From: Paenibacillus sp. yr247 | Lineage (GTDB): Bacteria > Bacillota > Bacilli > Paenibacillales > NBRC-103111 | Assembly (NCBI RefSeq): GCF_900103825.1 | Contig: NZ_FNIF01000002.1 | Coordinates: 372,001-436,000, forward strand | Direction of reading: 5' to 3' | Length of the DNA stretch: 64,000 bases | Shown: in pieces, positions 1 through 64,000 of the stretch | Layout: each line of letters starts with the position of its first letter | Position numbering within the stretch: the stretch's first letter is position 1 | Notes under the pieces: generated by a model | Databases searched by the model: none | What the model was told of the DNA's origin: nothing | What the model saw: only the letters and a program-made list of their open reading frames with translations | Program-made: the position numbers and the translations under genes

Positions 1-21
1 CTCAAGTCCTGAATTTTCCTA

Positions 22-50
22 TTGACTTCGAGTCTTAATCGGCATATATT
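22..50 (+). promoter_or_regulatory. Likely sigma-A promoter of the marR-MFS operon
   Basis: A TTGACT -35 hexamer (22-27) and a TATATT -10 hexamer (45-50) are separated by exactly 17 bases. They lie about 90 bases upstream of the MarR start. The AT-rich stretch between the promoter and the gene would be the natural place for autoregulation by the MarR protein, but I see no clean operator palindrome. Confidence 0.6.
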
Positions 51-138
51 TTACTTAATCAGTTTAAACATTAATTTGTATAAATATTTTATTGTTTAAT
101 CATTCGATAATTTAATTACTCGCAAGGAGGATTTGGTT

Positions 139-567
139 ATGGAAGATGAATTGCTTACTCTTACCAATCGCTTCCGCACAACATTTGAAACGGCGCATCG
201 GAAAATTAGTCACACTGTACTTTCACAATTGAATTCAGAGTTAACGGGTCCTCAATTATTTATGATATTCATCATATCAAAAGAAGGAACTCTGAAACAA
301 ACCCATCTCGCGGATAAATTGGGCGTTAAACCAAGTGCGATAACCGTTATGATCGATCGACTTGTCCAAAGTGGTCATGTTGTACGTAAACATCACGAGA
401 CCGACCGGCGCATTGTATTGGTGGAAGTTACTGAAGCCGGGAAAGAGGTACTTAAGAAAGCGGAAGACGTACAGAAGCAAGTGATTGCACGCGGACTGTC
501 ACAGCTTCCACCGGAAGAAATGCGCATTCTTGTGAGTGCCTTTGAAAAACTGACTTCCTATTACTAA
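139..567 (+). CDS. MarR family transcriptional regulator
   Basis: A winged-helix repressor of about 142 residues, the usual MarR length. The DNA-binding core is visible as a helix-turn-helix (KQTHLADKLGVKPSAITVMI) followed by a wing with the family-typical DRR in HHETDRRIVLVEVT. The ATG at 139 is chosen because the Shine-Dalgarno AAGGAGG lies at 124-130, giving 8 bases of spacing; the upstream in-frame TTG at 133 is too close. It lies 27 bases upstream of an MFS efflux pump on the same strand. MarR-efflux pairs are normally repressor and target, with the ligand being a drug or toxic metabolite. The ligand cannot be read from the sequence. Confidence 0.9.
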   Translation: MEDELLTLTNRFRTTFETAHRKISHTVLSQLNSELTGPQLFMIFIISKEGTLKQTHLADKLGVKPSAITVMIDRLVQSGHVVRKHHETDRRIVLVEVTEAGKEVLKKAEDVQKQVIARGLSQLPPEEMRILVSAFEKLTSYY

Positions 568-594
568 TTTCATCATATTCAAGGAGTGGTATAC

Positions 595-2244
595 GTGGAA
601 AACATACAAAAAACAGCTTCAGAGAAATCTATAGAAGCAGCGCCGGAGCTGAAAAATCGAGGCCTCCTGCTTACTGGGCTTATTATTGCCATGCTGTTCG
701 GGGCTTTGGACGGTACAATTGTGGGAACAGCTATGCCGCGTATCGTTGGTGAATTCGGCGGTCTCGGTCTTATGGCCTGGTTAACTACGGCCTACATGCT
801 GACATCAACGGTTATCGTACCTATTGCTGGTAAACTTGCCGATTTGATTGGCCGCCGCGTCATCTACGTTACGGGCCTAGTCATCTTTATCGGTGCTTCT
901 GCTCTATGTGGCATTTCCCAAAACATGACGGAACTCATCCTGTTCCGCGGCTTGCAAGGTCTGGGCGGCGGTATTATGATGCCGATGGCCATGATTATTA
1001 TCGGGGACTTATTTACAGGTAAACAACGTGCCAAGTGGCAGGGCGTATTCGGTGCGATTTTCGGTTTATCTTCGGTGGTCGGCCCCCAAGTCGGTGGTTG
1101 GATCGTTGACGCATTGAACTGGCGTTGGGTATTCTATATCAACCTTCCAGTCGGTATCCTTGCTGTTATCTTAATATCAATTGCTTTACCTAAGCATAAA
1201 GCGACCGGTAATGTGAAGTTCGATATTCCAGGTATTGTAACGATGGTTGTCGGGGTCGTCAGCTTATTGCTTGCATTGACATTTGGCGGTAAAGATTATG
1301 CTTGGTTGTCATTGCAAATTATTAGTCTTTTCGCGCTAGCTATCGTATCTTTGGTTTCCTTCGTTATTATTGAAAGCAAAGCTCAAGAGCCGATTCTTCC
1401 CGTTCGTTTGTTCAAAAACAGAACTTTCACAACAATTAACGGTGTAGGATTCCTTATGGCGGTTGGGATGTTCGGAGCCATTATGTTCGTTCCTCTATTC
1501 ATGCAAGGTATTGTCGGTATCAGCGCTTCGGCATCCGGTACGGTGATGACACCTCTCATGATAACGATGATTGCGGCCAGCGTTGTTTCCGGTCAATTCA
1601 TTCATAAAATTGGTGTTCGTAAGCAAATGCTTCTGGGTATGATTATTATGGCTGTAGGCTTCTATTTCCTCAGCACGATGGGCATTCATACAACGAAGTT
1701 AATCGCTTCTAGTTACATGCTGATTCTCGGTTTAGGAATGGGTCTAGTCATGCCAATTCTTACTCTTGCTTTGCAAGAAAGCTTCCCGAAATCGGAACTC
1801 GGTGTCGTTACGTCTTCCAGTCAATTTTTCCGCCAAATTGGCGGTACATTTGGAATGACGATTCTCGGTGCTATTATGAACCATAAATCAAGTGTGCTGC
1901 TGGAGCAAGACTTATTACCTGTCGTGAAGCAGCTTCCCACGGAAGCAAGCGGAATGGCTGCTCAAATGACGGATATGATTCATAAGAATCCGCAAGCCCT
2001 ATACTCCTCTCTTCTTAGCCCAGAGGCCTTGGCCAAAATGCCAAAAGAATTCGTGCAACACATGCTTCCTATTTTAAAAAATGCCCTTGTTTCTTCGCTA
2101 CACCTAGTGTTTATTGTAGGCTTAGTGTTCGTCTTGCTCGGAGCTATTCTTACACTCTTTATCGGTAACATTAAAGTATCTGACCGTAAATCTAAGAAAT
2201 CCAATGAGGAGAGTGAAAATGAACTTTCACCCGGTCTCGCATAA
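595..2244 (+). CDS. DHA2 (EmrB/QacA) family MFS multidrug efflux transporter
   Basis: A proton-coupled drug exporter of 549 residues, consistent with the 14-helix DHA2 class. Conserved signatures are visible: the first-helix LDGTIVGTAMPRI, motif A as GKLADLIGRR after helix 2, and motif C as a glycine-rich GLSSVVGPQVGGW in helix 5. There is a long extracytoplasmic loop near residues 430-490, as usual for this class, and a charged, serine-rich cytoplasmic tail. The GTG at 595 is preferred over the GTG at 586 because the latter lies inside the Shine-Dalgarno (AAGGAG, 581-586). It is co-transcribed with the MarR gene just upstream and followed by a strong terminator. Substrate unknown. Confidence 0.92.
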   Translation: MENIQKTASEKSIEAAPELKNRGLLLTGLIIAMLFGALDGTIVGTAMPRIVGEFGGLGLMAWLTTAYMLTSTVIVPIAGKLADLIGRRVIYVTGLVIFIGASALCGISQNMTELILFRGLQGLGGGIMMPMAMIIIGDLFTGKQRAKWQGVFGAIFGLSSVVGPQVGGWIVDALNWRWVFYINLPVGILAVILISIALPKHKATGNVKFDIPGIVTMVVGVVSLLLALTFGGKDYAWLSLQIISLFALAIVSLVSFVIIESKAQEPILPVRLFKNRTFTTINGVGFLMAVGMFGAIMFVPLFMQGIVGISASASGTVMTPLMITMIAASVVSGQFIHKIGVRKQMLLGMIIMAVGFYFLSTMGIHTTKLIASSYMLILGLGMGLVMPILTLALQESFPKSELGVVTSSSQFFRQIGGTFGMTILGAIMNHKSSVLLEQDLLPVVKQLPTEASGMAAQMTDMIHKNPQALYSSLLSPEALAKMPKEFVQHMLPILKNALVSSLHLVFIVGLVFVLLGAILTLFIGNIKVSDRKSKKSNEESENELSPGLA

Positions 2245-2250
2245 CTCATA

Positions 2251-2292
2251 AAAGAAGCTCCCTCCTTCTCAATAAGGATGGGAGCTTCTTTT
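2251..2292 (+). terminator. Rho-independent terminator after the MFS gene
   Basis: A 12-bp perfect stem (AAAGAAGCTCCC at 2251-2262 with GGGAGCTTCTTT at 2280-2291) ends in a short T run. It lies immediately after the MFS stop codon. Confidence 0.85.
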
Positions 2293-2377
2293 ATATAACT
2301 TTAGCTTCATTTCTTTTGACATCAATCATACAATAGCGTTTAATGATGTTGGATACTATAAAAGGAGAGTGCTCGCC

Positions 2378-3298
2378 ATGAAATATCGCAGACTTGGGAA
2401 AACAGACTTAAAAGTTTCCATCGTTGGTATTGGGACTTGGCAATTCGGTGGAGAATGGGGACTTACCTACACGCAAGCTGAAGCTGATGCTATTCTGGAT
2501 CAAGCAGCTGAACTTGGCATTAACTTGATCGATACAGCAGAATGCTATGGTGACCATCTATCGGAATCTTTTATCGGAAATTACTTATCGCGGCGCAATC
2601 GTGAGAATTGGGTCGTGGCTACGAAATTCGGCCACCATTTCCACGATCTATTCACCAGAACAGATGATTTCAGCTCTGAAGGTGTCATCAAACAATTGGA
2701 CGATTCTCTAAAAGCTTTGCAAACAGACTATATTGACTTATACCAATTCCATTCTGGACCTGATGATTTATTCGATAATGATGTACTTTGGACGACGTTA
2801 GACAAGCAGGTTCAAGCCGGTAAGATTCGCCATCTGGGAACTTCCATCGGCAGTAATGCCAATATTCATCAAACAGAAGCCTCTAGTAAGGTAAATTCCA
2901 AAGCCATTCAAGTCGTTTACAATCGCTTGGATAGAGCACCAGAAGAGCTTGTTTTTCCTTCCTGTGTGAATCAAGATCTTGGCGTTCTGGCACGCGTCCC
3001 TTTGGCTAGTGGCTATCTGAGCGGTAAATATAAGCCTGGTGCGGTGTTCAGCAATACAGATGTTCGTCATCGTCATGATGCTGACAATGTAAAGCAGAAG
3101 CTTGAGGAAGTGCAGCGCATTCAAAAAGAAGAAGTTCCTGAGGGGATGGACATGGCCAAGTGGGCATTGGCTTGGTGTTTGAAGCATGATGCTGTAACAA
3201 CAGTTATTCCCGGCTGCAAAAACCCCGAACAAGTTATCGCAAACGCAAGCGCAACCGATCTAATTAGCGATAACCACCCACAAGCGTGGAAAGCCTAA
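2378..3298 (+). CDS. Aldo/keto reductase
   Basis: An NADPH-dependent oxidoreductase of the aldo/keto reductase superfamily, 306 residues. The catalytic tetrad can be placed: Asp52 and Tyr57 in LIDTAECYG, Lys83 in ATKFG and His125 in YQFHSG. The C-terminal nucleotide-binding segment TTVIPGCKNPEQVIANA is also present. The ATG at 2378 follows AAAGGAG at 2361-2367 with a 10-base spacing. It resembles the YajO/Tas-like branch acting on small aldehydes and ketones; the physiological substrate is not evident. Glutaminase follows 26 bases downstream without a visible terminator, so the two may be co-transcribed. Confidence 0.9.
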   Translation: MKYRRLGKTDLKVSIVGIGTWQFGGEWGLTYTQAEADAILDQAAELGINLIDTAECYGDHLSESFIGNYLSRRNRENWVVATKFGHHFHDLFTRTDDFSSEGVIKQLDDSLKALQTDYIDLYQFHSGPDDLFDNDVLWTTLDKQVQAGKIRHLGTSIGSNANIHQTEASSKVNSKAIQVVYNRLDRAPEELVFPSCVNQDLGVLARVPLASGYLSGKYKPGAVFSNTDVRHRHDADNVKQKLEEVQRIQKEEVPEGMDMAKWALAWCLKHDAVTTVIPGCKNPEQVIANASATDLISDNHPQAWKA

Positions 3299-3324
3299 GC
3301 GAACTAGGAAGGAATGACTTCTAG

Positions 3325-4278
3325 ATGAGTCACCAGAATCATGAACAGACTTGGAAGCTTTTGAATGCACACCTGAATGAATGGGTTAAAGAAAGCAAAG
3401 TGCATACATCAGACGGCCAAGTTGCTTCCTATATTCCTGAACTAGCGAACGCTCCTGCGGATGTGATAGGTATCTGTATCATGGATGCAGGAGGAAACAC
3501 CGTCGTTGCCGGCGATTCTGACTTCCGTTTTACTTTACAAAGTATTTCGAAAGTATTCACGCTGATTTTGGCTTTGATGGATAATGGCGAAGAGGTTGTA
3601 TTCTCGAAGGTGGGAATGGAGCCTACTGGCGATGATTTCAACTCCATGCTGAAGCTTGAGCTCGTCGAGCCCGGCATCCCTTTTAATCCACTTATTAACG
3701 CTGGCGCTATTGCGATATCCTCCTTGATTGCAGGTAGTCATCCTGCCGAACAGATTGAACGAATTCTTCAATTTTTTCGTAAGATCGCTCATAATCCTTC
3801 ATTGGAGATCAATCAAAATGTGTTCAAATCCGAATCTGATACCGCACACCGAAATCGTTCTTTAGCCTATTTTCTTAAAGACAACGGCGTACTGGATAGC
3901 GAGGTTGACGACGTTCTCCAAGTCTATTTCAGCCATTGTTCCGTCGAAGTGAATTGTACGGACTTGGCTCGAATGGCCCTGGTTCTAGCACACAATGGCG
4001 TAGATCCGATTCGGAATCTACGCCTTATCCCGCGCCGCTTCGTACAAATCGCCAAAACGTTCATGTTTACCTGCGGTATGTACAATGCCTCCGGTGAATT
4101 CGCTATGAACGTAGGACTGCCTGCCAAAAGCGGTGTGTCCGGCAGTATTTTGACAATGGTACCCGGACAATATGGCATAGGCTTGGTCAGCCCTGCCTTG
4201 AACCGCAAAGGCAACAGCACCGCAGGCGTTCACCTTCTGGGCAAGCTGTCGCAGGAATTTGATTGGAGCTTATTTTAG
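3325..4278 (+). CDS. glsA: Glutaminase (beta-lactamase fold)
   Basis: Hydrolyses L-glutamine to glutamate and ammonia in the cytoplasm. The 317-residue length matches bacterial GlsA/YbgJ enzymes. The serine nucleophile and lysine base are visible in FTLQSISKVF (Ser73, Lys76). The family signatures NPLINAGAI and the late glycine-rich KSGVSGSILTMVPGQYGIG are intact. The start follows AGGAAGGA. It is downstream of an aldo/keto reductase; together with the gamma-glutamyl and 5-oxoproline genes further along, it adds to the glutamate-producing functions of this region, although it is not in their operon. Confidence 0.93.
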   Translation: MSHQNHEQTWKLLNAHLNEWVKESKVHTSDGQVASYIPELANAPADVIGICIMDAGGNTVVAGDSDFRFTLQSISKVFTLILALMDNGEEVVFSKVGMEPTGDDFNSMLKLELVEPGIPFNPLINAGAIAISSLIAGSHPAEQIERILQFFRKIAHNPSLEINQNVFKSESDTAHRNRSLAYFLKDNGVLDSEVDDVLQVYFSHCSVEVNCTDLARMALVLAHNGVDPIRNLRLIPRRFVQIAKTFMFTCGMYNASGEFAMNVGLPAKSGVSGSILTMVPGQYGIGLVSPALNRKGNSTAGVHLLGKLSQEFDWSLF

Positions 4279-4409
4279 CATCGATAAAGGAGCTGCCATT
4301 TCGTTGTCACCATATTTTCACTGATTATGAGATGAAGCGACTGAAAGCCTTCTTTATTGAATTCCCTTAAATAGCTTTATTGAAGATGCTTCAAGCTTCA
4401 ATAGCAATA

Positions 4410-4440
4410 AAGAAACCCTCAGCATCAAGCTGAGGGTACG
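4410..4440. terminator. Bidirectional terminator between glsA and the CopC-CopD gene
   Basis: A 9-bp perfect stem ACCCTCAGC (4415-4423) and GCTGAGGGT (4429-4437) with a 5-base loop. The minus-strand side is followed by a T-rich tract (TTTCTTTATT), so it best serves the minus-strand copper gene; it may also stop glsA read-through. Confidence 0.7.
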
Positions 4441-4496
4441 TTTAATATTTAATGGTAGTCCAATTTTATCTATTATAGGCTTGATTCACTATGCCT

Positions 4497-6158
4497 TTAA
4501 TAAACGATGAATGCTTTTTGGTAGACCGTTTCATTATCATCAGCATCCATGACACGCATCTCTAGTTCCCAATTCCCGCGGAATGGAAGGTAGGCTCCCT
4601 CTGCTTTGTAGCTGAATTTCGCAAAGCCATAAGACTCTTCTTTTTCCTTATCCTCGTACACCGTTAGTGGCACAGAAATAGGAGCGATTTCTTTATCATC
4701 CAAATAACGAAGAATCATGAGTACTTGTTTCGGTTTCCCTGCTTTTTCTGGAAGAAATACTTTCGCTACGAAGGTATTAGTGCCCTGTATTTTAGGCGTA
4801 ATATCGGCAGATACATGGACTTTTTCCCCCATCTGGTGCCACTGCAGCGGCTCGTTGACTGGGATTGGCGCCATATAAGTGATGAGTCCTACCAGCAGCA
4901 CAATTACGACCATAAGGGTTAGATCAAGCTTAACCCACAGGAGTGATTGATTAACCATCCCTTTGCGCATAAAGAGCCGAATGACAAGACCAATAAGCAT
5001 AACAAGGACGACTGCACCTATTTTCACTAGCAGCAGTATCCCCCATGCGGAGTAAAGCAAATAATGTAGATTGGGTAGGAATAACAAGACGGATAAGGAT
5101 CCGGATAGGGTTAGTACAAGGATAGAGATCAGGGCCATATTCGAAAACTTTTGCATATAGGAACTGACATCATAGTCCTTCTGACGCCACTTCACATATA
5201 GCAGTACCAAACCTCCAACCCAGCATGCTGCGCCTACAAGGTGAATAAAATCAAGCCCTATCGTCGCCCATAAGGGAGAAAAGGAAGCTGCGTGACCGCT
5301 AAAGCTTTTCACCGCAAGCAAACACAACGGCCATAACAGATCTAGCCACATTACCCTGCCAACAAGTACAAATCCAAGGAAGGACAGTACTAACAGGAGT
5401 GCCCAGGAAATGCCAATAGTGGTTGCGCTAAAAAGTTTCCAAATCTCTTCAGCGCCGCCGCCGCCAAGCAAGTCTTCGATGTGTGTAAAAATAAGCAGTA
5501 AAAACGCAACCAACTGTGCTCGCTGGAGATTGAGAGTCCAAGATGCCAACGATTTTCGGGCTTCTGCTCCGCCTGCTCCAGGCAACCTTAACCAGATAAC
5601 CCATCCAGTCATCGCCAATATCATCAAATACCACAGTCCGCGAGATGCATATTGAAGTAAAACTTTCGTAGTCAAAGGACCAGCTCCGTGCTCGTGACCC
5701 GCATGGGCTGAAGGCAGATCCAGCACATCTTCTTGAGGCGGATTGCCAATGGTAATCGGATAACTCCCACCAACGGGGTGTCCGTCAGCCGAAATGACAT
5801 GATAACTAATCAAATAAACGCCTTCAGGCAGCTTCGGCAAATTAAGCTCCAGACCTGTCTGATCTTTGTTCATATGCGCTTTATTGCTAGTAACATCGTC
5901 ACCGTTATGATTAAATACTTTTATATAAAAAAGTCCTGCATCTAACTGTTCATTGAATGTCACCGTTACTTGAGGCGGTGAGCTTTCAAGTTTAGTTCCC
6001 GCCTCCGGAATCGCTTGTACTAATGACGCATGGGCAGAAGCTGTCTGCGGAACGACTACTGCGCCTAAGAGAATGAATGCAATCATACACATAAGCAATG
6101 CGGGCATAAACAAGAAGCGTCGGGGAGCACGATGAATAGGTTTTTGCATTTGCATCAT
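4497..6158 (-). CDS. CopC-CopD fusion copper resistance/uptake membrane protein (YcnJ-like)
   Basis: A 553-residue membrane protein resembling Bacillus YcnJ. Order of domains: signal peptide (about 1-42), CopC copper-binding domain starting at HASLVQAIPEAG just after the cleavage site and including the SADGHPVGGSY histidine motif, then about eight membrane helices forming a CopD domain (about 165-435), then a C-terminal extracytoplasmic beta-rich domain (about 440-553). In the family the N-terminal histidine of mature CopC helps bind copper. The gene lies 9 bases downstream of a DUF2203 gene on the same strand and ends at a terminator. A separate YcnI homologue is at 23414-24040, so the copper functions that sit together in B. 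subtilis are split here. Confidence 0.88.
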   Translation of the reverse strand: MMQMQKPIHRAPRRFLFMPALLMCMIAFILLGAVVVPQTASAHASLVQAIPEAGTKLESSPPQVTVTFNEQLDAGLFYIKVFNHNGDDVTSNKAHMNKDQTGLELNLPKLPEGVYLISYHVISADGHPVGGSYPITIGNPPQEDVLDLPSAHAGHEHGAGPLTTKVLLQYASRGLWYLMILAMTGWVIWLRLPGAGGAEARKSLASWTLNLQRAQLVAFLLLIFTHIEDLLGGGGAEEIWKLFSATTIGISWALLLVLSFLGFVLVGRVMWLDLLWPLCLLAVKSFSGHAASFSPLWATIGLDFIHLVGAACWVGGLVLLYVKWRQKDYDVSSYMQKFSNMALISILVLTLSGSLSVLLFLPNLHYLLYSAWGILLLVKIGAVVLVMLIGLVIRLFMRKGMVNQSLLWVKLDLTLMVVIVLLVGLITYMAPIPVNEPLQWHQMGEKVHVSADITPKIQGTNTFVAKVFLPEKAGKPKQVLMILRYLDDKEIAPISVPLTVYEDKEKEESYGFAKFSYKAEGAYLPFRGNWELEMRVMDADDNETVYQKAFIVY

Positions 6159-6167
6159 AAGTTTCCT

Positions 6168-6572
6168 CTAATCCGAAATCGGTTTACGACCAGCAAACCC
6201 ATCATCTTTGCCGTGGTAGTAACGAATTCTATCCTCTCCTTGTTTCCAACAAAGCAATACTTCTTGGCCTTCTATCAACGCGGGAAAATCAACAAGACCC
6301 GTTTCTATATCCTTGAGCTCTACACCAGTAAGCTGAAAATTTTGAATAAGCCCGCGTGCTTCGATTTGGATGAATTCCAGCTCTGCTTCCATGACAAAAA
6401 AAGGATCCTTTTCAGCGCCGGGTTTCTCGGCAAGCTCGTTTTTCTGTTTGCGAAGCTCTGTATATTTTTCCTCAAAATTACGCTTCAATCCTTGCATCTT
6501 CTTCAATTCCTGATCGACAAATGGAAGCATTTCATTCGCTTCTTCTAAACTAAACCATTTTTTAACAGACAT
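6168..6572 (-). CDS. DUF2203 domain-containing protein
   Basis: A 134-residue cytoplasmic protein beginning KKWFSLEEANEMLPFVDQEL, the typical start of DUF2203 proteins. A central coiled-coil (residues about 15-65) is followed by a compact beta part with the conserved GLVDFPALIEGQEVLLCWKQGED and RYYHG. Function is unknown in the family. The start follows GGAGGTG with 5-base spacing. It is directly upstream of the CopC-CopD gene (9-base gap), which suggests co-expression, but no copper role is established. Confidence 0.85.
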   Translation of the reverse strand: MSVKKWFSLEEANEMLPFVDQELKKMQGLKRNFEEKYTELRKQKNELAEKPGAEKDPFFVMEAELEFIQIEARGLIQNFQLTGVELKDIETGLVDFPALIEGQEVLLCWKQGEDRIRYYHGKDDGFAGRKPISD

Positions 6573-6622
6573 ATGGCACCTCCATGCCTAATTTTAACAA
6601 AAAAATAGGACGACTACGAATA

Positions 6623-7078
6623 TTACGCATGCGAATGAGGATGCTCACGGGAGTCTCCATGCTCGTCCACATGAGTAACAGATAGCTCTGCATAACCTAC
6701 ACCCTTAAGAACTTGAATCCGCTGCTGAAGCTCTCTCAGCTTCTGAACCTTTCCGCGAACAACTATTATTTCTAAGCATTGCTGATGGTTTAAATGGATA
6801 TGCATCGTTGAAATAATCGCATGATGGTAATCATGTTGAAGCTCCATCAAGGTTATGGGCAAATCGTTAAAATGATGGTCATATACCATCACAATCGTCC
6901 CGGCTACGGTTTCATCGGGCTGCATGCTGCTAGAGGTTAACAGCGCTTTGCGTGTGAGATCCCGGATCGCCTCGGAGCGATTATCATAGCCCTGTAAGGC
7001 AATAAGCCTGTCATATTGCTCTATGAGAGATTGCGGCATGGAAATACCGAAACGTACAAGAACTTCTTTATCTGACAT
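6623..7078 (-). CDS. nikR: Nickel-responsive transcriptional regulator NikR
   Basis: A ribbon-helix-helix repressor with an ACT-like nickel-binding domain, 151 residues. The N-terminal RHH is RFGISMPQSLIEQYD. The high-affinity square-planar nickel site is complete: His82, His93, His95 and Cys101, with the same 11-2-6 spacing as E. coli His76, His87, His89 and Cys95. The C-terminus carries an extra histidine-rich tail (HVDEHGDSREHPHSHA) beyond the usual length. Its likely target in this window is the NiCoT permease at 20637-21662, though I find no clear GTATGA/TCATAC operator there. Start supported by AAAGGAG with 8-base spacing. Confidence 0.9.
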   Translation of the reverse strand: MSDKEVLVRFGISMPQSLIEQYDRLIALQGYDNRSEAIRDLTRKALLTSSSMQPDETVAGTIVMVYDHHFNDLPITLMELQHDYHHAIISTMHIHLNHQQCLEIIVVRGKVQKLRELQQRIQVLKGVGYAELSVTHVDEHGDSREHPHSHA

Positions 7079-7185
7079 CCGCAGGGCTCCTTTCCGCCTA
7101 ACGATTTCCTATACCCTTACTCTAGCAGAAAGTCGCTCTGCAGCAAACCTTAGACATTGTAATCTACTTTTAAAATCTATACAGC

Positions 7186-7220
7186 AGAAGGGGAGTGGGC
7201 ATACGCCCAGCTCCCCTTCT
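7186..7220. terminator. Strong hairpin, probable terminator of the Hpt-REC-GGDEF-REC gene
   Basis: A 15-bp stem with one bulge: AGAAGGGGAG + TGGGC (7186-7200), 4-base loop, GCCCA + CTCCCCTTCT (7205-7220). The T-run on the minus strand is poor, so termination efficiency is uncertain. Confidence 0.6.
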
Positions 7221-7221
7221 T

Positions 7222-8982
7222 TTAAACAAAGTTCATTAACTGTTTCACGCGAACTTCCAGCTCGACCAACGAGAATGGCTTCGTCATATAGTCGTCGGCC
7301 CCCATTTGAAAGCCTCTAGCCACATCTTCTTCCTTTTTCTTACCTGAAAGCATAAGCACCTTCATGTCTCTATGGGATAAACGAGTATCCTTCTTTATCT
7401 GCTCCAACAACGTGAATCCATCGAGTTTCGGCATCATCCCGTCGAGAATACAAGCATCAAAGCTCCTGCCGAGTAACAAGCCCAATGCCTCTTCGCCATT
7501 GGTAGCAAGTGTGATCGTAATCGGTAAATGTTCTAAATGAGAGGTAAGAATTGCTCGTAAAATCGGATCATTCTCAACAATGAGCAGATTTTTCTTTGGA
7601 AGTTGTGGAGTGGCCGCCGACTTACGAGGCATTGTCCCTCCATCATCCTCTTCCGAGGCACCCACAATCCGATTCCTGCCCTGCTGTTTAGCTTGATACA
7701 TGGCATCATCAGCCTTAGAAACCCACTCTGCTACAGTCATCCCTTCTTGCCACTCTGCAACACCTGCAGAGAAGGTGATAGAGAAGGTTTGACCCTCATA
7801 CTGCGCAACCGCCTTTGTGCGTACTTTATCCAAGATGTCCTGCATCGTTGTAATCGCCTGTTCCACAGCCGTATTTGGAAGGGCAATTACGAACTCTTCA
7901 CCGCCAAATCGTGCTAGTAAATCTGTCGATCGCAAGTTGACCTGCAGTAAATGAGCCAAGCCCTGGAGCACCAAGTCTCCCACATGATGGCCATAGGTAT
8001 CATTGATCTTTTTAAAGCAATCAATATCAATAAAAACCAGAGATATCGGTGCCGGATAAAGCTCGATACGCTGCAGCTCCATACGAATCTGCTGATCGAA
8101 ATAACGACGATTGAATACGCCGGTGAGCGGATCACGGAAGGCGAGTTGCTCGAAATTTTTAGTCCTTTTGAGCAGCCCATAGATCCTTGCGGCCAATTCC
8201 TCGTACTGAAACGGTTTCGTAACATAATCGTCGGCTCCCAGATGGAAACAACGGACCTTATCATTCAAATCATTACGTCCTGACAATACGATAAGGGGTA
8301 AGCATTTTAAAGTCGGGTCATCTTTGAGAAATTCAAAAAGCTCGTACCCTGATTGAGGGTGCATCATGAGATCCAGCGTCACCAGATCATAAGTATGTAG
8401 ACGCAGTAACTTTTTGGCAGACTCTACATCTGCCGCTTCATCAACGATACAATCATCAAGTTGAAGACGACGGGTCAAATAAGATCGCAGCACCTCGTCA
8501 TCATCCACAAGCAGCAGTCGGCTCTTCATGGATCCAAGCATCGAGACTCCGGCAGGATCCTGCTGCTCATCTATCTGGATTTCTGTCACGCCGATATCAC
8601 ATTCCATGTTCATATCGCGAAGTACATGTAGACTGTGTTCTGCGCTCTCATGGATTGGGTTTAATTGCAAAAGAACCGCTTCACTGTCTATGTCCAAGGA
8701 TTGCGTCCATTCCCAGGCTCGAACCAAATCGTCAGCCAGCTTCCCGATCCTGACATAACCAAAAATAGGCGCGCTGCCCTTTAGGGTATGAATGATACGA
8801 TAAAACTGGTTTAAATCATGAACTACAGGCGCAGACCGGATCTTATCAAGCAGTGAGTTAAGCTGCTTAAGCTGCTTTTCAAATTCACGAATGAACAGTT
8901 TTCTTCCTTGTTTAAGTATTCTAGCATCTCTATCAGATTCTGACGTGGAGTCCTGCAACTGCTCTAGATTCGTATTACTCAT
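7222..8982 (-). CDS. Hpt-REC-GGDEF-REC multidomain signalling protein (diguanylate cyclase)
   Basis: A soluble 586-residue protein with four signalling domains and no membrane segment. Hpt domain at about 25-125 with the phosphotransfer His65 in IIHTLKGSAP. First receiver at about 154-272 with Asp204 (LVTLDLMM) and Lys257 (VTKPF). GGDEF domain at about 283-440 with intact GGEEF (360-364), DPLTGVFNRR and FKKINDTYGH, so cyclic-di-GMP synthesis is expected. Second receiver at about 464-584 with Asp514 (CILDGMMP) and Lys568. The ATG at 8982 is preferred over the upstream TTG at 8991 because of the AAAGGGTGA upstream. No histidine kinase is adjacent, so the Hpt and receivers must be phosphorylated by a kinase encoded elsewhere. 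Confidence 0.9.
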   Translation of the reverse strand: MSNTNLEQLQDSTSESDRDARILKQGRKLFIREFEKQLKQLNSLLDKIRSAPVVHDLNQFYRIIHTLKGSAPIFGYVRIGKLADDLVRAWEWTQSLDIDSEAVLLQLNPIHESAEHSLHVLRDMNMECDIGVTEIQIDEQQDPAGVSMLGSMKSRLLLVDDDEVLRSYLTRRLQLDDCIVDEAADVESAKKLLRLHTYDLVTLDLMMHPQSGYELFEFLKDDPTLKCLPLIVLSGRNDLNDKVRCFHLGADDYVTKPFQYEELAARIYGLLKRTKNFEQLAFRDPLTGVFNRRYFDQQIRMELQRIELYPAPISLVFIDIDCFKKINDTYGHHVGDLVLQGLAHLLQVNLRSTDLLARFGGEEFVIALPNTAVEQAITTMQDILDKVRTKAVAQYEGQTFSITFSAGVAEWQEGMTVAEWVSKADDAMYQAKQQGRNRIVGASEEDDGGTMPRKSAATPQLPKKNLLIVENDPILRAILTSHLEHLPITITLATNGEEALGLLLGRSFDACILDGMMPKLDGFTLLEQIKKDTRLSHRDMKVLMLSGKKKEEDVARGFQMGADDYMTKPFSLVELEVRVKQLMNFV

Positions 8983-9048
8983 GACAAACAATCACCCTTT
9001 TTGAAAAATAAATGAACCGTTTCTCCCTCAATCTAATAAATTACCTTA

Positions 9049-9057
9049 ATTATAGCA
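9049..9057 (-). promoter_or_regulatory. Extended -10 promoter element of the Hpt-REC-GGDEF-REC gene
   Basis: On the minus strand the sequence reads TGCTATAAT, a perfect extended -10 (TGnTATAAT), about 65 bases upstream of the ATG at 8982. No convincing -35 hexamer is visible, which is tolerated with an extended -10. Confidence 0.45.
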
Positions 9058-9106
9058 TCATGCACTTAGACCGGATAGAAATTCTGTCGAAAAAAATCGA
9101 AAAAAA

Positions 9107-9487
9107 TCACTTATTTTTTTGGGCTAAATATACTTTCCATGAGGAGCCGTTAATTTCTTTGAGCCCGTTAATGTTTGACCAAATATAAACCCAACCTTCT
9201 CGCAAGCCACTCACATCACTAACCCATACTCTGTCATACTCATTCGAAGCGCCGGGGCCATGATAGCCTTCCAAGACATCCATGGCTTGCAGTCCTTCTT
9301 CCGTGACCTCCAACCATTCCCCAACAACTTGATGATCCCCATCCGTTAAAGCAAGTGCAGGGTAGGGGCCCACATCAAACAAACGTCCAACGATCCTGCC
9401 AGGTTGCACCGATCGTAAAAAAGGGGCAGCAACCGAATGGTTACACTCTCCAACAAGTAACGTACCATAGACAAATACAAATATCAA
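9107..9487 (-). CDS. Gamma-glutamylcyclotransferase-like protein (AIG2/GGCT fold)
   Basis: A 126-residue GGCT-fold protein. The N-terminal substrate-binding signature VFVYGTL is intact and the conserved acidic residue is in QVVGEWLEV; EGYHGPGASNEYDRV follows. Family members release 5-oxoproline from gamma-glutamyl amino acids or peptides. The TTG start is chosen because GGGAGG lies 7 bases upstream. The nearby pxpABC genes would consume 5-oxoproline, which fits the predicted product, but the genes are about 1.2 kb apart and separated by terminators. Confidence 0.8.
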   Translation of the reverse strand: MIFVFVYGTLLVGECNHSVAAPFLRSVQPGRIVGRLFDVGPYPALALTDGDHQVVGEWLEVTEEGLQAMDVLEGYHGPGASNEYDRVWVSDVSGLREGWVYIWSNINGLKEINGSSWKVYLAQKNK

Positions 9488-9590
9488 AGGAACGCCTCCC
9501 TGTCGAATATTGTTAATTTCTATTCAATTAATTCGCTGAGGAAAGCGATTATCCCTTTTGCTTTCGTTCAACATTTTACAAATTATACAA

Positions 9591-9620
9591 GAAAAAGCAG
9601 CACCTCTAAGGATGCTGCTT
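9591..9620 (-). terminator. Terminator of the CD3324-type gene
   Basis: An 8-bp perfect stem AAGCAGCA (9595-9602) and TGCTGCTT (9613-9620), with TTTTTC following on the minus strand. It directly abuts the stop codon of the gene at 9621-9908. Confidence 0.8.
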
Positions 9621-9908
9621 CTACGCTTGATTTGCAGTTAATTCGCGTGTTTTCACGATTATTTTGCGGATGCTGTCTTCCGATAAATGAAAGACTTTAA
9701 TCAGTTCCATCACTGTGGAGCCTGTTTGATACAGCCGAAATATTTCTCGATTTCTACGCTCAATGATGATGCGTGTTCCGTTATTTTCTCCCCAACCAGC
9801 ACGTTTCTGCTCTTTCTTAGGGATGTATACAATTTCACCTTGGATATATTCTTGTAATTGTTTTAATAGGTTCGGGGGAAGAACGTCCTTCCCGTTCTTG
9901 TAACTCAT
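9621..9908 (-). CDS. CD3324 family small protein with a helix-turn-helix-like C-terminus
   Basis: A 95-residue protein. It begins MSYKNGKDVLPPNLLKQLQE, followed by YIQGEIVYIPKKEQKRAGWG, both typical of Firmicute CD3324-type proteins. The second half (RNREIFRLYQTGSTVMELIK then HLSEDSIRKIIVK) reads like a resolvase- or sigma-like helix-turn-helix, so DNA binding is plausible. The ATG at 9908 is chosen because GAGGAGG lies 9 bases upstream; a longer frame to 9938 lacks such a site. Function unknown. Confidence 0.75.
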   Translation of the reverse strand: MSYKNGKDVLPPNLLKQLQEYIQGEIVYIPKKEQKRAGWGENNGTRIIIERRNREIFRLYQTGSTVMELIKVFHLSEDSIRKIIVKTRELTANQA

Positions 9909-10012
9909 GGATGAAAACCTCCTCAAATTGTAGATCAAAGTTGAACTTTGTCTGATTTGCAGAGAGTATCTTCATCGCCCCTAAACCTCCTACCATTCTC
10001 AAAAAATGGAAT

Positions 10013-10036
10013 AAAAAAAACACGATCATAATCGTG
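10013..10036 (-). terminator. Terminator of a short minus-strand transcript
   Basis: Stem CACGAT (10021-10026) and ATCGTG (10031-10036) with a 4-base loop, followed on the minus strand by eight consecutive T residues (10013-10020). The only candidate coding content upstream is the micro-ORF at 10098-10163. Confidence 0.75.
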
Positions 10037-10097
10037 CCTGTCGGTTGTATGCAATTATACAATTCAGGTGAACGGTTATTCCACGAATGATATTCAG

Positions 10098-10163
10098 TTA
10101 GGAGACGAGTACCTCTGCGGCGGCCGCAACATTCATCGCTACTGTCATTGTCATTGTGTACAT
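10098..10163 (-). CDS. Possible micro-peptide of 21 residues
   Basis: An ATG preceded by AAAGGAG with 9-base spacing opens a 21-residue frame, MYTMTMTVAMN then VAAAAEVLVS, ending in TAA. It is followed about 60 bases later by a strong terminator, so it sits in its own small transcript. I do not recognise the peptide. It may be a leader peptide, a small membrane-active peptide or a chance frame. The ribosome site and downstream terminator are the only support. Confidence 0.35.
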   Translation of the reverse strand: MYTMTMTVAMNVAAAAEVLVS

Positions 10164-10190
10164 TAAAAAGCACTCCTTTCACCTAATATA

Positions 10191-10260
10191 GGGATCTTTG
10201 GTCGGAGAGCAAAGTCTCTCCTTTTTAGGGATCTTTGGTCGGAGAGCAAAGTCTCTCCTT
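10191..10260. repeat. Two direct copies of a 33-nt palindromic repeat (37-nt period)
   Basis: Two identical 33-nt units start at 10191 and 10228, each beginning GGGATCTTTGGTCGGAGAGC and ending CAAAGTCTCTCC. Within each, GGAGAG can pair with CTCTCC and CTTTG with CAAAG, giving alternative hairpins. A close variant of the same unit occurs three times at 37288-37396, so this is a dispersed family. It lies just upstream (minus strand) of the possible micro-ORF at 10098-10163. Confidence 0.85.
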
Positions 10261-10343
10261 TATTATTTGTGTTCACTACGTGTTCACATTCTCATTATAT
10301 GTAAAAAACTTCTTGCTGTCTACTCGTTAAGTAAAGATTATGC

Positions 10344-10361
10344 GGGGGCCTAGCGGCCCCC
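10344..10361. terminator. GC-rich hairpin, possible weak terminator
   Basis: Perfect 7-bp stem GGGGGCC (10344-10350) and GGCCCCC (10355-10361) with a 4-base loop. The minus-strand continuation is only moderately T-rich. It would follow the very short frame at 10383-10418. Confidence 0.4.
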
Positions 10362-10382
10362 GGTTGGAACGACGATCTCTGC

Positions 10383-10418
10383 TTACGCAGAGACCACCTC
10401 TGTTTTTGTTGTAATCAC
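10383..10418 (-). CDS. Possible very short peptide frame of 11 residues
   Basis: AAAGGAG lies 8 bases upstream of a GTG that opens MITTKTEVVSA and ends at TAA; an in-frame GTG nine bases earlier is also possible. The Shine-Dalgarno context resembles that of the micro-ORF at 10098-10163, and both predicted peptides end in an acidic-valine-serine segment (EVLVS versus EVVSA). This may be a leader peptide or chance; evidence is weak. Confidence 0.2.
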   Translation of the reverse strand: MITTKTEVVSA

Positions 10419-10695
10419 CTTGATCACTCCTTTCCTAAGGAATTAGCCGGCCGGCTACCTCTATATTTACTCATATTCCCAGCTTGTTCTCAAGTGAAAG
10501 AATCGTTATATTGATTCTTTCCTAGGGGGTAGAGAATGGGAAGGGGAAAGGCCTTAATATGGAGCAATACCTGCATTAAGTACATCAAATTAGGTTAAAC
10601 AGTGTGTTTAGGAGCCGATTGGAACAAATTTGCTATAGGCAATGCAAGTTAATCGACGAAGCAGGCCGTTAGTGGCGGAGCGCCACGCCACGTGA
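10419..10695. other. Non-coding stretch with short palindromes
   Basis: No supportable long gene. Visible elements are the 10-base palindrome GCCGGCCGGC (about 10447-10456), a perfect 9-bp hairpin GAAAGAATC/GATTCTTTC (10496-10521), and GTGGCG/CGCCAC (about 10672-10686) just after the pxpA stop, which may act as its terminator although it has no T run. Confidence 0.5.
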
Positions 10696-11463
10696 TTAAT
10701 TCCCGATCGCGATGACCGCGATGCCGCTGCTGTTTAGCAACGCTCGGATATCGCGCGCAAACTCCACGGCGTGCGTTCCGTCGCCGTGGAGGCAGATCGT
10801 GTCCGCGCGCATGCTCAGGTCCTCTCCCTCCTGGGAGAGAACCTTCCCCTCGCGGACGAGCCTTACGACCTGCGCCGCAGCGTCGGCGGCGCTGAGCAGC
10901 AGCGCCCCCGGCTGATCGCGGGGCGTCAGGGTGCCGTCCCGCCGGTAGCTGCGGTCCGCGAATGCTTCGCTCGCGGTCCGCAGCCCCGCGGCGGCACCCG
11001 CCCGCAGCAGCTCGCTGCCGGGCGGGCCAAACAGCGTCAGCTCCGTGCTGACGCTGACGGTCGCAGCCGCAATGGCCGCGGCGAGATCATGGCGCTTCGC
11101 AGCCATGTGATAGAGCGCGCCATGCGGCTTGACGTGCTGCAGGCGTCCGCCTTCGGCGTGGACGAAAGCCTGCAGCGCCCCGAGCTGATACAACGTCAGC
11201 TCGTAAGCCTCAGCCGGCGTGATCGCGATCTCGCGCCGGCCAAAGCCCTGTAGATCGGGGAGGCCCGGATGGGCCCCGATCGCAACGCCCTTGCGCAAGC
11301 ACAGTTGCACGGTGCTGCGCATGGTTGCAGGATCGCCTGCGTGGAATCCGCAGGCGATGTTGGCAGAGCTGACGAAGTCCAGCAGCTCCGCGTCGCGGCC
11401 AAGGCGATAGGCGCCGAAGCCCTCGCCCATATCACAATTCAAATCAATACGCACAATTTCCAC
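10696..11463 (-). CDS. pxpA: 5-oxoprolinase subunit A (LamB/YcsF family)
   Basis: Component of the ATP-dependent 5-oxoprolinase PxpABC, which converts 5-oxo-L-proline to glutamate. The LamB/YcsF hallmarks are present: IDLNCDMGEGFG at the N-terminus, SSANIACGFHAGDP, GAHPGLPDLQGFGRR and HVKPHGALY. About 255 residues, normal length. Start is uncertain: the ATG at 11469 touches the Shine-Dalgarno GAAGGA, so the GTG at 11463 (6-base spacing) is preferred; a GTG at 11454 just before RIDLNCD is also possible. The gene is far more GC-rich than its pxpC and pxpB partners, which may indicate a different history. It is the last pxp gene, separated from pxpC by about 160 bases. Confidence 0.9.
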   Translation of the reverse strand: MEIVRIDLNCDMGEGFGAYRLGRDAELLDFVSSANIACGFHAGDPATMRSTVQLCLRKGVAIGAHPGLPDLQGFGRREIAITPAEAYELTLYQLGALQAFVHAEGGRLQHVKPHGALYHMAAKRHDLAAAIAAATVSVSTELTLFGPPGSELLRAGAAAGLRTASEAFADRSYRRDGTLTPRDQPGALLLSAADAAAQVVRLVREGKVLSQEGEDLSMRADTICLHGDGTHAVEFARDIRALLNSSGIAVIAIGN

Positions 11464-11622
11464 ACCCATTCCTTCAGTTCCTCAACCATCAGCCTTTTGC
11501 ACTTAGCTTGTCTCGCCTTCAACTCATTTCCGTACACAATCGCCCAATGATCTTTCGGCTTTATCTATTCCATTTACCTTCACTCTTCAGCTCTTAATCT
11601 GATCAACTTTTCTAGTACTCAG

Positions 11623-12609
11623 TCAACCATGATCCCTTACCCAAGCCCGCACACCAGCTTCTAACAGTCGCAAATCCATCGCTTGCAGCAAAAGCTGCTC
11701 CTGCGCTTCCCGATGGCTGACTTCACGGAAACGAAGTGTACCGCCTGGTTTCACTTGAGCTACCAACGGTAGATCGGCGGTGATGATGTGCGCGATACGT
11801 GGGTAGCCTCCCGTCGTTTGGCAGTCCGCCATTAGAAGGATGGGCTGTCCGCTTGGGGGCACTTGAATCGTCCCTTGGACAACGGCTTCTGAGATTATCT
11901 CATGGGGTATGCCTTTAGAAAGCTCTAACTTCTTCCCTTGCAAGCGATACCCCATACGATCTGATTGTGGAGTAACTAGAAAATATTGAGCAAAAAAGCT
12001 TCTTCTGCTAGCTTCCGTAAAAAGTGAGACTTCTTTTCCTCGCACAACCCTTACTACTGGATTGTCTTTATAGCCCGGTCTAATAAAGGCACTCACAGAC
12101 CCTGAATGAGGAATACTGCCTTTGACCCTTGTATCCATACCGGTTTGACTAACTGCTACATGATCCCCCGCTTGAAGTGCTCTACCTTCATGACCACCTA
12201 TACCCGCTCGCAAATAGGTGCTTTTGCTGCCCATAACAGATTTTACTTCGAAGCCTCCACAGACGGCTAAATAGGCTCTGCAACCCTTAATCGCATAGTG
12301 GACACTAAGCTTTTCTCCCTTACGGATCAGGAACGGACGCCACAGCGGCACACGAATGCCATCTACATCTGCTTCCATCTCGGCTCCGCATAGAGCTAAA
12401 AGCATATCCTCGTGTGCAACTAAGATCGGTCCAAGCAGCGTCATCTCCAATACAGCAGTATTGGCCGTATTACCTACGAGCACATTTGCAGCTCGATGTG
12501 CAAAAAAGTCCATGGGGCCTGATGTAATGACACCATATTTTCGATAACCATATCGTCCCTCATCCTGCAAGGTTGATAATAATCCCGGCTTAATGACTTC
12601 AAAGCCCAT
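11623..12609 (-). CDS. pxpC: 5-oxoprolinase subunit C (biotin-dependent carboxyltransferase-like)
   Basis: 328-residue subunit of 5-oxoprolinase, homologous to KipA/urea-amidolyase carboxyltransferase domains. Signatures seen: VIKPGLLSTLQDEGRYGYR at the N-terminus, TSGPMDFFAHRAANVLVGN, and near the end GQPILLMADCQTTGGYPRIA. The ATG at 12609 overlaps the end of pxpB by 11 bases and is preceded by GAGAGGAA inside pxpB; the upstream GTG at 12627 has poorer support. Overlap implies translational coupling and equal production of PxpB and PxpC, which act together. Confidence 0.92.
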   Translation of the reverse strand: MGFEVIKPGLLSTLQDEGRYGYRKYGVITSGPMDFFAHRAANVLVGNTANTAVLEMTLLGPILVAHEDMLLALCGAEMEADVDGIRVPLWRPFLIRKGEKLSVHYAIKGCRAYLAVCGGFEVKSVMGSKSTYLRAGIGGHEGRALQAGDHVAVSQTGMDTRVKGSIPHSGSVSAFIRPGYKDNPVVRVVRGKEVSLFTEASRRSFFAQYFLVTPQSDRMGYRLQGKKLELSKGIPHEIISEAVVQGTIQVPPSGQPILLMADCQTTGGYPRIAHIITADLPLVAQVKPGGTLRFREVSHREAQEQLLLQAMDLRLLEAGVRAWVRDHG

Positions 12610-13384
12610 TCCCCATGTTCCTCTCACTTACATAATCAAACTGCTCTTGCGTAATTGGGACAAATCTCACTTGATCTCCTACCTTCAGCAAAGATGGAGG
12701 ATCGGATTCCGGAAGAAATAAAGCTAGCGGTGTGCGGCCAATCAAGTTCCAACCACCAGGCGTTTCAAAGGGGTAGATACCTGTTTGAGCACCGCCAATA
12801 CCTACTGAACCTGCAGGTATCCTCATCCTGGGCACTGATTTCCTTGGCGTTACAAGCCGGTCATCCAATCCGCCCAAATACGGAAACCCAGGTGCAAAGC
12901 CAATCATATATACCGGATAAACCTGTGAGGAGTGCAAGTGAACAATTTCTTCCGTGCTGACACGATGATATGCTGCGACATCCTTCAGATCAGGTCCATA
13001 CCCCTCACCGTAACAAACAGGGATTTCAATGATGCCTGCAGGCTCGCTGCCATGATTCTCATTTTCAAGTTCAAAGTTATCCAAGCAATGCTGTATATGT
13101 AGGAAGACAATGTCATAGGGCAGCAACGTATTCGTTCCGGTACGCCCGGATTTTTTAATGGCCTCCACTTTTAAATAATGGTTGTAAACCTCATTGCTAT
13201 CATAATAAATCGTTATCGATGTATAAGCCGTTACCATTTCTATGAAGCCTACGAAACGATTTTTCTCTAGGTAATCTGTTAGCTGTCGCACCCGATTCAG
13301 AATGGGCAAATCGATATCTGCGCCAAGCCCAATCACGATCGCCGAGTCTCCAAGGATATGGCATTCGTAAGAGAGCTTTTTCAT
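12599..13384 (-). CDS. pxpB: 5-oxoprolinase subunit B (KipI family)
   Basis: 261-residue allophanate-hydrolase-subunit-1-type protein. It carries the family signatures VCYGEGYGPDL, HRVSTEEIVHLHSS, YPVYMIGFAPGFPYLGGL and the late VGIGGAQTGIYPFETPGGWN. Besides 5-oxoprolinase, some relatives (KipI) inhibit the KinA sporulation kinase; the presence of pxpA and pxpC argues for the metabolic role. The ATG at 13384 overlaps the stop of the upstream hydrolase by 4 bases (ATGA), so the hydrolase, pxpB and pxpC form one operon. Confidence 0.92.
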   Translation of the reverse strand: MKKLSYECHILGDSAIVIGLGADIDLPILNRVRQLTDYLEKNRFVGFIEMVTAYTSITIYYDSNEVYNHYLKVEAIKKSGRTGTNTLLPYDIVFLHIQHCLDNFELENENHGSEPAGIIEIPVCYGEGYGPDLKDVAAYHRVSTEEIVHLHSSQVYPVYMIGFAPGFPYLGGLDDRLVTPRKSVPRMRIPAGSVGIGGAQTGIYPFETPGGWNLIGRTPLALFLPESDPPSLLKVGDQVRFVPITQEQFDYVSERNMGNGL

Positions 13385-14184
13385 GCAAAATGCTGCTTTT
13401 TTAGCCATTTGGCGCAAAGTTCAGGCCAGATATAAGCTTCGGCATGATCACTTGCGATTCCAATACCATGGCGACCACTCTCAAACACGTGCAGATCAAA
13501 AGGTACTTTATGGCGGCTAAGCGCCCCTGCAAACAGCAAACTGTTCTCGACTGGAACGGCCGCATCATCGGCTGTATGCCAGAGGAAGGTCGGTGGCGTA
13601 TCTGATGTTACTTGTTTGTCATTGGATAGCAATGATACCAGCTTCACATCCGGTGTCTCGCCTAGCAAATTATGCTTTGAGCCTACGTGTCCATACTCTC
13701 CGAATGTAATAACCGGGTAACAAAGCACCATGACGTCCGGACGACTGCTTTGTCTTTCGATCGGATCTACGGACTCTTGATCCCCAGCATCGTAATGTGT
13801 ACCGGCTGTAGAAGCTAGATGTCCTCCTGCTGAGAAACCGAGAATACCAATGCGGTTCGGATCTATGTGCCATTCTTCGGCATTTTGCCTTACTGTCCTA
13901 ATCGCCCTTTGGGTATCTTGGAGTGGAACCGGGTATTCATAAGGCGCTACTCGGTAGTTCAAAACAAACGCTGAAATACCCAGTCCATTTAACCATTTCG
14001 CTATGGGCTCCCCCTCATGAGCCGCACGCCTACTGTAGCCGCCTCCGGGACATACTATGACTGCAGAGCTCAGGCCTTCCCTTGTCACAGGATACAGTGT
14101 CAAACTCGGACATCCTTGGTTATCCTCACCGATGCTATCCTTGGATGCTCCGAGCCATAATTCGATGGTGTTTATGCGGCTCAA
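13381..14184 (-). CDS. Alpha/beta hydrolase (BD-FAE / acetyl-esterase-like)
   Basis: A serine hydrolase of 267 residues. Oxyanion-hole motif VIVCPGGGYSRRA, nucleophile elbow GILGFSAGGHLAS, and the C-terminal acid and histidine in WHTADDAAVP and FESGRHGIG. This pattern is typical of acetyl-xylan-esterase or isoprenylcysteine-esterase-like enzymes that deacylate small esters or sugars. The TTG at 14184 (MSRINTIEL) is preferred because AGAGGGGGT lies about 6 bases upstream, whereas the ATG at 14205 lacks a site. Four-base overlap with pxpB places it first in the 5-oxoprolinase operon, but no link of the enzyme to 5-oxoproline is known to me. Confidence 0.82.
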   Translation of the reverse strand: MSRINTIELWLGASKDSIGEDNQGCPSLTLYPVTREGLSSAVIVCPGGGYSRRAAHEGEPIAKWLNGLGISAFVLNYRVAPYEYPVPLQDTQRAIRTVRQNAEEWHIDPNRIGILGFSAGGHLASTAGTHYDAGDQESVDPIERQSSRPDVMVLCYPVITFGEYGHVGSKHNLLGETPDVKLVSLLSNDKQVTSDTPPTFLWHTADDAAVPVENSLLFAGALSRHKVPFDLHVFESGRHGIGIASDHAEAYIWPELCAKWLKKQHFA

Positions 14185-14283
14185 TGTGAAACCCCCTCTT
14201 CTCATTTTCGTACTAAGTTAATAATATCGAATCCTATTCAAGTAGCAAAGAGCCTATTTAACAAAAAAAAGGAGCTGATCTTC

Positions 14284-14604
14284 GTGATTGTAGCTACAAC
14301 AGAAAACATTGCGGGTTATGAAGTAACGGAAGTGCTGGGCAGTACATTCGGGGTCGTTGTGCGTGCCAGAGGCATTGGCGGCGATATTCTCGCCTCTTTA
14401 AAGGGACTTGTCGGCGGGGAAGTCACACAGTATACCCAGATGGTGGAAGACGGACGCAAGCAAGCCTTAGATCGATTAGTCAAAAATGCAGCAGCTATGG
14501 GCGCCGATGCCATCGTTATGATGCGTTTCGATAGCGGTGATATCGGTCAGAATATGAGTGAAATCGTTGCTTATGGCACCGCCGTCCGGACACGAAGGCT
14601 ATGA
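14284..14604 (+). CDS. YbjQ family (UPF0145, putative heavy-metal-binding) protein
   Basis: A 106-residue protein matching the YbjQ family along its whole length: IAGYEVTEVLGSTFGVVVRA, the central IGGDILASLKGLVGGE, RKQALDRLVKNAAAMGADAI and the end NMSEIVAYGTAV. Family members form pentamers; heavy-metal binding is predicted but not well shown. GTG start, GGAG upstream. The next gene overlaps its stop by 4 bases, so the two are translationally coupled. Confidence 0.88.
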   Translation: MIVATTENIAGYEVTEVLGSTFGVVVRARGIGGDILASLKGLVGGEVTQYTQMVEDGRKQALDRLVKNAAAMGADAIVMMRFDSGDIGQNMSEIVAYGTAVRTRRL

Positions 14605-14846
14605 GTGAGTTCATTCCGCTTTTTCTCATTTATGGAGCATGGTTATTGGGTTTTATAATTCTCCTTCTACTCGGCTATCTCATTTATGACAAGCGGTATA
14701 AAAACAACGGTTCCCAGACGCCTGGCAGGCCTTCGAATGGCTTCGTCTCGACGTCAGAAGTGTACATTGATCCAAAGGATGGGTTTACCTATCGGGTGTA
14801 TTATAATCCTAGGACAGGGGATAGGGAGTACATTCGTGAAAAATAA
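14601..14846 (+). CDS. Small single-pass membrane protein, unknown function
   Basis: 81 residues. A hydrophobic N-terminal helix (about residues 5-28, ending LLLGYLIYDKRY) is followed by a polar tail that contains YIDPKDGFTYRVYYNPRTGD, reading like a small beta-hairpin domain. I do not recognise a family. It overlaps the YbjQ gene (ATGA), so it probably works with YbjQ at the membrane; this is inference from context. Confidence 0.7.
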   Translation: MSEFIPLFLIYGAWLLGFIILLLLGYLIYDKRYKNNGSQTPGRPSNGFVSTSEVYIDPKDGFTYRVYYNPRTGDREYIREK

Positions 14847-14858
14847 GCCATCCATGCC

Positions 14859-14908
14859 AAAAAGCCGCACAAAGAAAGAGCTTATGCGCTCTCCTTGTAC
14901 GGCTTTTT
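14859..14908 (+). terminator. Terminator after the YbjQ pair
   Basis: AAAAGCCG (14859-14866) pairs with CGGCTTTT near 14900, with an inner AGAGC/GCgCT stem, and ends in six T residues. It also separates the convergent nucleotidase gene. Confidence 0.75.
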
Positions 14909-14921
14909 TCATTTCTGCGAC

Positions 14922-16517
14922 CTAGTCCCAGATGACTTCCCAATTCTCGTTCACGCTAGCTTCAATCGTGCCGCGCTCCATAATGTACCCTGCTAACAGT
15001 TCTGCTACATCCGTAGGGATATCTTTGATAACCGGTTTGTCTTGGAACATAGCATAATTGCCACCACCGGCGGCTCGGTAATTATTCATAACAACGTCGT
15101 AAGAGGCCTCGAGATTCAGTGGCTTCCCTTCATGCTCAAGCTGAACGACACGCATGCCAATCGGGCGGGATATGTTCAATTTATAGGTAATCCCTTCCCA
15201 CATATCATAGTTATAATGCTGCGGCTTTGGCTCTCTAAACTTGCTGCTTACCTGAACGTCACCAGTAGGTGTGAGTTCAAAATATTCCGCAGACTGCTCC
15301 AACGCATCCTTGATGTCTTGTCCGGAAATACGAATCACTCTCAGTGTATTCGGGTAAATATAGTTGGAGACGATGTCTCTCATTGTAATGTCAGATGGAA
15401 ACCCTGGCGATACGTTATCGAACAACGCTGTATTCGAAATAGAGGCTCCCGACAGTTCCATCTGAACCCGGTTGATGAACTCGATCAGTGCATTGTCTTT
15501 CAAACGAATTTGCATGGGATCTTTAACTAGCATATCCCCTGTCAGTATACCGATAGGTTGGTCGAGCCATTCTTGTGTCTTCGCTTCATACGTACTTACA
15601 AACTCTATAAGCTTCTTGTCCGGCTCGACATTGACAACCGAGAGCAGCTCCGATTTCTTGGAATCAATTCGCCATTTGCCATCGACATTTGACAGCTCCA
15701 ACTGGACTTTACCAAGGGTTACTCCAGCAGTTCCAGGTTGAACTATGGCAACACCATTGATTTCTACTCCCGCGATGCTTCGGTGCTGATGACCCGTAAG
15801 CAGAACATCCATACCTTCGACTTCCATACAAAGTTGATACCCTTGATTTTCACCTGTTAGAGGCTCAGTAGGCTCACCTGTCGTTAGATGTCTTTCAAAA
15901 CCGCCATGATAAGAAACGACAACAACATCCACTTGTTCTTGCTCTTTAAGCAACTTCACCCATTTCTTAGCTGTTTCTACAGCATCTACAAATCGCAAAC
16001 CTTCAATATGAATAGAATTTTCCCAATTTGGGATATAAGGTGTCGTCAATCCTAGAATACCTATGCGAATTCCCTCTGGTAATTGTTTAATTAAGTATGG
16101 TTTCCCTAAGAACGGTTCTCCGTTCTCAGCATCCACAATGCTCGCACACAACCATGGAAACTGGGATTCCTTGACCGCTTTTCGCAGGACATCAAGTCCA
16201 TAGTTAAATTCATGATTGCCAAGAACAGCCGCATCATACCCCAAATAGTTCAGACCACTCACCATAGGATCCATAGGCTCGTTATCCAATCTCGCATGAT
16301 GATAAGCAAGAGGTGTCCCTTGGATTAAATCACCGTTATCAATGACGATAACATTGGCTTCTCTCCTTCGTTCTTCTGCAATAAGCGCAGCCACTTTGGA
16401 TAAACCCACATCGTTTGGTTGATTATTCGCATAGTGAATAGGCAGCATATTTCCATGCAGATCGCTCGTTTCCAGAATGATTACCCTACTTTTCTGCAGC
16501 TTACTAGTTTGAGTCAA
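14922..16517 (-). CDS. 5'-nucleotidase / 2',3'-cyclic phosphodiesterase family metallophosphatase
   Basis: A two-domain phosphoesterase of about 531 residues. The N-terminal metallophosphatase domain (about 15-270) has the metal-binding motifs ETSDLHGNM, DNGDLIQGTP, GNHEFNYG, VVSYHGGFERH and GHQHRS. The C-terminal 5'-nucleotidase domain (about 320-500) includes DALEQSAEYFELTP and NNYRAAGGGNY. Secreted relatives hydrolyse extracellular nucleotides, but I see no signal peptide here, so a cytoplasmic nucleotide phosphatase role is more likely. The TTG at 16517 fits a GGAG with 8-base spacing; a GTG at 16526 lies inside the ribosome site. Confidence 0.88.
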   Translation of the reverse strand: MTQTSKLQKSRVIILETSDLHGNMLPIHYANNQPNDVGLSKVAALIAEERRREANVIVIDNGDLIQGTPLAYHHARLDNEPMDPMVSGLNYLGYDAAVLGNHEFNYGLDVLRKAVKESQFPWLCASIVDAENGEPFLGKPYLIKQLPEGIRIGILGLTTPYIPNWENSIHIEGLRFVDAVETAKKWVKLLKEQEQVDVVVVSYHGGFERHLTTGEPTEPLTGENQGYQLCMEVEGMDVLLTGHQHRSIAGVEINGVAIVQPGTAGVTLGKVQLELSNVDGKWRIDSKKSELLSVVNVEPDKKLIEFVSTYEAKTQEWLDQPIGILTGDMLVKDPMQIRLKDNALIEFINRVQMELSGASISNTALFDNVSPGFPSDITMRDIVSNYIYPNTLRVIRISGQDIKDALEQSAEYFELTPTGDVQVSSKFREPKPQHYNYDMWEGITYKLNISRPIGMRVVQLEHEGKPLNLEASYDVVMNNYRAAGGGNYAMFQDKPVIKDIPTDVAELLAGYIMERGTIEASVNENWEVIWD

Positions 16518-16561
16518 ATTCCCCACTCCAAAAATGTATTTTGTAATGCTCTACATATCGA

Positions 16562-16590
16562 TTGTCAGTTTCACAAATACTTCATACTAT
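16562..16590 (+). promoter_or_regulatory. Likely promoter of the phnD-like gene
   Basis: TTGTCA (16562-16567) and TACTAT (16585-16590) with a 17-base spacer, about 75 bases upstream of the ATG at 16666. I looked for PhoP boxes (TTAACA-like repeats) here and could not support them. Confidence 0.5.
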
Positions 16591-16665
16591 CTTCCATATA
16601 TTTTATGATAATGTTATAGTACTTCATATGTAAAAGTAAATATTAAACGGAGGTCAAAAAAAAAG

Positions 16666-17631
16666 ATGATGAAAAAATTTACTGTTATTAGCTTGTCCAT
16701 GATCGTTGCTGCAGGTGTACTTGCAGGCTGCGCAAAGAAAGCAGAGCCGGCTCCGGCTGCCTCAGCATCCGCTAAAGCTTCTGCTGCTCCGGCTGCTGCA
16801 GGATTTATTCCTAAAGAGCTTAAAGTTCAATTCGTTCCTTCCCAAAATGCAGAAACACTTGAAGCAAAAGCAAAACCTCTTGAAAAACTGCTAGGAGACA
16901 AACTTGGTATCCCAGTTAAGGTTTCCGTTTCAACGGATTATAACGTGGTTATCGAGGCTATGGCTTCCAAACAAGTTGATGTTGGCTTCTTGCCACCGAG
17001 CAACTATGTTGTTGCACATGACAATCGTAAAGCTGCTGACTTGCTTGTTCAAGCAACACGTTTTGGTGTTGACGATGCAACAGGCCAACCAACGAAAGAT
17101 CTTGTTGATTTCTACAAATCAGAGATTCTTGTTAAAGCAGATTCCCCAATTAAAACAGTAGCTGATCTTAAAGGCAAGAAAATGGGCTGGCAAGGAGTTA
17201 CTTCCGCAGCAGGTTACGTATACCCAGGATTCGTCCTGAAAAAAGCTGGCGTAGATCCGGTTAAAGACGTAACTGGCGTTCAATTCCAAGGTCATGATAA
17301 AGCGGTTATCGCTCTTCTTAACGGTCAAGTAGATGCTGTAGGCGTATTCCAAGACATCCGTACTAACATGTTGAAAGATTACCCAGATGTATTCAAACAA
17401 ACACGCGTTCTTAGCTTCTCTGATAAAATTCCTAATGATACAATTGCTGTTCGTTCCGATATGGATGCAGCATGGAAAAAGAAAATCACGGACGCATTCA
17501 TCGCAATTGGCAACGACCCTGAAGGTCAAAAAGTCATTTTCGATGTTTACTCCCACAAAGGTTATGTAGCTTCTGATGATGCCAAATTCGACATCGTTCG
17601 TAGTGTTAACAAAGAAATGGGCTTGAAATAA
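16666..17631 (+). CDS. Phosphate/phosphite/phosphonate ABC transporter substrate-binding lipoprotein (PhnD-like)
   Basis: 321-residue lipoprotein. The signal peptide ends in the lipobox VLAGC, followed by an Ala/Ser/Pro-rich linker (to about residue 45) and a periplasmic-binding-protein type 2 domain. PhnD-family features include LKVQFVPSQNAETLEAKAKP, KQVDVGFLPPSNYVVAH, KGKKMGWQGVTSAAGYVYPG and the late PNDTIAVRSD. The genes for the matching ATPase and permease lie on the opposite strand about 500 bases away and face this gene, an unusual layout since these three are normally one operon. Ligand may be phosphonate, phosphite or phosphate; the sequence does not decide. Confidence 0.9.
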   Translation: MMKKFTVISLSMIVAAGVLAGCAKKAEPAPAASASAKASAAPAAAGFIPKELKVQFVPSQNAETLEAKAKPLEKLLGDKLGIPVKVSVSTDYNVVIEAMASKQVDVGFLPPSNYVVAHDNRKAADLLVQATRFGVDDATGQPTKDLVDFYKSEILVKADSPIKTVADLKGKKMGWQGVTSAAGYVYPGFVLKKAGVDPVKDVTGVQFQGHDKAVIALLNGQVDAVGVFQDIRTNMLKDYPDVFKQTRVLSFSDKIPNDTIAVRSDMDAAWKKKITDAFIAIGNDPEGQKVIFDVYSHKGYVASDDAKFDIVRSVNKEMGLK

Positions 17632-17651
17632 GCTTTAGCTCCCCTTTCAAA

Positions 17652-17700
17652 TAAAATACCTCTCCATGAATTCTTCGGAATCATGTAGAGGTATTTTTTT
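17652..17700 (+). terminator. Terminator after the phnD-like gene
   Basis: AAAATACCTCT pairs with AGAGGTATTTT, with inner CATGA/TCATG, and ends in eight T residues. Confidence 0.85.
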
Positions 17701-17822
17701 TAACTTCTACTCCGATCTACCCTCGCATACTATGAATGTGGCAAGTCCGTGCACATATTTTTAACTTTTGCATGACAAACGTTTACCTGGACCTGTCATA
17801 TATCATAGAGAGGTGAAATTGA

Positions 17823-18068
17823 ATGTTCGAAATGCTTATTAGCAGCAAAAAAGAGGTCTCTATCCGGTGCGGTAAAGATGAGATCAAAGGAATTATTGCG
17901 AATTACTATCATTCTTTTCAACTTTTGAAAATGAATAACATATTAATTCCTATAGAGCTGATCGAACAAATCGAGGTATTGGAACCGGAAAGTACCTCAG
18001 CTTTGTCACACATCCATCATGAAAATAAAGGACTGCGTTTAGTATCTCATAGAAGACATTCAAACTAA
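17823..18068 (+). CDS. Small hypothetical protein, possibly Sm/LSM-like beta fold
   Basis: 81 residues, start supported by GAGGTG 7 bases upstream. The pattern VSIRCGKDEIKGIIANYYHS then ILIPIELIEQIEVLE (residues about 13-50) resembles a small beta-barrel of the type seen in DUF2642/YuzF-like spore proteins, but the match is by eye only. The tail is polar and histidine-rich. It sits between the phnD-like gene and the convergent phnE gene, with its own upstream spacer, and shares a bidirectional terminator with phnE. Confidence 0.6.
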   Translation: MFEMLISSKKEVSIRCGKDEIKGIIANYYHSFQLLKMNNILIPIELIEQIEVLEPESTSALSHIHHENKGLRLVSHRRHSN

Positions 18069-18088
18069 GTTTGAACGAAAGTCCTATC

Positions 18089-18126
18089 AATTAAAAAAAA
18101 GACGCCGCAATGCGGCGTCTTTTTCC
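18089..18126. terminator. Bidirectional terminator between the small gene and phnE
   Basis: Perfect stem AAAAAGACGCCGC and GCGGCGTCTTTTT with a 3-base loop, flanked by A and T runs. It serves the plus-strand small gene and the minus-strand phnCE operon. Confidence 0.9.
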
Positions 18127-19701
18127 TTATACAATGCGTTTACGGAGGGCCCCTGAAATGTAGTCAATGACAGAAACGGTGATAATAATACCGATAAGGA
18201 TGATACCAACTCGCGGCCACTGCCTTGCATTGAGTGCAAAGATAAGAGGCGTACCGATCCCCCCTGCACCAATAACACCTAGCAATGTGGCTGAACGAAC
18301 GTTAATCTCAAAGCGGTATAAAGTATATGAAATAAAATCAGGAATAACCTGCGGCACCACAGCAAACGCCATGCGCTGCCAAATGTTCGCACCGACTGCT
18401 GTCATGGCTTCTGTAGGCCCCATGTCCATATTTTCAATGGCTTCTGCATAAAGCTTGCCGAGCATCCCTACGGAGTGTAGTCCTAATGCCATAACCCCAG
18501 CATATGCATTAGGGCCTACCGCTTTAATAAAGATCAAAGCCATAATAATTTCCGGAATCGTTCGAACAACACTTAAGAAGAATTTTCCTGTGCCTGAAAC
18601 TGCACGGAAACGACTCATATTGGCTGCTGCCCAGAAAGCAAATGGCAGGCAAACGAAAGCTGAGACGAAGTTGCCTAAGTAGGAAATGGATAACGTTTCT
18701 AGCAGAGATCGAAGTAAGTCTTCTCCATCTGGGATATAAACATAAGCCCAGTCAGGATGCATTAAACCAGACAACATTGACTTCGTCAATATCCAAGTCG
18801 TTGGTTGAAAGCCCGTCAGCTCCAGACCGGTTAAAGCCCATATAAACAAGGCAATAATGGCAAATGAGCCAAGTATCTTATATGTGCGTGCGCGAGACTC
18901 TGACATCGGTTTCGCGCTCCCTTTTAACAAATAGGAACGGAATCGTGTGCTGACCATATCGATGATAACAACAACTAATAACGTGTAAATAACAATTGCA
19001 CAGGATTGATCGTAACGGAACAAATCCAACGTGTTTTTGAGCAGCAAGCCTATACCACCCGCTCCAACCAAACCAAGAATGGCTGAGGCACGAATACTAA
19101 CTTCGAACGTGTACAAAAAATGAGCCAAGTACGTAGGCGCAACTTGAGGAATAACACCGAAACGAATCAGTTTGAGCTTGTTAGCACCTACAGCCGTCAT
19201 GGCTTCAAGCGGTCCTGGGTCAATCGCTTCCGTTGATTCATAGGAAAGCTTGGACAAAATACCAAAGGTGAAGAATATAAGCGCAAGTGTACCAGCTGTT
19301 GGGCCAAAGCCTACTAACACCGCAAACAATGCAGCATAGAGCAGATCAGGAATTGTACGGATTAGATTCATGATGAGTCTGGCAGGATAGAACAACCATG
19401 GCGCCGTAGTCACGTTACGGGCTGCAAGTAGTGCCATAGGGTAAGCAAACAGTGCTCCAATCGTTGTCCCAATAATGGACATTTGAAGTGTTTGCGCCAT
19501 AGGCTTCCAAATATCTGCGAAAAATAGCCAATCCGGCGGGAACATTTCGGCTATGAATTTAAGAATCTCCGGTGTACCCGAAACGAGCTTGGTCAGCGTC
19601 GCATCGGTCTGATAAATACTCCCGATCAGGAAAAGCACCATGATCAGGGTTATGAGATAAAACTTCGTACGAGGAGGCTTCTTGACGGTGGTTACACTCA
19701 T
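18127..19701 (-). CDS. phnE: Fused double PhnE-type phosphonate ABC transporter permease
   Basis: A 524-residue membrane protein containing two complete PhnE permease domains in tandem (about 1-265 and 280-524). Each half carries the binding-protein-dependent transport signature: [20 protein letters not shown] near 185 and [20 protein letters not shown] near 435, both followed by a conserved glycine-rich [10 protein letters not shown] or [11 protein letters not shown] single PhnE protein is normally about 270 residues and dimerises, or two separate PhnE genes are present; here the two are joined. Start ATG overlaps phnC by 4 bases, with AGGAGG 9 bases upstream. It would form the channel for the PhnD-like binding protein. 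Confidence 0.92.
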
Positions 19702-20471
19702 CCCTCCTGCCCTCCTAGAAGCTCATCTTTCTTAATAGCACGGCCATAAATCTCGGAGAATACATCATCCGTCGCTTCCGCAACAGGTCCGTCGTATACG
19801 ACTTTACCAGCGCGAAGTCCGATAATCCGAGTCGCATATTCACGTGCAAGGTCGATAAAGTGAAGGTTAACGACTGTCGTTATACCTAGCTCCGTGTTAA
19901 TACGCTTCAAGTCATCCATAACTTGTCTCGTTGTTAATGGATCAAGGGAGGCTACCGGTTCATCCGCCAAAATGATTTTGGCTTCTTGTGCCAATGCTCT
20001 CGCAATGGAAACACGTTGTTGCTGACCACCGGACAATTCATCGGCGCGTGAATAAGCTTTTTCCCGAATATTCACTCTCTCCAGTGCTTTTAAGGAAAGC
20101 TCGATATCTGCTTTGGGGAACAATCCGAGAACTGTACGTAAAGTAGAATGATAACCTACACGACCGGATAACACATTACGAAGTACAGTGGAACGCTTGA
20201 CCAAATTAAAGGTTTGGAAGATCATCCCGATATCTCTGCGCATGCGGCGCAATTCGGCACCGTTCGCCATTGTTATCGATTTGCCATTAATCAATATTTG
20301 TCCATCAGTTGTCTCATGTAAACGATTAATAGAGCGCAGTAAAGTCGATTTACCTGCTCCTGATAGGCCAACAATAACAACGAATTCTCCAGGTTGAATG
20401 GTCAGGTTAATGTCACTCAAACCAACAGTTCCGTTAGGATATACTTTGGAAATATGTTTAAACTCAATCAT
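19698..20471 (-). CDS. phnC: Phosphonate ABC transporter ATP-binding protein
   Basis: 257-residue ATPase with complete ABC motifs: Walker [11 protein letters not shown]-loop [20 protein letters not shown] (typical of PhnC), signature [15 protein letters not shown], Walker [13 protein letters not shown] and the H-loop in [10 protein letters not shown]. First gene of the phnC-phnE operon, overlapping phnE by 4 bases. It energises uptake together with the fused PhnE and presumably the PhnD-like lipoprotein encoded nearby on the other strand. Confidence 0.94.
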
Positions 20472-20595
20472 ACAAGTCCTACTTTCTCAAAATAGAATCA
20501 AAATATTAGACAGACTACTTTCAACGTATTTCGGCAAAATCCTTTTTTCTATCATGACCTTTAGAAAAATTTCATATTCCATTGTTCACCATAAC

Positions 20596-20624
20596 AAAAA
20601 GGCAGCCTCTCGAGCTTCCGAGGC
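20596..20624 (-). terminator. Terminator of the nickel/cobalt transporter gene
   Basis: GCCTC (20605-20609) pairs with GAGGC (20620-20624); on the minus strand the hairpin is followed by TGCC and five T residues. Confidence 0.65.
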
Positions 20625-20636
20625 CACCATCATGGG

Positions 20637-21662
20637 TCACACTTTTGCACTCCACCGTTCTTCGATCTTCATCCCTTTCCATATGGCAATAGATACAATC
20701 CAGGCCACTACGAACAGAGCGACTAAGATATAGCCTAATGTCCCGAAATCAATTTCCTGCAGCCACGTCCAGAAAGCTCCTTCCATGCCAAATTCCTCCG
20801 ATAGAACTTGCCCTAACTCGATAACCCCAATGATTAGAGCGGCAATGACAGCCAAAGCGGTCACTGTCAAATTATAGTACAGCTTACGTACAGGTGTATG
20901 GAATGCCCATTTGTAGGCCTTGGTCATAAACATGCCGTCAGCTGTATCGAAAAGGCTCATCCCTGCGGCGAAGAGCAGCGGAAGCGATATGACGCCAATG
21001 AAAGGGATGGCTTCCTTCGCTGCATGGGCTGAAATAGCCAGAAGCGCAATTTCGCTCGCTGTATCAAAGCCTAAACCAAAGAGGAAACCTAACGGATATA
21101 CATGCCAGCTTTTGCCTATAAAAGAAAGAAGCGGTTTGATCATACGAGCAATGAATCCACGGGACTCCAGCAGCTCTTCAAACTCTTTCTCACCTTGTGC
21201 GCTGCCGCGAAATTTCAGGAACAATTTATACAAATTGATAAGGATGAGTAAGTTTAAAATACCGATAAGAACGAGAAACAGACCTGAAACCGAAGCGCCA
21301 ATAACGCTTCCGAAACGCTGCAGCCAAGGAAGCTCACGCTCTGCCCATTGAACAGAGAACGCAGTCACAATGGTCATAATGAACACAACGGAGGAGTGTC
21401 CAAGTGAGAAGTAGAAACCAACGCCTAATGGATTCTTCTTCTGTTGAACGAGCTTGCGTACGGTGTTGTCGATAGCTGCAATATGGTCAACATCGAAAGC
21501 ATGCCGCATACCTAATGTGTACGCAAGCAGTCCAATTCCCCAGAAGGCAGGCGACGTCTTGGCTACACTATATAATCCAAAAAGCCCTAGTATATGTAAG
21601 AGTGCAATAACACCAACGTATCCACTCCAGCTTCTTCGCTGCTGCAGTAATGATTTCCACAT
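20637..21662 (-). CDS. NiCoT family nickel/cobalt permease (HoxN/UreH-like)
   Basis: A 341-residue multi-spanning permease. The NiCoT signature in helix 2, RHAFDVDHIAAIDN (His54 to His60 H-X4-DH pattern), is intact. Further motifs are LGHSSVVF and LFGLGFDTASEIA. About eight membrane helices and a large loop around residues 150-180 are visible. Imports Ni2+ or Co2+. The NikR regulator encoded 14 kb away in the same window is an obvious candidate controller, although no NikR operator is recognisable upstream. Divergent from a NarL-type two-component pair, with a perfect 12-bp palindrome between them. Confidence 0.9.
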   Translation of the reverse strand: MWKSLLQQRRSWSGYVGVIALLHILGLFGLYSVAKTSPAFWGIGLLAYTLGMRHAFDVDHIAAIDNTVRKLVQQKKNPLGVGFYFSLGHSSVVFIMTIVTAFSVQWAERELPWLQRFGSVIGASVSGLFLVLIGILNLLILINLYKLFLKFRGSAQGEKEFEELLESRGFIARMIKPLLSFIGKSWHVYPLGFLFGLGFDTASEIALLAISAHAAKEAIPFIGVISLPLLFAAGMSLFDTADGMFMTKAYKWAFHTPVRKLYYNLTVTALAVIAALIIGVIELGQVLSEEFGMEGAFWTWLQEIDFGTLGYILVALFVVAWIVSIAIWKGMKIEERWSAKV

Positions 21663-21713
21663 GGGTTTGACACCATTCCTTTCTTATCCGTGACACGATT
21701 TATTAATAATGTA

Positions 21714-21725
21714 GCACACGTGTGC
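21714..21725. promoter_or_regulatory. Perfect 12-bp palindrome between divergent genes
   Basis: GCACACGTGTGC is a perfect palindrome in the spacer between the nickel/cobalt permease and the histidine kinase. An adjacent small hairpin GACTT-gag-AAGTC follows at 21728-21740. It could be an operator for either promoter; no regulator can be assigned. Confidence 0.4.
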
Positions 21726-21833
21726 ATGACTTGAGAAGTCCATTCATCATTTTTGTGAAGAAATCTAACATTTATTTGATATAATAGAATCCGTTCCAGA
21801 CATTGAATGCTGATAAAGGAGTTAATAAGCCCT

Positions 21834-22646
21834 ATGTCTCTTCGTCTTTTCAAGATATTTACGATTTTTGTACCGGTTATCATCATCGGTGGTTTTGAAT
21901 ATATACGACATGAATTTCTTCTTAATTATTTAACGATGGAAGCTGGTAATTTCTCCATTACGATCATTACCTTATTGCTCTCCTATCTGTTTGCTTCGTG
22001 GATGTTTCAAAGTATTGAGCGCAGCAATGAGAAAGTGACAATCGGTGAAGCCCGTCGAGCGGTCTATGAAGAGCGTGAGCGTCTGGCTAGAGAACTGCAT
22101 GACGATTTGGCTCAAACCCTCTTTTTTCTTAATGTAAAATTGAAGCAAGGTGATTTAGAGGAAGCCAAAGCGGCTGTTTCGGAAATCGACAACTCGCTTC
22201 GGCAGGCCATTTTTAATCTTAGAACACCTTTGGAAGAAGGAACTAGCTTGGAGCAGCGAATCCACAAATTCCTGAAAGACTGGCATTTAGTGACGGGGAT
22301 TGAGCTTCAGGAGAAGCTGATTATTGAAGAGCGCAGCTTTTCATCCGGTGAGGAAGTTCAGCTTTTCAGCATCATACAAGAAGCGTTTACCAACATACGC
22401 AAGCATTCCAAGGCAACCGAAGCTGCAATTCTTCTGGAAGCTCACCCAAAGGCATGGCAACTGCATATTACCGATAACGGATGTGGATTGCATAACCTTC
22501 AAGGAAAAGGCAAAAAGTACGGCATTGAATTGATGCAGAAACGAGCGGCCGAGCTAGGTGCAACTTTTGAGTTTAAGATGAGGGAAGTTGGCGAGTTTGG
22601 ATCAGGAACTTCGCTTCTCGTACAAGCAGATAGGAGGAGTTTATAA
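21834..22646 (+). CDS. NarL-type two-component sensor histidine kinase (HisKA_3)
   Basis: About 270 residues. Two N-terminal membrane helices (about 5-25 and 35-60), then a dimerisation/phosphoacceptor helix ERERLARELHDDLAQTLFF with the HisKA_3 histidine, and a HATPase_c domain with EAFTNIRKHSKA (N box) and ITDNGCGLHN (G1 box). It lacks an obvious extracytoplasmic sensor domain, so the membrane helices may sense the envelope itself. Start uncertain: ATG at 21834 lies 13 bases after AAAGGAG; an ATG at 21807 is the alternative. The response regulator start overlaps the stop codon by one base. Confidence 0.88.
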   Translation: MSLRLFKIFTIFVPVIIIGGFEYIRHEFLLNYLTMEAGNFSITIITLLLSYLFASWMFQSIERSNEKVTIGEARRAVYEERERLARELHDDLAQTLFFLNVKLKQGDLEEAKAAVSEIDNSLRQAIFNLRTPLEEGTSLEQRIHKFLKDWHLVTGIELQEKLIIEERSFSSGEEVQLFSIIQEAFTNIRKHSKATEAAILLEAHPKAWQLHITDNGCGLHNLQGKGKKYGIELMQKRAAELGATFEFKMREVGEFGSGTSLLVQADRRSL

Positions 22647-23317
22647 TGCCGATCAATCAACCATTCCGCGTTCTCATCGTAGACGATCATCCGCTTGCAA
22701 GGAAAGCTATTCGCAGCATGCTGGAGCCTGTATCCGACTTCTATATTGTGGGAGAAGCCACTAGCGGTGAAGAAGCTATTCTATTATGCGGTGAAGTCAT
22801 GCCTGATGTGGTATTGATGGATATCCATATGTCTCCTATGGATGGACTAGAAGCTACTCGGCGCATTAAGCAAGTATATGGGGCTATACGCATCGTCATG
22901 CTTACAGTGTCCGACGATGTAGCTGATCTCTTTACAGCGTTACAATTCGGAGCTCAAGGCTATTTACTAAAAAACATGGACCCCGACGAATGGCTCACCT
23001 ACCTGCGCGCGCTCCTCGACGATAATTCAGAGGTGGCCAGGGGAATGGCAGACAAGCTGTTTCAACGATTCCGCGCGCCTATTAGTATGCAAACGGAAGG
23101 CCCAACCCCGAGCATGCTGACCTCACGTGAACAGGAAATTACAGCTTACGTAGCCCAAGGGGATAACAATAGGCAGATCGCGGAAAAGCTGCTGATTTCG
23201 GAGCATACCGTTAAGAATCACATGAAAAATATATTAGTAAAGCTTGGCCTCGAGAATCGAGTCCAGCTCACCGGATTCGCCATAAAGCACGGGCTGACAC
23301 GAAAAGGACAACACTAG
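22646..23317 (+). CDS. NarL/LuxR-type response regulator
   Basis: 223 residues. Receiver domain (about 7-122) with the acidic pocket VDDHP, phosphoacceptor aspartate in VVLMDIHM and conserved lysine in LLKNMDP. C-terminal LuxR helix-turn-helix (about 152-215): LTSREQEITAYVAQGDNNRQ and ISEHTVKNHMKNILVKLGLE. Partner of the histidine kinase directly upstream (TAATG junction). Upstream position of the divergent nickel permease and downstream YcnI gene make envelope or metal stress plausible triggers, but this is only context. Confidence 0.93.
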   Translation: MPINQPFRVLIVDDHPLARKAIRSMLEPVSDFYIVGEATSGEEAILLCGEVMPDVVLMDIHMSPMDGLEATRRIKQVYGAIRIVMLTVSDDVADLFTALQFGAQGYLLKNMDPDEWLTYLRALLDDNSEVARGMADKLFQRFRAPISMQTEGPTPSMLTSREQEITAYVAQGDNNRQIAEKLLISEHTVKNHMKNILVKLGLENRVQLTGFAIKHGLTRKGQH

Positions 23318-23413
23318 TCGAAAAAATAGCCCAGTCGAGTCATACTCATATGCTTGTCTATCAGGTAATATGGACAACATATAAGAGTTGATTTGAAAGG
23401 GGAACACCCAATT

Positions 23414-24040
23414 ATGTTTAAAAAGTTCATATTAAATGCAGGTATAATGCTGATCGGCTCTATGCTTCTAGCGGGAATCGCCAGCGCCCATGTTGTTGTA
23501 TATCCGAAAGAAGCTACCCAAGGTGGCTATGAGAAATTTACGGTGCGTGTACCTACCGAGAAAGACATTCCTACGGTGCAGGTAGAAGTCAAATTCCCAT
23601 TGGATTCCGTAGCCATCTCACGCTTCGAACCCAAAGCTGGGTGGACATACGAACTTGCCAAAGATCCTGCTGGTAAAATAACAGGGGTTACTTGGAAAGC
23701 AACCGGAGACGGCTTATCCAGTACGGAATTCGGCGATTTCAGTATGCAAGGCAAGGTGGCTGATACAGCTACCCAGATCGTATGGAAGGCTTACCAGACC
23801 TACAAAGATGGCAGCGTTGTCGAATGGGTCGGTGCCGATGGATCGGACAAACCGGCTTCCGTAACGACAGTCAAAGCCAAAGCAGCAGCGGGTGCTACGA
23901 CAGACAGTCACGGTCAAGTAAAGGCTGGCAGTGCTGCCAGTGGCAATTCATCGTCCAATACCTCTTTCTACCTCTCCATTGCTGCAGTGGTGCTGGGTGC
24001 ATTATCCTTGATCGTCTCACTTACAAGAAAGCGTAGATAA
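23414..24040 (+). CDS. YcnI-like copper-binding protein (DUF1775)
   Basis: 208 residues. Signal peptide with cleavage predicted at ASA before HVVVYPKEA, leaving an N-terminal histidine that in the DUF1775 family takes part in copper binding. The DUF1775 core follows (GGYEKFTVRVPTEKDIPTVQ, WTYELAKDPAGKITGVTWKA), then a low-complexity linker (about 155-180) and a C-terminal membrane helix with a RKRR anchor. ATG at 23414 chosen over the upstream TTG at 23393. In B. subtilis the homologue sits with YcnJ; here the CopC-CopD protein is at 4497-6158. Confidence 0.88.
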   Translation: MFKKFILNAGIMLIGSMLLAGIASAHVVVYPKEATQGGYEKFTVRVPTEKDIPTVQVEVKFPLDSVAISRFEPKAGWTYELAKDPAGKITGVTWKATGDGLSSTEFGDFSMQGKVADTATQIVWKAYQTYKDGSVVEWVGADGSDKPASVTTVKAKAAAGATTDSHGQVKAGSAASGNSSSNTSFYLSIAAVVLGALSLIVSLTRKRR

Positions 24041-24084
24041 AAAAATGGCCTTGAGTACTGTTATTAACAGCGCTCAAGGCCTTT
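24041..24084. terminator. Bidirectional terminator between ycnI-like gene and folA
   Basis: GGCCTTGAG (24047-24055) pairs with CTCAAGGCC (24073-24081), with an inner CTGTT/AACAG stem, preceded by A residues. Confidence 0.85.
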
Positions 24085-24085
24085 G

Positions 24086-24574
24086 CTATGCCTGTCTTCT
24101 TTGATAAATTCGGAAGTAGTACTCGTAAGGATTTTTCTCGTTGCGTTCTCCTTGTTCACTGGATACCAATGTCCATTCGGACATATCGAATTCGGAGATG
24201 TACGTATCTGCTTGAAACTCATGCTCAATGTACGTAATGTACATGCGGTCCACAACAGAAGTAAACAACCGGAAGATTTCCGCCCCGCCAATAACGAACA
24301 GCTCCTGATCTCGGAAGGCCTCAACCGCTTCATGTACAGAGTGAATGACTTCACAGCCCTCTGCTTGAAAATCGGAATTCTGTGTAAGAATGACGTTGCG
24401 TCTGCCCGGTAACGGTTTTCCAATGGAATCGTACGTTTTACGTCCCATGAGAATCGGGTGTCCCATCGTAACGGATTTGAAAAACTTCAGGTCCCCGGGT
24501 AAATGCCAAGGCAATTTATTATTCAGCCCGATGGCTCGATTGCGATCCATTGCAAAAATAAATGAGATACTCAT
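24086..24574 (-). CDS. folA: Dihydrofolate reductase
   Basis: 162 residues, normal for bacterial DHFR. Motifs: SISFIFAMDRNRAIGLNNKL with the catalytic loop, PWHLPGDLKFFK with the substrate-binding acid, GRKTYDSIG and FVIGGAEIF. Regenerates tetrahydrofolate consumed by thymidylate synthase, whose gene is immediately upstream. The ATG at 24574 has AAAGGAG 10 bases upstream; the longer frame to 24598 is not needed. Confidence 0.95.
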   Translation of the reverse strand: MSISFIFAMDRNRAIGLNNKLPWHLPGDLKFFKSVTMGHPILMGRKTYDSIGKPLPGRRNVILTQNSDFQAEGCEVIHSVHEAVEAFRDQELFVIGGAEIFRLFTSVVDRMYITYIEHEFQADTYISEFDMSEWTLVSSEQGERNEKNPYEYYFRIYQRRQA

Positions 24575-24602
24575 GTTTGAGCTTCTCCTTTCGTCCACAT
24601 GA

Positions 24603-25547
24603 TTATACCGCTACAGGCGCTTTAATGGTTGGATGCGGATTGTAACCGATCATCTCAATATCGCTCACGTCGAAATCAAAGACAGAAGCGACTTCCTCAT
24701 TCAGTTTAAGCGTAGGCAATTCCCTTGACTCACGGCTGAGCAGAAGATGAATTTGGTCCATATGGTTCGTGTAAATATGCGCATCACCGATCGTATGTAC
24801 GAACTCTCCGACGCCCAGTCCGCATTCCTGTGCAATAAGGTGCGTCAGCAGCGCATAACCGGCAATGTTGAAAGGGACGCCGAGAAACGTATCAGCACTT
24901 CGTTGATATAGCTGACAGGATAGCTTGCCCTCCGCCACATAAAACTGAAACATCGTATGACAAGGCGGAAGCGCCATACTCGGTATATCCTTAGGGTTCC
25001 AGGCCGATACGATAAGACGGCGAGAATCCGGGTTCATTTTGATCATATGAATAACTTCTTTGAGTTGATCAATCGTGCCTCCCTGCGTCGTCGTCCAATC
25101 CCTCCATTGTTTACCATAAACATCTCCAAGCTCACCGTATTGCTTGGCAAACTCATCATCCTCCAGCACTTTTTTCACGAAAGCATCCATTTGCTCATCG
25201 TATTGAAGTTTGAATGTTTCGTCCTGCTGTGAACGCAATCCGAAATTGCTCATATCCGGTCCCGTATAATCGGCGCTCTCTACCCACTTCTTAAAAGCCC
25301 ATTCATTCCATATATGGTTGTTATGTTGTAATAAATAACGAATATTCGTATCTCCCTTAATAAACCAAAGCATTTCACTAGCAATTAAGCGAAAAGGCAC
25401 TCTTTTCGTTGTCAGCAAAGGAAATCCTTTCGAGAGATCGAAGCGCATTTGTCTGCCAAATACCGAAATTGTCCCCGTACCCGTTCGATCTTCCTTTTTC
25501 GTCCCATTGGCAAGTATATCTTGTAATAGCTCCTTATAGGCTTTCAA
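24603..25547 (-). CDS. thyA: Thymidylate synthase
   Basis: Converts dUMP to dTMP using methylene-tetrahydrofolate. 314 residues, the long form known from Lactobacillus casei with an extra insertion (about residues 92-140, the [19 protein letters not shown] region) compared with the 264-residue enzymes. Active-site cysteine in [13 protein letters not shown], dUMP-binding arginines in the [10 protein letters not shown] segment, and [12 protein letters not shown] near the N-terminus. TTG start with GGAGG 9 bases upstream. First gene of a thyA-folA operon. Confidence 0.95.
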
Positions 25548-25740
25548 GCTTACAAACCTCCATCTCTTTTATGACACAAGTATGTATCTATTTTACCCGT
25601 ATCTAACCGGTTTGGCTACACGTACACAAGCACTTGAACATTTGAGAATTTGGCGTAAAAAAGCAGACTCTCCACGAAATTCCAACGGCTATGAGGATGC
25701 ATTTTCCCTTCATATATGGTACATTTCTTATGAAAATAGA

Positions 25741-25772
25741 AGAGGTTCGCAAACTCCCTCTATAAAAAACTA
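25741..25772 (+). ncRNA. PreQ1-I riboswitch upstream of queF
   Basis: AGAGG (25741-25745) pairs with CCTCT to form P1 around a loop of TTCGCAAACTC, followed by the A-rich tail ATAAAAAACTA. This closely follows the preQ1-I aptamer pattern known from Bacillales (AGAGGTTC...CCCTCTATAAAAAACTA). It lies 18 bases upstream of the queF start, so the tail and the weak ribosome site (TGAGGA, 25778-25783) are close enough for translational control. The exact P2 pairing is not obvious by eye. Confidence 0.85.
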
Positions 25773-25790
25773 TGAAATGAGGATCCACCT

Positions 25791-26291
25791 ATGTCATCTG
25801 GTAGAAGTAATGAAGACTTGAAAGAGATTACCTTATTAGGCAATCAAGGAACCAAGTATGTGTTCAATTATGATCCAACTTTATTAGAAGCATTTGATAA
25901 CAAGCACCAGAACAGGGATTACTTTGTTAAATTTAATTTCCCTGAATTCACCAGTCTGTGCCCCGTAACTGGACAGCCAGATTTTGCTACACTTTATATC
26001 TCCTATATTCCGAATATTAAAATGGTTGAGAGCAAATCCCTTAAGCTGTACCTGTTCAGCTTCCGGAATCACGGTGATTTCCACGAAGACTGTGTCAATA
26101 TTATTATGAATGATTTGATCGAACTGATGGAGCCTCGTTACATTGAAGTTTGGGGTAAATTCACCCCTCGCGGCGGTATTTCCATCGATCCCTATTGTAA
26201 CTGGGGTCAACCCGGTACGAAGTTCGAAGCGATGGCTGAGCATCGATTGATGAACCATGATCTTTATCCAGAAAAAATCGATAATCGGTAA
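25791..26291 (+). CDS. queF: NADPH-dependent 7-cyano-7-deazaguanine (preQ0) reductase
   Basis: Makes preQ1 from preQ0 in queuosine biosynthesis. 166 residues, the short type I QueF. The active-site cysteine (Cys57) and aspartate (Asp64) lie in [18 protein letters not shown], followed by the QueF motif [20 protein letters not shown]. Preceded by a preQ1-I riboswitch, so the enzyme is repressed by its own product. It is alone; queCDE are not in the window. Confidence 0.95.
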
Positions 26292-26307
26292 TTTGTAAAT
26301 ATCTATC

Positions 26308-26361
26308 AAAAAAAGCTTAGTCAGTCCCTTGAAGTAAGAGGGAACTTGACTAGGCTTTTTT
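26308..26361 (+). terminator. Terminator after queF
   Basis: Long, slightly imperfect stem: AAAAAGC-TTAGTCA-CCCTT pairs with GAGGG-TTGACTA-GCTTTTT, ending in six T residues. Confidence 0.8.
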
Positions 26362-26482
26362 GACTAAGCTAGGCGCAAAATGAGTTTGATGCCCTATGGT
26401 TGTCCCAGGTTGTCACAGATAGAATGGGAAATACAGCAGGTTAAGGACAATACATACTGAACTACACGAGGAGTTGAACACG

Positions 26483-27643
26483 ATGGGAAAATGGAAGGCA
26501 GGAGCAATCGGTTTCGTTTGTGGAGCCGTGTTTTTCTCGGGCCTCACCTACGCGGCGACCGGTGCTGTTGGCATTGACGTTTATTTCCGCGATATTCGCT
26601 ACTATTTTGACGGGATGAACAAGCAGCCCGCATCCGATTTACAAGGATTCATTTATAAAAACACGACCTATGTTCCGTTGCGCTTTATGTCTGAAGCATT
26701 GGGTAAACCGGTAGATTGGGAGGATGCGACTAGCTCCATCTATGTTGGGAAAAAGCCTATTCCGAAACCTTTGCCTGAACAACCTAGTACCGGGTCCAGT
26801 TCTGCGGCTTTGCAAGTGTTCCCCAAGGATAACCCTTGGAATACGGACATATCCAACTACCCGGTTCACTCAAACTCTGCTGGATTCATTGCTTCTATCG
26901 GCGTGAATACAAAGATGCATGCGGATTTTGGTACCGTATGGGAGGGAGCTCCCATTGGAATTCCGTACACGATCGTTAACGGCGATCAACCGAAAGTAAA
27001 TGTGACTTTTACGGATTACGCGGACGAGAGCGATCCGGGACCTTACCCTATTCCGACAAATGCGCCAATCGAAGGAGGCTCTGCCAGTGACGGCGATCGT
27101 CATGTCATCGTGGTCGATAAAAGCAATCATTTGCTATACGAGCTGTACAACGCGCATCCCGCAGGTGATGGATGGACAGCTTCGAACGGTGCCAAATGGG
27201 ATCTTACCTCCAATACGTTAAGGACAAAGTATTGGACATCTGCAGACGCTGCTGGCTTGCCTATCTTCCCCGGACTCGTCCGTTATGAGGAAGCGGCCGC
27301 GGGAGAAATCAATCACGCCTTGCGTTTCACTGTGCAAAAGACGCAGCGCGGATTCGTCGCTCCTGCCACTCACTACGCCTCTACTAGTACGGATCCCAAC
27401 CGTCCTCCGATGGGACTGCGGCTCCGGCTTCGAAGCGATTTTGATGTGTCTGGGTTCACGAAAACGAATCAGGCCATCCTTCGTGCGCTGCAGAAATATG
27501 GCATGATTGTGGCCGATAACGGAAGTGATCTATATCTCAGCGGTGCGCCAAATCTGCTTTGGGACGACGAAGATTTGCACAACCTTGGTAAGCTTAAGGG
27601 CAGCGACTTCGAGGTCGTTGATACCGGTAAAATAGAGAAATAG
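26483..27643 (+). CDS. Secreted protein: copper-amine-oxidase-like stalk domain fused to an uncharacterised domain
   Basis: 386 residues. Signal peptide (about 1-25), then a stalk domain typical of Bacillales surface proteins (about 28-92: IYKNTTYVPLRFMSEALGKP and VDWEDATSSIYVG), a short proline/serine linker (about 92-112), then a domain of about 270 residues rich in conserved-looking motifs: FPKDNPWNTDIS, YADESDPGPYPIP, GDRHVIVVD, YWTSADAAGLPIFPGLVRYE and YGMIVADNGSDLYLSG. I recall similar domains in uncharacterised secreted actinobacterial proteins but know no function. ATG at 26483 chosen: ACGAGGAG lies 9 bases upstream. Convergent with, and only 2 bases from, a truncated sensor fragment. 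Confidence 0.8.
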   Translation: MGKWKAGAIGFVCGAVFFSGLTYAATGAVGIDVYFRDIRYYFDGMNKQPASDLQGFIYKNTTYVPLRFMSEALGKPVDWEDATSSIYVGKKPIPKPLPEQPSTGSSSAALQVFPKDNPWNTDISNYPVHSNSAGFIASIGVNTKMHADFGTVWEGAPIGIPYTIVNGDQPKVNVTFTDYADESDPGPYPIPTNAPIEGGSASDGDRHVIVVDKSNHLLYELYNAHPAGDGWTASNGAKWDLTSNTLRTKYWTSADAAGLPIFPGLVRYEEAAAGEINHALRFTVQKTQRGFVAPATHYASTSTDPNRPPMGLRLRLRSDFDVSGFTKTNQAILRALQKYGMIVADNGSDLYLSGAPNLLWDDEDLHNLGKLKGSDFEVVDTGKIEK

Positions 27644-27645
27644 AA

Positions 27646-27906
27646 CTATTTTAGCTGATAGTTAATCACACCTGCTATAGGTCCCATGTAAATGGTCGAG
27701 ATCACAAGTGGAACATAACGTAGATCCCAAAATAATTGGAGTTCAAAATAGGAAAATAATAAACACAGGGAGGAGGCTGTGCCATAAAGCAGGCCCATCA
27801 TTATGGGCGAATGAGCATAGCGCCAGCGCTCTCCAAAAACGCTTTGCAATAAGACAGGAGCAAGAACGATAAGGATGTTCAAAAATAATTTTTCTAATAA
27901 AATCAT
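27646..27906 (-). pseudogene. Truncated N-terminal fragment of a 5TM (LYT-type) sensor
   Basis: 86 residues forming about three hydrophobic helices. The sequence LNILIVLAPVLLQ, then DLRYVPLVISTIYMGPIAGV, matches the first half of the 5TM sensor domain that normally precedes GGDEF or histidine kinase modules in Bacillales (there DLRxVP...LYGG). The frame stops right after this point, before the remaining helices and any output domain. It starts one base after the AlkD-like stop and lacks a clear ribosome site. I read it as the remnant of a sensor gene cut by a deletion; a small stand-alone membrane protein cannot be excluded. Confidence 0.6.
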
Positions 27907-27907
27907 T

Positions 27908-28654
27908 TTAACAAATACATGTCTTCTTCTTTGTTCCTACACGCCCCATCGATTCCACTTTATGGATATATTCGCTGGCGAGCGGTACTTTGCATGCGGT
28001 TTGACCGACATCCACTTGAACCTTGCCGATCTCACTGGCTACTTCTATCGCAACCTCAAATAACGGTTGATAAAACGTTCCCACAGCAATAACGAAGGTG
28101 TTCATTGTGTACCTAACGCGATTTCTTTCAGCATGAATCGTTGTTCTCACCTGCTCCAGCAGCTGAGCAATTTCAATGAGATCGAGCTTCTCATCTGGCG
28201 TAATGCTAATGTAGTTCGTATACGTACTCCATCCGCATGTGGCTAGCAATTCATCGGGTGATTGCAGCCATTCCCTTGCGAGTTCAAGCGCGCTGCTGCT
28301 TTCTGCGGCCACTCCAGCAACCGTATATTCGGTAAGCATGTACCAATAAGCATGCTTCGCCCACTTCTGAAGCTCTTCCTTTGTCATTGTTTTGGGATCA
28401 ATCGAGAGTCCAGCCAAATACATCGCATCCGTGTTTCCTGAGTCGTAGAGAGCGAGTGCCAGCTCACGATCTTTTTTAACATATTTGACTAACTTCTTCA
28501 GATCACCTACTTTTACGCCGAAAACAGGTTCCCGCGCTCCGTGTCGAAGAAATGTTTTCTTCGTTTGCTCGCTTCCAAGCTCCTCTAAATTTTCCATTAC
28601 CTCTTCAAATGTCATAGGTTCACCATTTACCTTAAGTTTTCCGTATTGTACCAT
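27908..28654 (-). CDS. AlkD-like DNA alkylation repair protein
   Basis: 248 residues, all-helical HEAT-repeat-like protein of the DNA glycosylase/alkylation repair family (COG4912). Features: SEQTKKTFLRHGAREPVFGV, VGDLKKLVKYVKKDRELALA, LYDSGNTDAMYLAGLSID, WAKHAYWYMLTEYTVAG. The C-terminal third (TFYQPLFEVAIEVASEIGKV, VDVGQTACKVPLASEYI) is typical of the Bacillus/Paenibacillus subgroup. The ATG at 28654 has AGGAGG 7 bases upstream. AlkD proper removes bulky or cationic alkylated bases; activity of this subgroup is less certain. Confidence 0.82.
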   Translation of the reverse strand: MVQYGKLKVNGEPMTFEEVMENLEELGSEQTKKTFLRHGAREPVFGVKVGDLKKLVKYVKKDRELALALYDSGNTDAMYLAGLSIDPKTMTKEELQKWAKHAYWYMLTEYTVAGVAAESSSALELAREWLQSPDELLATCGWSTYTNYISITPDEKLDLIEIAQLLEQVRTTIHAERNRVRYTMNTFVIAVGTFYQPLFEVAIEVASEIGKVQVDVGQTACKVPLASEYIHKVESMGRVGTKKKTCIC

Positions 28655-28700
28655 GAATGCTCCTCCTGATGCTAAGCGGCTGAGTCGCAAGATACGTACA

Positions 28701-28740
28701 ACAAAAGAGCCGGGAGGGAGATCCCAGCCGACTCTGTTGG
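28701..28740 (-). terminator. Terminator-like hairpin plus coding remnant upstream of the AlkD-like gene
   Basis: GAGCCGG and CCGACTC form a nearly perfect stem with an inner GGGA/TCCC, followed by TTTTGTTG on the minus strand. Just upstream (28741-28800, minus strand) a frame without start codon encodes KDKDNEDKDKEDKE then stop, which looks like the charged tail of a lost gene whose terminator has survived. Confidence 0.5.
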
Positions 28741-28837
28741 TGTTGATAGTCTTTTATTCCTTATCTTCTTTGTCTTTATCTTCATTGTCTTTATCTTTTA
28801 GCTGCGCTTTTTACATCAATTGCATGCCGGATTTCCC

Positions 28838-28869
28838 AAAACAAAAGCACCGATCTATTAGGATCGGTG
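28838..28869 (-). terminator. Terminator of the small gene at 28876
   Basis: Perfect 8-bp stem CACCGATC (28848-28855) and GATCGGTG (28862-28869), followed on the minus strand by CTTTTGTTTTG. Confidence 0.75.
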
Positions 28870-28875
28870 TTAAGA

Positions 28876-29118
28876 CTAATATAAAGGTTTCGTTTGGTAC
28901 AACAGCTGCGGTTGCGGGCATTGCGGGAACGGGAGAATGTCTCGTATTTGATTGAATGCATAATGCTTGGTAGCGAATTGGGTGTGATATAAGTATTCGA
29001 TCATATAAATAGACCCATTTTGAATACTGCACAAAATACCAGAAACACCGGTGCCGTCCATTAGGGATACACCTACTGGACTTCCGATCCAGGCATACGC
29101 TTTTTGCTGTAATGACAT
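28876..29118 (-). CDS. Small hypothetical protein, possible Sm-like/spore-type beta protein
   Basis: 80 residues with an excellent ribosome site (AGGAGG, 9 bases upstream). The core VGVSLMDGTGVSGILCSIQN, then IYMIEYLYHTQFATKHYAFN and QIRDILPFP, has the strand-turn-strand spacing of a small beta barrel, as in several small Bacillales spore-coat-like proteins; the tail is rich in Pro and Gln. I do not recognise a named family. It is monocistronic between the Mo oxidoreductase and its own terminator. Confidence 0.7.
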   Translation of the reverse strand: MSLQQKAYAWIGSPVGVSLMDGTGVSGILCSIQNGSIYMIEYLYHTQFATKHYAFNQIRDILPFPQCPQPQLLYQTKPLY

Positions 29119-29165
29119 AGGTCATCACCTCCTGAATTACATTATGCGGCTAACCGCCCAACGGT

Positions 29166-31217
29166 TCAGTTGGCCTTGCGCTTCTCTACCCGTACGCGGC
29201 CTGAGAAAAACGTTGCTCCTCCGCCCATATCGGCTACACGGTCCGGCGTAAGCGCGTTAACCAACGCTTTATTCCCCGGTAAATCCGCCCACAGTCCTTG
29301 ACTCACAACCACGCCTGGCAGTACATCCGAGCCCGCCGCTACGACTAATTCGCACTCCCCGCGGTCATTCCATATGCGGGCAACATCGCCACTGACCAAG
29401 CCTAATGCGGATGCATCCGCTTCATTCATATGAAGCTTCGGTCTTTTCTCCATACGAATATGCTTCTCATTATGCGCAAATGTCGAATTCAGGAAGTTAT
29501 GATTCGGCGCCGGAACGAACAAGAATGGCAAGTCACCTTCGTAGGCGAGTGGCGTATATGTCGGAAGGGGTGGGAAGCCTTTACTCTCCATCTCATGTGA
29601 ATACAGCTCGATCTTCCCGCTCGGTGTCTTTAATTCCGCTGAAAGCAAGGGCTTTACATCCGCCTTCATAAACTGTTTTTCCAGCAATTGTTCATACGAT
29701 ATGTTGTTCAGAGCAGGATTTCCAGGATGATCCAATGCTTGTCGCACCAAAGCTTCATCGCTATCCCGCAAGGCTTCATCCTCGTATCCCATCCCTACCG
29801 CCAATAAACGAAACACATCTACATTGGCTTTACTTTCCTCATATGGTGCTATGACTGGAAGCTGAAGATGCACATATTGATGCCAATAGGAACGGTAGAA
29901 GTCCGTATTTTCAAAGGATGACGTCGCTGGAAGCACGATATCCGCGTACTTCGCTGTTTCTGTCAGAAACAGGTCATGAACTACAGTGAAGAGATCCTCT
30001 CTCTGGAGTCCCTCCCTCACCTTATTCGCATGGGGAGCAACTAACGCTGGGTTGGAATTGTACACATAGAGCGAATGAATAGGCGGGTCAAGCTCCTGCA
30101 AGGCACTCCCGAGTAAATTCATATTAATTTGACGAGCTTCCTTCTCCCGCAAATCAGGTCGCTGTAAGGCGGGAATATTGTGCTCCAAATAACCGCCATT
30201 TCCTTTAATCGCGCCGCCGCCTTTATGCAGCCACTGTCCCGTTAACGCTGGTAAACAAGATATAGTTCGCACACACATGCCGCCGTTATCATGGTGCTGA
30301 ATACCGTTTCCGATTCGAATAAAAGAAGGTGAGGTCTGTCCGTATAAGCGAGCAAGCCGGTAGATGTCTTCGACAGGAACACCTGTTATTGTAGATACCA
30401 CGGAAGGTTTATATTGCCGCACATGCTCCCTTAGCTCCTCATGCCCAACGGTATACTGCTGCATAAACGCTTCATCTACCCTATTTTCTGCGAACAAAAT
30501 ATGCATAATGCCGAGAGCAAGGGCGGCGTCCGTGCCAGGTAAAATCAGAATAAACCAGTCCGCCCAGCGGCCTGTTTGGTTTTTGTGAGCGTCAATCACG
30601 ATGATTTGCGCACCATTTTTACGCGCCTTCTCAGCCAGCATCACCTGATGCATATTCGTGCTGACCGCATTGATCCCCCACATGATGATCAGCTTGGCAT
30701 GAACCGTTTCTTCTGGATCCGTCCCATAGCTGCCACCCATTGTATACTTGTAGCCTTCTGTGCCCGCTGATTCACAAATTGAATAAAGCAGTCGGCTCGC
30801 TCCCATCCGATTAAAAAAGCGACGATCCATACCTTCGGTTCCGATCCGTCCCATGTTGCCATAGAAGCTGTATGGCAGGATAGACTCTGCCCCTTCTTCA
30901 GCGATCAGCTTTTTCCAGCGGCTCGTGATAGTTTCGATCGCTTCATTCCAGGTAATTCTTTCAAACTGGCTGCCCTCCCCTTTCGGACCAACGCGCTTCA
31001 TGGGAAACTGCAGCCTTTTTTCGTCATACATTCTTGCCGTCATGTTACGAACTTTATTGCAAATGGCCCCTTGTGTAACTGGGTGATCGGGGTCTCCCTC
31101 TATTTTAACGATCCTTCCTGCTTCCTTATGAAGCAGCAAACCGCATTGATCTGGACAATCCAGTGAGCATACGGCAGGAAAAATGCCATTTTGTTCATCA
31201 CTCATCGTTGTTTGCAT
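29166..31217 (-). CDS. Molybdopterin-dependent oxidoreductase (formate dehydrogenase/BisC-like)
   Basis: 683 residues. N-terminal [4Fe-4S] site: Cys17, Cys21, Cys25 (VCSLDCPDQC) and Cys53 (GAICNKVRN). Molybdopterin domain follows with ITWNEAIETITSRW, IMWGINAVSTNMHQ, PGTDAALALGIMHI and QWLHKGGGAIKGNGGY; the C-terminal molydopterin-binding domain (about 560-680) contains MNEADASALGLVSGDVARIW. There is no Tat signal, so it is cytoplasmic. It belongs to the YyaE-like group of monomeric enzymes; the substrate is not known, and formate dehydrogenase labels for this group are often guesses. Monocistronic. Confidence 0.88.
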   Translation of the reverse strand: MQTTMSDEQNGIFPAVCSLDCPDQCGLLLHKEAGRIVKIEGDPDHPVTQGAICNKVRNMTARMYDEKRLQFPMKRVGPKGEGSQFERITWNEAIETITSRWKKLIAEEGAESILPYSFYGNMGRIGTEGMDRRFFNRMGASRLLYSICESAGTEGYKYTMGGSYGTDPEETVHAKLIIMWGINAVSTNMHQVMLAEKARKNGAQIIVIDAHKNQTGRWADWFILILPGTDAALALGIMHILFAENRVDEAFMQQYTVGHEELREHVRQYKPSVVSTITGVPVEDIYRLARLYGQTSPSFIRIGNGIQHHDNGGMCVRTISCLPALTGQWLHKGGGAIKGNGGYLEHNIPALQRPDLREKEARQINMNLLGSALQELDPPIHSLYVYNSNPALVAPHANKVREGLQREDLFTVVHDLFLTETAKYADIVLPATSSFENTDFYRSYWHQYVHLQLPVIAPYEESKANVDVFRLLAVGMGYEDEALRDSDEALVRQALDHPGNPALNNISYEQLLEKQFMKADVKPLLSAELKTPSGKIELYSHEMESKGFPPLPTYTPLAYEGDLPFLFVPAPNHNFLNSTFAHNEKHIRMEKRPKLHMNEADASALGLVSGDVARIWNDRGECELVVAAGSDVLPGVVVSQGLWADLPGNKALVNALTPDRVADMGGGATFFSGRVRVEKRKAN

Positions 31218-31510
31218 CTGGTCAGATAACTCCTTTCAAACACTTCAATTCTTTTACTATATACCGAAATGAACAGGAGGGAAATATCTGGACGTTAGTA
31301 AAACTGTTCCACTGCCCAATCCCCTTCTAACGGAGCACGGCTCAGATGAGGCAACCTTAACGCTTTAATAGCTTGTTGTAAATATTCACATGGGAGCATC
31401 CGCTACTTATCGTGAGCGTGCAGATTAAAATAATCTAAACACGATTTTTCGCATCATATAATTCCTTGTAGTGTGATGCCTAGATAATGCCGATTTTCGG
31501 TAAAAAAAAT
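31218..31510. other. Intergenic region without a recognisable gene
   Basis: It should contain the promoter of the Mo oxidoreductase on the minus strand. I see no convincing frame, repeat or structured RNA in it. A few short AT-rich inverted segments are within chance expectation. Confidence 0.5.
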
Positions 31511-31542
31511 AAAAAAAGCCTGTAGGTGATTCCCCACAGACT
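31511..31542 (-). terminator. Terminator of the serine dehydratase operon
   Basis: AAGCCTGT pairs with ACAGaCTT (one mismatch) and the minus strand ends in seven T residues, just after the sdaAA stop. Confidence 0.75.
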
Positions 31543-31548
31543 TAACAA

Positions 31549-32433
31549 TTATCGCTTCTTACCCAGATTGAGCTCTTTCATAATTTGGCGACCTGTCGGT
31601 GTCTGGGCCAAGCCCCCCTTGGCTGTCTCCCGGTGTTTCTCAGGCATAGCCGTACCCACCTCATACATCACTTGGACGACTTCATCCGAAGGGATGACAG
31701 ATCGAACACCAGCCAAAGCCATATCGGCTGCCGCCATCGCATTAACCGCCCCAAATCCGTTGCGAACGATACAAGGAATTTCAACCAAACCGCCAACAGG
31801 GTCGCAAATAAGTCCCAGTGTGTTCTTAAGCGCAAGCCCCACGGCATGCATCGCCTGTTCCGGTGTGCCGCCCCGAAGTTCCACAAGAGCGCCCGCTGCC
31901 ATACCTATGGCAGACCCGACTTCAGCCTGGCATCCGCCTTCCGCACCCGAGACGAAGGAATTGTTGGCAATGACATAACCGATGGCACCGGCGCTTAATA
32001 AGCCTCTCACCATATGATCGTCATCCCATCCAAACCGCTGCTGACTGCTAATGAAAACACCTGGAATAATCCCACAAGAGCCAGCCGTCGGTGTGGCAAT
32101 GATTCGGCCCATGGATGCGTTAACTTCCGATACGGCAAGGGCATACGCCATCGCTTTGCAAGCTTCTTCACCTAAGGATGCTTCCGAAGTTGTTAAATAA
32201 GTGGCGACACGCTGAGCGTCTTTCCCCGTCAACCCACTGCGGGATGTTGTATCCTCGGTCAATCCTTTGGCAACTGCCTCTTTCATAATTTGATAATACG
32301 CCTGCATCTTTTCGAATACATATTCAGGTGTTTTGCCTGATTCTTGGCTTTGATCCGCAAGCATGACTTCTGCAATGGTTAATCCCTCAGAAGCACATAC
32401 CTCCGCTAGTTGTTTCAATGTCTGGAATCTCAT
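31549..32433 (-). CDS. sdaAA: L-serine dehydratase, iron-sulfur-dependent, alpha subunit
   Basis: 294 residues. Deaminates L-serine to pyruvate and ammonia together with SdaAB. Family motifs: MAYALAVSEVNASMGRIIAT, PTAGSCGIIPGVF, GGCQAEVGSAIGMAAGALVE, and the cysteine motif LICDPVGGLVEIPCIVRN that helps hold the [4Fe-4S] cluster. Start ATG directly follows the sdaAB stop (TAA-ATG) with GAGGCG upstream, so the subunits are translationally coupled. Confidence 0.95.
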   Translation of the reverse strand: MRFQTLKQLAEVCASEGLTIAEVMLADQSQESGKTPEYVFEKMQAYYQIMKEAVAKGLTEDTTSRSGLTGKDAQRVATYLTTSEASLGEEACKAMAYALAVSEVNASMGRIIATPTAGSCGIIPGVFISSQQRFGWDDDHMVRGLLSAGAIGYVIANNSFVSGAEGGCQAEVGSAIGMAAGALVELRGGTPEQAMHAVGLALKNTLGLICDPVGGLVEIPCIVRNGFGAVNAMAAADMALAGVRSVIPSDEVVQVMYEVGTAMPEKHRETAKGGLAQTPTGRQIMKELNLGKKR

Positions 32434-33111
32434 TTATTCGCCTCTTTCCGCGAGATCCACTCTTCTTATATCGTAAATCATACTTAAGCTCTTAAGCTCT
32501 TGAATAAGAGAATCTGGAATAGATACATCTGTTTCAATTACTGTCATCGCTTCCCGATCTCGGCCTTTCCGATCCAAATCCATGAACCCGATATTAATTT
32601 GGCTTCGCCCCAATAAGGTGGTAATATCCGCTATCATACCTGGACGATCATGGTGGGAAATAACTAACGTAGGGTATACCGCGGTAAATTTCACGTCGAA
32701 ATGATTCACTTTGACAATTTCCACGTTACCACCTCCGATGGATGCTCCAGTCATACTCACTTCCCGTGTACTTGATGAAATAATGAATCCGACGGTGTTG
32801 GGATGATCTGCTTTATCTTTACTTGTACGGAAAGCAATCTCTACACCGAGCGCTTCAGCTTCTTCGGCAGCAAAAGGAATACGTGGATCATCGGTTTCAA
32901 AATCCAGTAAACCGCCAATTAGTGCCAAATCGGTGCCATGCCCTCGATAAGTATCCGCGAAAGAACCGTACAGCGTGATTTCAGCTTTTGTTGGCAGTTC
33001 ACCTAGCAGCTGTCTGACAACACGACCTAACCGAACCGCTCCTGCGGTATGAGAGCTTGATGGACCGATCATAGAAGGTCCGATGATCGAAAATACATCT
33101 TTAAAACGCAT
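32434..33111 (-). CDS. sdaAB: L-serine dehydratase, iron-sulfur-dependent, beta subunit
   Basis: 225 residues. N-terminal SDH beta domain with VFSIIGPSMIGPSSSHTAGAV and YGSFADTYRGHGTDLALIGG; C-terminal ACT domain (about 145-220: PTLVISHHDRPGMIADITTL), which in the family binds serine as a regulator. The ATG at 33111 has GGAGAG 7 bases upstream. First gene of the sdaAB-sdaAA operon, behind a well-formed promoter. Works on the same one-carbon/serine-glycine node as the glycine cleavage system encoded 5 kb away. Confidence 0.93.
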   Translation of the reverse strand: MRFKDVFSIIGPSMIGPSSSHTAGAVRLGRVVRQLLGELPTKAEITLYGSFADTYRGHGTDLALIGGLLDFETDDPRIPFAAEEAEALGVEIAFRTSKDKADHPNTVGFIISSSTREVSMTGASIGGGNVEIVKVNHFDVKFTAVYPTLVISHHDRPGMIADITTLLGRSQINIGFMDLDRKGRDREAMTVIETDVSIPDSLIQELKSLSMIYDIRRVDLAERGE

Positions 33112-33151
33112 CTTGCAGCTCTCCAATCTAATGTGTTGATGCTATACTCCT

Positions 33152-33180
33152 ATTGTATGAAGCGCTTACCATAATGACAA
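33152..33180 (-). promoter_or_regulatory. Promoter of sdaAB-sdaAA with an internal AAGCGCTT palindrome
   Basis: On the minus strand TTGTCA (33180-33175) and TACAAT (33157-33152) are exactly 17 bases apart. The spacer contains the perfect palindrome AAGCGCTT (33160-33167), the core of catabolite-responsive elements, though the flanks deviate from the CcpA consensus. Confidence 0.65.
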
Positions 33181-33289
33181 GTCTTTTACGTGTCCTTATT
33201 TTCCCATGCTCGTTCCAGTCTCATTCGGCACATGGGATGTTTGGAGCAAATTTAATAAAGCGATTGGTTCAATGACCAGAAAAAGCGAT

Positions 33290-33324
33290 CTACCCTCACA
33301 CTGGTAATGAGGATATGGATCGCT
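33290..33324 (-). terminator. Terminator of the redoxin-chemoreceptor gene
   Basis: AGCGATC (33294-33300) and GATCGCT (33318-33324) with an inner CCTCA/TGAGG stem. On the minus strand the hairpin ends in TTTTTC. Confidence 0.75.
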
Positions 33325-33354
33325 GTATACCGCCATGCTGTGCACTTTTGGAGA

Positions 33355-34692
33355 TCATTTTTTCGGCTTTTTCGTTCTCTCATCCAAAGCATTCAGTTGA
33401 TCAACATGATAATGCATATCCTGCATGATTTCATTGACTTCATTGTTTATGGTCGTTTCAACTTCTTGAATTTTACTTAAATCATTTTGTGCATGATGTT
33501 GGCTGTCCTTGATATGACTTAATTCGTTACCTAGTTGGAGCGTACCGTCAGCCATGAGCTTAACCCCATCGGATATGGAAAGAATATGAGAGGAATTTAC
33601 CGAAATTCGCTCTCTAACCGTATTCATCGTTTGTTCAAAAGTAGAAAAAGACGAAAAACTTTCATTGATTTTCTCATCAATGGCTTGAAGCTGTGACGTG
33701 ATATTACCTGCGGACTCCTCCGTTCCATGAGCCAATTTGCTCACTTCCTGAGCGACAACGGCGAAGCCCTTGCCATGCTCGCCAGCACGTGCGGCTTCAA
33801 TAGATGCGTTTAAGGCTAAAATTTTCGTTTGTCTGGAAATTTGGGAGATGACGTCACTCATTTCATTGACCACATTCGTCATGCTAATCAATTCATCCAT
33901 TAATCCGCGCGTCGTTTGAATGTTATGACTCAATTGTTCATTCAATTGCTGAATTTCCATGAATTCATGGGATGTTGTGTTCAGCTGATGACTAAATTGG
34001 TTTAATTCCTCATACTTCCTCTGATAATCACTAACGAATTCCTCTAATTGCTCAAAATTACTTAGAGATGCTTTCTTTAATCCTTCAATATTATGTAAAT
34101 TGCTCTCTATACTCTTCGTCACATAGGCTGCAGAAGTATTCACATGCTCAAGCGTGGATTTCATGTTAGCTAAGAAAACAGGAAGCTCGTCTTGAAGTGA
34201 GTTTGCATCATCAGAGACAATAGAAAGTGAGTCTATGACCTCTAAGATTTCTTTCGCAGATGGCCGGTCACCTTGATTCTCACCAATATAGGAATATCGA
34301 ATGGTTTGGTTTTCATCAATCATATAAGTGCTTGGAATTGCAATTCGGAATGAGTCCCATTTAATTGGCGTGAAAACCTCATAAGCTTTGATCACTTGTC
34401 TGGTTTCATCCGAAAGAATCGGAAATTTAATGCCGTTGGCATTCACATAATCTTGAATGTTGGCCAGCTTTTGACCTGCAATGGCAATGAGATTGATGCC
34501 CTTTTCCAAAAAACGTTCATAATACTCATTAAGCTCCGGCATCTGTTTCTGGCAGTTATGACACCATGTCCCACGCAAAAAAATAATAACTAATGGCTTG
34601 CCCTTAAACTCTTCCAGTCCTCTGATTCCCTGCGTAGAATCTAATCGAAATGGCGCTGCTTTTTTTCCTATAGATAAACCTTTCTTAGCCAT
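33355..34692 (-). CDS. Redoxin (AhpC/TSA-thioredoxin-like) domain fused to a soluble methyl-accepting chemotaxis signalling domain
   Basis: 445 residues, no membrane helix. Residues about 5-155 form a thioredoxin-fold redoxin: [20 protein letters not shown] places Cys44 and Cys47 in a WCxxC site, and [10 protein letters not shown] supplies the cis-proline (Pro120). Residues about 165-440 are a helical MCP signalling domain with the conserved hairpin tip: [19 protein letters not shown] (about 293-310), then [20 protein letters not shown]. So a redox-active sensor is joined to a CheA/CheW-binding output. I infer a cytoplasmic chemoreceptor for thiol or peroxide state. Monocistronic, with GAGGTGG just before the ATG, a 21-base palindrome upstream and its own terminator. 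No che or flagellar genes are in the window. Confidence 0.9.
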
Positions 34693-34730
34693 GCTGCCAC
34701 CTCAGTTTTGCATATTATTCGTATATCGCT

Positions 34731-34751
34731 GTTTTCAGTTTAGCTGAAAAC
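34731..34751. promoter_or_regulatory. Palindrome upstream of the redoxin-chemoreceptor gene
   Basis: GTTTTCAG (34731-34738) and CTGAAAAC (34744-34751) form a perfect 8-bp inverted repeat around TTTAG, about 40 bases before the start codon. It may be an operator or a short leader hairpin. Confidence 0.45.
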
Positions 34752-34797
34752 CAAGGGGATTGCTACCATATTTCGGATAAAAATATTAAAAATCCGA

Positions 34798-34841
34798 CAA
34801 AAAATGACCCATTTCTAGTCCAACAGCCTAGCGGGTCATTT
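34798..34841 (-). terminator. Terminator-like hairpin in the leader of the redoxin-chemoreceptor gene
   Basis: AATGACCC (34803-34810) pairs with GGGTCATT (34833-34840); the minus strand ends in six T residues. No gene lies upstream on that strand, so it could end a read-through transcript or be a leader attenuator. The rest of 34693-35005 shows nothing else beyond AT-rich sequence. Confidence 0.45.
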
Positions 34842-35005
34842 CATCCTTAGGAAGACAATCTTTGACAGGAGGAAAAATCAAGGATAAGGATAACCATCGG
34901 AACGCAAACATATGTTCTTTATTTTTTTATCTATTTGTGATAATAATAAGAGGTAAGCCTAAAAGCAATGATAAAAATAATTAGAACCCAAGGAGCTGAT
35001 TTATC

Positions 35006-35437
35006 ATGACAGTACGATTAACCCCTTATCTAGTGATGGACGGAAATGCGAAGGAAGCAATTCAATTTTATGTAAAAGCATTGGATGCCAAAGTTCTCTT
35101 TACCCAAACTTTCGGTGAGATGCCGGAAAACCCGGATTTTCCTCTACCGTCAGACGCAAAGGACAGATTAGGACACGCCATGTTACAAGTTGGTGAAACG
35201 CACTTGATGTTCTCCGATACGTTCCCAGGTCAGCCCCTTCAAAAGGGAGATAACGTTACCATCTGTATAACAACGAAAGACAAGGAAAAATCAAATCAAT
35301 TTTATGAAGCCTTGAAGCAAGGCGGTTCAGTAGGGATGCCGCTCCAAGAGACTCATTTTAGCCCGGCTTATGCACTGGTAACCGACAAGTTTGGTGTAAC
35401 CTTCCACATTTTCACTGAGGGGACATCCATGAATTAA
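35006..35437 (+). CDS. VOC superfamily (PhnB/glyoxalase-like) protein
   Basis: 143 residues, typical PhnB-like length. Features: LTPYLVMDGNAKEAIQFYVK, the helix-strand pattern around LGHAMLQVGETHLMFSD, and the terminal VTDKFGVTFHIF. These proteins share the glyoxalase/bleomycin-resistance fold; most have no assigned reaction. Start ATG after AAGGAG. Single-gene unit followed by a terminator. Confidence 0.88.
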   Translation: MTVRLTPYLVMDGNAKEAIQFYVKALDAKVLFTQTFGEMPENPDFPLPSDAKDRLGHAMLQVGETHLMFSDTFPGQPLQKGDNVTICITTKDKEKSNQFYEALKQGGSVGMPLQETHFSPAYALVTDKFGVTFHIFTEGTSMN

Positions 35438-35449
35438 AGTTATTTGCTA

Positions 35450-35491
35450 AAAACGGCTCTGTTCGCTGCTTTTGCGACAAGGGCCGTTTTT
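35450..35491 (+). terminator. Terminator after the VOC gene
   Basis: AAAACGGC and GCCGTTTT with further inner pairing (GTtCGC/GCGACA), ending in TTTTT. Confidence 0.8.
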
Positions 35492-35651
35492 CGTTCATGA
35501 ATACCAAAAAAGAGTCTACTCTGTCATCACAGATGCGGCCTGAAGCACCATTTCAGCTAAGCTAGTATTCTTCACCCCAGCGTAAGGATTATCAAGCATA
35601 ATCCGCAAAATTAGCGTATCAAAATAAAAAAACGTATAGGAGATCAATGAC

Positions 35652-36413
35652 TTGCATCAATTGTTTAAAGAGATCAGCAATAAACACGAGGTAACTGTTT
35701 ATGATACTTTCGAGTTATATGGCGAGAAAGGAAAATTTCGAGTCATGCAATTTTCTAATGAGGCCATACAAGGTGCAATGGATTTGAATAATCCGGACCG
35801 CATTTTGTTTGAATACCCGAGGGCAATTATCCACTTAATGTTGTTTAACAACCCTGCTTTCGATGACGTATTTGTTATCGGACATGGGATTGGGACAATT
35901 GCCGGTCATTTTTCGGAGAAGCGATTTAAAGTAGCCGAGCTCGACGACAAAGTAGTGGAGTTAAGTAAGCGTTTCTTCGGGTACAGCAAGGATAATGTGG
36001 TCATTGGTGATGGTCGTCAAATTCTCAGCAGTGAAGAACCACACACTTATGACTATATTGTTTTGGATGCCTTCACGGATAAGGGAACCCCGCAGCATTT
36101 TACATCTATAGAATTTTTCAGGTTAACCAGAGAAAAACTCGATGCCCAGGGAGCAATCATTATGAATCTGTTTGGCAAAGGTGAAAATGACAAGCTAACT
36201 AACGCCATTCATTCGACTCTTAGCGAAGAATACGCCTTTACCAAAGCGTTTTCACTACCGTCAGAGGGCGCCAGGGACATACAAAATATGATTATTATCG
36301 GCAGAAATAAGCCAATCGGGTTTCAAGCACGTCAAATGGCAGGCTTCACTGAAATTAAGCTTGGACAAGGACATATCATTATGGATAGTGATCCACACAA
36401 GAATATGCTATAA
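35652..36413 (+). CDS. Spermidine-synthase-like methyltransferase-fold protein
   Basis: 253 residues with a Rossmann methyltransferase fold of the SpeE type: YPRAIIHLMLFNNPAFDDV, a glycine-rich VIGHGIGTIAGHF, VAELDDKVVELSKRFFG, IGDGRQIL and YDYIVLDAFTDKGTPQHFTS. The N-terminal beta domain is short, and no speD lies nearby, so whether it makes spermidine is unclear; many stand-alone relatives in Bacillales are of unknown role. TTG start with TAGGAGA 8 bases upstream. Confidence 0.8.
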   Translation: MHQLFKEISNKHEVTVYDTFELYGEKGKFRVMQFSNEAIQGAMDLNNPDRILFEYPRAIIHLMLFNNPAFDDVFVIGHGIGTIAGHFSEKRFKVAELDDKVVELSKRFFGYSKDNVVIGDGRQILSSEEPHTYDYIVLDAFTDKGTPQHFTSIEFFRLTREKLDAQGAIIMNLFGKGENDKLTNAIHSTLSEEYAFTKAFSLPSEGARDIQNMIIIGRNKPIGFQARQMAGFTEIKLGQGHIIMDSDPHKNML

Positions 36414-36615
36414 ATCCATTAATTGATTCAAGCTTTGACCATAATTCTATTTTATTTTTGCGAGCTTCGAAAAAATACGATTTAAGCTGGATTTTATGAA
36501 TATTACTCTCTTTCAATTTTACTATAATTCGGAAAACAAAGATCTGATAATTCAAGTTTCCATACCCCTTTTATTATACAAGCTGCCCATAAATAAAAAG
36601 TTAAGTGATATAAAA

Positions 36616-36650
36616 AGAAAAAAGGCATGTTGCATTAGCAACATGCCTTT
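36616..36650 (-). terminator. Terminator of the sulfite-oxidase-like gene
   Basis: Perfect 13-bp stem AAAGGCATGTTGC (36621-36633) and GCAACATGCCTTT (36638-36650), T-rich on the minus strand. Confidence 0.85.
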
Positions 36651-36663
36651 AACCATTTAGATT

Positions 36664-37257
36664 TTAATCAAAATCGTAGCGTTGCTCTTTGAAGGGATCT
36701 CCATACATATGGTACCCATTCCGCTCCCAGAAGCCCGGCTTATCCTTCGGCATAAACTCAATGCCGCGCAGCCACTTCGCGCTTTTCCAGAAATATAGAT
36801 GCGGGACAACCATACGGACCGGAGCCCCGTGGTCAGGGGTCAACAACTCACCATTGTGCCTAATACCGAGAAAAGAAGTCTCACGTAGGAAGTCTTCCAG
36901 CGGAAGATTCGTCGTCCAGCCATGCTCCGCATGCAGCATCACATGAGTGGCTTCCGGCTTCAGCTTCACTTTGCTCATAAGCTCCGCTACAGCAATGCCT
37001 TCCCACACATTGTCCAGCTTGGACCATGTGGTCACGCAGTGAATGTCGTTTGCGAACTCTTTACGCGGAAGCGCCATGAAGTCTTTATAGGAGATCTTGA
37101 ATTCTTCCTCGACCAGGCCAAAGACACGCAAATCCCATTTGCTCATATCATTATAAAAAGGCACGGATCCATAATGTAGCACCGGCCAGCCTTGCGTTAG
37201 CGTTTGCCCAGGGGGAACACGATCATTCGGTTCCTGCGGCTTTTGCCCAAAAAACAT
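36664..37257 (-). CDS. Sulfite-oxidase-family molybdopterin oxidoreductase (YuiH/MsrP-like)
   Basis: 197 residues covering the Mo-binding domain only. The molybdenum-ligand cysteine is Cys74 in DIHCVTTWSKLDN, followed by WEGIAVAELM, MLHAEHGWTTNLPLEDFL, LLTPDHGAPVRMVVPHLYFW and the terminal RNGYHMYGDPFKEQRY. There is no Tat signal, unlike MsrP/YedY, so a cytoplasmic enzyme is expected; substrate unknown. Its leader contains three palindromic repeats (37288-37396) that reach back to the gcvH stop codon upstream, so it may be read through from gcvH. Confidence 0.88.
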   Translation of the reverse strand: MFFGQKPQEPNDRVPPGQTLTQGWPVLHYGSVPFYNDMSKWDLRVFGLVEEEFKISYKDFMALPRKEFANDIHCVTTWSKLDNVWEGIAVAELMSKVKLKPEATHVMLHAEHGWTTNLPLEDFLRETSFLGIRHNGELLTPDHGAPVRMVVPHLYFWKSAKWLRGIEFMPKDKPGFWERNGYHMYGDPFKEQRYDFD

Positions 37258-37287
37258 GGAAAACCTCCATTCCTAGAACCATATATA

Positions 37288-37396
37288 GGGATCTTTGGTT
37301 GGAGACCAAAGTCTCTCCTTTTTAAGGGATCTTTGGTTGGAGACCAAAGTCTCTCCTTTTTAAGGGATCTTTGGTTGGAGACCAAAGTCTCTCCTT
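37288..37396. repeat. Three direct copies of a 33-nt palindromic repeat (38-nt period)
   Basis: Units start at 37288, 37326 and 37364, each beginning GGGATCTTTGGTTGGAGACC and ending AAAGTCTCTCCTT, separated by TTTAA. CTTTGGT can pair with ACCAAAG and GAGAC with GTCTC, giving two mutually exclusive hairpins. The last copy overlaps the gcvH stop codon. A variant family member occurs twice at 10191-10260. Confidence 0.9.
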
Positions 37397-37787
37397 ATTG
37401 GTCGTTTCCGATATAAGAAGCATATTCAGCTGGGGTAAGCAAGCCTTCCAATGCATCAGCACCAGAAACTTCAACCTCGACCATCCAGCCCTCACCGAAA
37501 GGCGCACTATTCACCAGCTCAGGTGAACTTTCCAACGTACTATTTACAGCAGTCACTTTACCCGAGATTGGGGAGAAAATATCTGAAACCGTTTTAACCG
37601 ATTCCACACTCCCAATGCTTTCATTCGCTGTAACGGATGATCCGGTTTTGGGAAGCTCCACAAACACAATATCACCCAATTGATCTTGGGCAAAATCAGT
37701 AATACCTACGCGAACAATTGTATCCGACAGCTTCTCTACCCACTCATGCTCTTTGGTGTATAACAAATTGGCTTGTACTTCACTCAT
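37395..37787 (-). CDS. gcvH: Glycine cleavage system H protein
   Basis: 130-residue lipoyl carrier of the glycine cleavage complex, shuttling the aminomethyl group between P, T and L proteins. The lipoylated lysine is Lys65 in IGSVESVKTVSD. Features YTKEHEWVEKLSDTIVRVGI and FAQDQLGDIVFVELP are typical. It is on the opposite strand from gcvT-gcvPA-gcvPB, diverging from them, so it is not under the tandem glycine riboswitch. Its stop codon lies within the third copy of a palindromic repeat. Confidence 0.95.
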   Translation of the reverse strand: MSEVQANLLYTKEHEWVEKLSDTIVRVGITDFAQDQLGDIVFVELPKTGSSVTANESIGSVESVKTVSDIFSPISGKVTAVNSTLESSPELVNSAPFGEGWMVEVEVSGADALEGLLTPAEYASYIGNDQ

Positions 37788-37925
37788 CGTTTTTACGCCT
37801 CGCTTACCAGCAAATTTTGCTTTTAGCTTAATCTAAGGGGAACATCAAAGTCAAGGCTCACACAGTAAATTTTACCCAACGAAGCCAGACTCGATTCTCC
37901 ACCTCTCTTTTTAGAAAAATTGCAG

Positions 37926-37954
37926 TTGACAATCAACACCATCTGGGCAAATAT
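37926..37954 (+). promoter_or_regulatory. Possible promoter of the glycine riboswitch-gcv operon
   Basis: A consensus TTGACA (37926-37931) is followed after 17 bases by AAATAT; a TATTAA overlaps slightly further. Transcription from here would begin about 35 bases before the first glycine aptamer. Confidence 0.5.
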
Positions 37955-37996
37955 TAATATCATAAAATAAATTGAATATTGGCGAATGATGGTATA

Positions 37997-38190
37997 GGGA
38001 GAGACCGCAGTTAAGCTCGCGGCGCCGAAGGAGTAAGCCCAGCAGTGGTGAATCTCTCAGGCAAAAGGACCTGTATCGGACGCAACTCTGGAGAGCTTCG
38101 ATTTGCCGCAATGGCGGAAAATCGGACACCCAAGGGGAAACTTGACGGACCTCGAAGTCCGAAGAGGTAACTCTCAGGTAAAAAGGACAG
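37997..38190 (+). ncRNA. Tandem glycine riboswitch (gcvT element)
   Basis: Two glycine aptamers in series. The first starts at GGGAGAGACCGCAG and ends with CTCTCAGGCAAAAGGAC; the second ends with CTCTCAGGTAAAAAGGACAG near 38190. The paired conserved segments (GGAGAG...CTCTCAGG...AAAAGGAC) appear in both. The known class activates glycine cleavage genes when glycine is abundant; the terminator just downstream indicates transcription control. Confidence 0.93.
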
Positions 38191-38191
38191 G

Positions 38192-38233
38192 GCAAAAGGT
38201 ATGTTTGTGTTGCATACGTTTTGCTCTTTTTTT
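38192..38233 (+). terminator. Riboswitch-controlled terminator upstream of gcvT
   Basis: GCAAAA-GTATG pairs with CATAC-TTTTGC, followed by a run of seven T residues. Its position directly after the second glycine aptamer makes it the expression platform. Confidence 0.88.
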
Positions 38234-38292
38234 GCATTTTTTGGGCAAAATACCTGTAGTACAAAATGTGGATCGAAGGTGAGGATACGAGC

Positions 38293-39387
38293 ATGTTAAA
38301 ACGAACACCGCTCTTCCCGATTTATGCGGAGCATGGAGCGCGAGTCATTGATTTTGGAGGCTGGGAGCTGCCCGTGCAGTTCGCTGGTATTCAAAAAGAG
38401 CACGACGCCGTCAGGCAGCAGGCCGGACTATTTGACGTGTCCCATATGGGCGAAGTCAGGGTAAGCGGAGATGACGCCCTCTCTTTTTTACAAAAAATAA
38501 CGACGAACGATGTGTCCAAGCTGGAAGCAGGTCAATGCCAATATAGCCTCATGTGCTATCCGAATGGGGGCGTTGTGGACGATCTGCTCGTTTACAAGTT
38601 GGGCGACAACGACTACATGCTGGTTATCAATGCTTCCAATATCGATAAAGATGTGAATTGGATGCTGCAAAACCTCACAGGCCGTGTGGAACTCACAAAC
38701 ATTTCTGAGGAAACAGCGATGCTTGCTTTGCAGGGACCACATGCGGAACAGATTTTGGCTAAAGTAACAGACGCACCAATCCAGTCCTTGAAAACGTTTC
38801 GATTCCTATCCGAGGCGAATGTTGCAGGTATTAACGCACTCTTATCGCGCACAGGCTACACAGGGGAAGACGGCTTCGAGCTCTATATCGATCAAAAGGA
38901 TGCTGTGAAGCTGTGGAAACTGCTTCTGGAGGCAGGCCAAGAACATGGTCTTATACCAGCCGGCTTAGGCGCTCGCGATACGCTGCGTTTTGAAGCTCGT
39001 CTCCCCCTGTACGGGCAAGAGCTCTCCAAAGATATTACGCCGCTAGAGGCTGGACTTTCCTTTTTTGTGAAGCTGGATAAAGGAGATTTCATAGGTCGTG
39101 ACGTGATCGCTGGGCAAAAGGCAAATGGTACGCCTCGCAAGCTCGTCGGCATCGAAATGCTTGAACGCGGTATCCCGCGTCCGCATTATGCTGTCTTCAC
39201 TACTGACGGTAAACAGATCGGTGAAGTCACAACAGGGACGCAATCTCCTACTTTCAAAACGAACGTTGGCTTGGCTTTAATCGATTCAGCTTACAGTGCG
39301 CTGGGTACGGAAGTGAATGTGGAAATTAGAGGGGCACAAGTAAGAGCTAAAGTCGTTGCCACCCCTTTTTATAAAAGAAAACCGTAA
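38293..39387 (+). CDS. gcvT: Aminomethyltransferase (glycine cleavage T protein)
   Basis: 364 residues. Transfers the methylene group from the H-protein arm to tetrahydrofolate. Motifs: [42 protein letters not shown] and the C-terminal GCV_T_C domain with [12 protein letters not shown] and [15 protein letters not shown] at 38293 chosen for GGTGAGG 8 bases upstream; an upstream frame to 38266 is not needed. First gene of the riboswitch-controlled gcvT-gcvPA-gcvPB operon. Confidence 0.96.
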
Positions 39388-39422
39388 ATTCATACATCTC
39401 AAGAGAGGAGCAAACCGACGTT

Positions 39423-40778
39423 ATGAAGCACCGCTATTTACCAATTACAGAGCAGGATCAGAAAGAAATGCTGGAGACAATAGGCATCTCATCCATGGAG
39501 GAGATGTTTCAAGATATACCGCAAAAGGTTCGCTTTCAAGGCGAATTGAACGTATCGAAGGCGCTGGATGAGCAAGGACTGCTGCGTTATATGCGCGGTT
39601 TGGCGGGTCGCAATGCCGACTTTGACCGGTATGCCAGCTTCCTAGGCGCTGGCATCTACGATCATCACCTTCCGGTGGTGATCAATCATGTCATTTCACG
39701 GTCAGAGTTCTACACCGCGTATACGCCCTATCAACCGGAAATCAGCCAAGGTGAGCTGCAGGCGATATTCGAATTTCAGTCGTACATCTGTGAGCTCACC
39801 GGCATGGCCGTTGCGAACGCCTCGATGTACGATGGCGCAACGGCGCTGGCCGAAGCCGGCGCCCTAGCCAGCGGCGCGACGAAACGCAGCCGTCTGCTTG
39901 TGTCACGCGCGGTGCACCCGGAGGCGCGCGCCATCCTTCGCACGACCGCCCGCGGGCTGAACTTGGAAGTGGTCGAGATCGGACTCACGCCTGAGGGCGT
40001 GACCGACTTCGAGGACCTTACTTCCAAGCTCAGCGACGACGCAGCCGCTGTCATCCTCCAATCGCCGAATTTCTTCGGCTGCTTGGAGGATTTAGCGGCA
40101 GCGGAGCCCCTCGCGCACGGCGCGGGCGCACTGCTCGTCGTGAGCGCGAATCCGCTCACGCTCGGTCTGCTAGAAGCGCCGGGCAAGCTCGGCGCTGACA
40201 TTGTCGTTGGCGACTGCCAGCCGCTCGGCATCCCTGCTGCGCTGGGCGGGCCGACGTGCGGCTACTTCGCCGTCGCCGAAAGCTGGATGCGCCGCATGCC
40301 GGGACGCATCGTCGGACAAACCGTCGACCGCGCCGGCAAGCGCGGCTTCGTCCTTACGCTACAAGCGCGGGAGCAGCACATCCGACGTGAGAAAGCCACG
40401 TCGAACATCTGCTCCAACCAAGCGCTTCTCGCGCTCTGCGCATCCGTGTACTTGTCCACGATGGGCAAGCAAGGCATTCAAGACGTTGGCAAGCTTAACG
40501 TCCAGAAAGCCCACTACGCGGCGAAACGTCTCACCGCTTCGGGCAAGCTCACGCTTCCGCTCACAGGCAGCTACTTCAATGAATTCGCCGTCAAGCTGCC
40601 GAACGGCACGAATATACAGGAGCTGAATAGTAAGCTCCTGCAGCATAACATCATCGGCGGCTACGATCTCGGCCGCGACTACCCCGAACTCGCCGGCCAT
40701 ATGCTAATTGCCGTCACTGAGCAAAGAACGCGCGAAGATATCGATGCCTTCGCAGATGCACTGGAGGAACTCGTATGA
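39423..40778 (+). CDS. gcvPA: Glycine dehydrogenase (decarboxylating) subunit 1
   Basis: 451-residue N-terminal half of the split P protein. Features: [71 protein letters not shown] and [20 protein letters not shown]. Together with GcvPB it decarboxylates glycine with PLP. Roughly from 39830 on, base composition becomes strikingly GC-rich, unlike its beginning and unlike gcvT. Overlaps gcvPB by 4 bases. Confidence 0.96.
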
Positions 40779-42256
40779 GCGAAAACAACATGAACGTGAA
40801 ATCAGACGGCAAAGCGCTCATTTTCGAAATGAGCCACCCTGGTCGTGTCGCCTATGCTTTACCTGAATCAGATGTACCTGAGATTAGCTTAAACGATGCT
40901 CTACCTGCTAAGTTTGGGCGCAAAAATGCACCCGAACTGCCCGAAGTGTATGAAGTTGACGTCATCCGTCACTATACAGCCCTTTCCCGCCGCAACTTCG
41001 GTATCGACAACGGCTTCTATCCGCTTGGCTCGTGTACGATGAAATACAACCCAAAAATTAACGAAGATGTGGCCCGGTTCCCAGGCTTCGCCAAAATACA
41101 TCCGTACCAACCGGAAGAATCACTGCAAGGCGCATTGGAGCTGCTCTATAACCTCCAAAATGACCTTGAAGCGATTACCGGCATGGATCGCGTAACCCTG
41201 CAGCCTGCAGCTGGGGCGCATGGTGAATGGACCGGACTCATGATGATCCGCTCCTATCACGAGAGCCGCGGCGAGAAACGGACCAAGGTCATCTGTCCCG
41301 ACTCCGCACACGGCACCAATCCTGCCAGCGCGACCGTGGCCGGTTTCGAAACCATTACGATCAAGTCTAACGAACGCGGTCTCGTGAATCTGGATGAGCT
41401 TCGCAAGGCAGTCGGCCCAGATACCGCTGCACTGATGCTCACGAATCCGAACACACTCGGCTTGTTCGAAGAACAAATCGTCGAAATCGCCGAGATTGTG
41501 CATGCTGCCGGCGGACTGCTCTACTACGATGGCGCTAACGCTAACGCCATTATGGGCATCACGCGTCCTGGAGACATGGGCTTCGACGTCGTGCATCTCA
41601 ACCTGCACAAAACAATGAGCACTCCGCATGGAGGCGGCGGACCCGGAGCTGGCCCAGTCGGCGTCAAAGAAAAGCTAATCCCGTTCTTGCCTACGCCGCT
41701 CGTGGCTAAGCGCGAAGATGGCAGCTTTTATTTTGACTACAACTATCCGCAAACGATCGGCCGCGTCAAAGGCTACTACGGCAACTTCGGCATCCTCGTC
41801 CGCGCATACACCTACATCCGGACACTCGGTCCTGAAGGCTTGAGGAAAGTATCCGAGTACGCCGTTCTAAACGCTAACTATATGCTTGCCAGACTGACGC
41901 CTTACTTCGATGTGCCGCATCCCCGCTTCTGTAAGCACGAATTCGTGCTGTCTGGCAACCGTCAGAAGAAGCTTGGTGTGCGTACCCTCGATATCGCCAA
42001 AAGATTGCTCGATTTCGGCTATCATCCGCCGACGATCTACTTCCCGCTCAACGTTGAAGAATGCATCATGATCGAGCCGACCGAGACGGAAAGTAAACAA
42101 ACCTTGGACGAATTCATCGATACCATGATCGCCATCTCCAAAGAAGTCGAAGAAAACCCGGATCTTGTCAAAAACGCTCCTTACACCACCGTCGTCAGCC
42201 GCATGGACGAAGCCCTTGCTGCTCGCAAGCCTGTCTTGAATTGCTCCTGCGGGTAA
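40775..42256 (+). CDS. gcvPB: Glycine dehydrogenase (decarboxylating) subunit 2
   Basis: 493-residue C-terminal half of the P protein. PLP-binding Lys279 in [18 protein letters not shown]. Also [36 protein letters not shown] and [24 protein letters not shown] overlap with gcvPA and a strong terminator after it close the operon. The split P protein is usual in Bacillales. Confidence 0.97.
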
Positions 42257-42273
42257 ACAATCAAACACAAAAT

Positions 42274-42315
42274 AAACCCGCCACTTCAGCTGTTTCAGCT
42301 GGAATGGCGGGTTTT
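42274..42315 (+). terminator. Terminator of the gcv operon
   Basis: AAACCCGCCA pairs with TGGCGGGTTT, with an inner CAGCTG/CAGCTG stem, ending in TTTTG. Confidence 0.88.
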
Positions 42316-42354
42316 GCTGTTTATGAGATAGGAATAAGTTAGGTGGAATGAATT

Positions 42355-42543
42355 CTGTTGCATCATGTACAATGGAATCTCCTAAAGTAGCTGCCTAAAA
42401 GAGCTGCATTGCATTCTGTACAATGAATTTAACGTGTAATACCTTTGTAGTTGGGTTTAGAGACATTCTATTGTAGAAAATGCAATAGAATGCTTTATAT
42501 TCGCCTAACGAGTTTAATTCTAATGTACAAAATGCAATGGAGC
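42355..42543. repeat. Four spaced copies of a palindromic TTGCAT/TGTACAATG element
   Basis: Copies lie near 42355-42377, 42406-42428 (direct), 42464-42492 and 42517-42543 (inverted), about 51-58 bases apart. The consensus is TTGCATTNTGTACAATGGA. The third copy is a perfect 10-bp inverted repeat CATTCTATTG/CAATAGAATG. The whole 42316-42610 spacer contains nothing else that I can support. Confidence 0.75.
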
Positions 42544-42610
42544 GATTAGAAAGGTAGAGGGGATCGTCGGTTATGCATTTTTTGTTCAGGGATTATGCGC
42601 CTTGCTCGTT

Positions 42611-43534
42611 TTACACCGATAATCGTTCCACTAACTGATGAGACTCTAGAACAAGGTCTCCACGGATGCTGCATGCATTCGGATTGTCCAAGCTATTCAG
42701 AAAATGCTGAACAACGCCAGCGAAGCCCCTTCTTTCAAGCACGGTGTCCCAGCTTCCGAAGGAACGTATGCGCGGTGCGGCACCTTTTTCATAAAAGACT
42801 GCGGAATCTAGATTCGTTACTTCTACCGATCGGCCGCTGCCGTGCAGCTCCACTTTTTCCAAATCAACACCTGCTAGTCTAACCATACTATATGTACCTA
42901 GCGAAGATCCGAATGCTAACGTCCCTGACGCGTGGAGCAGTTTGCCTGCTTCATCGACTTGTTGGCTAGATGTACTCACTTCATACGGGCTTTCTCCGAT
43001 CCATAACAAAAGGTCCAGCATGTGGATCAGGTCATCATAAAGCGTCTCTTTGGCGCTATGACCTTGCTGCTTGATGCGATGCTTGACCGCTGAACACCAA
43101 TCGAAGCCGCCAGCTTCCTGCAGCCATTGCTTAGCTTCGATATATAGGGGAGCAAATCTGCGATTAAACCCGGCTGCCAGCAGAACGCCTTTTCGCTCTG
43201 CATAAGAAGCCATCTGGGCGGATTGTGTCCAATCGTAAGATAACGGCTTATCTACATAGACAGCTATACCATGCTCTATGCTTTTCATAGCAATATCGTA
43301 ATGGCTAGGTGTCGGACTATGTACGAAAACAGCATCCAATTCCTGTGCCAGAAGCTCATTCAAATTCGTTGTCCCGAACGGGATGCGATACTTTTCTTTT
43401 ATCTTTTCAACCGTTGCCGGTGTGGAACTCATGATTCCTACGACTTCCACTTGTTCGTTTACTGACAAAAGAGGCAAATAAACCTTTTGCGCAATATCAC
43501 CTAAACCGATGATTCCAATTCTTTTTCTGGTCAA
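42611..43534 (-). CDS. Gfo/Idh/MocA family oxidoreductase
   Basis: 307 residues. N-terminal Rossmann fold with GIIGLGDIAQKVYLP; the EKP-type catalytic lysine is in AVYVDKPLSYDW; then the GFNRRFAPLYIEAKQWL segment and an alpha/beta C-terminal domain. These enzymes oxidise or reduce sugars or sugar derivatives with NAD(P). The TTG start directly follows the stop of the MFS gene (TAA-TTG), with AAGGAG upstream inside that gene, so the two are one operon. Confidence 0.88.
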   Translation of the reverse strand: MTRKRIGIIGLGDIAQKVYLPLLSVNEQVEVVGIMSSTPATVEKIKEKYRIPFGTTNLNELLAQELDAVFVHSPTPSHYDIAMKSIEHGIAVYVDKPLSYDWTQSAQMASYAERKGVLLAAGFNRRFAPLYIEAKQWLQEAGGFDWCSAVKHRIKQQGHSAKETLYDDLIHMLDLLLWIGESPYEVSTSSQQVDEAGKLLHASGTLAFGSSLGTYSMVRLAGVDLEKVELHGSGRSVEVTNLDSAVFYEKGAAPRIRSFGSWDTVLERRGFAGVVQHFLNSLDNPNACSIRGDLVLESHQLVERLSV

Positions 43535-44809
43535 TTATACTTCACTCCTTATTTCTTTTCCCAACACTAAACGTCCAACCAACAACCCAAGTACAAGTAA
43601 AACAACGCCTACCAGCGTAGAGATACCATATATTTGTACCCACATCGGGGCATCCGTAAGTAAGGCATATACTTTTCCGCCAAAAATCGGCCCCAAGAAA
43701 GCGGCAAAGCCGGTGATCGCTGAATAAGTCGCGATATACATGGGACGTTCACTTTTCGGTGTGTCGCCAATGGTAAATGTAAATACCATCTGGTTAAACC
43801 CGCCCAGCCCAACTCCGAGAACGATATGTACGGCATACAGAACTACAATCGCAGGAATAACAGCAATCGCTCCCCATAATAAACAAGCTAGTGCAATAAT
43901 CGGTAAGGACCATAACAGCAAGGTCTGGGCACTATGACGCGTATTCAAATTACCCCATACATAGTAGCTGCCCATCATGACAAGAGTATGAACGACAGTA
44001 ATTAAGGAGACCGTTTCATAATTAATTTTCATCAGCTTAAGCATAACATAAGAGAAAAGCGGCACTGTCACCCCTTGAACGAATAAAAACACGGCTAAAA
44101 AGAGAATCGCTTTAAGAAAAGCGCGATCTTTCAAAGGCTTCCCAATCATCCCTACCGGATTTGATGCCGTGGATGGCTCGAAGGGGGGATTCGGATATAA
44201 AAAGAAAGCAAGAATATTTAAGACCACACAAACACTGCATATGATAAATAAATAGTTAAAGCCTTGCCCACCAGGATAACGGTCCAAAATTTGTCCGCCA
44301 ATAAAGAGAGCAAGTGAACTTACCCCGCCCAATATCGTATTTCGCAGCCCGAAATATCGCCCTCGAACCGGACCCGGCACGGCATCACTTATGAGAGAAG
44401 TCCACACGATTCCACCCGCGGCATTTCCTAGATGGGCAACCGTATACAGCACGATATACATGACAACCCACAGATCTTTGGGAAAAAGAAAAGGAATTAG
44501 CCCTACAGAAGTCCATAACAAGCGGTGAGCAGAAGCGAAAATAAGCAGCATCCGTTTACGGTTCCTGAATTTTTGCATCACAACAGCCATACCAATTTGA
44601 ATGATATTGACGACGGTTGTAACCGCCAAAACGAATCCAATCTCAGTTGAAGTCGCGCCCAAATACAGCAAATAACCAGTTAGGAAAGGACCGCCTAGCA
44701 GCTGAAAAATAATAACAGCCGGAAAACCCTCCAGCGTTGCTACGAGCAGACTTTTTCGGTAAAAGGACATTCTTTTCCTGGGTTTCCGCAAATTGTCCAG
44801 AAATTTCAT
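43535..44809 (-). CDS. MFS transporter (12 helices), probable sugar or drug carrier
   Basis: 424 residues with about 12 membrane helices. Motif-like segments: LGATSTEIGFVLAVTTVVNI, GPVRGRYFGLRNTILGGVSS and the second-half GDTPKSERPMYIATYSAITG. Close in style to the YxiO/ BtlA-type MFS proteins of Bacillales. ATG at 44809 chosen because GGAGG lies 11 bases upstream. It is coupled to the Gfo/Idh dehydrogenase, so uptake of the sugar that the enzyme oxidises is a reasonable guess, not shown. Confidence 0.85.
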   Translation of the reverse strand: MKFLDNLRKPRKRMSFYRKSLLVATLEGFPAVIIFQLLGGPFLTGYLLYLGATSTEIGFVLAVTTVVNIIQIGMAVVMQKFRNRKRMLLIFASAHRLLWTSVGLIPFLFPKDLWVVMYIVLYTVAHLGNAAGGIVWTSLISDAVPGPVRGRYFGLRNTILGGVSSLALFIGGQILDRYPGGQGFNYLFIICSVCVVLNILAFFLYPNPPFEPSTASNPVGMIGKPLKDRAFLKAILFLAVFLFVQGVTVPLFSYVMLKLMKINYETVSLITVVHTLVMMGSYYVWGNLNTRHSAQTLLLWSLPIIALACLLWGAIAVIPAIVVLYAVHIVLGVGLGGFNQMVFTFTIGDTPKSERPMYIATYSAITGFAAFLGPIFGGKVYALLTDAPMWVQIYGISTLVGVVLLVLGLLVGRLVLGKEIRSEV

Positions 44810-44940
44810 AAGTTTACTCGCCTCCATTTGTAATTCTAATGTTGAGTGAATGTTCTAATAGTTTACAAGGTATAGGGCACTTATGGTAAAATAGGACTGA
44901 CTACCTAATCTATCATGTCAGGCGGGATCATCGAATTACT

Positions 44941-45498
44941 ATGAAACCTAACCATTTTGGTCTTATCACAAGCTCATTACTCTTTTTGACCTTTATTGTA
45001 CTCTCTCTTGTGTTTCAGTCAACAACTTATTTGTATATTGCCAGTGTATGTCCGCTTCTCATTGTTCCTTTTCTTCCCGATATTCGGTCTAATCAGTTTA
45101 TTAAGCCGAATCAGTCCAAAGGTGCTGTCCGACTAATTACAATGGAGAACAAGGAGAAGGCCGATTCCGATTTTCTTGTTATCTTGTTTGAACCAGGTTA
45201 TATAAAGTGGAAACGTGGGAATCTCTTTTTCAATCTGGATGATATCATGAAAGATGTTTATATCAAACCAGATCCATTCGCAGCCACAATGACGGTGCTA
45301 AAATACGATCTATTCCCACATCGAAGCAAAAAAAATTGGGTCGGCATTTCCTTAGCTCAACTTGAGCAGCGCACCGAGCAGCTCTCTTATACAACCAATG
45401 AAATCAACCGTCTGGTCATTCAGATGTCCGACGTGAAAGAGTTGCTCCAAAGACCGATTGCACAACCGTCTTCAAACAGACAAAGTGTCGGCGCCTAA
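44941..45498 (+). CDS. Hypothetical two-helix membrane protein
   Basis: 185 residues. Two hydrophobic helices in the first 55 residues, then a soluble domain of mixed beta and helical character (FLVILFEPGYIKWKRGNLFF, WVGISLAQLEQRTEQLSYTT) and a long C-terminal helix. I do not recognise the family. The ribosome site is weak. It is divergent from the MFS operon and ends at a large nested terminator shared with pepA. Confidence 0.65.
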   Translation: MKPNHFGLITSSLLFLTFIVLSLVFQSTTYLYIASVCPLLIVPFLPDIRSNQFIKPNQSKGAVRLITMENKEKADSDFLVILFEPGYIKWKRGNLFFNLDDIMKDVYIKPDPFAATMTVLKYDLFPHRSKKNWVGISLAQLEQRTEQLSYTTNEINRLVIQMSDVKELLQRPIAQPSSNRQSVGA

Positions 45499-45535
45499 GA
45501 AGAAAAAGTCTACTAAGTATAAATCTTTAACAAAT

Positions 45536-45612
45536 AAAAATCACCCAGCCTTGAGTTAAAGGCCTGCCATGAATAGGCAGGCCGACGATAACTCGAAGAC
45601 GGGTGATTTTTT
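45536..45612. terminator. Large nested bidirectional terminator
   Basis: Three nested stems in 77 bases: AAAATCACCC/GGGTGATTTT outside, GAGTTA/TAACTC in the middle and GGCCTGCC/GGCAGGCC inside. Flanked by A and T runs, between convergent genes. Confidence 0.9.
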
Positions 45613-45620
45613 GTGTAAAC

Positions 45621-47129
45621 CTATTTCAGTTCTTCGCCACACAAGTAAGCGGCAAGTGTACGGACCATGACTCCTGTTGCACCTTTGGGCTCAATGCCCT
45701 TCGCTGACCATAACCAAGCGGTGCCGCCCGTATCAAGATGGATCCACGGCGTTTCTTCGGCGAAGTAGCCGATGAACAGACCTGCTGTAATAGCGCCTGC
45801 CCAGCGATCCGATGAAGTCGAATTCTTGATATCGGCAACATCACTCTTCAGCATAGCGCGATACTCTGGATAGTTTGGCAGCTGCCAGACTTTTTCTCCA
45901 GCCGCCGAAGCTGCTTGGAGCAGCGGTTTTAAAAACTCATCATCGTTCGTAACAGCGCCAGTCGCCACATCGGCGAAGGAGATTAAAATAGCCCCTGTTA
46001 ATGTGGCTACATCAATCAGGCGATTCGCTCCCAGCTGCTTTGCGTAGGTTATCCCCTCCGCCAATATAATACGGCCTTCCGCGTCTGTATTCAGCACTTC
46101 CACGGAATGTCCGCTTAGCATCGTCACGATATCGCCGGGACGATAGGCAGAACCAGACGTCATGTTCTCCGCCGCCGGAATGACCACGACCAGGTTCACT
46201 TTCGGCTTCAGTTGACCGACGACATGCAGGGCTCCAAGCAGTGTTGCGGCTCCGCCCATATCACTGATCATCTCTTCCATGCCATCGGGTCTTTTCATCG
46301 AGATACCGCCGGTATCGAAGGTCACGCCCTTGCCGACAAGGCCCAACACGTCGGCGGAGTCTGGATCACCCTTATACTGCAGGGTGATCATGCGCGCTGG
46401 GTTGACGCTGCCCGCGCCAACCGCGGTAAGTCCGCCCATCCCGCGGGCGGCAATCTCGTGCTCATCCAGCACTTCGCAGGCGAAGCCATAGTGCTGGGCG
46501 AGCCGAACGGCTTCCGCTGCGAGGGTAGCCGGGACGAGCTTATTGCCCGGGAGGTTCGTGAGATCCCGGGCATAGTTCGTGCCCTCCGCAACCGCCTCAG
46601 CGGCTGCGATCACCCCCTCCAGAAGCGCTGCATCCGCAGCCGCTTCTGTAAGCAACACCGCCTGGCGCAGCTCCGCGCGCGCTGGCTCGTTCTTGCGGTA
46701 CGCCGCGATGCGGTATGTACCGAGGAGCAGCCCTTCGGTCAGCGCCGAGGCGGCTGACCGGCTGTCGAACCCGCTTGGCAGCTTCAGCGCCAAGCTTTCG
46801 AGCTGCAGCGCGAGGGACTCGCGCGCTGCAAATACTGCGGCTGCGCGCAGCGTATCGCGTGACGCTGCGGGGCCGAGCCCCGCAATCAGCACGTACGCGT
46901 ACGGCAGCAGCCCGTGGGTTGGCAGCGCCTCGAGTTCGCCTGAGGCGCCAGTGAATAGGCCCTTTGCGCACATGCGCTGAAGGGCCTGATCTAGCTGCGG
47001 CACTCCGAGGAGAGCGTCCTGACGCAGCTCAGCTTCACTTAGGCAGACGAGGATTGCGTCTGCCCCCGTTTCATTATTCATCAATGACGTAAATAGACCT
47101 GTTGTTACACTCGTTACCTTAACAAACAT
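45621..47129 (-). CDS. pepA: Leucyl aminopeptidase (M17 family)
   Basis: 502 residues, normal for PepA. The catalytic domain shows the metal/active-site motifs GKGVTFDTGGISMKRPDGME, DMGGAATLLGALHVV and the M17 signature VLNTDAEGRIILAEG. The N-terminal domain (about 1-170) is GC-rich at the DNA level (about 46400-47000 on this strand) and rich in alanine, unlike the rest of the gene. The ATG at 47129 has GGGAGA 8 bases upstream. Removes N-terminal amino acids from peptides in the cytoplasm. Confidence 0.94.
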   Translation of the reverse strand: MFVKVTSVTTGLFTSLMNNETGADAILVCLSEAELRQDALLGVPQLDQALQRMCAKGLFTGASGELEALPTHGLLPYAYVLIAGLGPAASRDTLRAAAVFAARESLALQLESLALKLPSGFDSRSAASALTEGLLLGTYRIAAYRKNEPARAELRQAVLLTEAAADAALLEGVIAAAEAVAEGTNYARDLTNLPGNKLVPATLAAEAVRLAQHYGFACEVLDEHEIAARGMGGLTAVGAGSVNPARMITLQYKGDPDSADVLGLVGKGVTFDTGGISMKRPDGMEEMISDMGGAATLLGALHVVGQLKPKVNLVVVIPAAENMTSGSAYRPGDIVTMLSGHSVEVLNTDAEGRIILAEGITYAKQLGANRLIDVATLTGAILISFADVATGAVTNDDEFLKPLLQAASAAGEKVWQLPNYPEYRAMLKSDVADIKNSTSSDRWAGAITAGLFIGYFAEETPWIHLDTGGTAWLWSAKGIEPKGATGVMVRTLAAYLCGEELK

Positions 47130-47168
47130 AGATAATTTCTCCCTGCTCTTCAAGTTAGTTTCTTCAAA

Positions 47169-48182
47169 TTAATAATAAGATGCGGCCTTCTGAACAACCG
47201 ACTGCATAGGCAGCTGATAAGGACACTTATCTTCGCAAAGCGGTTTCACTTTGCAGGGGTCATGGTCTGCACAGCCTACTATTCTATCCTTTTGTCTTTG
47301 GAAAAATCCATCACCTTTGGGCAGCAAACCGAATTTTTCTCTAAATCTACTCGCAATCATGACATCCGGAATGGAAATTTCAAGCGGGCAAGAACAATAG
47401 TTGCAGCGTCTGCAATTATGCTGACCGAGTTGGATAGCCAATTGCTCTAGCTCCTGACGCTCCTCGGTCCCTACTTCTAGCTCCTGTGCAGCCAAGTTTT
47501 CTTGCACTTCCTTGATACTGACCATTCCCGAAATCGTCACATGCACATCTTGACTGTAAGGATAGCGGATCGCCCGATCAACCGGTTGAATGAACCCTCC
47601 GGACAAAGGCTTCATCGCCACTTTCATCAAATCCATCTCTGTTGCTTTGGGGATAAGCTCATCGAGCGCAAACGGCTGCGCCAAATTCAAATGAAACAAA
47701 ATTTGTGAGAATTGCCCTGTAGCAATCCATTTTGCAAGCAGATCGGGACGGTGTCCGGAAATACCAATGAATCGTACTTTCCCTTCCCGCTGAGCTTCAA
47801 GGGCAGCTTCATACGCTCCGCCAATATCCATCGCCTTCTTAAACTCACTCACATAGTTCACATAGTGAATTTGCAATAAATCGACATGGTCCGTTTTCAT
47901 CCGTACCAAACTTCGCTCAATCTCCGCTTTCGCCGTAGCATAATCGCGCGCGCCTGTCTTCGTCGCTAAGAAATACTCCTGCCTGCGATGCGAAATGCAT
48001 TCGCCAATAATCTCCTCGCTGTTCCGATATGCCGCTGCAGTGTCAATATAATTAATGCCGTGGTCCAAGGCATAGTTCAACGCTTCTCTTGCCTGCTCTA
48101 GTGGTACACCTGGCAGATTCATAGCACCAAATCCAAGTGACGATACGTTGAAGCCAGATTTACCGAACTTCGAATATCTCAA
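47169..48182 (-). CDS. Aldo/keto reductase with C-terminal Fe-S ferredoxin-like segment (COG1453)
   Basis: 337 residues. An aldo/keto reductase barrel (YSKFGKSGFNVSSLGFGAMN, NYIDTAAAYRNSEEIIGE, ATKTGARDY, LLQIHYVN) is followed by a cysteine-rich tail with CRRCNYCSCPLEI (about 255-268) and a second group GCADHDPCKVKPLCEDKC (about 308-325), as in the predicted Fe-S oxidoreductases of COG1453. TTG start with GGGAG 8 bases upstream. The redox partner is unknown. It lies 40 bases upstream of pepA on the same strand. Confidence 0.9.
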   Translation of the reverse strand: MRYSKFGKSGFNVSSLGFGAMNLPGVPLEQAREALNYALDHGINYIDTAAAYRNSEEIIGECISHRRQEYFLATKTGARDYATAKAEIERSLVRMKTDHVDLLQIHYVNYVSEFKKAMDIGGAYEAALEAQREGKVRFIGISGHRPDLLAKWIATGQFSQILFHLNLAQPFALDELIPKATEMDLMKVAMKPLSGGFIQPVDRAIRYPYSQDVHVTISGMVSIKEVQENLAAQELEVGTEERQELEQLAIQLGQHNCRRCNYCSCPLEISIPDVMIASRFREKFGLLPKGDGFFQRQKDRIVGCADHDPCKVKPLCEDKCPYQLPMQSVVQKAASYY

Positions 48183-48393
48183 AGCAATATCTCCCTTCCA
48201 ATTAAGCGAGCGAGTTAATAAATAATTGCACTTGCAACTATTGTATTACAACTCAGTCCTACTTTCCATAAAACAGTTGATTGTATTGTAATCGTCACCA
48301 TTTTATTCATTGACTCTAACGTAACCTGATTATTAACAAATGTATTGACAGTGAAAGTGATTATTAAAATCATTCTAATCGTGTTCATGATTT

Positions 48394-48408
48394 TGATAAT
48401 CATTCTCA
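48394..48408. promoter_or_regulatory. Fur box upstream of the PepSY pseudogene
   Basis: TGATAATCATTCTCA matches the 7-1-7 Fur consensus TGATAATnATTATCA at all but one position. It lies about 25 bases upstream of the GTG at 48430. A weaker second match is at about 48358-48378. Confidence 0.8.
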
Positions 48409-48429
48409 ATGTATGCAAGAGGAACTAAT

Positions 48430-48866
48430 GTGCGTAAATCATTATTAAAAATTCATCTATGGGTAAGTTTACTGCTAGGCTTATTCATTGTCGTCATCTG
48501 TACGACAGGCAGCCTGCTTGTCATTGAAAATGAGGTAGAGAAATGGATTCACCCCCAGCTTTATCAGGCTATATGTTTATGTTGATCCGGGTACCGCCCA
48601 TGTACTTGGGCCTGTAGGACCCGAGCGAGACAATGCCCCAATGGCATTCTATAGCCCCTGGAAAAAAGGCCTGCACTCTGCGACTTGGGGGGGAACCGAT
48701 AAAAATCGCGAGCTTCATCATAGGCATGATGCCCTTATTCCTAATGATTACGGGCTTGGTCATCTGGCAGTTCAAGGCTAAGTCGCGCCGAAAAAGTAAA
48801 AGCTCTTCCCGCACCTACCAATTCCCCCTACCAACACAAGCTCCTTCAATGAGTTCTACCGAATAA
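48430..48866 (+). pseudogene. Decayed PepSY-associated TM helix protein (iron-regulated)
   Basis: Pieces of one gene lie in three frames. First frame (48430-48585): start GTG with AGAGGAAC upstream, encoding LLKIHLWVSLLLGLFIVVIC and TTGSLLVIENEVEKWIHPQL, the typical N-terminal helix of a PepSY_TM protein, then a stop. Second frame (from about 48569): YVYVDPGTAHVLGPV and GLHSATWGG, typical internal segments. Third frame (to 48866): SFIIGMMPLFLMITGLVIWQ, the last membrane helix with its KSRRKSK anchor. The total length is far below the usual 350-500 residues, so large internal deletions and frameshifts have occurred. The Fur box shows it once belonged to the iron-starvation response. Confidence 0.85.
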
Positions 48867-48869
48867 ATA

Positions 48870-48927
48870 AAAAACAAGCACCCCAGAGGCAACTTCATGT
48901 AGAAGTGTAGCCGGGGTGCTCGTTTTA
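48870..48927. terminator. Bidirectional terminator between the pseudogene and rsgI
   Basis: AAAACAAGCACCCC pairs with GGGGTGCTCGTTTT (one mismatch), with an inner ACTTC/GAAGT stem. Confidence 0.8.
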
Positions 48928-48953
48928 TCTTCGTTTTTAAGACTCTTCATTCT

Positions 48954-50234
48954 TCAATCGTCATTATTATTGTTCTTTGAATCTGTATTCCGAACACCCC
49001 AATTCCAACGAGAGTCGGAGCTTTTATCATTCTCCGACTTTGGTGTTGGCCTTATGAATGGTCTAACAGTCGGCATGCCGGAAATTACCGGCTTGGGCGT
49101 TCCTCTTGGCTTTGTCGATGACTTTGAATCATTCTCATTTTTGTCGTCCCGATGGTCAGGCCTGGGCGTTGATTTATTGTCATCATTATTATTATTATTA
49201 TCGTTCTTGCCATTTTTGTCGTTCTTGTTGTCGTTCTTGTCATTCTTTGAAGGCGTTGCCGTTGTTGGCTTCACATTAGTCTTGCCACTGTTATCATTCT
49301 TACCGTTCTTATTATTGTTGTTATTTTTATCGTTCTTGCCATTATTATCGTTGTTCTTTTCTTTGGTCAGTTTTTCGTTTTGAATTTGCTGAATTTTTTC
49401 GCTGAGTTTACCGGATTTTTCATCTGCGATAAGTCTTTGCAGAGACGACTTATCAATCGGCTTATCCGGTTTTACCAGCTTATCAATTCCGCCGTTATCC
49501 TTGGCTAACTGATGAATCGATACGCTTTTAATATCATCTAAGGATACTTTCGCACCATTGTCTACCGCATTGAGATAAATTGCATATTTCCCGGCAGATA
49601 CACCGCTAGCTAACGCCTCTTGTCTCACTTCTTGCGGTGCAGCGAACGCAGTCACCTCATAATTTTTCACTTGATCCGGATGGGTTTGCACAATATGCTT
49701 GCTGACCTGCTCTTTCAGCTTGGCAGCAATCGCCTCATCGTTCACAACCGTCTGTTGTCCCACGACTGTAGAGCTGATTATGATATCCCCTTCACCCTTA
49801 GCAAGTGCTCCCTGCTCGGCTTTATCAAGAATTTCGGATGTGATCGCTTCTAACGACTTCCCCTTGAAGACTAACGTTCGAATTAAGTCCTCACCATCTT
49901 GATTTAGCCCTTTTAAATCCAGAACAACTTCATCGTTATCAATACCAATCTCTACACTAGGATTGATATCTATAGTTACGTAGGCAACCACTTGGCTACC
50001 TGGAATGGTTCCTGTCAGCGTTGATACTAAGACAAAGCATAATACGATTGCGGCCGCCAATCCTGATAAAATAGCCATTTGCGGTATTCGCAAACGCCGC
50101 TTCACAGGTGCAAACAGTATCTCTTCACCAACTTCACAATTCCGTGTTCCCCTTGGAAGCTTCTCGAACCGACCCTCTGGATTCATGACAATAATGGAAC
50201 TCTCGCTTAATTCCATGACGATCCCCTTGTTCAT
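48954..50234 (-). CDS. rsgI: Anti-sigma-I factor RsgI-like protein
   Basis: 426 residues. The N-terminal RsgI_N domain (MNKGIVMELSESSIIVMNPE, about 1-47) binds SigI in the cytoplasm. A single membrane helix follows (about 56-78), then the extracytoplasmic domain starting AYVTIDINPSVEIGI, with the Asn-Pro peptide reported as an autocleavage site in RsgI proteins. The last 150 residues are a low-complexity Asn/Lys/Asp-rich, then Pro/Thr-rich, tail. No carbohydrate-binding domain is visible, unlike clostridial RsgI sensors. Directly downstream of sigI (29-base gap). Confidence 0.92.
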   Translation of the reverse strand: MNKGIVMELSESSIIVMNPEGRFEKLPRGTRNCEVGEEILFAPVKRRLRIPQMAILSGLAAAIVLCFVLVSTLTGTIPGSQVVAYVTIDINPSVEIGIDNDEVVLDLKGLNQDGEDLIRTLVFKGKSLEAITSEILDKAEQGALAKGEGDIIISSTVVGQQTVVNDEAIAAKLKEQVSKHIVQTHPDQVKNYEVTAFAAPQEVRQEALASGVSAGKYAIYLNAVDNGAKVSLDDIKSVSIHQLAKDNGGIDKLVKPDKPIDKSSLQRLIADEKSGKLSEKIQQIQNEKLTKEKNNDNNGKNDKNNNNNKNGKNDNSGKTNVKPTTATPSKNDKNDNKNDKNGKNDNNNNNDDNKSTPRPDHRDDKNENDSKSSTKPRGTPKPVISGMPTVRPFIRPTPKSENDKSSDSRWNWGVRNTDSKNNNNDD

Positions 50235-50263
50235 ACGCTGTTCGTCCTTTCTTTATGCTTTCC

Positions 50264-51043
50264 TCATTCTCGAATATGTAAATAATCCCGCAAGTAAGGA
50301 TATGGACCGTTAAAGATGAGAGCAATCGCTATCAAATATTTACGGTTTCGCTCCAATGTTTTTCTGGAAACCTGTACCTGCTCCAGCAGCTCTTTAATGG
50401 GCAGCTGCCGTTTCGTCAGAAGAGTACGCATAAGTTCTGCATCCTGTGCTAGCGTGCGACCGATACCAAACAGCATCTGTCGGGAATCGTCGTGTTTAGG
50501 GGATGCTTCTGTCAATTCAGAGAAATCGATATCAAAATCACTTAAGCATCGGCTAAAATCAGTAATTTCACTTCGCCGTTCTTCAAGTCCCTTTTGCTTT
50601 TCATAAGCTTCGATAGCTTGATGAACTTCAATCGGATTGAGTAGGTTATCTTCATCATCTTCCTGATCGAATGAACTATAAGGAATCTGTCCTTTGAAAC
50701 GCTGTTCTTTGCGCAAGAAATCAATTAATCTCCTCCGCATGACTGTTTCTGCAAAGCCAAGGAAGGACCTTCCCATGACGGCAGAATATTGATTAATAGC
50801 TTCATTAAAGGCCCCTAAAGCAATACTGAATTCATCATCTCGCGCCGGATCGATATATCGTTTACAAAACCTACTTGTAACTTTAGCCACATAGGGCTGG
50901 TAGTCGGCAATAAATTGATTCCTAAGTCGTAGGTCTCCTGCTTGAATTTGATGTATGGTTACCTCAAGGGAAGAGGCATGGGGTTCACTTTGTCCCTGGG
51001 ATTCCTTCTTCCCAAGAAACCGTTTGAATAGTACCAGTAGCAC
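50264..51043 (-). CDS. sigI: RNA polymerase sigma factor SigI
   Basis: 259 residues. Sigma-70 region 2 is visible in IHQIQAGDLRLRNQFIADYQ and PARDDEFSIALGAFNEAINQ, then FLGFAETVMRRRLIDFLRKE. The SigI-specific C-terminal domain (about 150-255) contains LSDFDIDFSELTEASPKHDD and QVSRKTLERNRKYLIAIAL, the recognition helix. GTG start with GAGGTGG upstream. Forms the sigI-rsgI operon, so SigI is held at the membrane by RsgI and released by an envelope signal (heat or cell-wall/polysaccharide cues in known cases). Confidence 0.94.
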   Translation of the reverse strand: MLLVLFKRFLGKKESQGQSEPHASSLEVTIHQIQAGDLRLRNQFIADYQPYVAKVTSRFCKRYIDPARDDEFSIALGAFNEAINQYSAVMGRSFLGFAETVMRRRLIDFLRKEQRFKGQIPYSSFDQEDDEDNLLNPIEVHQAIEAYEKQKGLEERRSEITDFSRCLSDFDIDFSELTEASPKHDDSRQMLFGIGRTLAQDAELMRTLLTKRQLPIKELLEQVQVSRKTLERNRKYLIAIALIFNGPYPYLRDYLHIRE

Positions 51044-51240
51044 CTTTCCACCTCACAGTATAGTAGTTTCGTCCCTATGTATAACAATTCGGGGGGTACG
51101 ATTTAAGGAAAACACAAATAAAAAGTAAAGTTATTATACCATACATGTTCAAATCTGCACCTAATGGCAAATAAAACCTTTGGTCGTGATTTCATTTTAA
51201 CCCTAAATCCTTTACAATTAAGGGTATGGAGGTGTTTCAT

Positions 51241-51882
51241 TTGGAACAAGGCAATCACTTTGGCAAGTTTCTCGAGACGCTGCGAGGTAAAATGTCCTTA
51301 CGTAAAGTTGCAAGTAAATGCGGCTTATCTCATGCCTACATTAGGGACTTAGAGCTCGGACGTAATCGTACCACGAATGATGTTATCAAGCCATCCCCTG
51401 ACACCTTGAGAAAGCTATCACAAGCGTATCAGTATCCTTATACGGATTTACTTATGAAGGCAGGATATCTTGAAGAAGCCTCAACTTGGCAGACTCCCCT
51501 TCAAATCCGTTTAGATAACGTCTGGTATGTTGAGTTCGGCATTAAATCTATCCAATATGTTTCGCCAGAAGGAATCATAGAGGAAAACGTAGAATCTCTT
51601 GTAGCCTTCACTAGCTTCATAGAAACATTAATTGACCACCATTTTGTGAAATTGGACATGCACCTATTCGTTAATCTGAACAAAATAAAAAAGTATGCCC
51701 CCTCAGAAGGCAAACTTTATTTTGATACTTATGATGAAGGTCCTTGTGTCACCATCGCCGCTATATCACAGAAGAAATATCACCAGACGCTTCTTGAATA
51801 TGAGGCTCGTAATACAGGTCTTGTTGTGGAAACCGATTCCTGCGTTCGCCACTCATCTTTGAAAGCCAAGTTCCTTACCTAG
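51241..51882 (+). CDS. XRE helix-turn-helix domain fused to a LytTR-like domain
   Basis: 213 residues. N-terminal XRE helix-turn-helix (about 5-75): MSLRKVASKCGLSHAYIRDL, PSPDTLRKLSQAYQY. The remainder (about 88-185) follows the LytTR pattern: DNVWYVEFGIKSIQYVSPEG, SLVAFTSFIETLIDHHFVKL, then the hallmark DMHLFVNLNKIKKYAPSEGK. So two DNA-binding folds are joined, a rare arrangement; the match is by eye. Start TTG at 51241 because GGAGG lies 8 bases upstream; the ATG at 51226 is part of that ribosome site. Its 3' end overlaps the convergent membrane-protein gene by 30 bases. A REC-LytTR gene follows at 52663. Confidence 0.8.
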   Translation: MEQGNHFGKFLETLRGKMSLRKVASKCGLSHAYIRDLELGRNRTTNDVIKPSPDTLRKLSQAYQYPYTDLLMKAGYLEEASTWQTPLQIRLDNVWYVEFGIKSIQYVSPEGIIEENVESLVAFTSFIETLIDHHFVKLDMHLFVNLNKIKKYAPSEGKLYFDTYDEGPCVTIAAISQKKYHQTLLEYEARNTGLVVETDSCVRHSSLKAKFLT

Positions 51883-52497
51883 CATGACATAGATGAAGAG
51901 CACAATTGCTATGCTTAGCATTTGGATCGGCATCAGTGCGCTGAGTACGCTATATGGATACGAATGACGGTATGCGATGCCGAGAATAACGACGACAATG
52001 AAGAGATAGAATCCTACATTTTCTTGCGTCAGCGGTATTCTCGTGTAATTCGATAGAAAAGTAAATCCGAGTCTAAGCTTTATAATGGCAAGAAGAACAC
52101 TGCATTTCGCCATAACGGTTAAAAGTAGAATGATAACTGTTGTTAACGGGTCATCTTTCATGTTTGCATAGTCAGTGAACTGGGTCAATTCACAACCAAT
52201 AAGGACACCTGTAGCCACAATGACGGACAGGATATATCCTGATAATGCTATGATTAATGCAGGCACTAGATTAAATTTCCAAACAGCCATAAGTAACAAA
52301 CAAATGATACTTACGTATAATAATGGCCAATTATCAAAATAAGCGACCATCGTTCCTGCTAGTGCAGCGAACGATATTTGTATCCAATGTGGTTTAAGTC
52401 TTTGTCTGAATAATACCAATGAGAATAAAATCATAGGGACAAAATCAATACAGGTTAGGATAAACTTCACCCATGTAAACAAATACGAATCCCTCAT
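51853..52497 (-). CDS. Multi-spanning membrane protein, AgrC-like sensor region without kinase
   Basis: 214 residues with six or seven hydrophobic helices and short loops; no soluble domain at either end. Overall style is that of the N-terminal peptide-sensing membrane domain of AgrC-type kinases (segments LYVSIICLLLMAVWKFNLVP, LPALIIALSGYIL-like and the terminal FIYVMLGKELGFQR), but the SPOB/HATPase part is absent. It could be a stand-alone sensor, a transporter or a truncated kinase. It is convergent with, and overlaps by 30 bases, the XRE-LytTR gene and is divergent from the REC-LytTR gene. Confidence 0.65.
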   Translation of the reverse strand: MRDSYLFTWVKFILTCIDFVPMILFSLVLFRQRLKPHWIQISFAALAGTMVAYFDNWPLLYVSIICLLLMAVWKFNLVPALIIALSGYILSVIVATGVLIGCELTQFTDYANMKDDPLTTVIILLLTVMAKCSVLLAIIKLRLGFTFLSNYTRIPLTQENVGFYLFIVVVILGIAYRHSYPYSVLSALMPIQMLSIAIVLFIYVMLGKELGFQR

Positions 52498-52662
52498 TCC
52501 TAAGCTTGCTCTTAGATAACTTACTACTTAAAGCCACACCTAGAACTATACAGGATAACTGTTCTTTTGCCTTCAAAGTGGAATAAGTTGGCTGTTTCTG
52601 AGCATAAGTTGACAAAGGATGCATGGGGACAATGGGTGAAAGGATTGGAGTGCGATGAACGT

Positions 52663-53445
52663 ATGGGGCACCGTTTCACTGTTGCCATCGTGGAAGATAA
52701 TTATTGGGCCGGCAAATTACTTGAAAGCTACAGCCAGCAATGCGGATTAAACGTCATCTCAATCGTTTCTGATGGCGAACAATTTATTCGATTATATGAC
52801 CAGCTGCTGCCCGACATATTGCTCGTAGATATTGGATTGGAAGGGAATTTAGACGGCATCACCATGGTTCAGTCCTTAAGAAGGGCCGGTTATCAGCAGA
52901 AGGTCATTATGGTTAGCGGAACGACGAATATTGATCATATATTGACGTGTTTTCATGACCTGGGATCCCTCTACTTTCTATCCAAACCTGTGATGTTGCC
53001 TAAGTTTCAAGCGGCTATTCGGAAGGCCATTGCGGAGGTGCAATTGGAGCGAAGTCAGCTTATACAAGCACCAAAACCTACCAGTGCAAGGTGGATTACT
53101 GTCAAAAATCAAAAATCACAGCTGCCCATCTCGGAGGACTCCATCCTCTTCGTAGAAAAAGAAGACAAGCGTTTGACAAGGATCCATCTTGTGAATGGAG
53201 CTCACATGGAATCCAGCACAAATTTATCGGATATACTGGCTCAGAGCTCCCCTCATTTGTTCAGCCCATTCAAAGGATTCCTAGTCAATATGCGACATGT
53301 GGTTTCCTATGTGAAAGAAAGCGGATTTCCTACTTCGCGAAGATTTCTTATTCATTTGAACCATACTCCCGTGAAAATTCCTTTAAGCAGAAACCTGCAA
53401 AAGGAGTTTGCGCGATTACTGCAGGAAATTCATACCAAGGTCTAA
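52663..53445 (+). CDS. LytTR-family response regulator
   Basis: 260 residues. Receiver domain (about 5-125) with acidic residues in VAIVEDN, phosphoacceptor Asp56 in DILLVDIGLEGNLDG and Lys108 in LSKPVM. LytTR DNA-binding domain (about 143-255): DSILFVEKEDKRLTRIHLVN, then SPHLFSPFKGFLVNMRHVVS, the usual conserved patch. Start uncertain: ATG at 52663 (MGHRFTVAIVED) fits the receiver domain, while the open frame extends to 52567. No cognate kinase gene is adjacent; the membrane protein divergent from it lacks a kinase domain. Confidence 0.85.
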   Translation: MGHRFTVAIVEDNYWAGKLLESYSQQCGLNVISIVSDGEQFIRLYDQLLPDILLVDIGLEGNLDGITMVQSLRRAGYQQKVIMVSGTTNIDHILTCFHDLGSLYFLSKPVMLPKFQAAIRKAIAEVQLERSQLIQAPKPTSARWITVKNQKSQLPISEDSILFVEKEDKRLTRIHLVNGAHMESSTNLSDILAQSSPHLFSPFKGFLVNMRHVVSYVKESGFPTSRRFLIHLNHTPVKIPLSRNLQKEFARLLQEIHTKV

Positions 53446-53454
53446 CAACAAATA

Positions 53455-53492
53455 GCCACTCCCTCTTCCGTTAGGAAAAGAGAGTGGCCTTT
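53455..53492. terminator. Terminator between the LytTR regulator and the zinc-ribbon gene
   Basis: GCCACTcCCTCTT pairs with AAGAGaGTGGC, loop CGTTAGG, ending in CTTT. Works for the plus-strand regulator and possibly the convergent gene. Confidence 0.7.
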
Positions 53493-53505
53493 ATCATGCA
53501 AACCT

Positions 53506-53928
53506 CTACATATGCTTTGAGGCTTTTTTGTTTTTCAGCTTATCTCGTCTTACACTCAGCATCTTCAAACGTTTCATAAGCTGATCTTCCCATTCGGCAT
53601 CGCTAATGGACTTAGCGACTCCCAGCAGGTCAAGCGCCATGTCGATTTGACTGCGCACAATATCCATAGGCTCTTCGCCCTCATGGTTGACACAATTGTC
53701 ATGCAGCAGATGATCCTTGCCATCTACGTATTCCACAAAATCAACCTCAGGAGCCCCGTCCCCGTGGGCGTATTCCGCAAGTATCTCGTATTCGTTCTCC
53801 ACCAGATAGTGAACCTCAATGCGGTGACATACCGGGCAGAAGAGAATGGGCACATTGTGAATTTGTGTGCGAATATGCTTTAATGTTCCTTTCGTTCCAA
53901 TCATACTGGCACCACAACAAAAACTCAT
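53506..53928 (-). CDS. Hypothetical protein with zinc-ribbon-like cysteines
   Basis: 140 residues. Cysteines at the start (MSFCCGAS) and CPVCHR near residue 31 could form a zinc ribbon. An acidic middle and a helical, lysine-rich C-terminus (RLKMLSVRRDKLKNKK) follow. Function unknown. ATG at 53928 chosen because GGGAGGG lies about 7 bases upstream; the longer frame to 53979 has none. Confidence 0.65.
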   Translation of the reverse strand: MSFCCGASMIGTKGTLKHIRTQIHNVPILFCPVCHRIEVHYLVENEYEILAEYAHGDGAPEVDFVEYVDGKDHLLHDNCVNHEGEEPMDIVRSQIDMALDLLGVAKSISDAEWEDQLMKRLKMLSVRRDKLKNKKASKHM

Positions 53929-54148
53929 GGATATCCCTCCCTTAGCGCTTTCCGTGAGGAAAGCTTGCATCGTAAGCATAAACTTTGTTTACCCGGATTA
54001 ATCCAATATATTCGCCGGAAAAGTATGAAATTCCTTTTTTACATGGACAGCTAGATTTTAGCAATCCACGCATATTTTTCTGGGTAAAGGCGAATGCTTT
54101 TACAGTCAAAAGGTATAAAAAAGCGTTAACCAGAAAAGAGGAATCACC

Positions 54149-54655
54149 TTGAAGGCTTTACCTATCGCAGGGTTCGAGGTTCCCGATCGATATCATAAGG
54201 ACTTACTCCATCTTATGGTCGTGGGTGCACATTCGCTCTATGTCTATTGGGAAATAAGTGACAGACGGAGGTGGCTTGTTGCTCAGCATTTTGAATGCGA
54301 CTATGGGGCGATGCCCAAAGTAATACGCTTGTACGACGTGACCAATATGTACTTCAATGGCAGTAACGCACATGCTTACTGGGACGTAACGACGCTACCT
54401 GAAGCTAATAATTGGTACCTTCACTATCTAGGTGCTAACCGTACCTACATCGCGGATATCGGCACTTACACTTGGGAACACGAGTTCATTCCTCTACTTC
54501 GTTCCAATTGCGTTGCAACTCCTAAGGATACAGAAGCGATATGGGGAGAACCGATTCAAGCGGTTGTACCGGAAGCACAATCTGATCGTGTCTATAATCG
54601 AATCATGCCATATTTTTTCGAAAATATACAAGTCTATTCTCCCTATGTGAGGTGA
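54149..54655 (+). CDS. DUF4912 domain-containing protein, copy 1
   Basis: 168 residues. The DUF4912 core is visible: KDLLHLMVVGAHSLYVYWEI, KVIRLYDVTNM, NNWYLHYLGANRTYIADIGT and EFIPLLRSNCVATPKD. In the family this domain has a beta-sandwich, carbohydrate-module-like look and often accompanies glycan genes. TTG start with AGAGGAA upstream. It lies 9 bases upstream of the GH57-GT4 fusion. A second DUF4912 gene precedes the second such fusion at 60522. Confidence 0.85.
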   Translation: MKALPIAGFEVPDRYHKDLLHLMVVGAHSLYVYWEISDRRRWLVAQHFECDYGAMPKVIRLYDVTNMYFNGSNAHAYWDVTTLPEANNWYLHYLGANRTYIADIGTYTWEHEFIPLLRSNCVATPKDTEAIWGEPIQAVVPEAQSDRVYNRIMPYFFENIQVYSPYVR

Positions 54656-54664
54656 CAATATCCC

Positions 54665-57571
54665 TTGATCAATCGAATCAAATCGAAGCCCGAGCTCAAG
54701 GGATATTTCGCCCTCGTGCTGCATGCTCACCTTCCCTACATCCGTCACCAGGATCAGGACGATGTTATGGAAGAGCGGTGGTTTTACGAAGCCATGACGG
54801 AAACGTATTTACCTTTATTGGAAGTTATGAATCATCTATCTCGTGATCAGATTGATTTCCGCATGACCTTTTCCATGACCCCGACTCTGCTTTCTCTGTT
54901 CAGTGATCCGCTCATGCAAGAAAGGTACCGCGCTTACCTGAGCAAGCTAATCGGACTGGCAGATGCCGAACAAATTCGTTTGCAGAAGAACCCTTCTCTC
55001 CTTCCTCTGGCCATCCGGTATTCGGAACGTTTCCGTGAGCTTCAGAATCTGTACAATAGCTGTAAAGGAAATGTCATTAAGTCATTCAAACACTATCAAG
55101 ACTTAGGTCTTATTGAAATTGTTACATCCGCAGCAACGCATGGATTTCTTCCTCTCATGAAAACAGAAGAGGCGATAAAAGCGCAGATTATGACCGCTGT
55201 GCGTGATTATGAGCGTCATTTCGGCCAAAAGCCGCGCGGCATTTGGTTACCCGAATGCGGCTACACGCCTGGTATTGACCGCATCTTGAAGCAGGCCGGC
55301 ATCCATTATTTCTTCACGGATTCCACAGCCGTTGCTTTCGCTTCACCACAGCCAAATCGAGAATTAGTTGCCCCGCTCATGACACCTTACGGCGTAACGG
55401 CATTTCCTCGTGATCCGGAATCCGCAAGTCAAGTATGGAGTGACGATAACGGATATCCAGGAGATTTTAACTACCGCGAGTATTATCGCGACATCGGCTG
55501 GGATCTCGGCTGGAATGATCTCGAGGAATGGGCATATATAAAGCCTCATGTGCTGCCTACGAATGAACGGGTGAACACAGGGATTAAATACTATCGCATC
55601 ACTGGAAATGGCAACCACAGAGAGCCTTATCATCCAGAGTTGGCCTTGAAAAAAGCTGCTGAACATGCTGATGATTTCTTGACGAATCGCCAAAAACAGG
55701 CCCAGCATTGGCACCGCTGGCTGGATCGTAAACCCATCATCGTAGCGCCCTATGATGCAGAGTTGTTTGGCCATTGGTGGTACGAAGGCCCGAGCTTCCT
55801 TGAACAGCTCTGTCGTAAAATGTTTCTCGATCAGCACATAGTTAAGATGATTACACCTAGTGAATATCTGAATGAATATCCCATAGCCGATGTCGGCAAA
55901 TTGAACGAATCCAGTTGGGGGCGCAACCACTCAGCCGAAGTATGGCTGCAAGGGCATAATGACTGGATTTATCGTCATCTTCATCAAGCCGAAGAGCGTA
56001 TGATTCTGCTTGCAACAAAACATGAGCATCTGGGACGCCATAGTATGTTGAGCGCGGGAGTGCTCAAACGGGCTTTGAATCAAGCCGCAAGAGAGCTCAT
56101 GCTGGCTCAAAGCAGCGATTGGGCGTTCATAATGGACTCACAGACCGTTGTCGATTATGCCATTCGCCGAACGAAGAGTCATCTTGGCTGCTTCCACCAT
56201 CTCTGTGATCAGGTGGATCGGGAGCTTGTAGACGAGATACTCTTAGCTGTTATAGAAGAGAAAGACAACTGCTTCCCTGCTATCGATTATCAAGATTACA
56301 TCAGCATACAGCGGCTTTCCCCAATTCCTATTATTCCAAGTTTAATGGACTGGGAAACATTACTGGAGGAAACGAAACACCGTCCGAACGTGTTCATGCT
56401 TGCTTGGGAATACCCGCCCAAACATGTCGGCGGCTTATCAACAGCCGTCCATGAGTTATCTGAAGCTCTTGCCGCTCGCGGGGAAAATGTGCACGTCATC
56501 ACAACTTCAGCCGAGGGTGCGCCTTCTTTTGAAAGGATGAATGGTGTTTATGTACATAGGCTCCCAGTTGATCATTCCGGTGATACTCACTTTTACCACT
56601 GGACATTCGAAATGAATCTCGCGATGATCGATCATCTTGTCAAATGGAATGAAAACGGAGGCCGAATCGACCTTTTGCATGCGCATGATTGGATGGTCTT
56701 CCATACCGCAAGAGAAATAAAAGCCAGCTACGGCATCCCTTTAATAGCCACAATACATGCAACCGAATGGGGAAGGAATCAAGGAAATCTATACTCCGAC
56801 TTGCAGAAGAAGATTCATCACTTAGAGTGGAAACTGACTTATGAGGCTAACCGTGTTTTTGTATGCAGCTTGTATATGAAAGAGGAAGTAGGACGTATAT
56901 TCAACCTTCCTTCCGATAAGGTCAGTGTGCATCCGAACGGTATTCAGATTCTAAGTCCAAGTAAGGAGAAGATGAACCGACCTGATGTCGTTGCGAATCA
57001 AGACAAAGTCATATTTTACATTGGAAGGCTTGTTTATGAAAAAGGTATTCAAATTTTACTTGCTGCCATGCCCAAAATCCTTTCACAAGTCCCGCGGGCT
57101 AAGCTCATTATTGCCGGATCAGGGCCGATGGAAGGCGAACTTCGCTCCCAAGCTGCTCATCTAGGAGATCGCGCCTTGTTTACCGGATTCGTTCATGATA
57201 CCTATCGTACACAGCTTTATCAATCTGCGGATGTTTGTGTTATTCCTAGTTTGTACGAACCTTTCGGTATCGTTGCCTTGGAAGCCATGGCCAACCGCAA
57301 ACCACTCGTGCTCTCCGATACAGGCGGTTTAGCTGAAATCATTAGACATGGTGTTGACGGCTATAAGGCTCTCCCAGGGCATGTGGATTCGTTAGCTTGG
57401 CATATTACTGAAATGCTGCTGCAGCCGCAACAGGCCGCCAAGATGGCCGATAACGCCTACCAATTGCTTCAACAGCATTACCAATGGAGCCATATCGCTC
57501 AAAATATCCAGGATGAGTACCGAAAGCTGACCTACTACCAACCTGTCATTCAAGTCGAAGCAAGACTCTAA
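54665..57571 (+). CDS. GH57 alpha-glucan branching-type domain fused to a GT4 glycosyltransferase, copy 1
   Basis: 968 residues. N-terminal GH57 domain (about 12-440) plus the helical DUF1957 branching-enzyme region (about 440-540): LVLHAHLPYIRHQDQDD, nucleophile Glu197 in IWLPECGYTPG and acid Asp364 in APYDAELFGHWWYEGP. A GT-B glycosyltransferase of family GT4/GT5 type follows (about 573-960): MLAWEYPPKHVGGLSTAVHE, VIFYIGRLVYEKGIQILLAA and the E-x7-E pair Glu865/Glu873 in EPFGIVALEA. So alpha-glucan branching and chain elongation may be united in one polypeptide. TTG start 10 bases after GAGGTG. Downstream 41-bp repeats overlap its 3' end. Confidence 0.93.
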   Translation: MINRIKSKPELKGYFALVLHAHLPYIRHQDQDDVMEERWFYEAMTETYLPLLEVMNHLSRDQIDFRMTFSMTPTLLSLFSDPLMQERYRAYLSKLIGLADAEQIRLQKNPSLLPLAIRYSERFRELQNLYNSCKGNVIKSFKHYQDLGLIEIVTSAATHGFLPLMKTEEAIKAQIMTAVRDYERHFGQKPRGIWLPECGYTPGIDRILKQAGIHYFFTDSTAVAFASPQPNRELVAPLMTPYGVTAFPRDPESASQVWSDDNGYPGDFNYREYYRDIGWDLGWNDLEEWAYIKPHVLPTNERVNTGIKYYRITGNGNHREPYHPELALKKAAEHADDFLTNRQKQAQHWHRWLDRKPIIVAPYDAELFGHWWYEGPSFLEQLCRKMFLDQHIVKMITPSEYLNEYPIADVGKLNESSWGRNHSAEVWLQGHNDWIYRHLHQAEERMILLATKHEHLGRHSMLSAGVLKRALNQAARELMLAQSSDWAFIMDSQTVVDYAIRRTKSHLGCFHHLCDQVDRELVDEILLAVIEEKDNCFPAIDYQDYISIQRLSPIPIIPSLMDWETLLEETKHRPNVFMLAWEYPPKHVGGLSTAVHELSEALAARGENVHVITTSAEGAPSFERMNGVYVHRLPVDHSGDTHFYHWTFEMNLAMIDHLVKWNENGGRIDLLHAHDWMVFHTAREIKASYGIPLIATIHATEWGRNQGNLYSDLQKKIHHLEWKLTYEANRVFVCSLYMKEEVGRIFNLPSDKVSVHPNGIQILSPSKEKMNRPDVVANQDKVIFYIGRLVYEKGIQILLAAMPKILSQVPRAKLIIAGSGPMEGELRSQAAHLGDRALFTGFVHDTYRTQLYQSADVCVIPSLYEPFGIVALEAMANRKPLVLSDTGGLAEIIRHGVDGYKALPGHVDSLAWHITEMLLQPQQAAKMADNAYQLLQQHYQWSHIAQNIQDEYRKLTYYQPVIQVEARL

Positions 57572-57697
57572 ACTTACGCTTACGATGCTAGTTTTGTAAA
57601 AGCAAAACTCTAAGGCTCATGCTTACGAAGCAAGTTTTCTTACGAAAACTCTAAGGCTCATGCTTACGAAGCAAGTTTTCTTACGAAAACTCTAAGG
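57563..57697. repeat. 41-bp tandem repeat between two polysaccharide genes
   Basis: Two perfect 41-bp units start at 57604 and 57645 and a partial third at 57686; a degenerate copy at 57563-57603 includes the stop codon of the GH57-GT4 gene. Each unit contains AGTTTTC-TTAC-GAAAACT and GCTT-ACG-AAGC, which can form hairpins. The repeat ends by supplying the TAAGGAGG ribosome site of the next gene. Confidence 0.9.
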
Positions 57698-57707
57698 AGG
57701 ACCCCAA

Positions 57708-60116
57708 ATGAAGGCTGTTATTATGGCCGGAGGTAAAGGAACGCGACTTCGTCCCCTTACTTGTCATCTCCCCAAGCCCATGGTGCCTCTCCTTGGAAGG
57801 CCCTGCATGGCATATATCATTGAACTGCTTCAAAGAAACGGCATTCATGATATTGCCGTCACGATGCAGTATAAACCTGAAGTGATACGCGACTATTTTG
57901 GCAGCGGACAAGCTTTTAACGTTAATCTCCATTATTTCGAAGAAACAAGCCCTCTAGGTACAGCTGGAAGCGTCAAACAGGCACACAAATTTCTAGACGA
58001 TACCTTTCTTGTCATTAGCGGGGATGCGCTAACCGATTTCGATTTGAAGCAAGCATTGGCTTTTCATAAAGAAAAACAAGCAAAAGCTACTCTAGTACTG
58101 ACTCGTGTCAGTCACCCTCTGGAATATGGCGTTGTCATGACCAATGAGGATGGCCTTATTACTCGTTTTCTGGAGAAACCAAGCTGGGGGGAAGTGTTTA
58201 GCGACACGGTAAATACCGGAATTTATATCTTAGAGCCAGAGATGCTGGAACGTGTACCGCTGGGGCAAGAATTTGATTTCAGTCAGCAGCTTTTCCCTGC
58301 TTTGCTCGAAGAAAAAAATGGTCTCTATGGGTATATCAGCTCTGGTTATTGGATGGATATTGGCAACCTGCAGCAATATCGTCAAACCCAGTTTGATATG
58401 CTCGATGGGAAAGTTCAGCTAGACATACACGGCACACAAATCAGCCCCCGCGTTTACATAGCAGATGATGTAGAGACAAGTGCTACCGCACATATAGTCG
58501 GACCTGCTTTCATTGGGAAAGGGAGCAGGTTGGAAGATGAGGTAGAGATTGGTGAATACTGCATCATCGGGCAAAATAATCGGCTTTCCAAAGGAAGCAA
58601 GCTGACGCGAAGTGTGTTATGGGATCATAATCACATTGCACAGTACAACGAATTGGCCGGTTCCACATTGACCAGTCGCATTGTTTGCAAAGAGGCCTCC
58701 TATTTGGGGGAAGGCTCTGTAGTCGGCAATCATGTGGTCATCGGCGCGAAGTGCCGTATTGAGCCCAATGTGAAAATATGGCCCCATAAACAAATTCGTG
58801 AGAAGACTCGTCTTCATACTTCTTATATTTGGGGTGATCACGCTGTCAAAACATTATATAAGACACGCGGGGTAAGCGGCATTCCTAATCTGGATTTAAC
58901 ACCGGAAATGGTCGCTAAATTCGCCACAGCCTACGGAGCAACCTTAGCCTATGGTAAAACGCTCACAGTTAGCTGTGCTCCTCATACGTTCACTCGTTTA
59001 TTAAAGCGAACACTGACGGCAAGCCTACAATCTGTCGGTACGCACGTCATTGATTTAGGGGATTGTTTGGCTCCTGCGGCTTGCTTTGCTATTCGACATT
59101 TAGGTGCCTCAGGAGGAATTCATCTCGATTGGTCCGGCAATGAGAACGAGGAATGCAGTCTATCCTGTATGGACGCTGAGGGACTACCCATTGCGAAATC
59201 AACAGAGCGTAAAGTGGAAAATAGCTTTTGGCAGGAAGACTATGGGCGGGCTTCTATGAAGCAGATTGGCAGCTACAAGGATGAAACTCATTGGTTCCAA
59301 ACGTATATAAACGCACTAGCCCAAGAAATCGCAATCGAACGAGAAAACTTGCCTACGACATCATTGCGGATTGTCATTGAAGCAAGTTCCTGGCTGCAGC
59401 CTTTTATCGTTCCATTTTTCGAAAAATTGGGGATTGAAGCTATCCATGTTACATCTACAAGTACGCAAGAGCCGCTTCTACCTATTATCCCGTTAGCTGG
59501 TGCGAGTCTTGGATTACGCATCCACGATGATGGCCGCACCCTGCAGCTAGTGACAGAGAAAGGCGAAATCGTAGATAACGATTTGCAAACCGTTTTTCTC
59601 TATCTGTGTTATCTGCACAGCCGCCCAGGAGCAACCATTGGTGCTCCCGTAAGCGCCCCCGAACTCCTTGAAAGCATGGCTGAGGGGCTAGGTGCGAAGA
59701 TTGTTCGTACGAAGGAGTGGTCTCGTGCCATCCTCGAAGCTACGCTAGAAGCGAGGATGCATCCGCTGTTCGATTCTCTTTTCGCCATTGGGTTAGTCAT
59801 TCTTCATCTGGACAGAACAGGCATTCCACTCTCGGAGCTGCTCTCCTTGTTTCCGAGCTTTTATCTCCATCGTGAACGAATCGATTGCCCTTGGGATTCC
59901 AAAGGAGAAGTGATGCGGAGCATGATGGAAAGGACGAAGGATACACCTGTCGAGCTGGTCGACGGTATTAAATTTTATCATGAGAATAGTTGGATCCTGC
60001 TGCTTCCGGATGCTGATGATCCTGTTTTTCAACTCGTTGCGCAATCGACAGTTCCTGAGTTTGCCGAGCGGCTTGTCCATTCCTATCGGGACCATATTCT
60101 AAATGTGCTTCAATAA
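57708..60116 (+). CDS. Nucleotidyltransferase - hexapeptide - phosphomannomutase-like fusion
   Basis: 802 residues. N-terminal sugar-nucleotide transferase (about 1-235): MKAVIMAGGKGTRLRPLTCH, KPMVPLLGRP, SGDALTDFD, and MDIGNLQQY. A left-handed beta-helix of hexapeptide repeats follows (about 245-370). The C-terminal part (about 385-800) has the phosphohexomutase fold, but instead of the usual TASHNP phosphoserine loop it has HLGASGGIHLDW, so mutase activity is doubtful. Similar proteins are annotated mannose-1-phosphate guanylyltransferase or glucose-1-phosphate transferase. Given its GH57/GT4 neighbours, supplying an activated hexose for alpha-glucan synthesis is likely. Start after TAAGGAGG. 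Confidence 0.9.
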   Translation: MKAVIMAGGKGTRLRPLTCHLPKPMVPLLGRPCMAYIIELLQRNGIHDIAVTMQYKPEVIRDYFGSGQAFNVNLHYFEETSPLGTAGSVKQAHKFLDDTFLVISGDALTDFDLKQALAFHKEKQAKATLVLTRVSHPLEYGVVMTNEDGLITRFLEKPSWGEVFSDTVNTGIYILEPEMLERVPLGQEFDFSQQLFPALLEEKNGLYGYISSGYWMDIGNLQQYRQTQFDMLDGKVQLDIHGTQISPRVYIADDVETSATAHIVGPAFIGKGSRLEDEVEIGEYCIIGQNNRLSKGSKLTRSVLWDHNHIAQYNELAGSTLTSRIVCKEASYLGEGSVVGNHVVIGAKCRIEPNVKIWPHKQIREKTRLHTSYIWGDHAVKTLYKTRGVSGIPNLDLTPEMVAKFATAYGATLAYGKTLTVSCAPHTFTRLLKRTLTASLQSVGTHVIDLGDCLAPAACFAIRHLGASGGIHLDWSGNENEECSLSCMDAEGLPIAKSTERKVENSFWQEDYGRASMKQIGSYKDETHWFQTYINALAQEIAIERENLPTTSLRIVIEASSWLQPFIVPFFEKLGIEAIHVTSTSTQEPLLPIIPLAGASLGLRIHDDGRTLQLVTEKGEIVDNDLQTVFLYLCYLHSRPGATIGAPVSAPELLESMAEGLGAKIVRTKEWSRAILEATLEARMHPLFDSLFAIGLVILHLDRTGIPLSELLSLFPSFYLHRERIDCPWDSKGEVMRSMMERTKDTPVELVDGIKFYHENSWILLLPDADDPVFQLVAQSTVPEFAERLVHSYRDHILNVLQ

Positions 60117-60183
60117 GCATAAATATAGTACAGATATATCCAATTCGGGTTTTCCGAAGTCTTAAGATGAAGGGGAGAGCGGC

Positions 60184-60402
60184 GTGAATATGATTCCAAG
60201 CATTTCTAGACAGATCGATTTTGTGCAGTATGACGATCAATCTTCCAGCATGACAGTTCAGTATCATACCGGTTTCAAAGCATCTTATACCAATGTAAAA
60301 CAGGATGAATATCTATTGGTTTTCACATCCGTGAATCGGTATGATTCCTTAATGAGACTTACGGAAACCCGGTACATGGAAGGCCAAAATCCAACCAAGT
60401 AG
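60184..60402 (+). CDS. KTSC-like small protein
   Basis: 72 residues. FVQYDDQSSSMTVQYHTGFK, then ASYTNVKQDEYLLVF, follows the KTSC domain pattern of a short beta sheet; function unknown, but the domain can be attached to RNA/DNA-related proteins elsewhere. GTG start with AAGGGGAG upstream. It sits between the nucleotidyltransferase gene and the second DUF4912 gene. Confidence 0.65.
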   Translation: MNMIPSISRQIDFVQYDDQSSSMTVQYHTGFKASYTNVKQDEYLLVFTSVNRYDSLMRLTETRYMEGQNPTK

Positions 60403-60413
60403 AGGATATACAT

Positions 60414-60446
60414 GAGATCTCCCCCTTTTTTATAAGGTGGAGATTT
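60414..60446 (+). terminator. Terminator after the KTSC-like gene
   Basis: ATCTCCcCCTT pairs with AAGGtGGAGAT over a T/A-rich loop, ending in TTTTT. It separates the second DUF4912-GH57 module. Confidence 0.65.
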
Positions 60447-60521
60447 TTCGTTTGTAGGTGCATATGCTACAATATTGTTCAAAGGTCCATGCGGCTTATC
60501 CCATTACTACCCTGAAAAAAG

Positions 60522-61079
60522 GTGAGTCTGATTCCTACCCAAGCTCTCTCTGTTGATCGAACTGATAGGGATACCCTCCACTTGCTCGTACAGTCCCCGA
60601 CTGTCCTGTTTGCCTATTGGCAGCTCTCTGCCAGAAAAGGCAGAATGGTGCATGAACATTTCGATGCAGACTGGCAGACGCTTCAGCCGACATTGCGCTT
60701 TTATGATGTAGCCGATCAAGGGGTCGACAGCCATAGAGCCGACAGGGTCTCAGAGCTTCCGCTTCCTCAAGGTGCATCCTGCTTTCTAGGCGGCTTTGAC
60801 CCAGGCCAACGTTACTTCGCGGATCTCGGTATTGTGAATGATCAGGGACAGTTTCTCCCGCTTTTGCGTTCCAATACGATTCTGACTCCTCATATAAATA
60901 CGAGTCATGAACTTCCTTCTCACCAAATAACGAATGAACAACAAGTTATATATCGGCCTGCTGCCGTTCCCTTTCAGCTAAAGACGCCTGAAGCTTATGA
61001 GCATTTCTCTGCCTATTCGGTGTATTCGCCGAAGACAGCATACTCTGCAGATACGGAATCCGGAGGCGATACAGATTGA
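60522..61079 (+). CDS. DUF4912 domain-containing protein, copy 2
   Basis: 185 residues. Clearly related to the protein at 54149: RDTLHLLVQSPTVLFAYWQL, TLRFYDVAD, LGGFDPGQRYFADLGIV and QFLPLLRSNTILTP. The C-terminal 40 residues are longer and poorly conserved. GTG start within a weak AAGGTGAGT context, so the true start is somewhat uncertain. The stop overlaps the TTG start of the second GH57-GT4 fusion by 3 bases. Confidence 0.85.
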   Translation: MSLIPTQALSVDRTDRDTLHLLVQSPTVLFAYWQLSARKGRMVHEHFDADWQTLQPTLRFYDVADQGVDSHRADRVSELPLPQGASCFLGGFDPGQRYFADLGIVNDQGQFLPLLRSNTILTPHINTSHELPSHQITNEQQVIYRPAAVPFQLKTPEAYEHFSAYSVYSPKTAYSADTESGGDTD

Positions 61080-64000
61080 GCACAAACGTAAACGGTTATG
61101 TCGCTTTGCTTTTGCATGCCCATATCCCCTACGTTCGTCATGAGGAGTCCAACATCACCTTAGAAGAACGCTGGTTTTTCGAAGCGGTTGTGGACAGCTA
61201 TCTTCCTCTGATTGAAATGATGGAGCGTCTGCTCGAAGAGGATGTGCCCTTTCACCTCACATTATCCTTATCCCCGCCGCTGCTTGCCATGCTGGAGGAT
61301 TCAGGCCTCCAAAAGAGGCTTCGAAAGCATCTAGCCTCACTGTGTGAACTAGCTCAGCGAGAAGTCTTCCGCCTATGGGGTCATGCCGACTTCGGCCCCA
61401 CAGCGAGGCTCTATGCCGATCAATATCATCGGCTGCTTGCTTTGTACGATCGCCTTCGTGGCGATCTGATCGGTAAGTTCCGCAGCCTAAGAAACTCAGG
61501 CTGCTTAGAATTAATTACGTGCGCCGCAACGCATGCGTTCTTGCCGCTGGTCAAGAACGACCCCGCGCTGCGCGCGCAGCTTGAAGCCGCCGTACAGGAA
61601 TTCCGGCGGCATTTTGGGTCTGCTCCGGCAGGCATCTGGCTGCCGGAATGCGGGTATACGCCTGCGGTGGAGCCCCACCTGCAGGCGATGGGCCTACGCT
61701 ACTTCGTCGTCGACGCCCATGCTCACGCACAGGCGGTGACGGCGAATCAAGCACAGGGCAGGGCAAATGCAAAGAGCACGGCTGGAGCCCCGCTCCGCAC
61801 GCAGAGCGGGGCCTGCGCCTTTGCTCGGGACCTCGAAGCCGGCGCTCAAGTATGGAGCGCAGAAGTCGGGTACCCGAGCGACGCCGACTATCGCGAATAT
61901 TATCGCGATATCGGCTACGACCTCGGCCGCAGTGGCGGTGCCGAGTGGGAGTACTTGAAGCCCTATGTGCTGCCGGACGGTAAACGCATCCATACGGGCT
62001 TCAAGTACTATCGCGTCACCGGCGCAGCCGCTGGTGACGCCAAAGCGCCCTACCACCCGGCAAGGGCCGCTCAGAAAGCTCAGCAGCATGCTGAGCATTT
62101 CGTCGCTAGCCGGGTGGCGCAGCTTCGCCGCCTCGCTGAGGAGCGCGAGGCGCAGGCTTTAGCCGTTGGCTGCAGCGCAGCGCGGCCTGCGGCACCGCCG
62201 GTCATCGTATGTCCATACGATGCCGAGCTGTTCGGGCACTGGTGGTACGAAGGCCACCAGTGGCTTGAGGCAGTGCTGCGCGGGTTCGCTGCCGCGCGCA
62301 GCCATGATGACGTAGTCGCAGATACGACTACGTTAGGCGGTTACGCCGCCGCCCATGCACCGACCACGGAAGCGAAGCTTCCCGTGTCGAGCTGGGGCCG
62401 GGGCGGCTATGCCGAGGTCTGGCTGCAGCCGCGCAGCCAGTGGGTTCATCCGCTGCTGCACGCGGCGGAGGATCGTCTGGTACTTGCTGCGCAAAAGCAC
62501 CCCAACCCGCAGCTGCTCACTGGGATGCAGCAGCGTGCGCTTAACCAAGCCGCGCGAGAGCTGATGCTCGCGCAGAGCAGCGACTGGACGTTCATCCTAG
62601 ATGCAGAGACGGTAACCGACTATGCGGTGAACCGTATTGAAACGCATTTATCCCATTTCCATAAATTGCTTAACGCGCTAGAAACTGCATGCTCAGACAA
62701 AGAGCTTTCTGAACTCGTGATTTCCTTAGAACGGAGATCCCCTTTTTTACCAGAGCTTCACTACCTTCTTTTCCAACCTAGCTCTTTTAGCAGTTCTTTC
62801 AGTGGCACAGCCACTAGCTCTTCCATAAGCACAACAGCAGGCCCTGCTTCATCGTCTCCATTCGAAGTACCATCGATTTCTATAACGTGCATTCCCTTTT
62901 CCAACACACACTCAACCTTGCGCATTCTCATGCTCGCATGGGAATATCCGCCACGTGTGATTGGCGGTCTCGCCCGAGCCGTTTGCGACCTATCTAGGCA
63001 GCTTGCTGCATCCGGCCATGAGGTTCATGTCATAACATGCCTTACTCCCGATTGTCTTCCTTATGAGCTATCCGATGGGGTGCATATTCATCGCGTAGAG
63101 GTTCTTCAATCAACCGGAACTACTCACTTCCTTGATTGGGTATTTCAAATGAATTTGGCTTTCACCGATTCGGTCCTTCGCTTATCTGAGCAAGGCATGC
63201 TGTTCGATATCATTCATGCCCACGATTGGCTTGTCTTTTACGCAGCCAAAGAATGTAAAAGTGCGCTTCATCTCCCGCTTCTTGCAACGATCCATGCCAC
63301 CGAGTATGGTCGAAATCAAGGGAAGCTGGATACCCCGGTGCAAAAACGGATACATGCGTTAGAAAATAAGTTAGCCGACGAAGCCGATCAGCTCGTTGTA
63401 TGCAGTCTTTATATGCAGCAAGAAGTGATGCGTCTCTTTCAAGTACCTATGCATAAAATAACTCATATACCTAATGGTGTTGTTCCTTTTCGCGCACCTG
63501 CAGCTTCCCTTCAGATTGTTAACCCGCTTCTCTCTAATGCTCTTTCTAGAGATTCACAAAATCGAATTCTTGCTTTCCTCGGAAGGCTTGTATATGAAAA
63601 AGGCGTGCACATCCTCATATCCGCCATGCGGCTCGTGCTCAAACGTTACCCCGAAGCTAAGCTGGTTATCGCTGGCTCCGGACCTGAGCTTGAAGCGCTC
63701 CAACAACTAGCCGCTCCACTGGGTGACCGGGTTAGCTTCACTGGTTTCCTAGATGAAACAGACAAAAATCTGCTTTTGCACACCGCAGAGCTCTGTGTAT
63801 TCCCAAGTCTCTATGAACCATTTGGTCTTGTAGCTTTGGAAGCAATGGCAAGTGGTACGCCGCTCATCGTTTCTGATACTGGTGGTCTTGCTGAGATTGT
63901 GGACCATGGTATTAACGGCTGCAAAGTGCCGCCAGGGGATGCGAACGCACTAGCTTGGCAAATCACCCAGCTTTTGCAAAACCCCAATATCACAACTCAA
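61076..64000 (+). CDS. GH57-GT4 fusion, copy 2 (partial, runs off the window end)
   Basis: 975 codons are open to the last base, so the 3' end is missing by an estimated few dozen residues, judging from copy 1. Same architecture: LLLHAHIPYVRHEESN, Glu191 in IWLPECGYTP, Asp382 in CPYDAELFGHWWYEG, a helical branching region, then the GT4 part with MLAWEYPPRVIGGLARAVCD and the E-x7-E pair Glu914/Glu922 in EPFGLVALEA. A serine-rich linker (about 565-610, including SSFSSSFSGTATSSSIST) joins the halves, absent from copy 1. The stretch 61530-62640 is strongly GC-rich and alanine-biased. TTG start with GGAGG 9 bases upstream, coupled to the DUF4912 gene. Confidence 0.93.
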   Translation, partial: MSTNVNGYVALLLHAHIPYVRHEESNITLEERWFFEAVVDSYLPLIEMMERLLEEDVPFHLTLSLSPPLLAMLEDSGLQKRLRKHLASLCELAQREVFRLWGHADFGPTARLYADQYHRLLALYDRLRGDLIGKFRSLRNSGCLELITCAATHAFLPLVKNDPALRAQLEAAVQEFRRHFGSAPAGIWLPECGYTPAVEPHLQAMGLRYFVVDAHAHAQAVTANQAQGRANAKSTAGAPLRTQSGACAFARDLEAGAQVWSAEVGYPSDADYREYYRDIGYDLGRSGGAEWEYLKPYVLPDGKRIHTGFKYYRVTGAAAGDAKAPYHPARAAQKAQQHAEHFVASRVAQLRRLAEEREAQALAVGCSAARPAAPPVIVCPYDAELFGHWWYEGHQWLEAVLRGFAAARSHDDVVADTTTLGGYAAAHAPTTEAKLPVSSWGRGGYAEVWLQPRSQWVHPLLHAAEDRLVLAAQKHPNPQLLTGMQQRALNQAARELMLAQSSDWTFILDAETVTDYAVNRIETHLSHFHKLLNALETACSDKELSELVISLERRSPFLPELHYLLFQPSSFSSSFSGTATSSSISTTAGPASSSPFEVPSISITCIPFSNTHSTLRILMLAWEYPPRVIGGLARAVCDLSRQLAASGHEVHVITCLTPDCLPYELSDGVHIHRVEVLQSTGTTHFLDWVFQMNLAFTDSVLRLSEQGMLFDIIHAHDWLVFYAAKECKSALHLPLLATIHATEYGRNQGKLDTPVQKRIHALENKLADEADQLVVCSLYMQQEVMRLFQVPMHKITHIPNGVVPFRAPAASLQIVNPLLSNALSRDSQNRILAFLGRLVYEKGVHILISAMRLVLKRYPEAKLVIAGSGPELEALQQLAAPLGDRVSFTGFLDETDKNLLLHTAELCVFPSLYEPFGLVALEAMASGTPLIVSDTGGLAEIVDHGINGCKVPPGDANALAWQITQLLQNPNITTQ

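Follow-up and report, generated by a model that had tools for sequence, protein, structure and literature searches.

Input domains of MCPs include PAS, globin, CZB and CACHE, and chemoreceptors that lie in the cytoplasm are a known kind among them. The gene described here shares with the cytoplasmic MCPs (PF00015) the signalling hairpin, its tip motif and the lack of membrane helices, but its input domain is a redoxin rather than one of those four, and the protein encoded in the window has no methylation consensus. The CZB receptors TlpD of Helicobacter pylori and McpA of Salmonella couple oxidant or redox conditions to taxis; in the accessible part of that source they are described with a 3His-1Cys zinc site, whereas in the fusion a thioredoxin fold carries the pair, CxxC or UxxC (PMC13370339). 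McpR resembles the fusion in being a cytoplasmic receptor with a key cysteine and a link between reactive oxygen species (ROS) and chemotaxis, but its sensor domain binds copper and, in the accessible part of the paper, is not called a redoxin (PMC10579534). Prx-like thiol:disulfide oxidoreductase selenoproteins (pfam00578, UxxC) and a UxxC selenoprotein of the Redoxin family have also been described, and these, like the TGA-bearing relatives discussed below, have an AhpC-TSA/Redoxin fold with selenocysteine (Sec) first in UxxC; in the accessible parts of the two reviews a fusion to a chemoreceptor is unmentioned for them, and the word chemotaxis is absent from the main text of both (PMC9312934, PMC13188914).

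ResA/TlpA-type thiol-disulfide oxidoreductases have in common with the redoxin of the fusion the WCxxC motif, the aligned Pro and the closest solved structures, while the fusion has no hydrophobic anchor, is cytoplasmic and joined to an MCP part, and scores 81 bits against the NCBIfam ResA cut-off of 170. In the open-access PMC literature, neither a redoxin-MCP fusion nor a chemotaxis selenoprotein was found among the matches listed; architecture databases may list the fusion. The kind of receptor is an established one, and what appears to be new is the redoxin input domain with its Sec/Cys switch.

The window, that is, the whole stretch of 64,000 nucleotides from Paenibacillus sp. yr247 that was analysed, holds the fusion gene on its minus strand with the following features:

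34697..34702, minus strand: likely ribosome-binding site AGGTGG, read off the sequence upstream of the ATG
33355..34692, minus strand: redoxin-MCP fusion gene, 445 codons plus stop, ATG start, a single open frame
34243..34671, minus strand: redoxin (AhpC-TSA/Redoxin) domain, residues 8-150 (Pfam PF00578 and PF08534; PDB ResA and peroxiredoxin chains)
34552..34563, minus strand: C44-H-N-C47 active site; the C44 codon is TGT here and TGA in the probable Sec-type relatives
34333..34335, minus strand: Pro120, in one alignment column with a ResA-like Pro from the same genome
34327..34359, minus strand: 11-residue signature, residues 112-122, identical across 14 of 14 aligned fusions
33928..34218, minus strand: variable linker and distal N-terminal arm, residues 159-255, with lower identity to homologues than the redoxin
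33532..33927, minus strand: MCP signalling domain, residues 256-387 (PF00015; PDB chemoreceptors)
33742..33798, minus strand: hairpin tip, expected CheA/CheW contact, residues 299-317, conserved in aligned fusions
33291..33315, minus strand: terminator-like stem-loop 3' of the gene, by pattern only

The first-pass annotation had described a single 445-residue protein of redoxin and MCP parts at 33355..34692; the open reading frame agrees with this exactly, the minus strand being absent from that claim, and its placing of Cys44, Cys47, Pro120 and an intact hairpin tip is correct. AhpC-TSA (PF00578) matches residues 8-133 with 97.1 bits (Pfam cut-off 26), Redoxin (PF08534) residues 26-150 with 78.4 bits (cut-off 26.6), and MCPsignal (PF00015) residues 256-387 with 95.4 bits (cut-off 34.6). 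Among the 25 of 26 NCBIfam matches listed, no model exceeds its curated cut-off for the fusion, and none of the nine Pfam families listed at E 0.001 is a CZB domain. The redoxin part is closest in PDB to ResA and peroxiredoxin-type chains, with strong sequence homology, and the MCP part has relatives in the aerotaxis receptor 31cj and the MCP chains 3g6b and 2ch7.

The lack of a membrane helix, also claimed earlier, is confirmed by a hydropathy scan, which finds no membrane or hydrophobic segment: the peak 19-residue mean is 0.79 in the fusion and 2.4-2.8 in three MCPs of the same genome. C44 and C47 are the only cysteines of the window protein, and exactly two Cys/Sec positions per protein occur in all 21 fusions counted (of 27). 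From the fold Pro120 is expected to be in the cis geometry, and tip residues 299-317 presumably make the contact with CheA and CheW. Terminator-like stem-loops number three in the region, compared with 1.3 (sd 1.2) in shuffled sequences.

Full-length orthologues of 442-444 codons, 71-90% identical, were found in 12 of 29 other Paenibacillus genomes (13 of 30 with the window's own). Carriers include Paenibacillus alginolyticus, P. phytorum, P. alba, P. ferrarius, P. pectinilyticus, P. marchantiophytorum and two further Paenibacillus strains. Because the same full-length ORF recurs in this many genomes, a join or frameshift artefact near 34220, the sequencing error that the first-pass annotation had named as able to overturn its claim, is ruled out. 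All 13 orthologues agree at C44, C47 and P120 and over most of the two catalytic blocks.

The fusion also occurs outside the genus. A profile search at the order level (392 genomes) gave one extra carrier (G200), a phylum sample (398 genomes) gave G780 and the window's own genome, and a class sample (398 genomes) gave three extra carriers (G1057, G1073 and G1132). The family of G780 (f17) has the full fusion in 10 of 193 genomes, the redoxin alone in two and a C-terminal fragment in one, and the 14 genomes of the order of G1132 contain no additional fusion. None of 4314 matching plasmid records covers 80% of the query, and of five stretches of viral contigs that matched a pattern none was confirmed. 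The full-length fusion was found in 27 genomes in total and is real, conserved and uncommon, as the earlier claim of rarity had it; stand-alone redoxins from its own subfamily also occur.

Conservation is unevenly spread along the protein. The hairpin tip is identical or nearly so in 14 aligned fusions, and identity to seven homologues is 53-82% in the redoxin and 58-79% in the tip region, as against 21-59% in the linker with the distal N-terminal arm and 20-66% in the distal arms.

Eleven of the 27 fusions, namely all ten of f17 and that of G1132 (family f179), have TGA at the Cys44 codon, and the remaining 16 have a Cys codon there. TGA is also found at this codon in four stand-alone redoxins (G862, G860, G1017 and G1188), which brings the TGA loci to 15, spanning five genera and four families. 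In wider alignments the Cys44 column is Cys or TGA, never TAA or TAG, and both the reading frame and the protein similarity run on at either side of the TGA. Judged by their sequences, the TGA-bearing relatives are very probably selenoproteins, which would mark residue 44 as a redox nucleophile. A position that is Sec in some proteins and Cys in others is classically taken to be redox-active. The title of one paper speaks of Sec evolving from redox active cysteine residues (PMC1794560).

The type of the active site was assessed against proteins of the window's own genome, whose names (ResA-like, and peroxiredoxin-like for L011 and L017) were assigned by eye. Cys44 aligns with the first Cys of the ResA-like CxxC and with the Thr of TxxC in L011 and L017, whose peroxidatic column corresponds to Cys47; Pro120 aligns with the ResA-like Pro and with Arg in L011 and L017. 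The fusion has no Thr three residues before a peroxidatic Cys, as peroxiredoxins proper do; it has the CxxC and the aligned Pro of the ResA type, but not the extracytoplasmic location of that type, as it is without a hydrophobic segment. The redox-sensor reading of the first-pass annotation therefore stands in part: the fusion is real, its Cys pair is invariant, and TGA in place of the Cys44 codon in relatives supports a redox-active residue 44, but the peroxide input does not follow from the domain name, because Cys44 falls in the Thr column and Pro120 in the Arg column of the peroxiredoxin-like proteins. The chemistry looks more like thiol-disulfide exchange than like that of a classical peroxidatic cysteine, and peroxide is no likelier as the input than disulfide stress or the thioredoxin pool.

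We propose, with a probability of roughly 0.74, that the protein is a cytoplasmic chemoreceptor in which the Cys-Cys or Sec-Cys pair of a thioredoxin-fold redoxin would report redox state to CheA. Residue 44 (Cys or Sec) would be oxidised by intracellular oxidants, either peroxide or disulfides, and Cys47 would then close a disulfide or selenenylsulfide with it. Closure of the 44/47 bond would change the shape of the redoxin, and this change would pass via the variable linker into the helical hairpin, alter CheA activity and hence swimming, and be reset by thioredoxin or another thiol reductant. Sec could make the switch faster or more reversible in some lineages, the window organism having the Cys form. 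Oxidation of residue 44 and closure with Cys47 appear supported by the logic of the sequence; transmission and output we infer from the architecture and the conservation of the tip.

Partners for such a receptor seem to be at hand, as the window's own genome has two adjoining PF01584 loci with open frames of 691 aa (the size of CheA) and 162 aa (the size of CheW), and CheA- and CheW-type genes are also present in all six other carriers tested. The sigma-D promoter, whose consensus is familiar, is that of flagellar and chemotaxis genes. Each of the ten f17 fusions (L064, L067-L075; these genes are related and not independent) has a sigma-D-like site, TAAN-14/15-GCCGATAA/T, that starts 63-88 nt ahead of its start codon and ties these fusions to motility. 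For seven of these promoter sites, 0-10 of 100 shuffles were equally good. Sites with a score of at least 10 number 28 in 77,922 bases on both strands of nine f17 loci, nine promoter sites included, so that fewer than 0.1 would be expected per 200 bases. The core of the f17 site is fixed and the surrounding intergenic stretch drifts. Two of eight stand-alone redoxins reach an equal promoter score: L077 has GCCGATAA, and the core of L128 is poorer.

A sigma-D promoter for the window gene was considered and rejected, its best site scoring 9 of 12 and being equalled by 40 of 100 shuffles. No sigma-D-like site rises above the shuffle level in the 13 genes tested from the window's family, this one included, nor in the fusions of G1057, G1073 and G1132, the last of which is a Sec form. 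Gene neighbourhood was likewise discarded as a clue to the signal, as it offered no functional link: no conserved neighbour would name the signal. Three of eight named Paenibacillus loci (L050, L051 and L054) are followed directly by serine dehydratase genes, which in L053 come after an insertion and are absent from the 4.3 kb of L064, the only f17 locus with neighbours listed. In the window itself, serine dehydratase alpha/beta genes (downstream) and glycine-cleavage H/T genes (nearby) occupy 31549-33126 and 37395-39387, which by Pfam are ordinary metabolism.

The known consensus of MCP methylation sites, in strict or relaxed form, has no match in the window protein. Strict matches were found in three of 11 fusions scanned (G1057, G1073 and G1132) and in all three own-genome MCPs that were readable, of eight loci. 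Another locus of this genome (L007:1501-1791) resembles an MCP but is interrupted by an in-frame TAA, and may be a broken receptor gene.

A window protein without methylation consensus would suit an alternative that we consider unlikely, though worth weighing, in which the redoxin is an enzyme parked at the chemoreceptor array, reducing disulfides or peroxides nearby or on Che proteins, while the MCP part serves chiefly to place it there and not to pass on a signal. The fully conserved catalytic site, with Sec in some members, is enzyme-like, and stand-alone forms of the same redoxin exist; such forms, however, could do the enzymatic job without any fusion, and a tip about as conserved as the redoxin is needless for a mere anchor.

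We regard as quite improbable a second alternative without any redox switch, in which the dithiol binds a partner protein or a metal and the receptor reports the binding: a CxxC pair can bind Cu or Zn, but replacement of one Cys by Sec, with fold and motif intact, is typical of redox catalysis and not of metal binding. A precedent on the side of metal is cytoplasmic McpR, in which, according to the accessible part of its description, Cys and His coordinate Cu and Cu taxis is tied to ROS (PMC10579534).

The TGA loci of the relatives were compared with Cys loci for a bSECIS element, whose published limits are a loop of 3-9 nt, a stem of 4-16 bp, G in the first two loop positions, a distance of 16-37 nt from the UGA and an energy of at most -7.5. 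With this geometry and our own limit of -5 kcal/mol for the hairpin alone, an element was found in 14 of 14 TGA loci and in none of 20 Cys loci (14 of the 15 TGA loci entered the comparison, L070 being equal to L069 in this stretch). The hairpin alone reaches the published -7.5 in 11 of the 14 TGA loci and has -6.2 to -6.4 in the others. It lies 21 nt from the TGA in 12 of 14 loci, 20 nt in L077 and 25 nt in L128, where the hairpin is a different one from the common form.

The common hairpin is CAGCUG-GUC-CAGCUG; its variants CAGCUC-GGU-GAGCUG in L123 and CCAACUC-GGG-GAGUUGG in L129 change both sides, so that the pairs are kept. Across the 13 distinct rows of the alignment of TGA loci, pairing is kept in 97.4% of cells and two pairs are compensated; none of 500 shuffles matches this percentage, and 62 match the number of compensated pairs. 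The alignment of Cys loci (18 distinct rows) has 50% of cells paired and zero compensated pairs. Folded as single sequences, the SECIS regions of 11 of the 14 loci give z-scores of modest size, -0.4 to -2.3. In the minimum-energy fold L128 takes another shape and L077 reaches -7.0, and in 60-nt stretches L075 and L076 also adopt another fold.

Codon usage in nine f17 fusions points in the direction of the RNA. Of the 241 columns whose residue is invariant (counted without Met and Trp, but with the columns of the hairpin and the TGA), 39 use one single codon. Within the hairpin, codons +6, +7, +9, +10 and +11 are single in all nine fusions and +8 in eight of them; codons +9 to +11 make up the longest codon-identical run of the gene (three), no other exceeding two. 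Elsewhere in these fusions CTG accounts for 15% of 306 Leu codons. As judged from this codon pattern, the constraint on the hairpin acts on the RNA and not on the protein alone.

An Rfam search of ten loci left the SECIS family unmatched and returned two weak unrelated matches below the gathering score. A covariance model derived from f17 was tried and abandoned, as similarity of the coding sequence also adds to its score and it failed to tell Sec and Cys forms apart: the Cys form L121 (45.8 bits) is level with the Sec form L123 (45.9), and the Sec form L129 (22.6) is below the Cys form of the window (26.8).

The selenocysteine machinery co-occurs with TGA. SelB scores above the NCBIfam cut-off in 14 of the 15 TGA genomes, the sole miss being the 66% complete G860, and in one of 20 genomes with Cys forms (G1073); it is absent from all 14 tested genomes of the window's family, the window's own included. 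SelB is also found in six of six other f17 comparison genomes, so that it is necessary and not specific. Of the 12 TGA genomes other than G1132, G1017 and G1188, 11 have a tRNA-Sec above the gathering score, with anticodon TCA (ARAGORN), the miss being again G860; this score is exceeded in none of seven tested genomes of the window's family and in five of 14 control genomes. In the window's own genome neither SelB nor tRNA-Sec exceeds the cut-off. That the TGA is instead an ordinary stop, giving a short peptide and an MCP part made from an internal start, with the relatives uninformative on Cys44, is very improbable: the frame does end at the TGA unless recoded, and L064 has a downstream GTG start, but 15 loci from five genera all have TGA, never TAA or TAG, precisely where the Cys44 codon would be, protein-level conservation continues through it, and a SECIS-like element and SelB/tRNA-Sec co-occur with it.

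On balance, and less firmly than for the receptor itself, we favour a broader view, that a Bacilli family of cytoplasmic chemoreceptors senses intracellular redox by a Cys-Cys or Sec-Cys pair; that its Sec forms would be the first chemotaxis selenoproteins, with Sec serving in sensing and not in metabolism or detoxification; and that the Cys form of the window was kept or derived in lineages without Sec machinery. If true, a thiol or selenol would couple cellular redox chemistry directly to swimming, with no need of haem, FAD or zinc, and selenocysteine would have a place in a signalling receptor. That one receptor exists naturally with Cys and with Sec would offer a clean test of what selenium gains in speed, reversibility or resistance to over-oxidation. 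Annotation that reads TGA as a stop would cut such receptors in two.

Several TGA loci have the redoxin without the MCP part. L076 (G862) and L077 (G860) encode a putative Sec redoxin of this kind in the genus that is shared with most Sec fusions, and the stand-alone redoxins L128 (1792-1842) and L129 (1609-1659), in which TGA occupies the Cys column and a SECIS-like hairpin is present, are likely selenoproteins without a receptor part. In Sec/Cys trees the root is not fixed and long branches meet, so that the direction of change is not set by them. The Cys form L121 (1627-1677, G1057) has a six-pair hairpin at the place of the SECIS-like element, without G in the first two loop positions, and this hairpin may be a SECIS remnant after a change from Sec to Cys.
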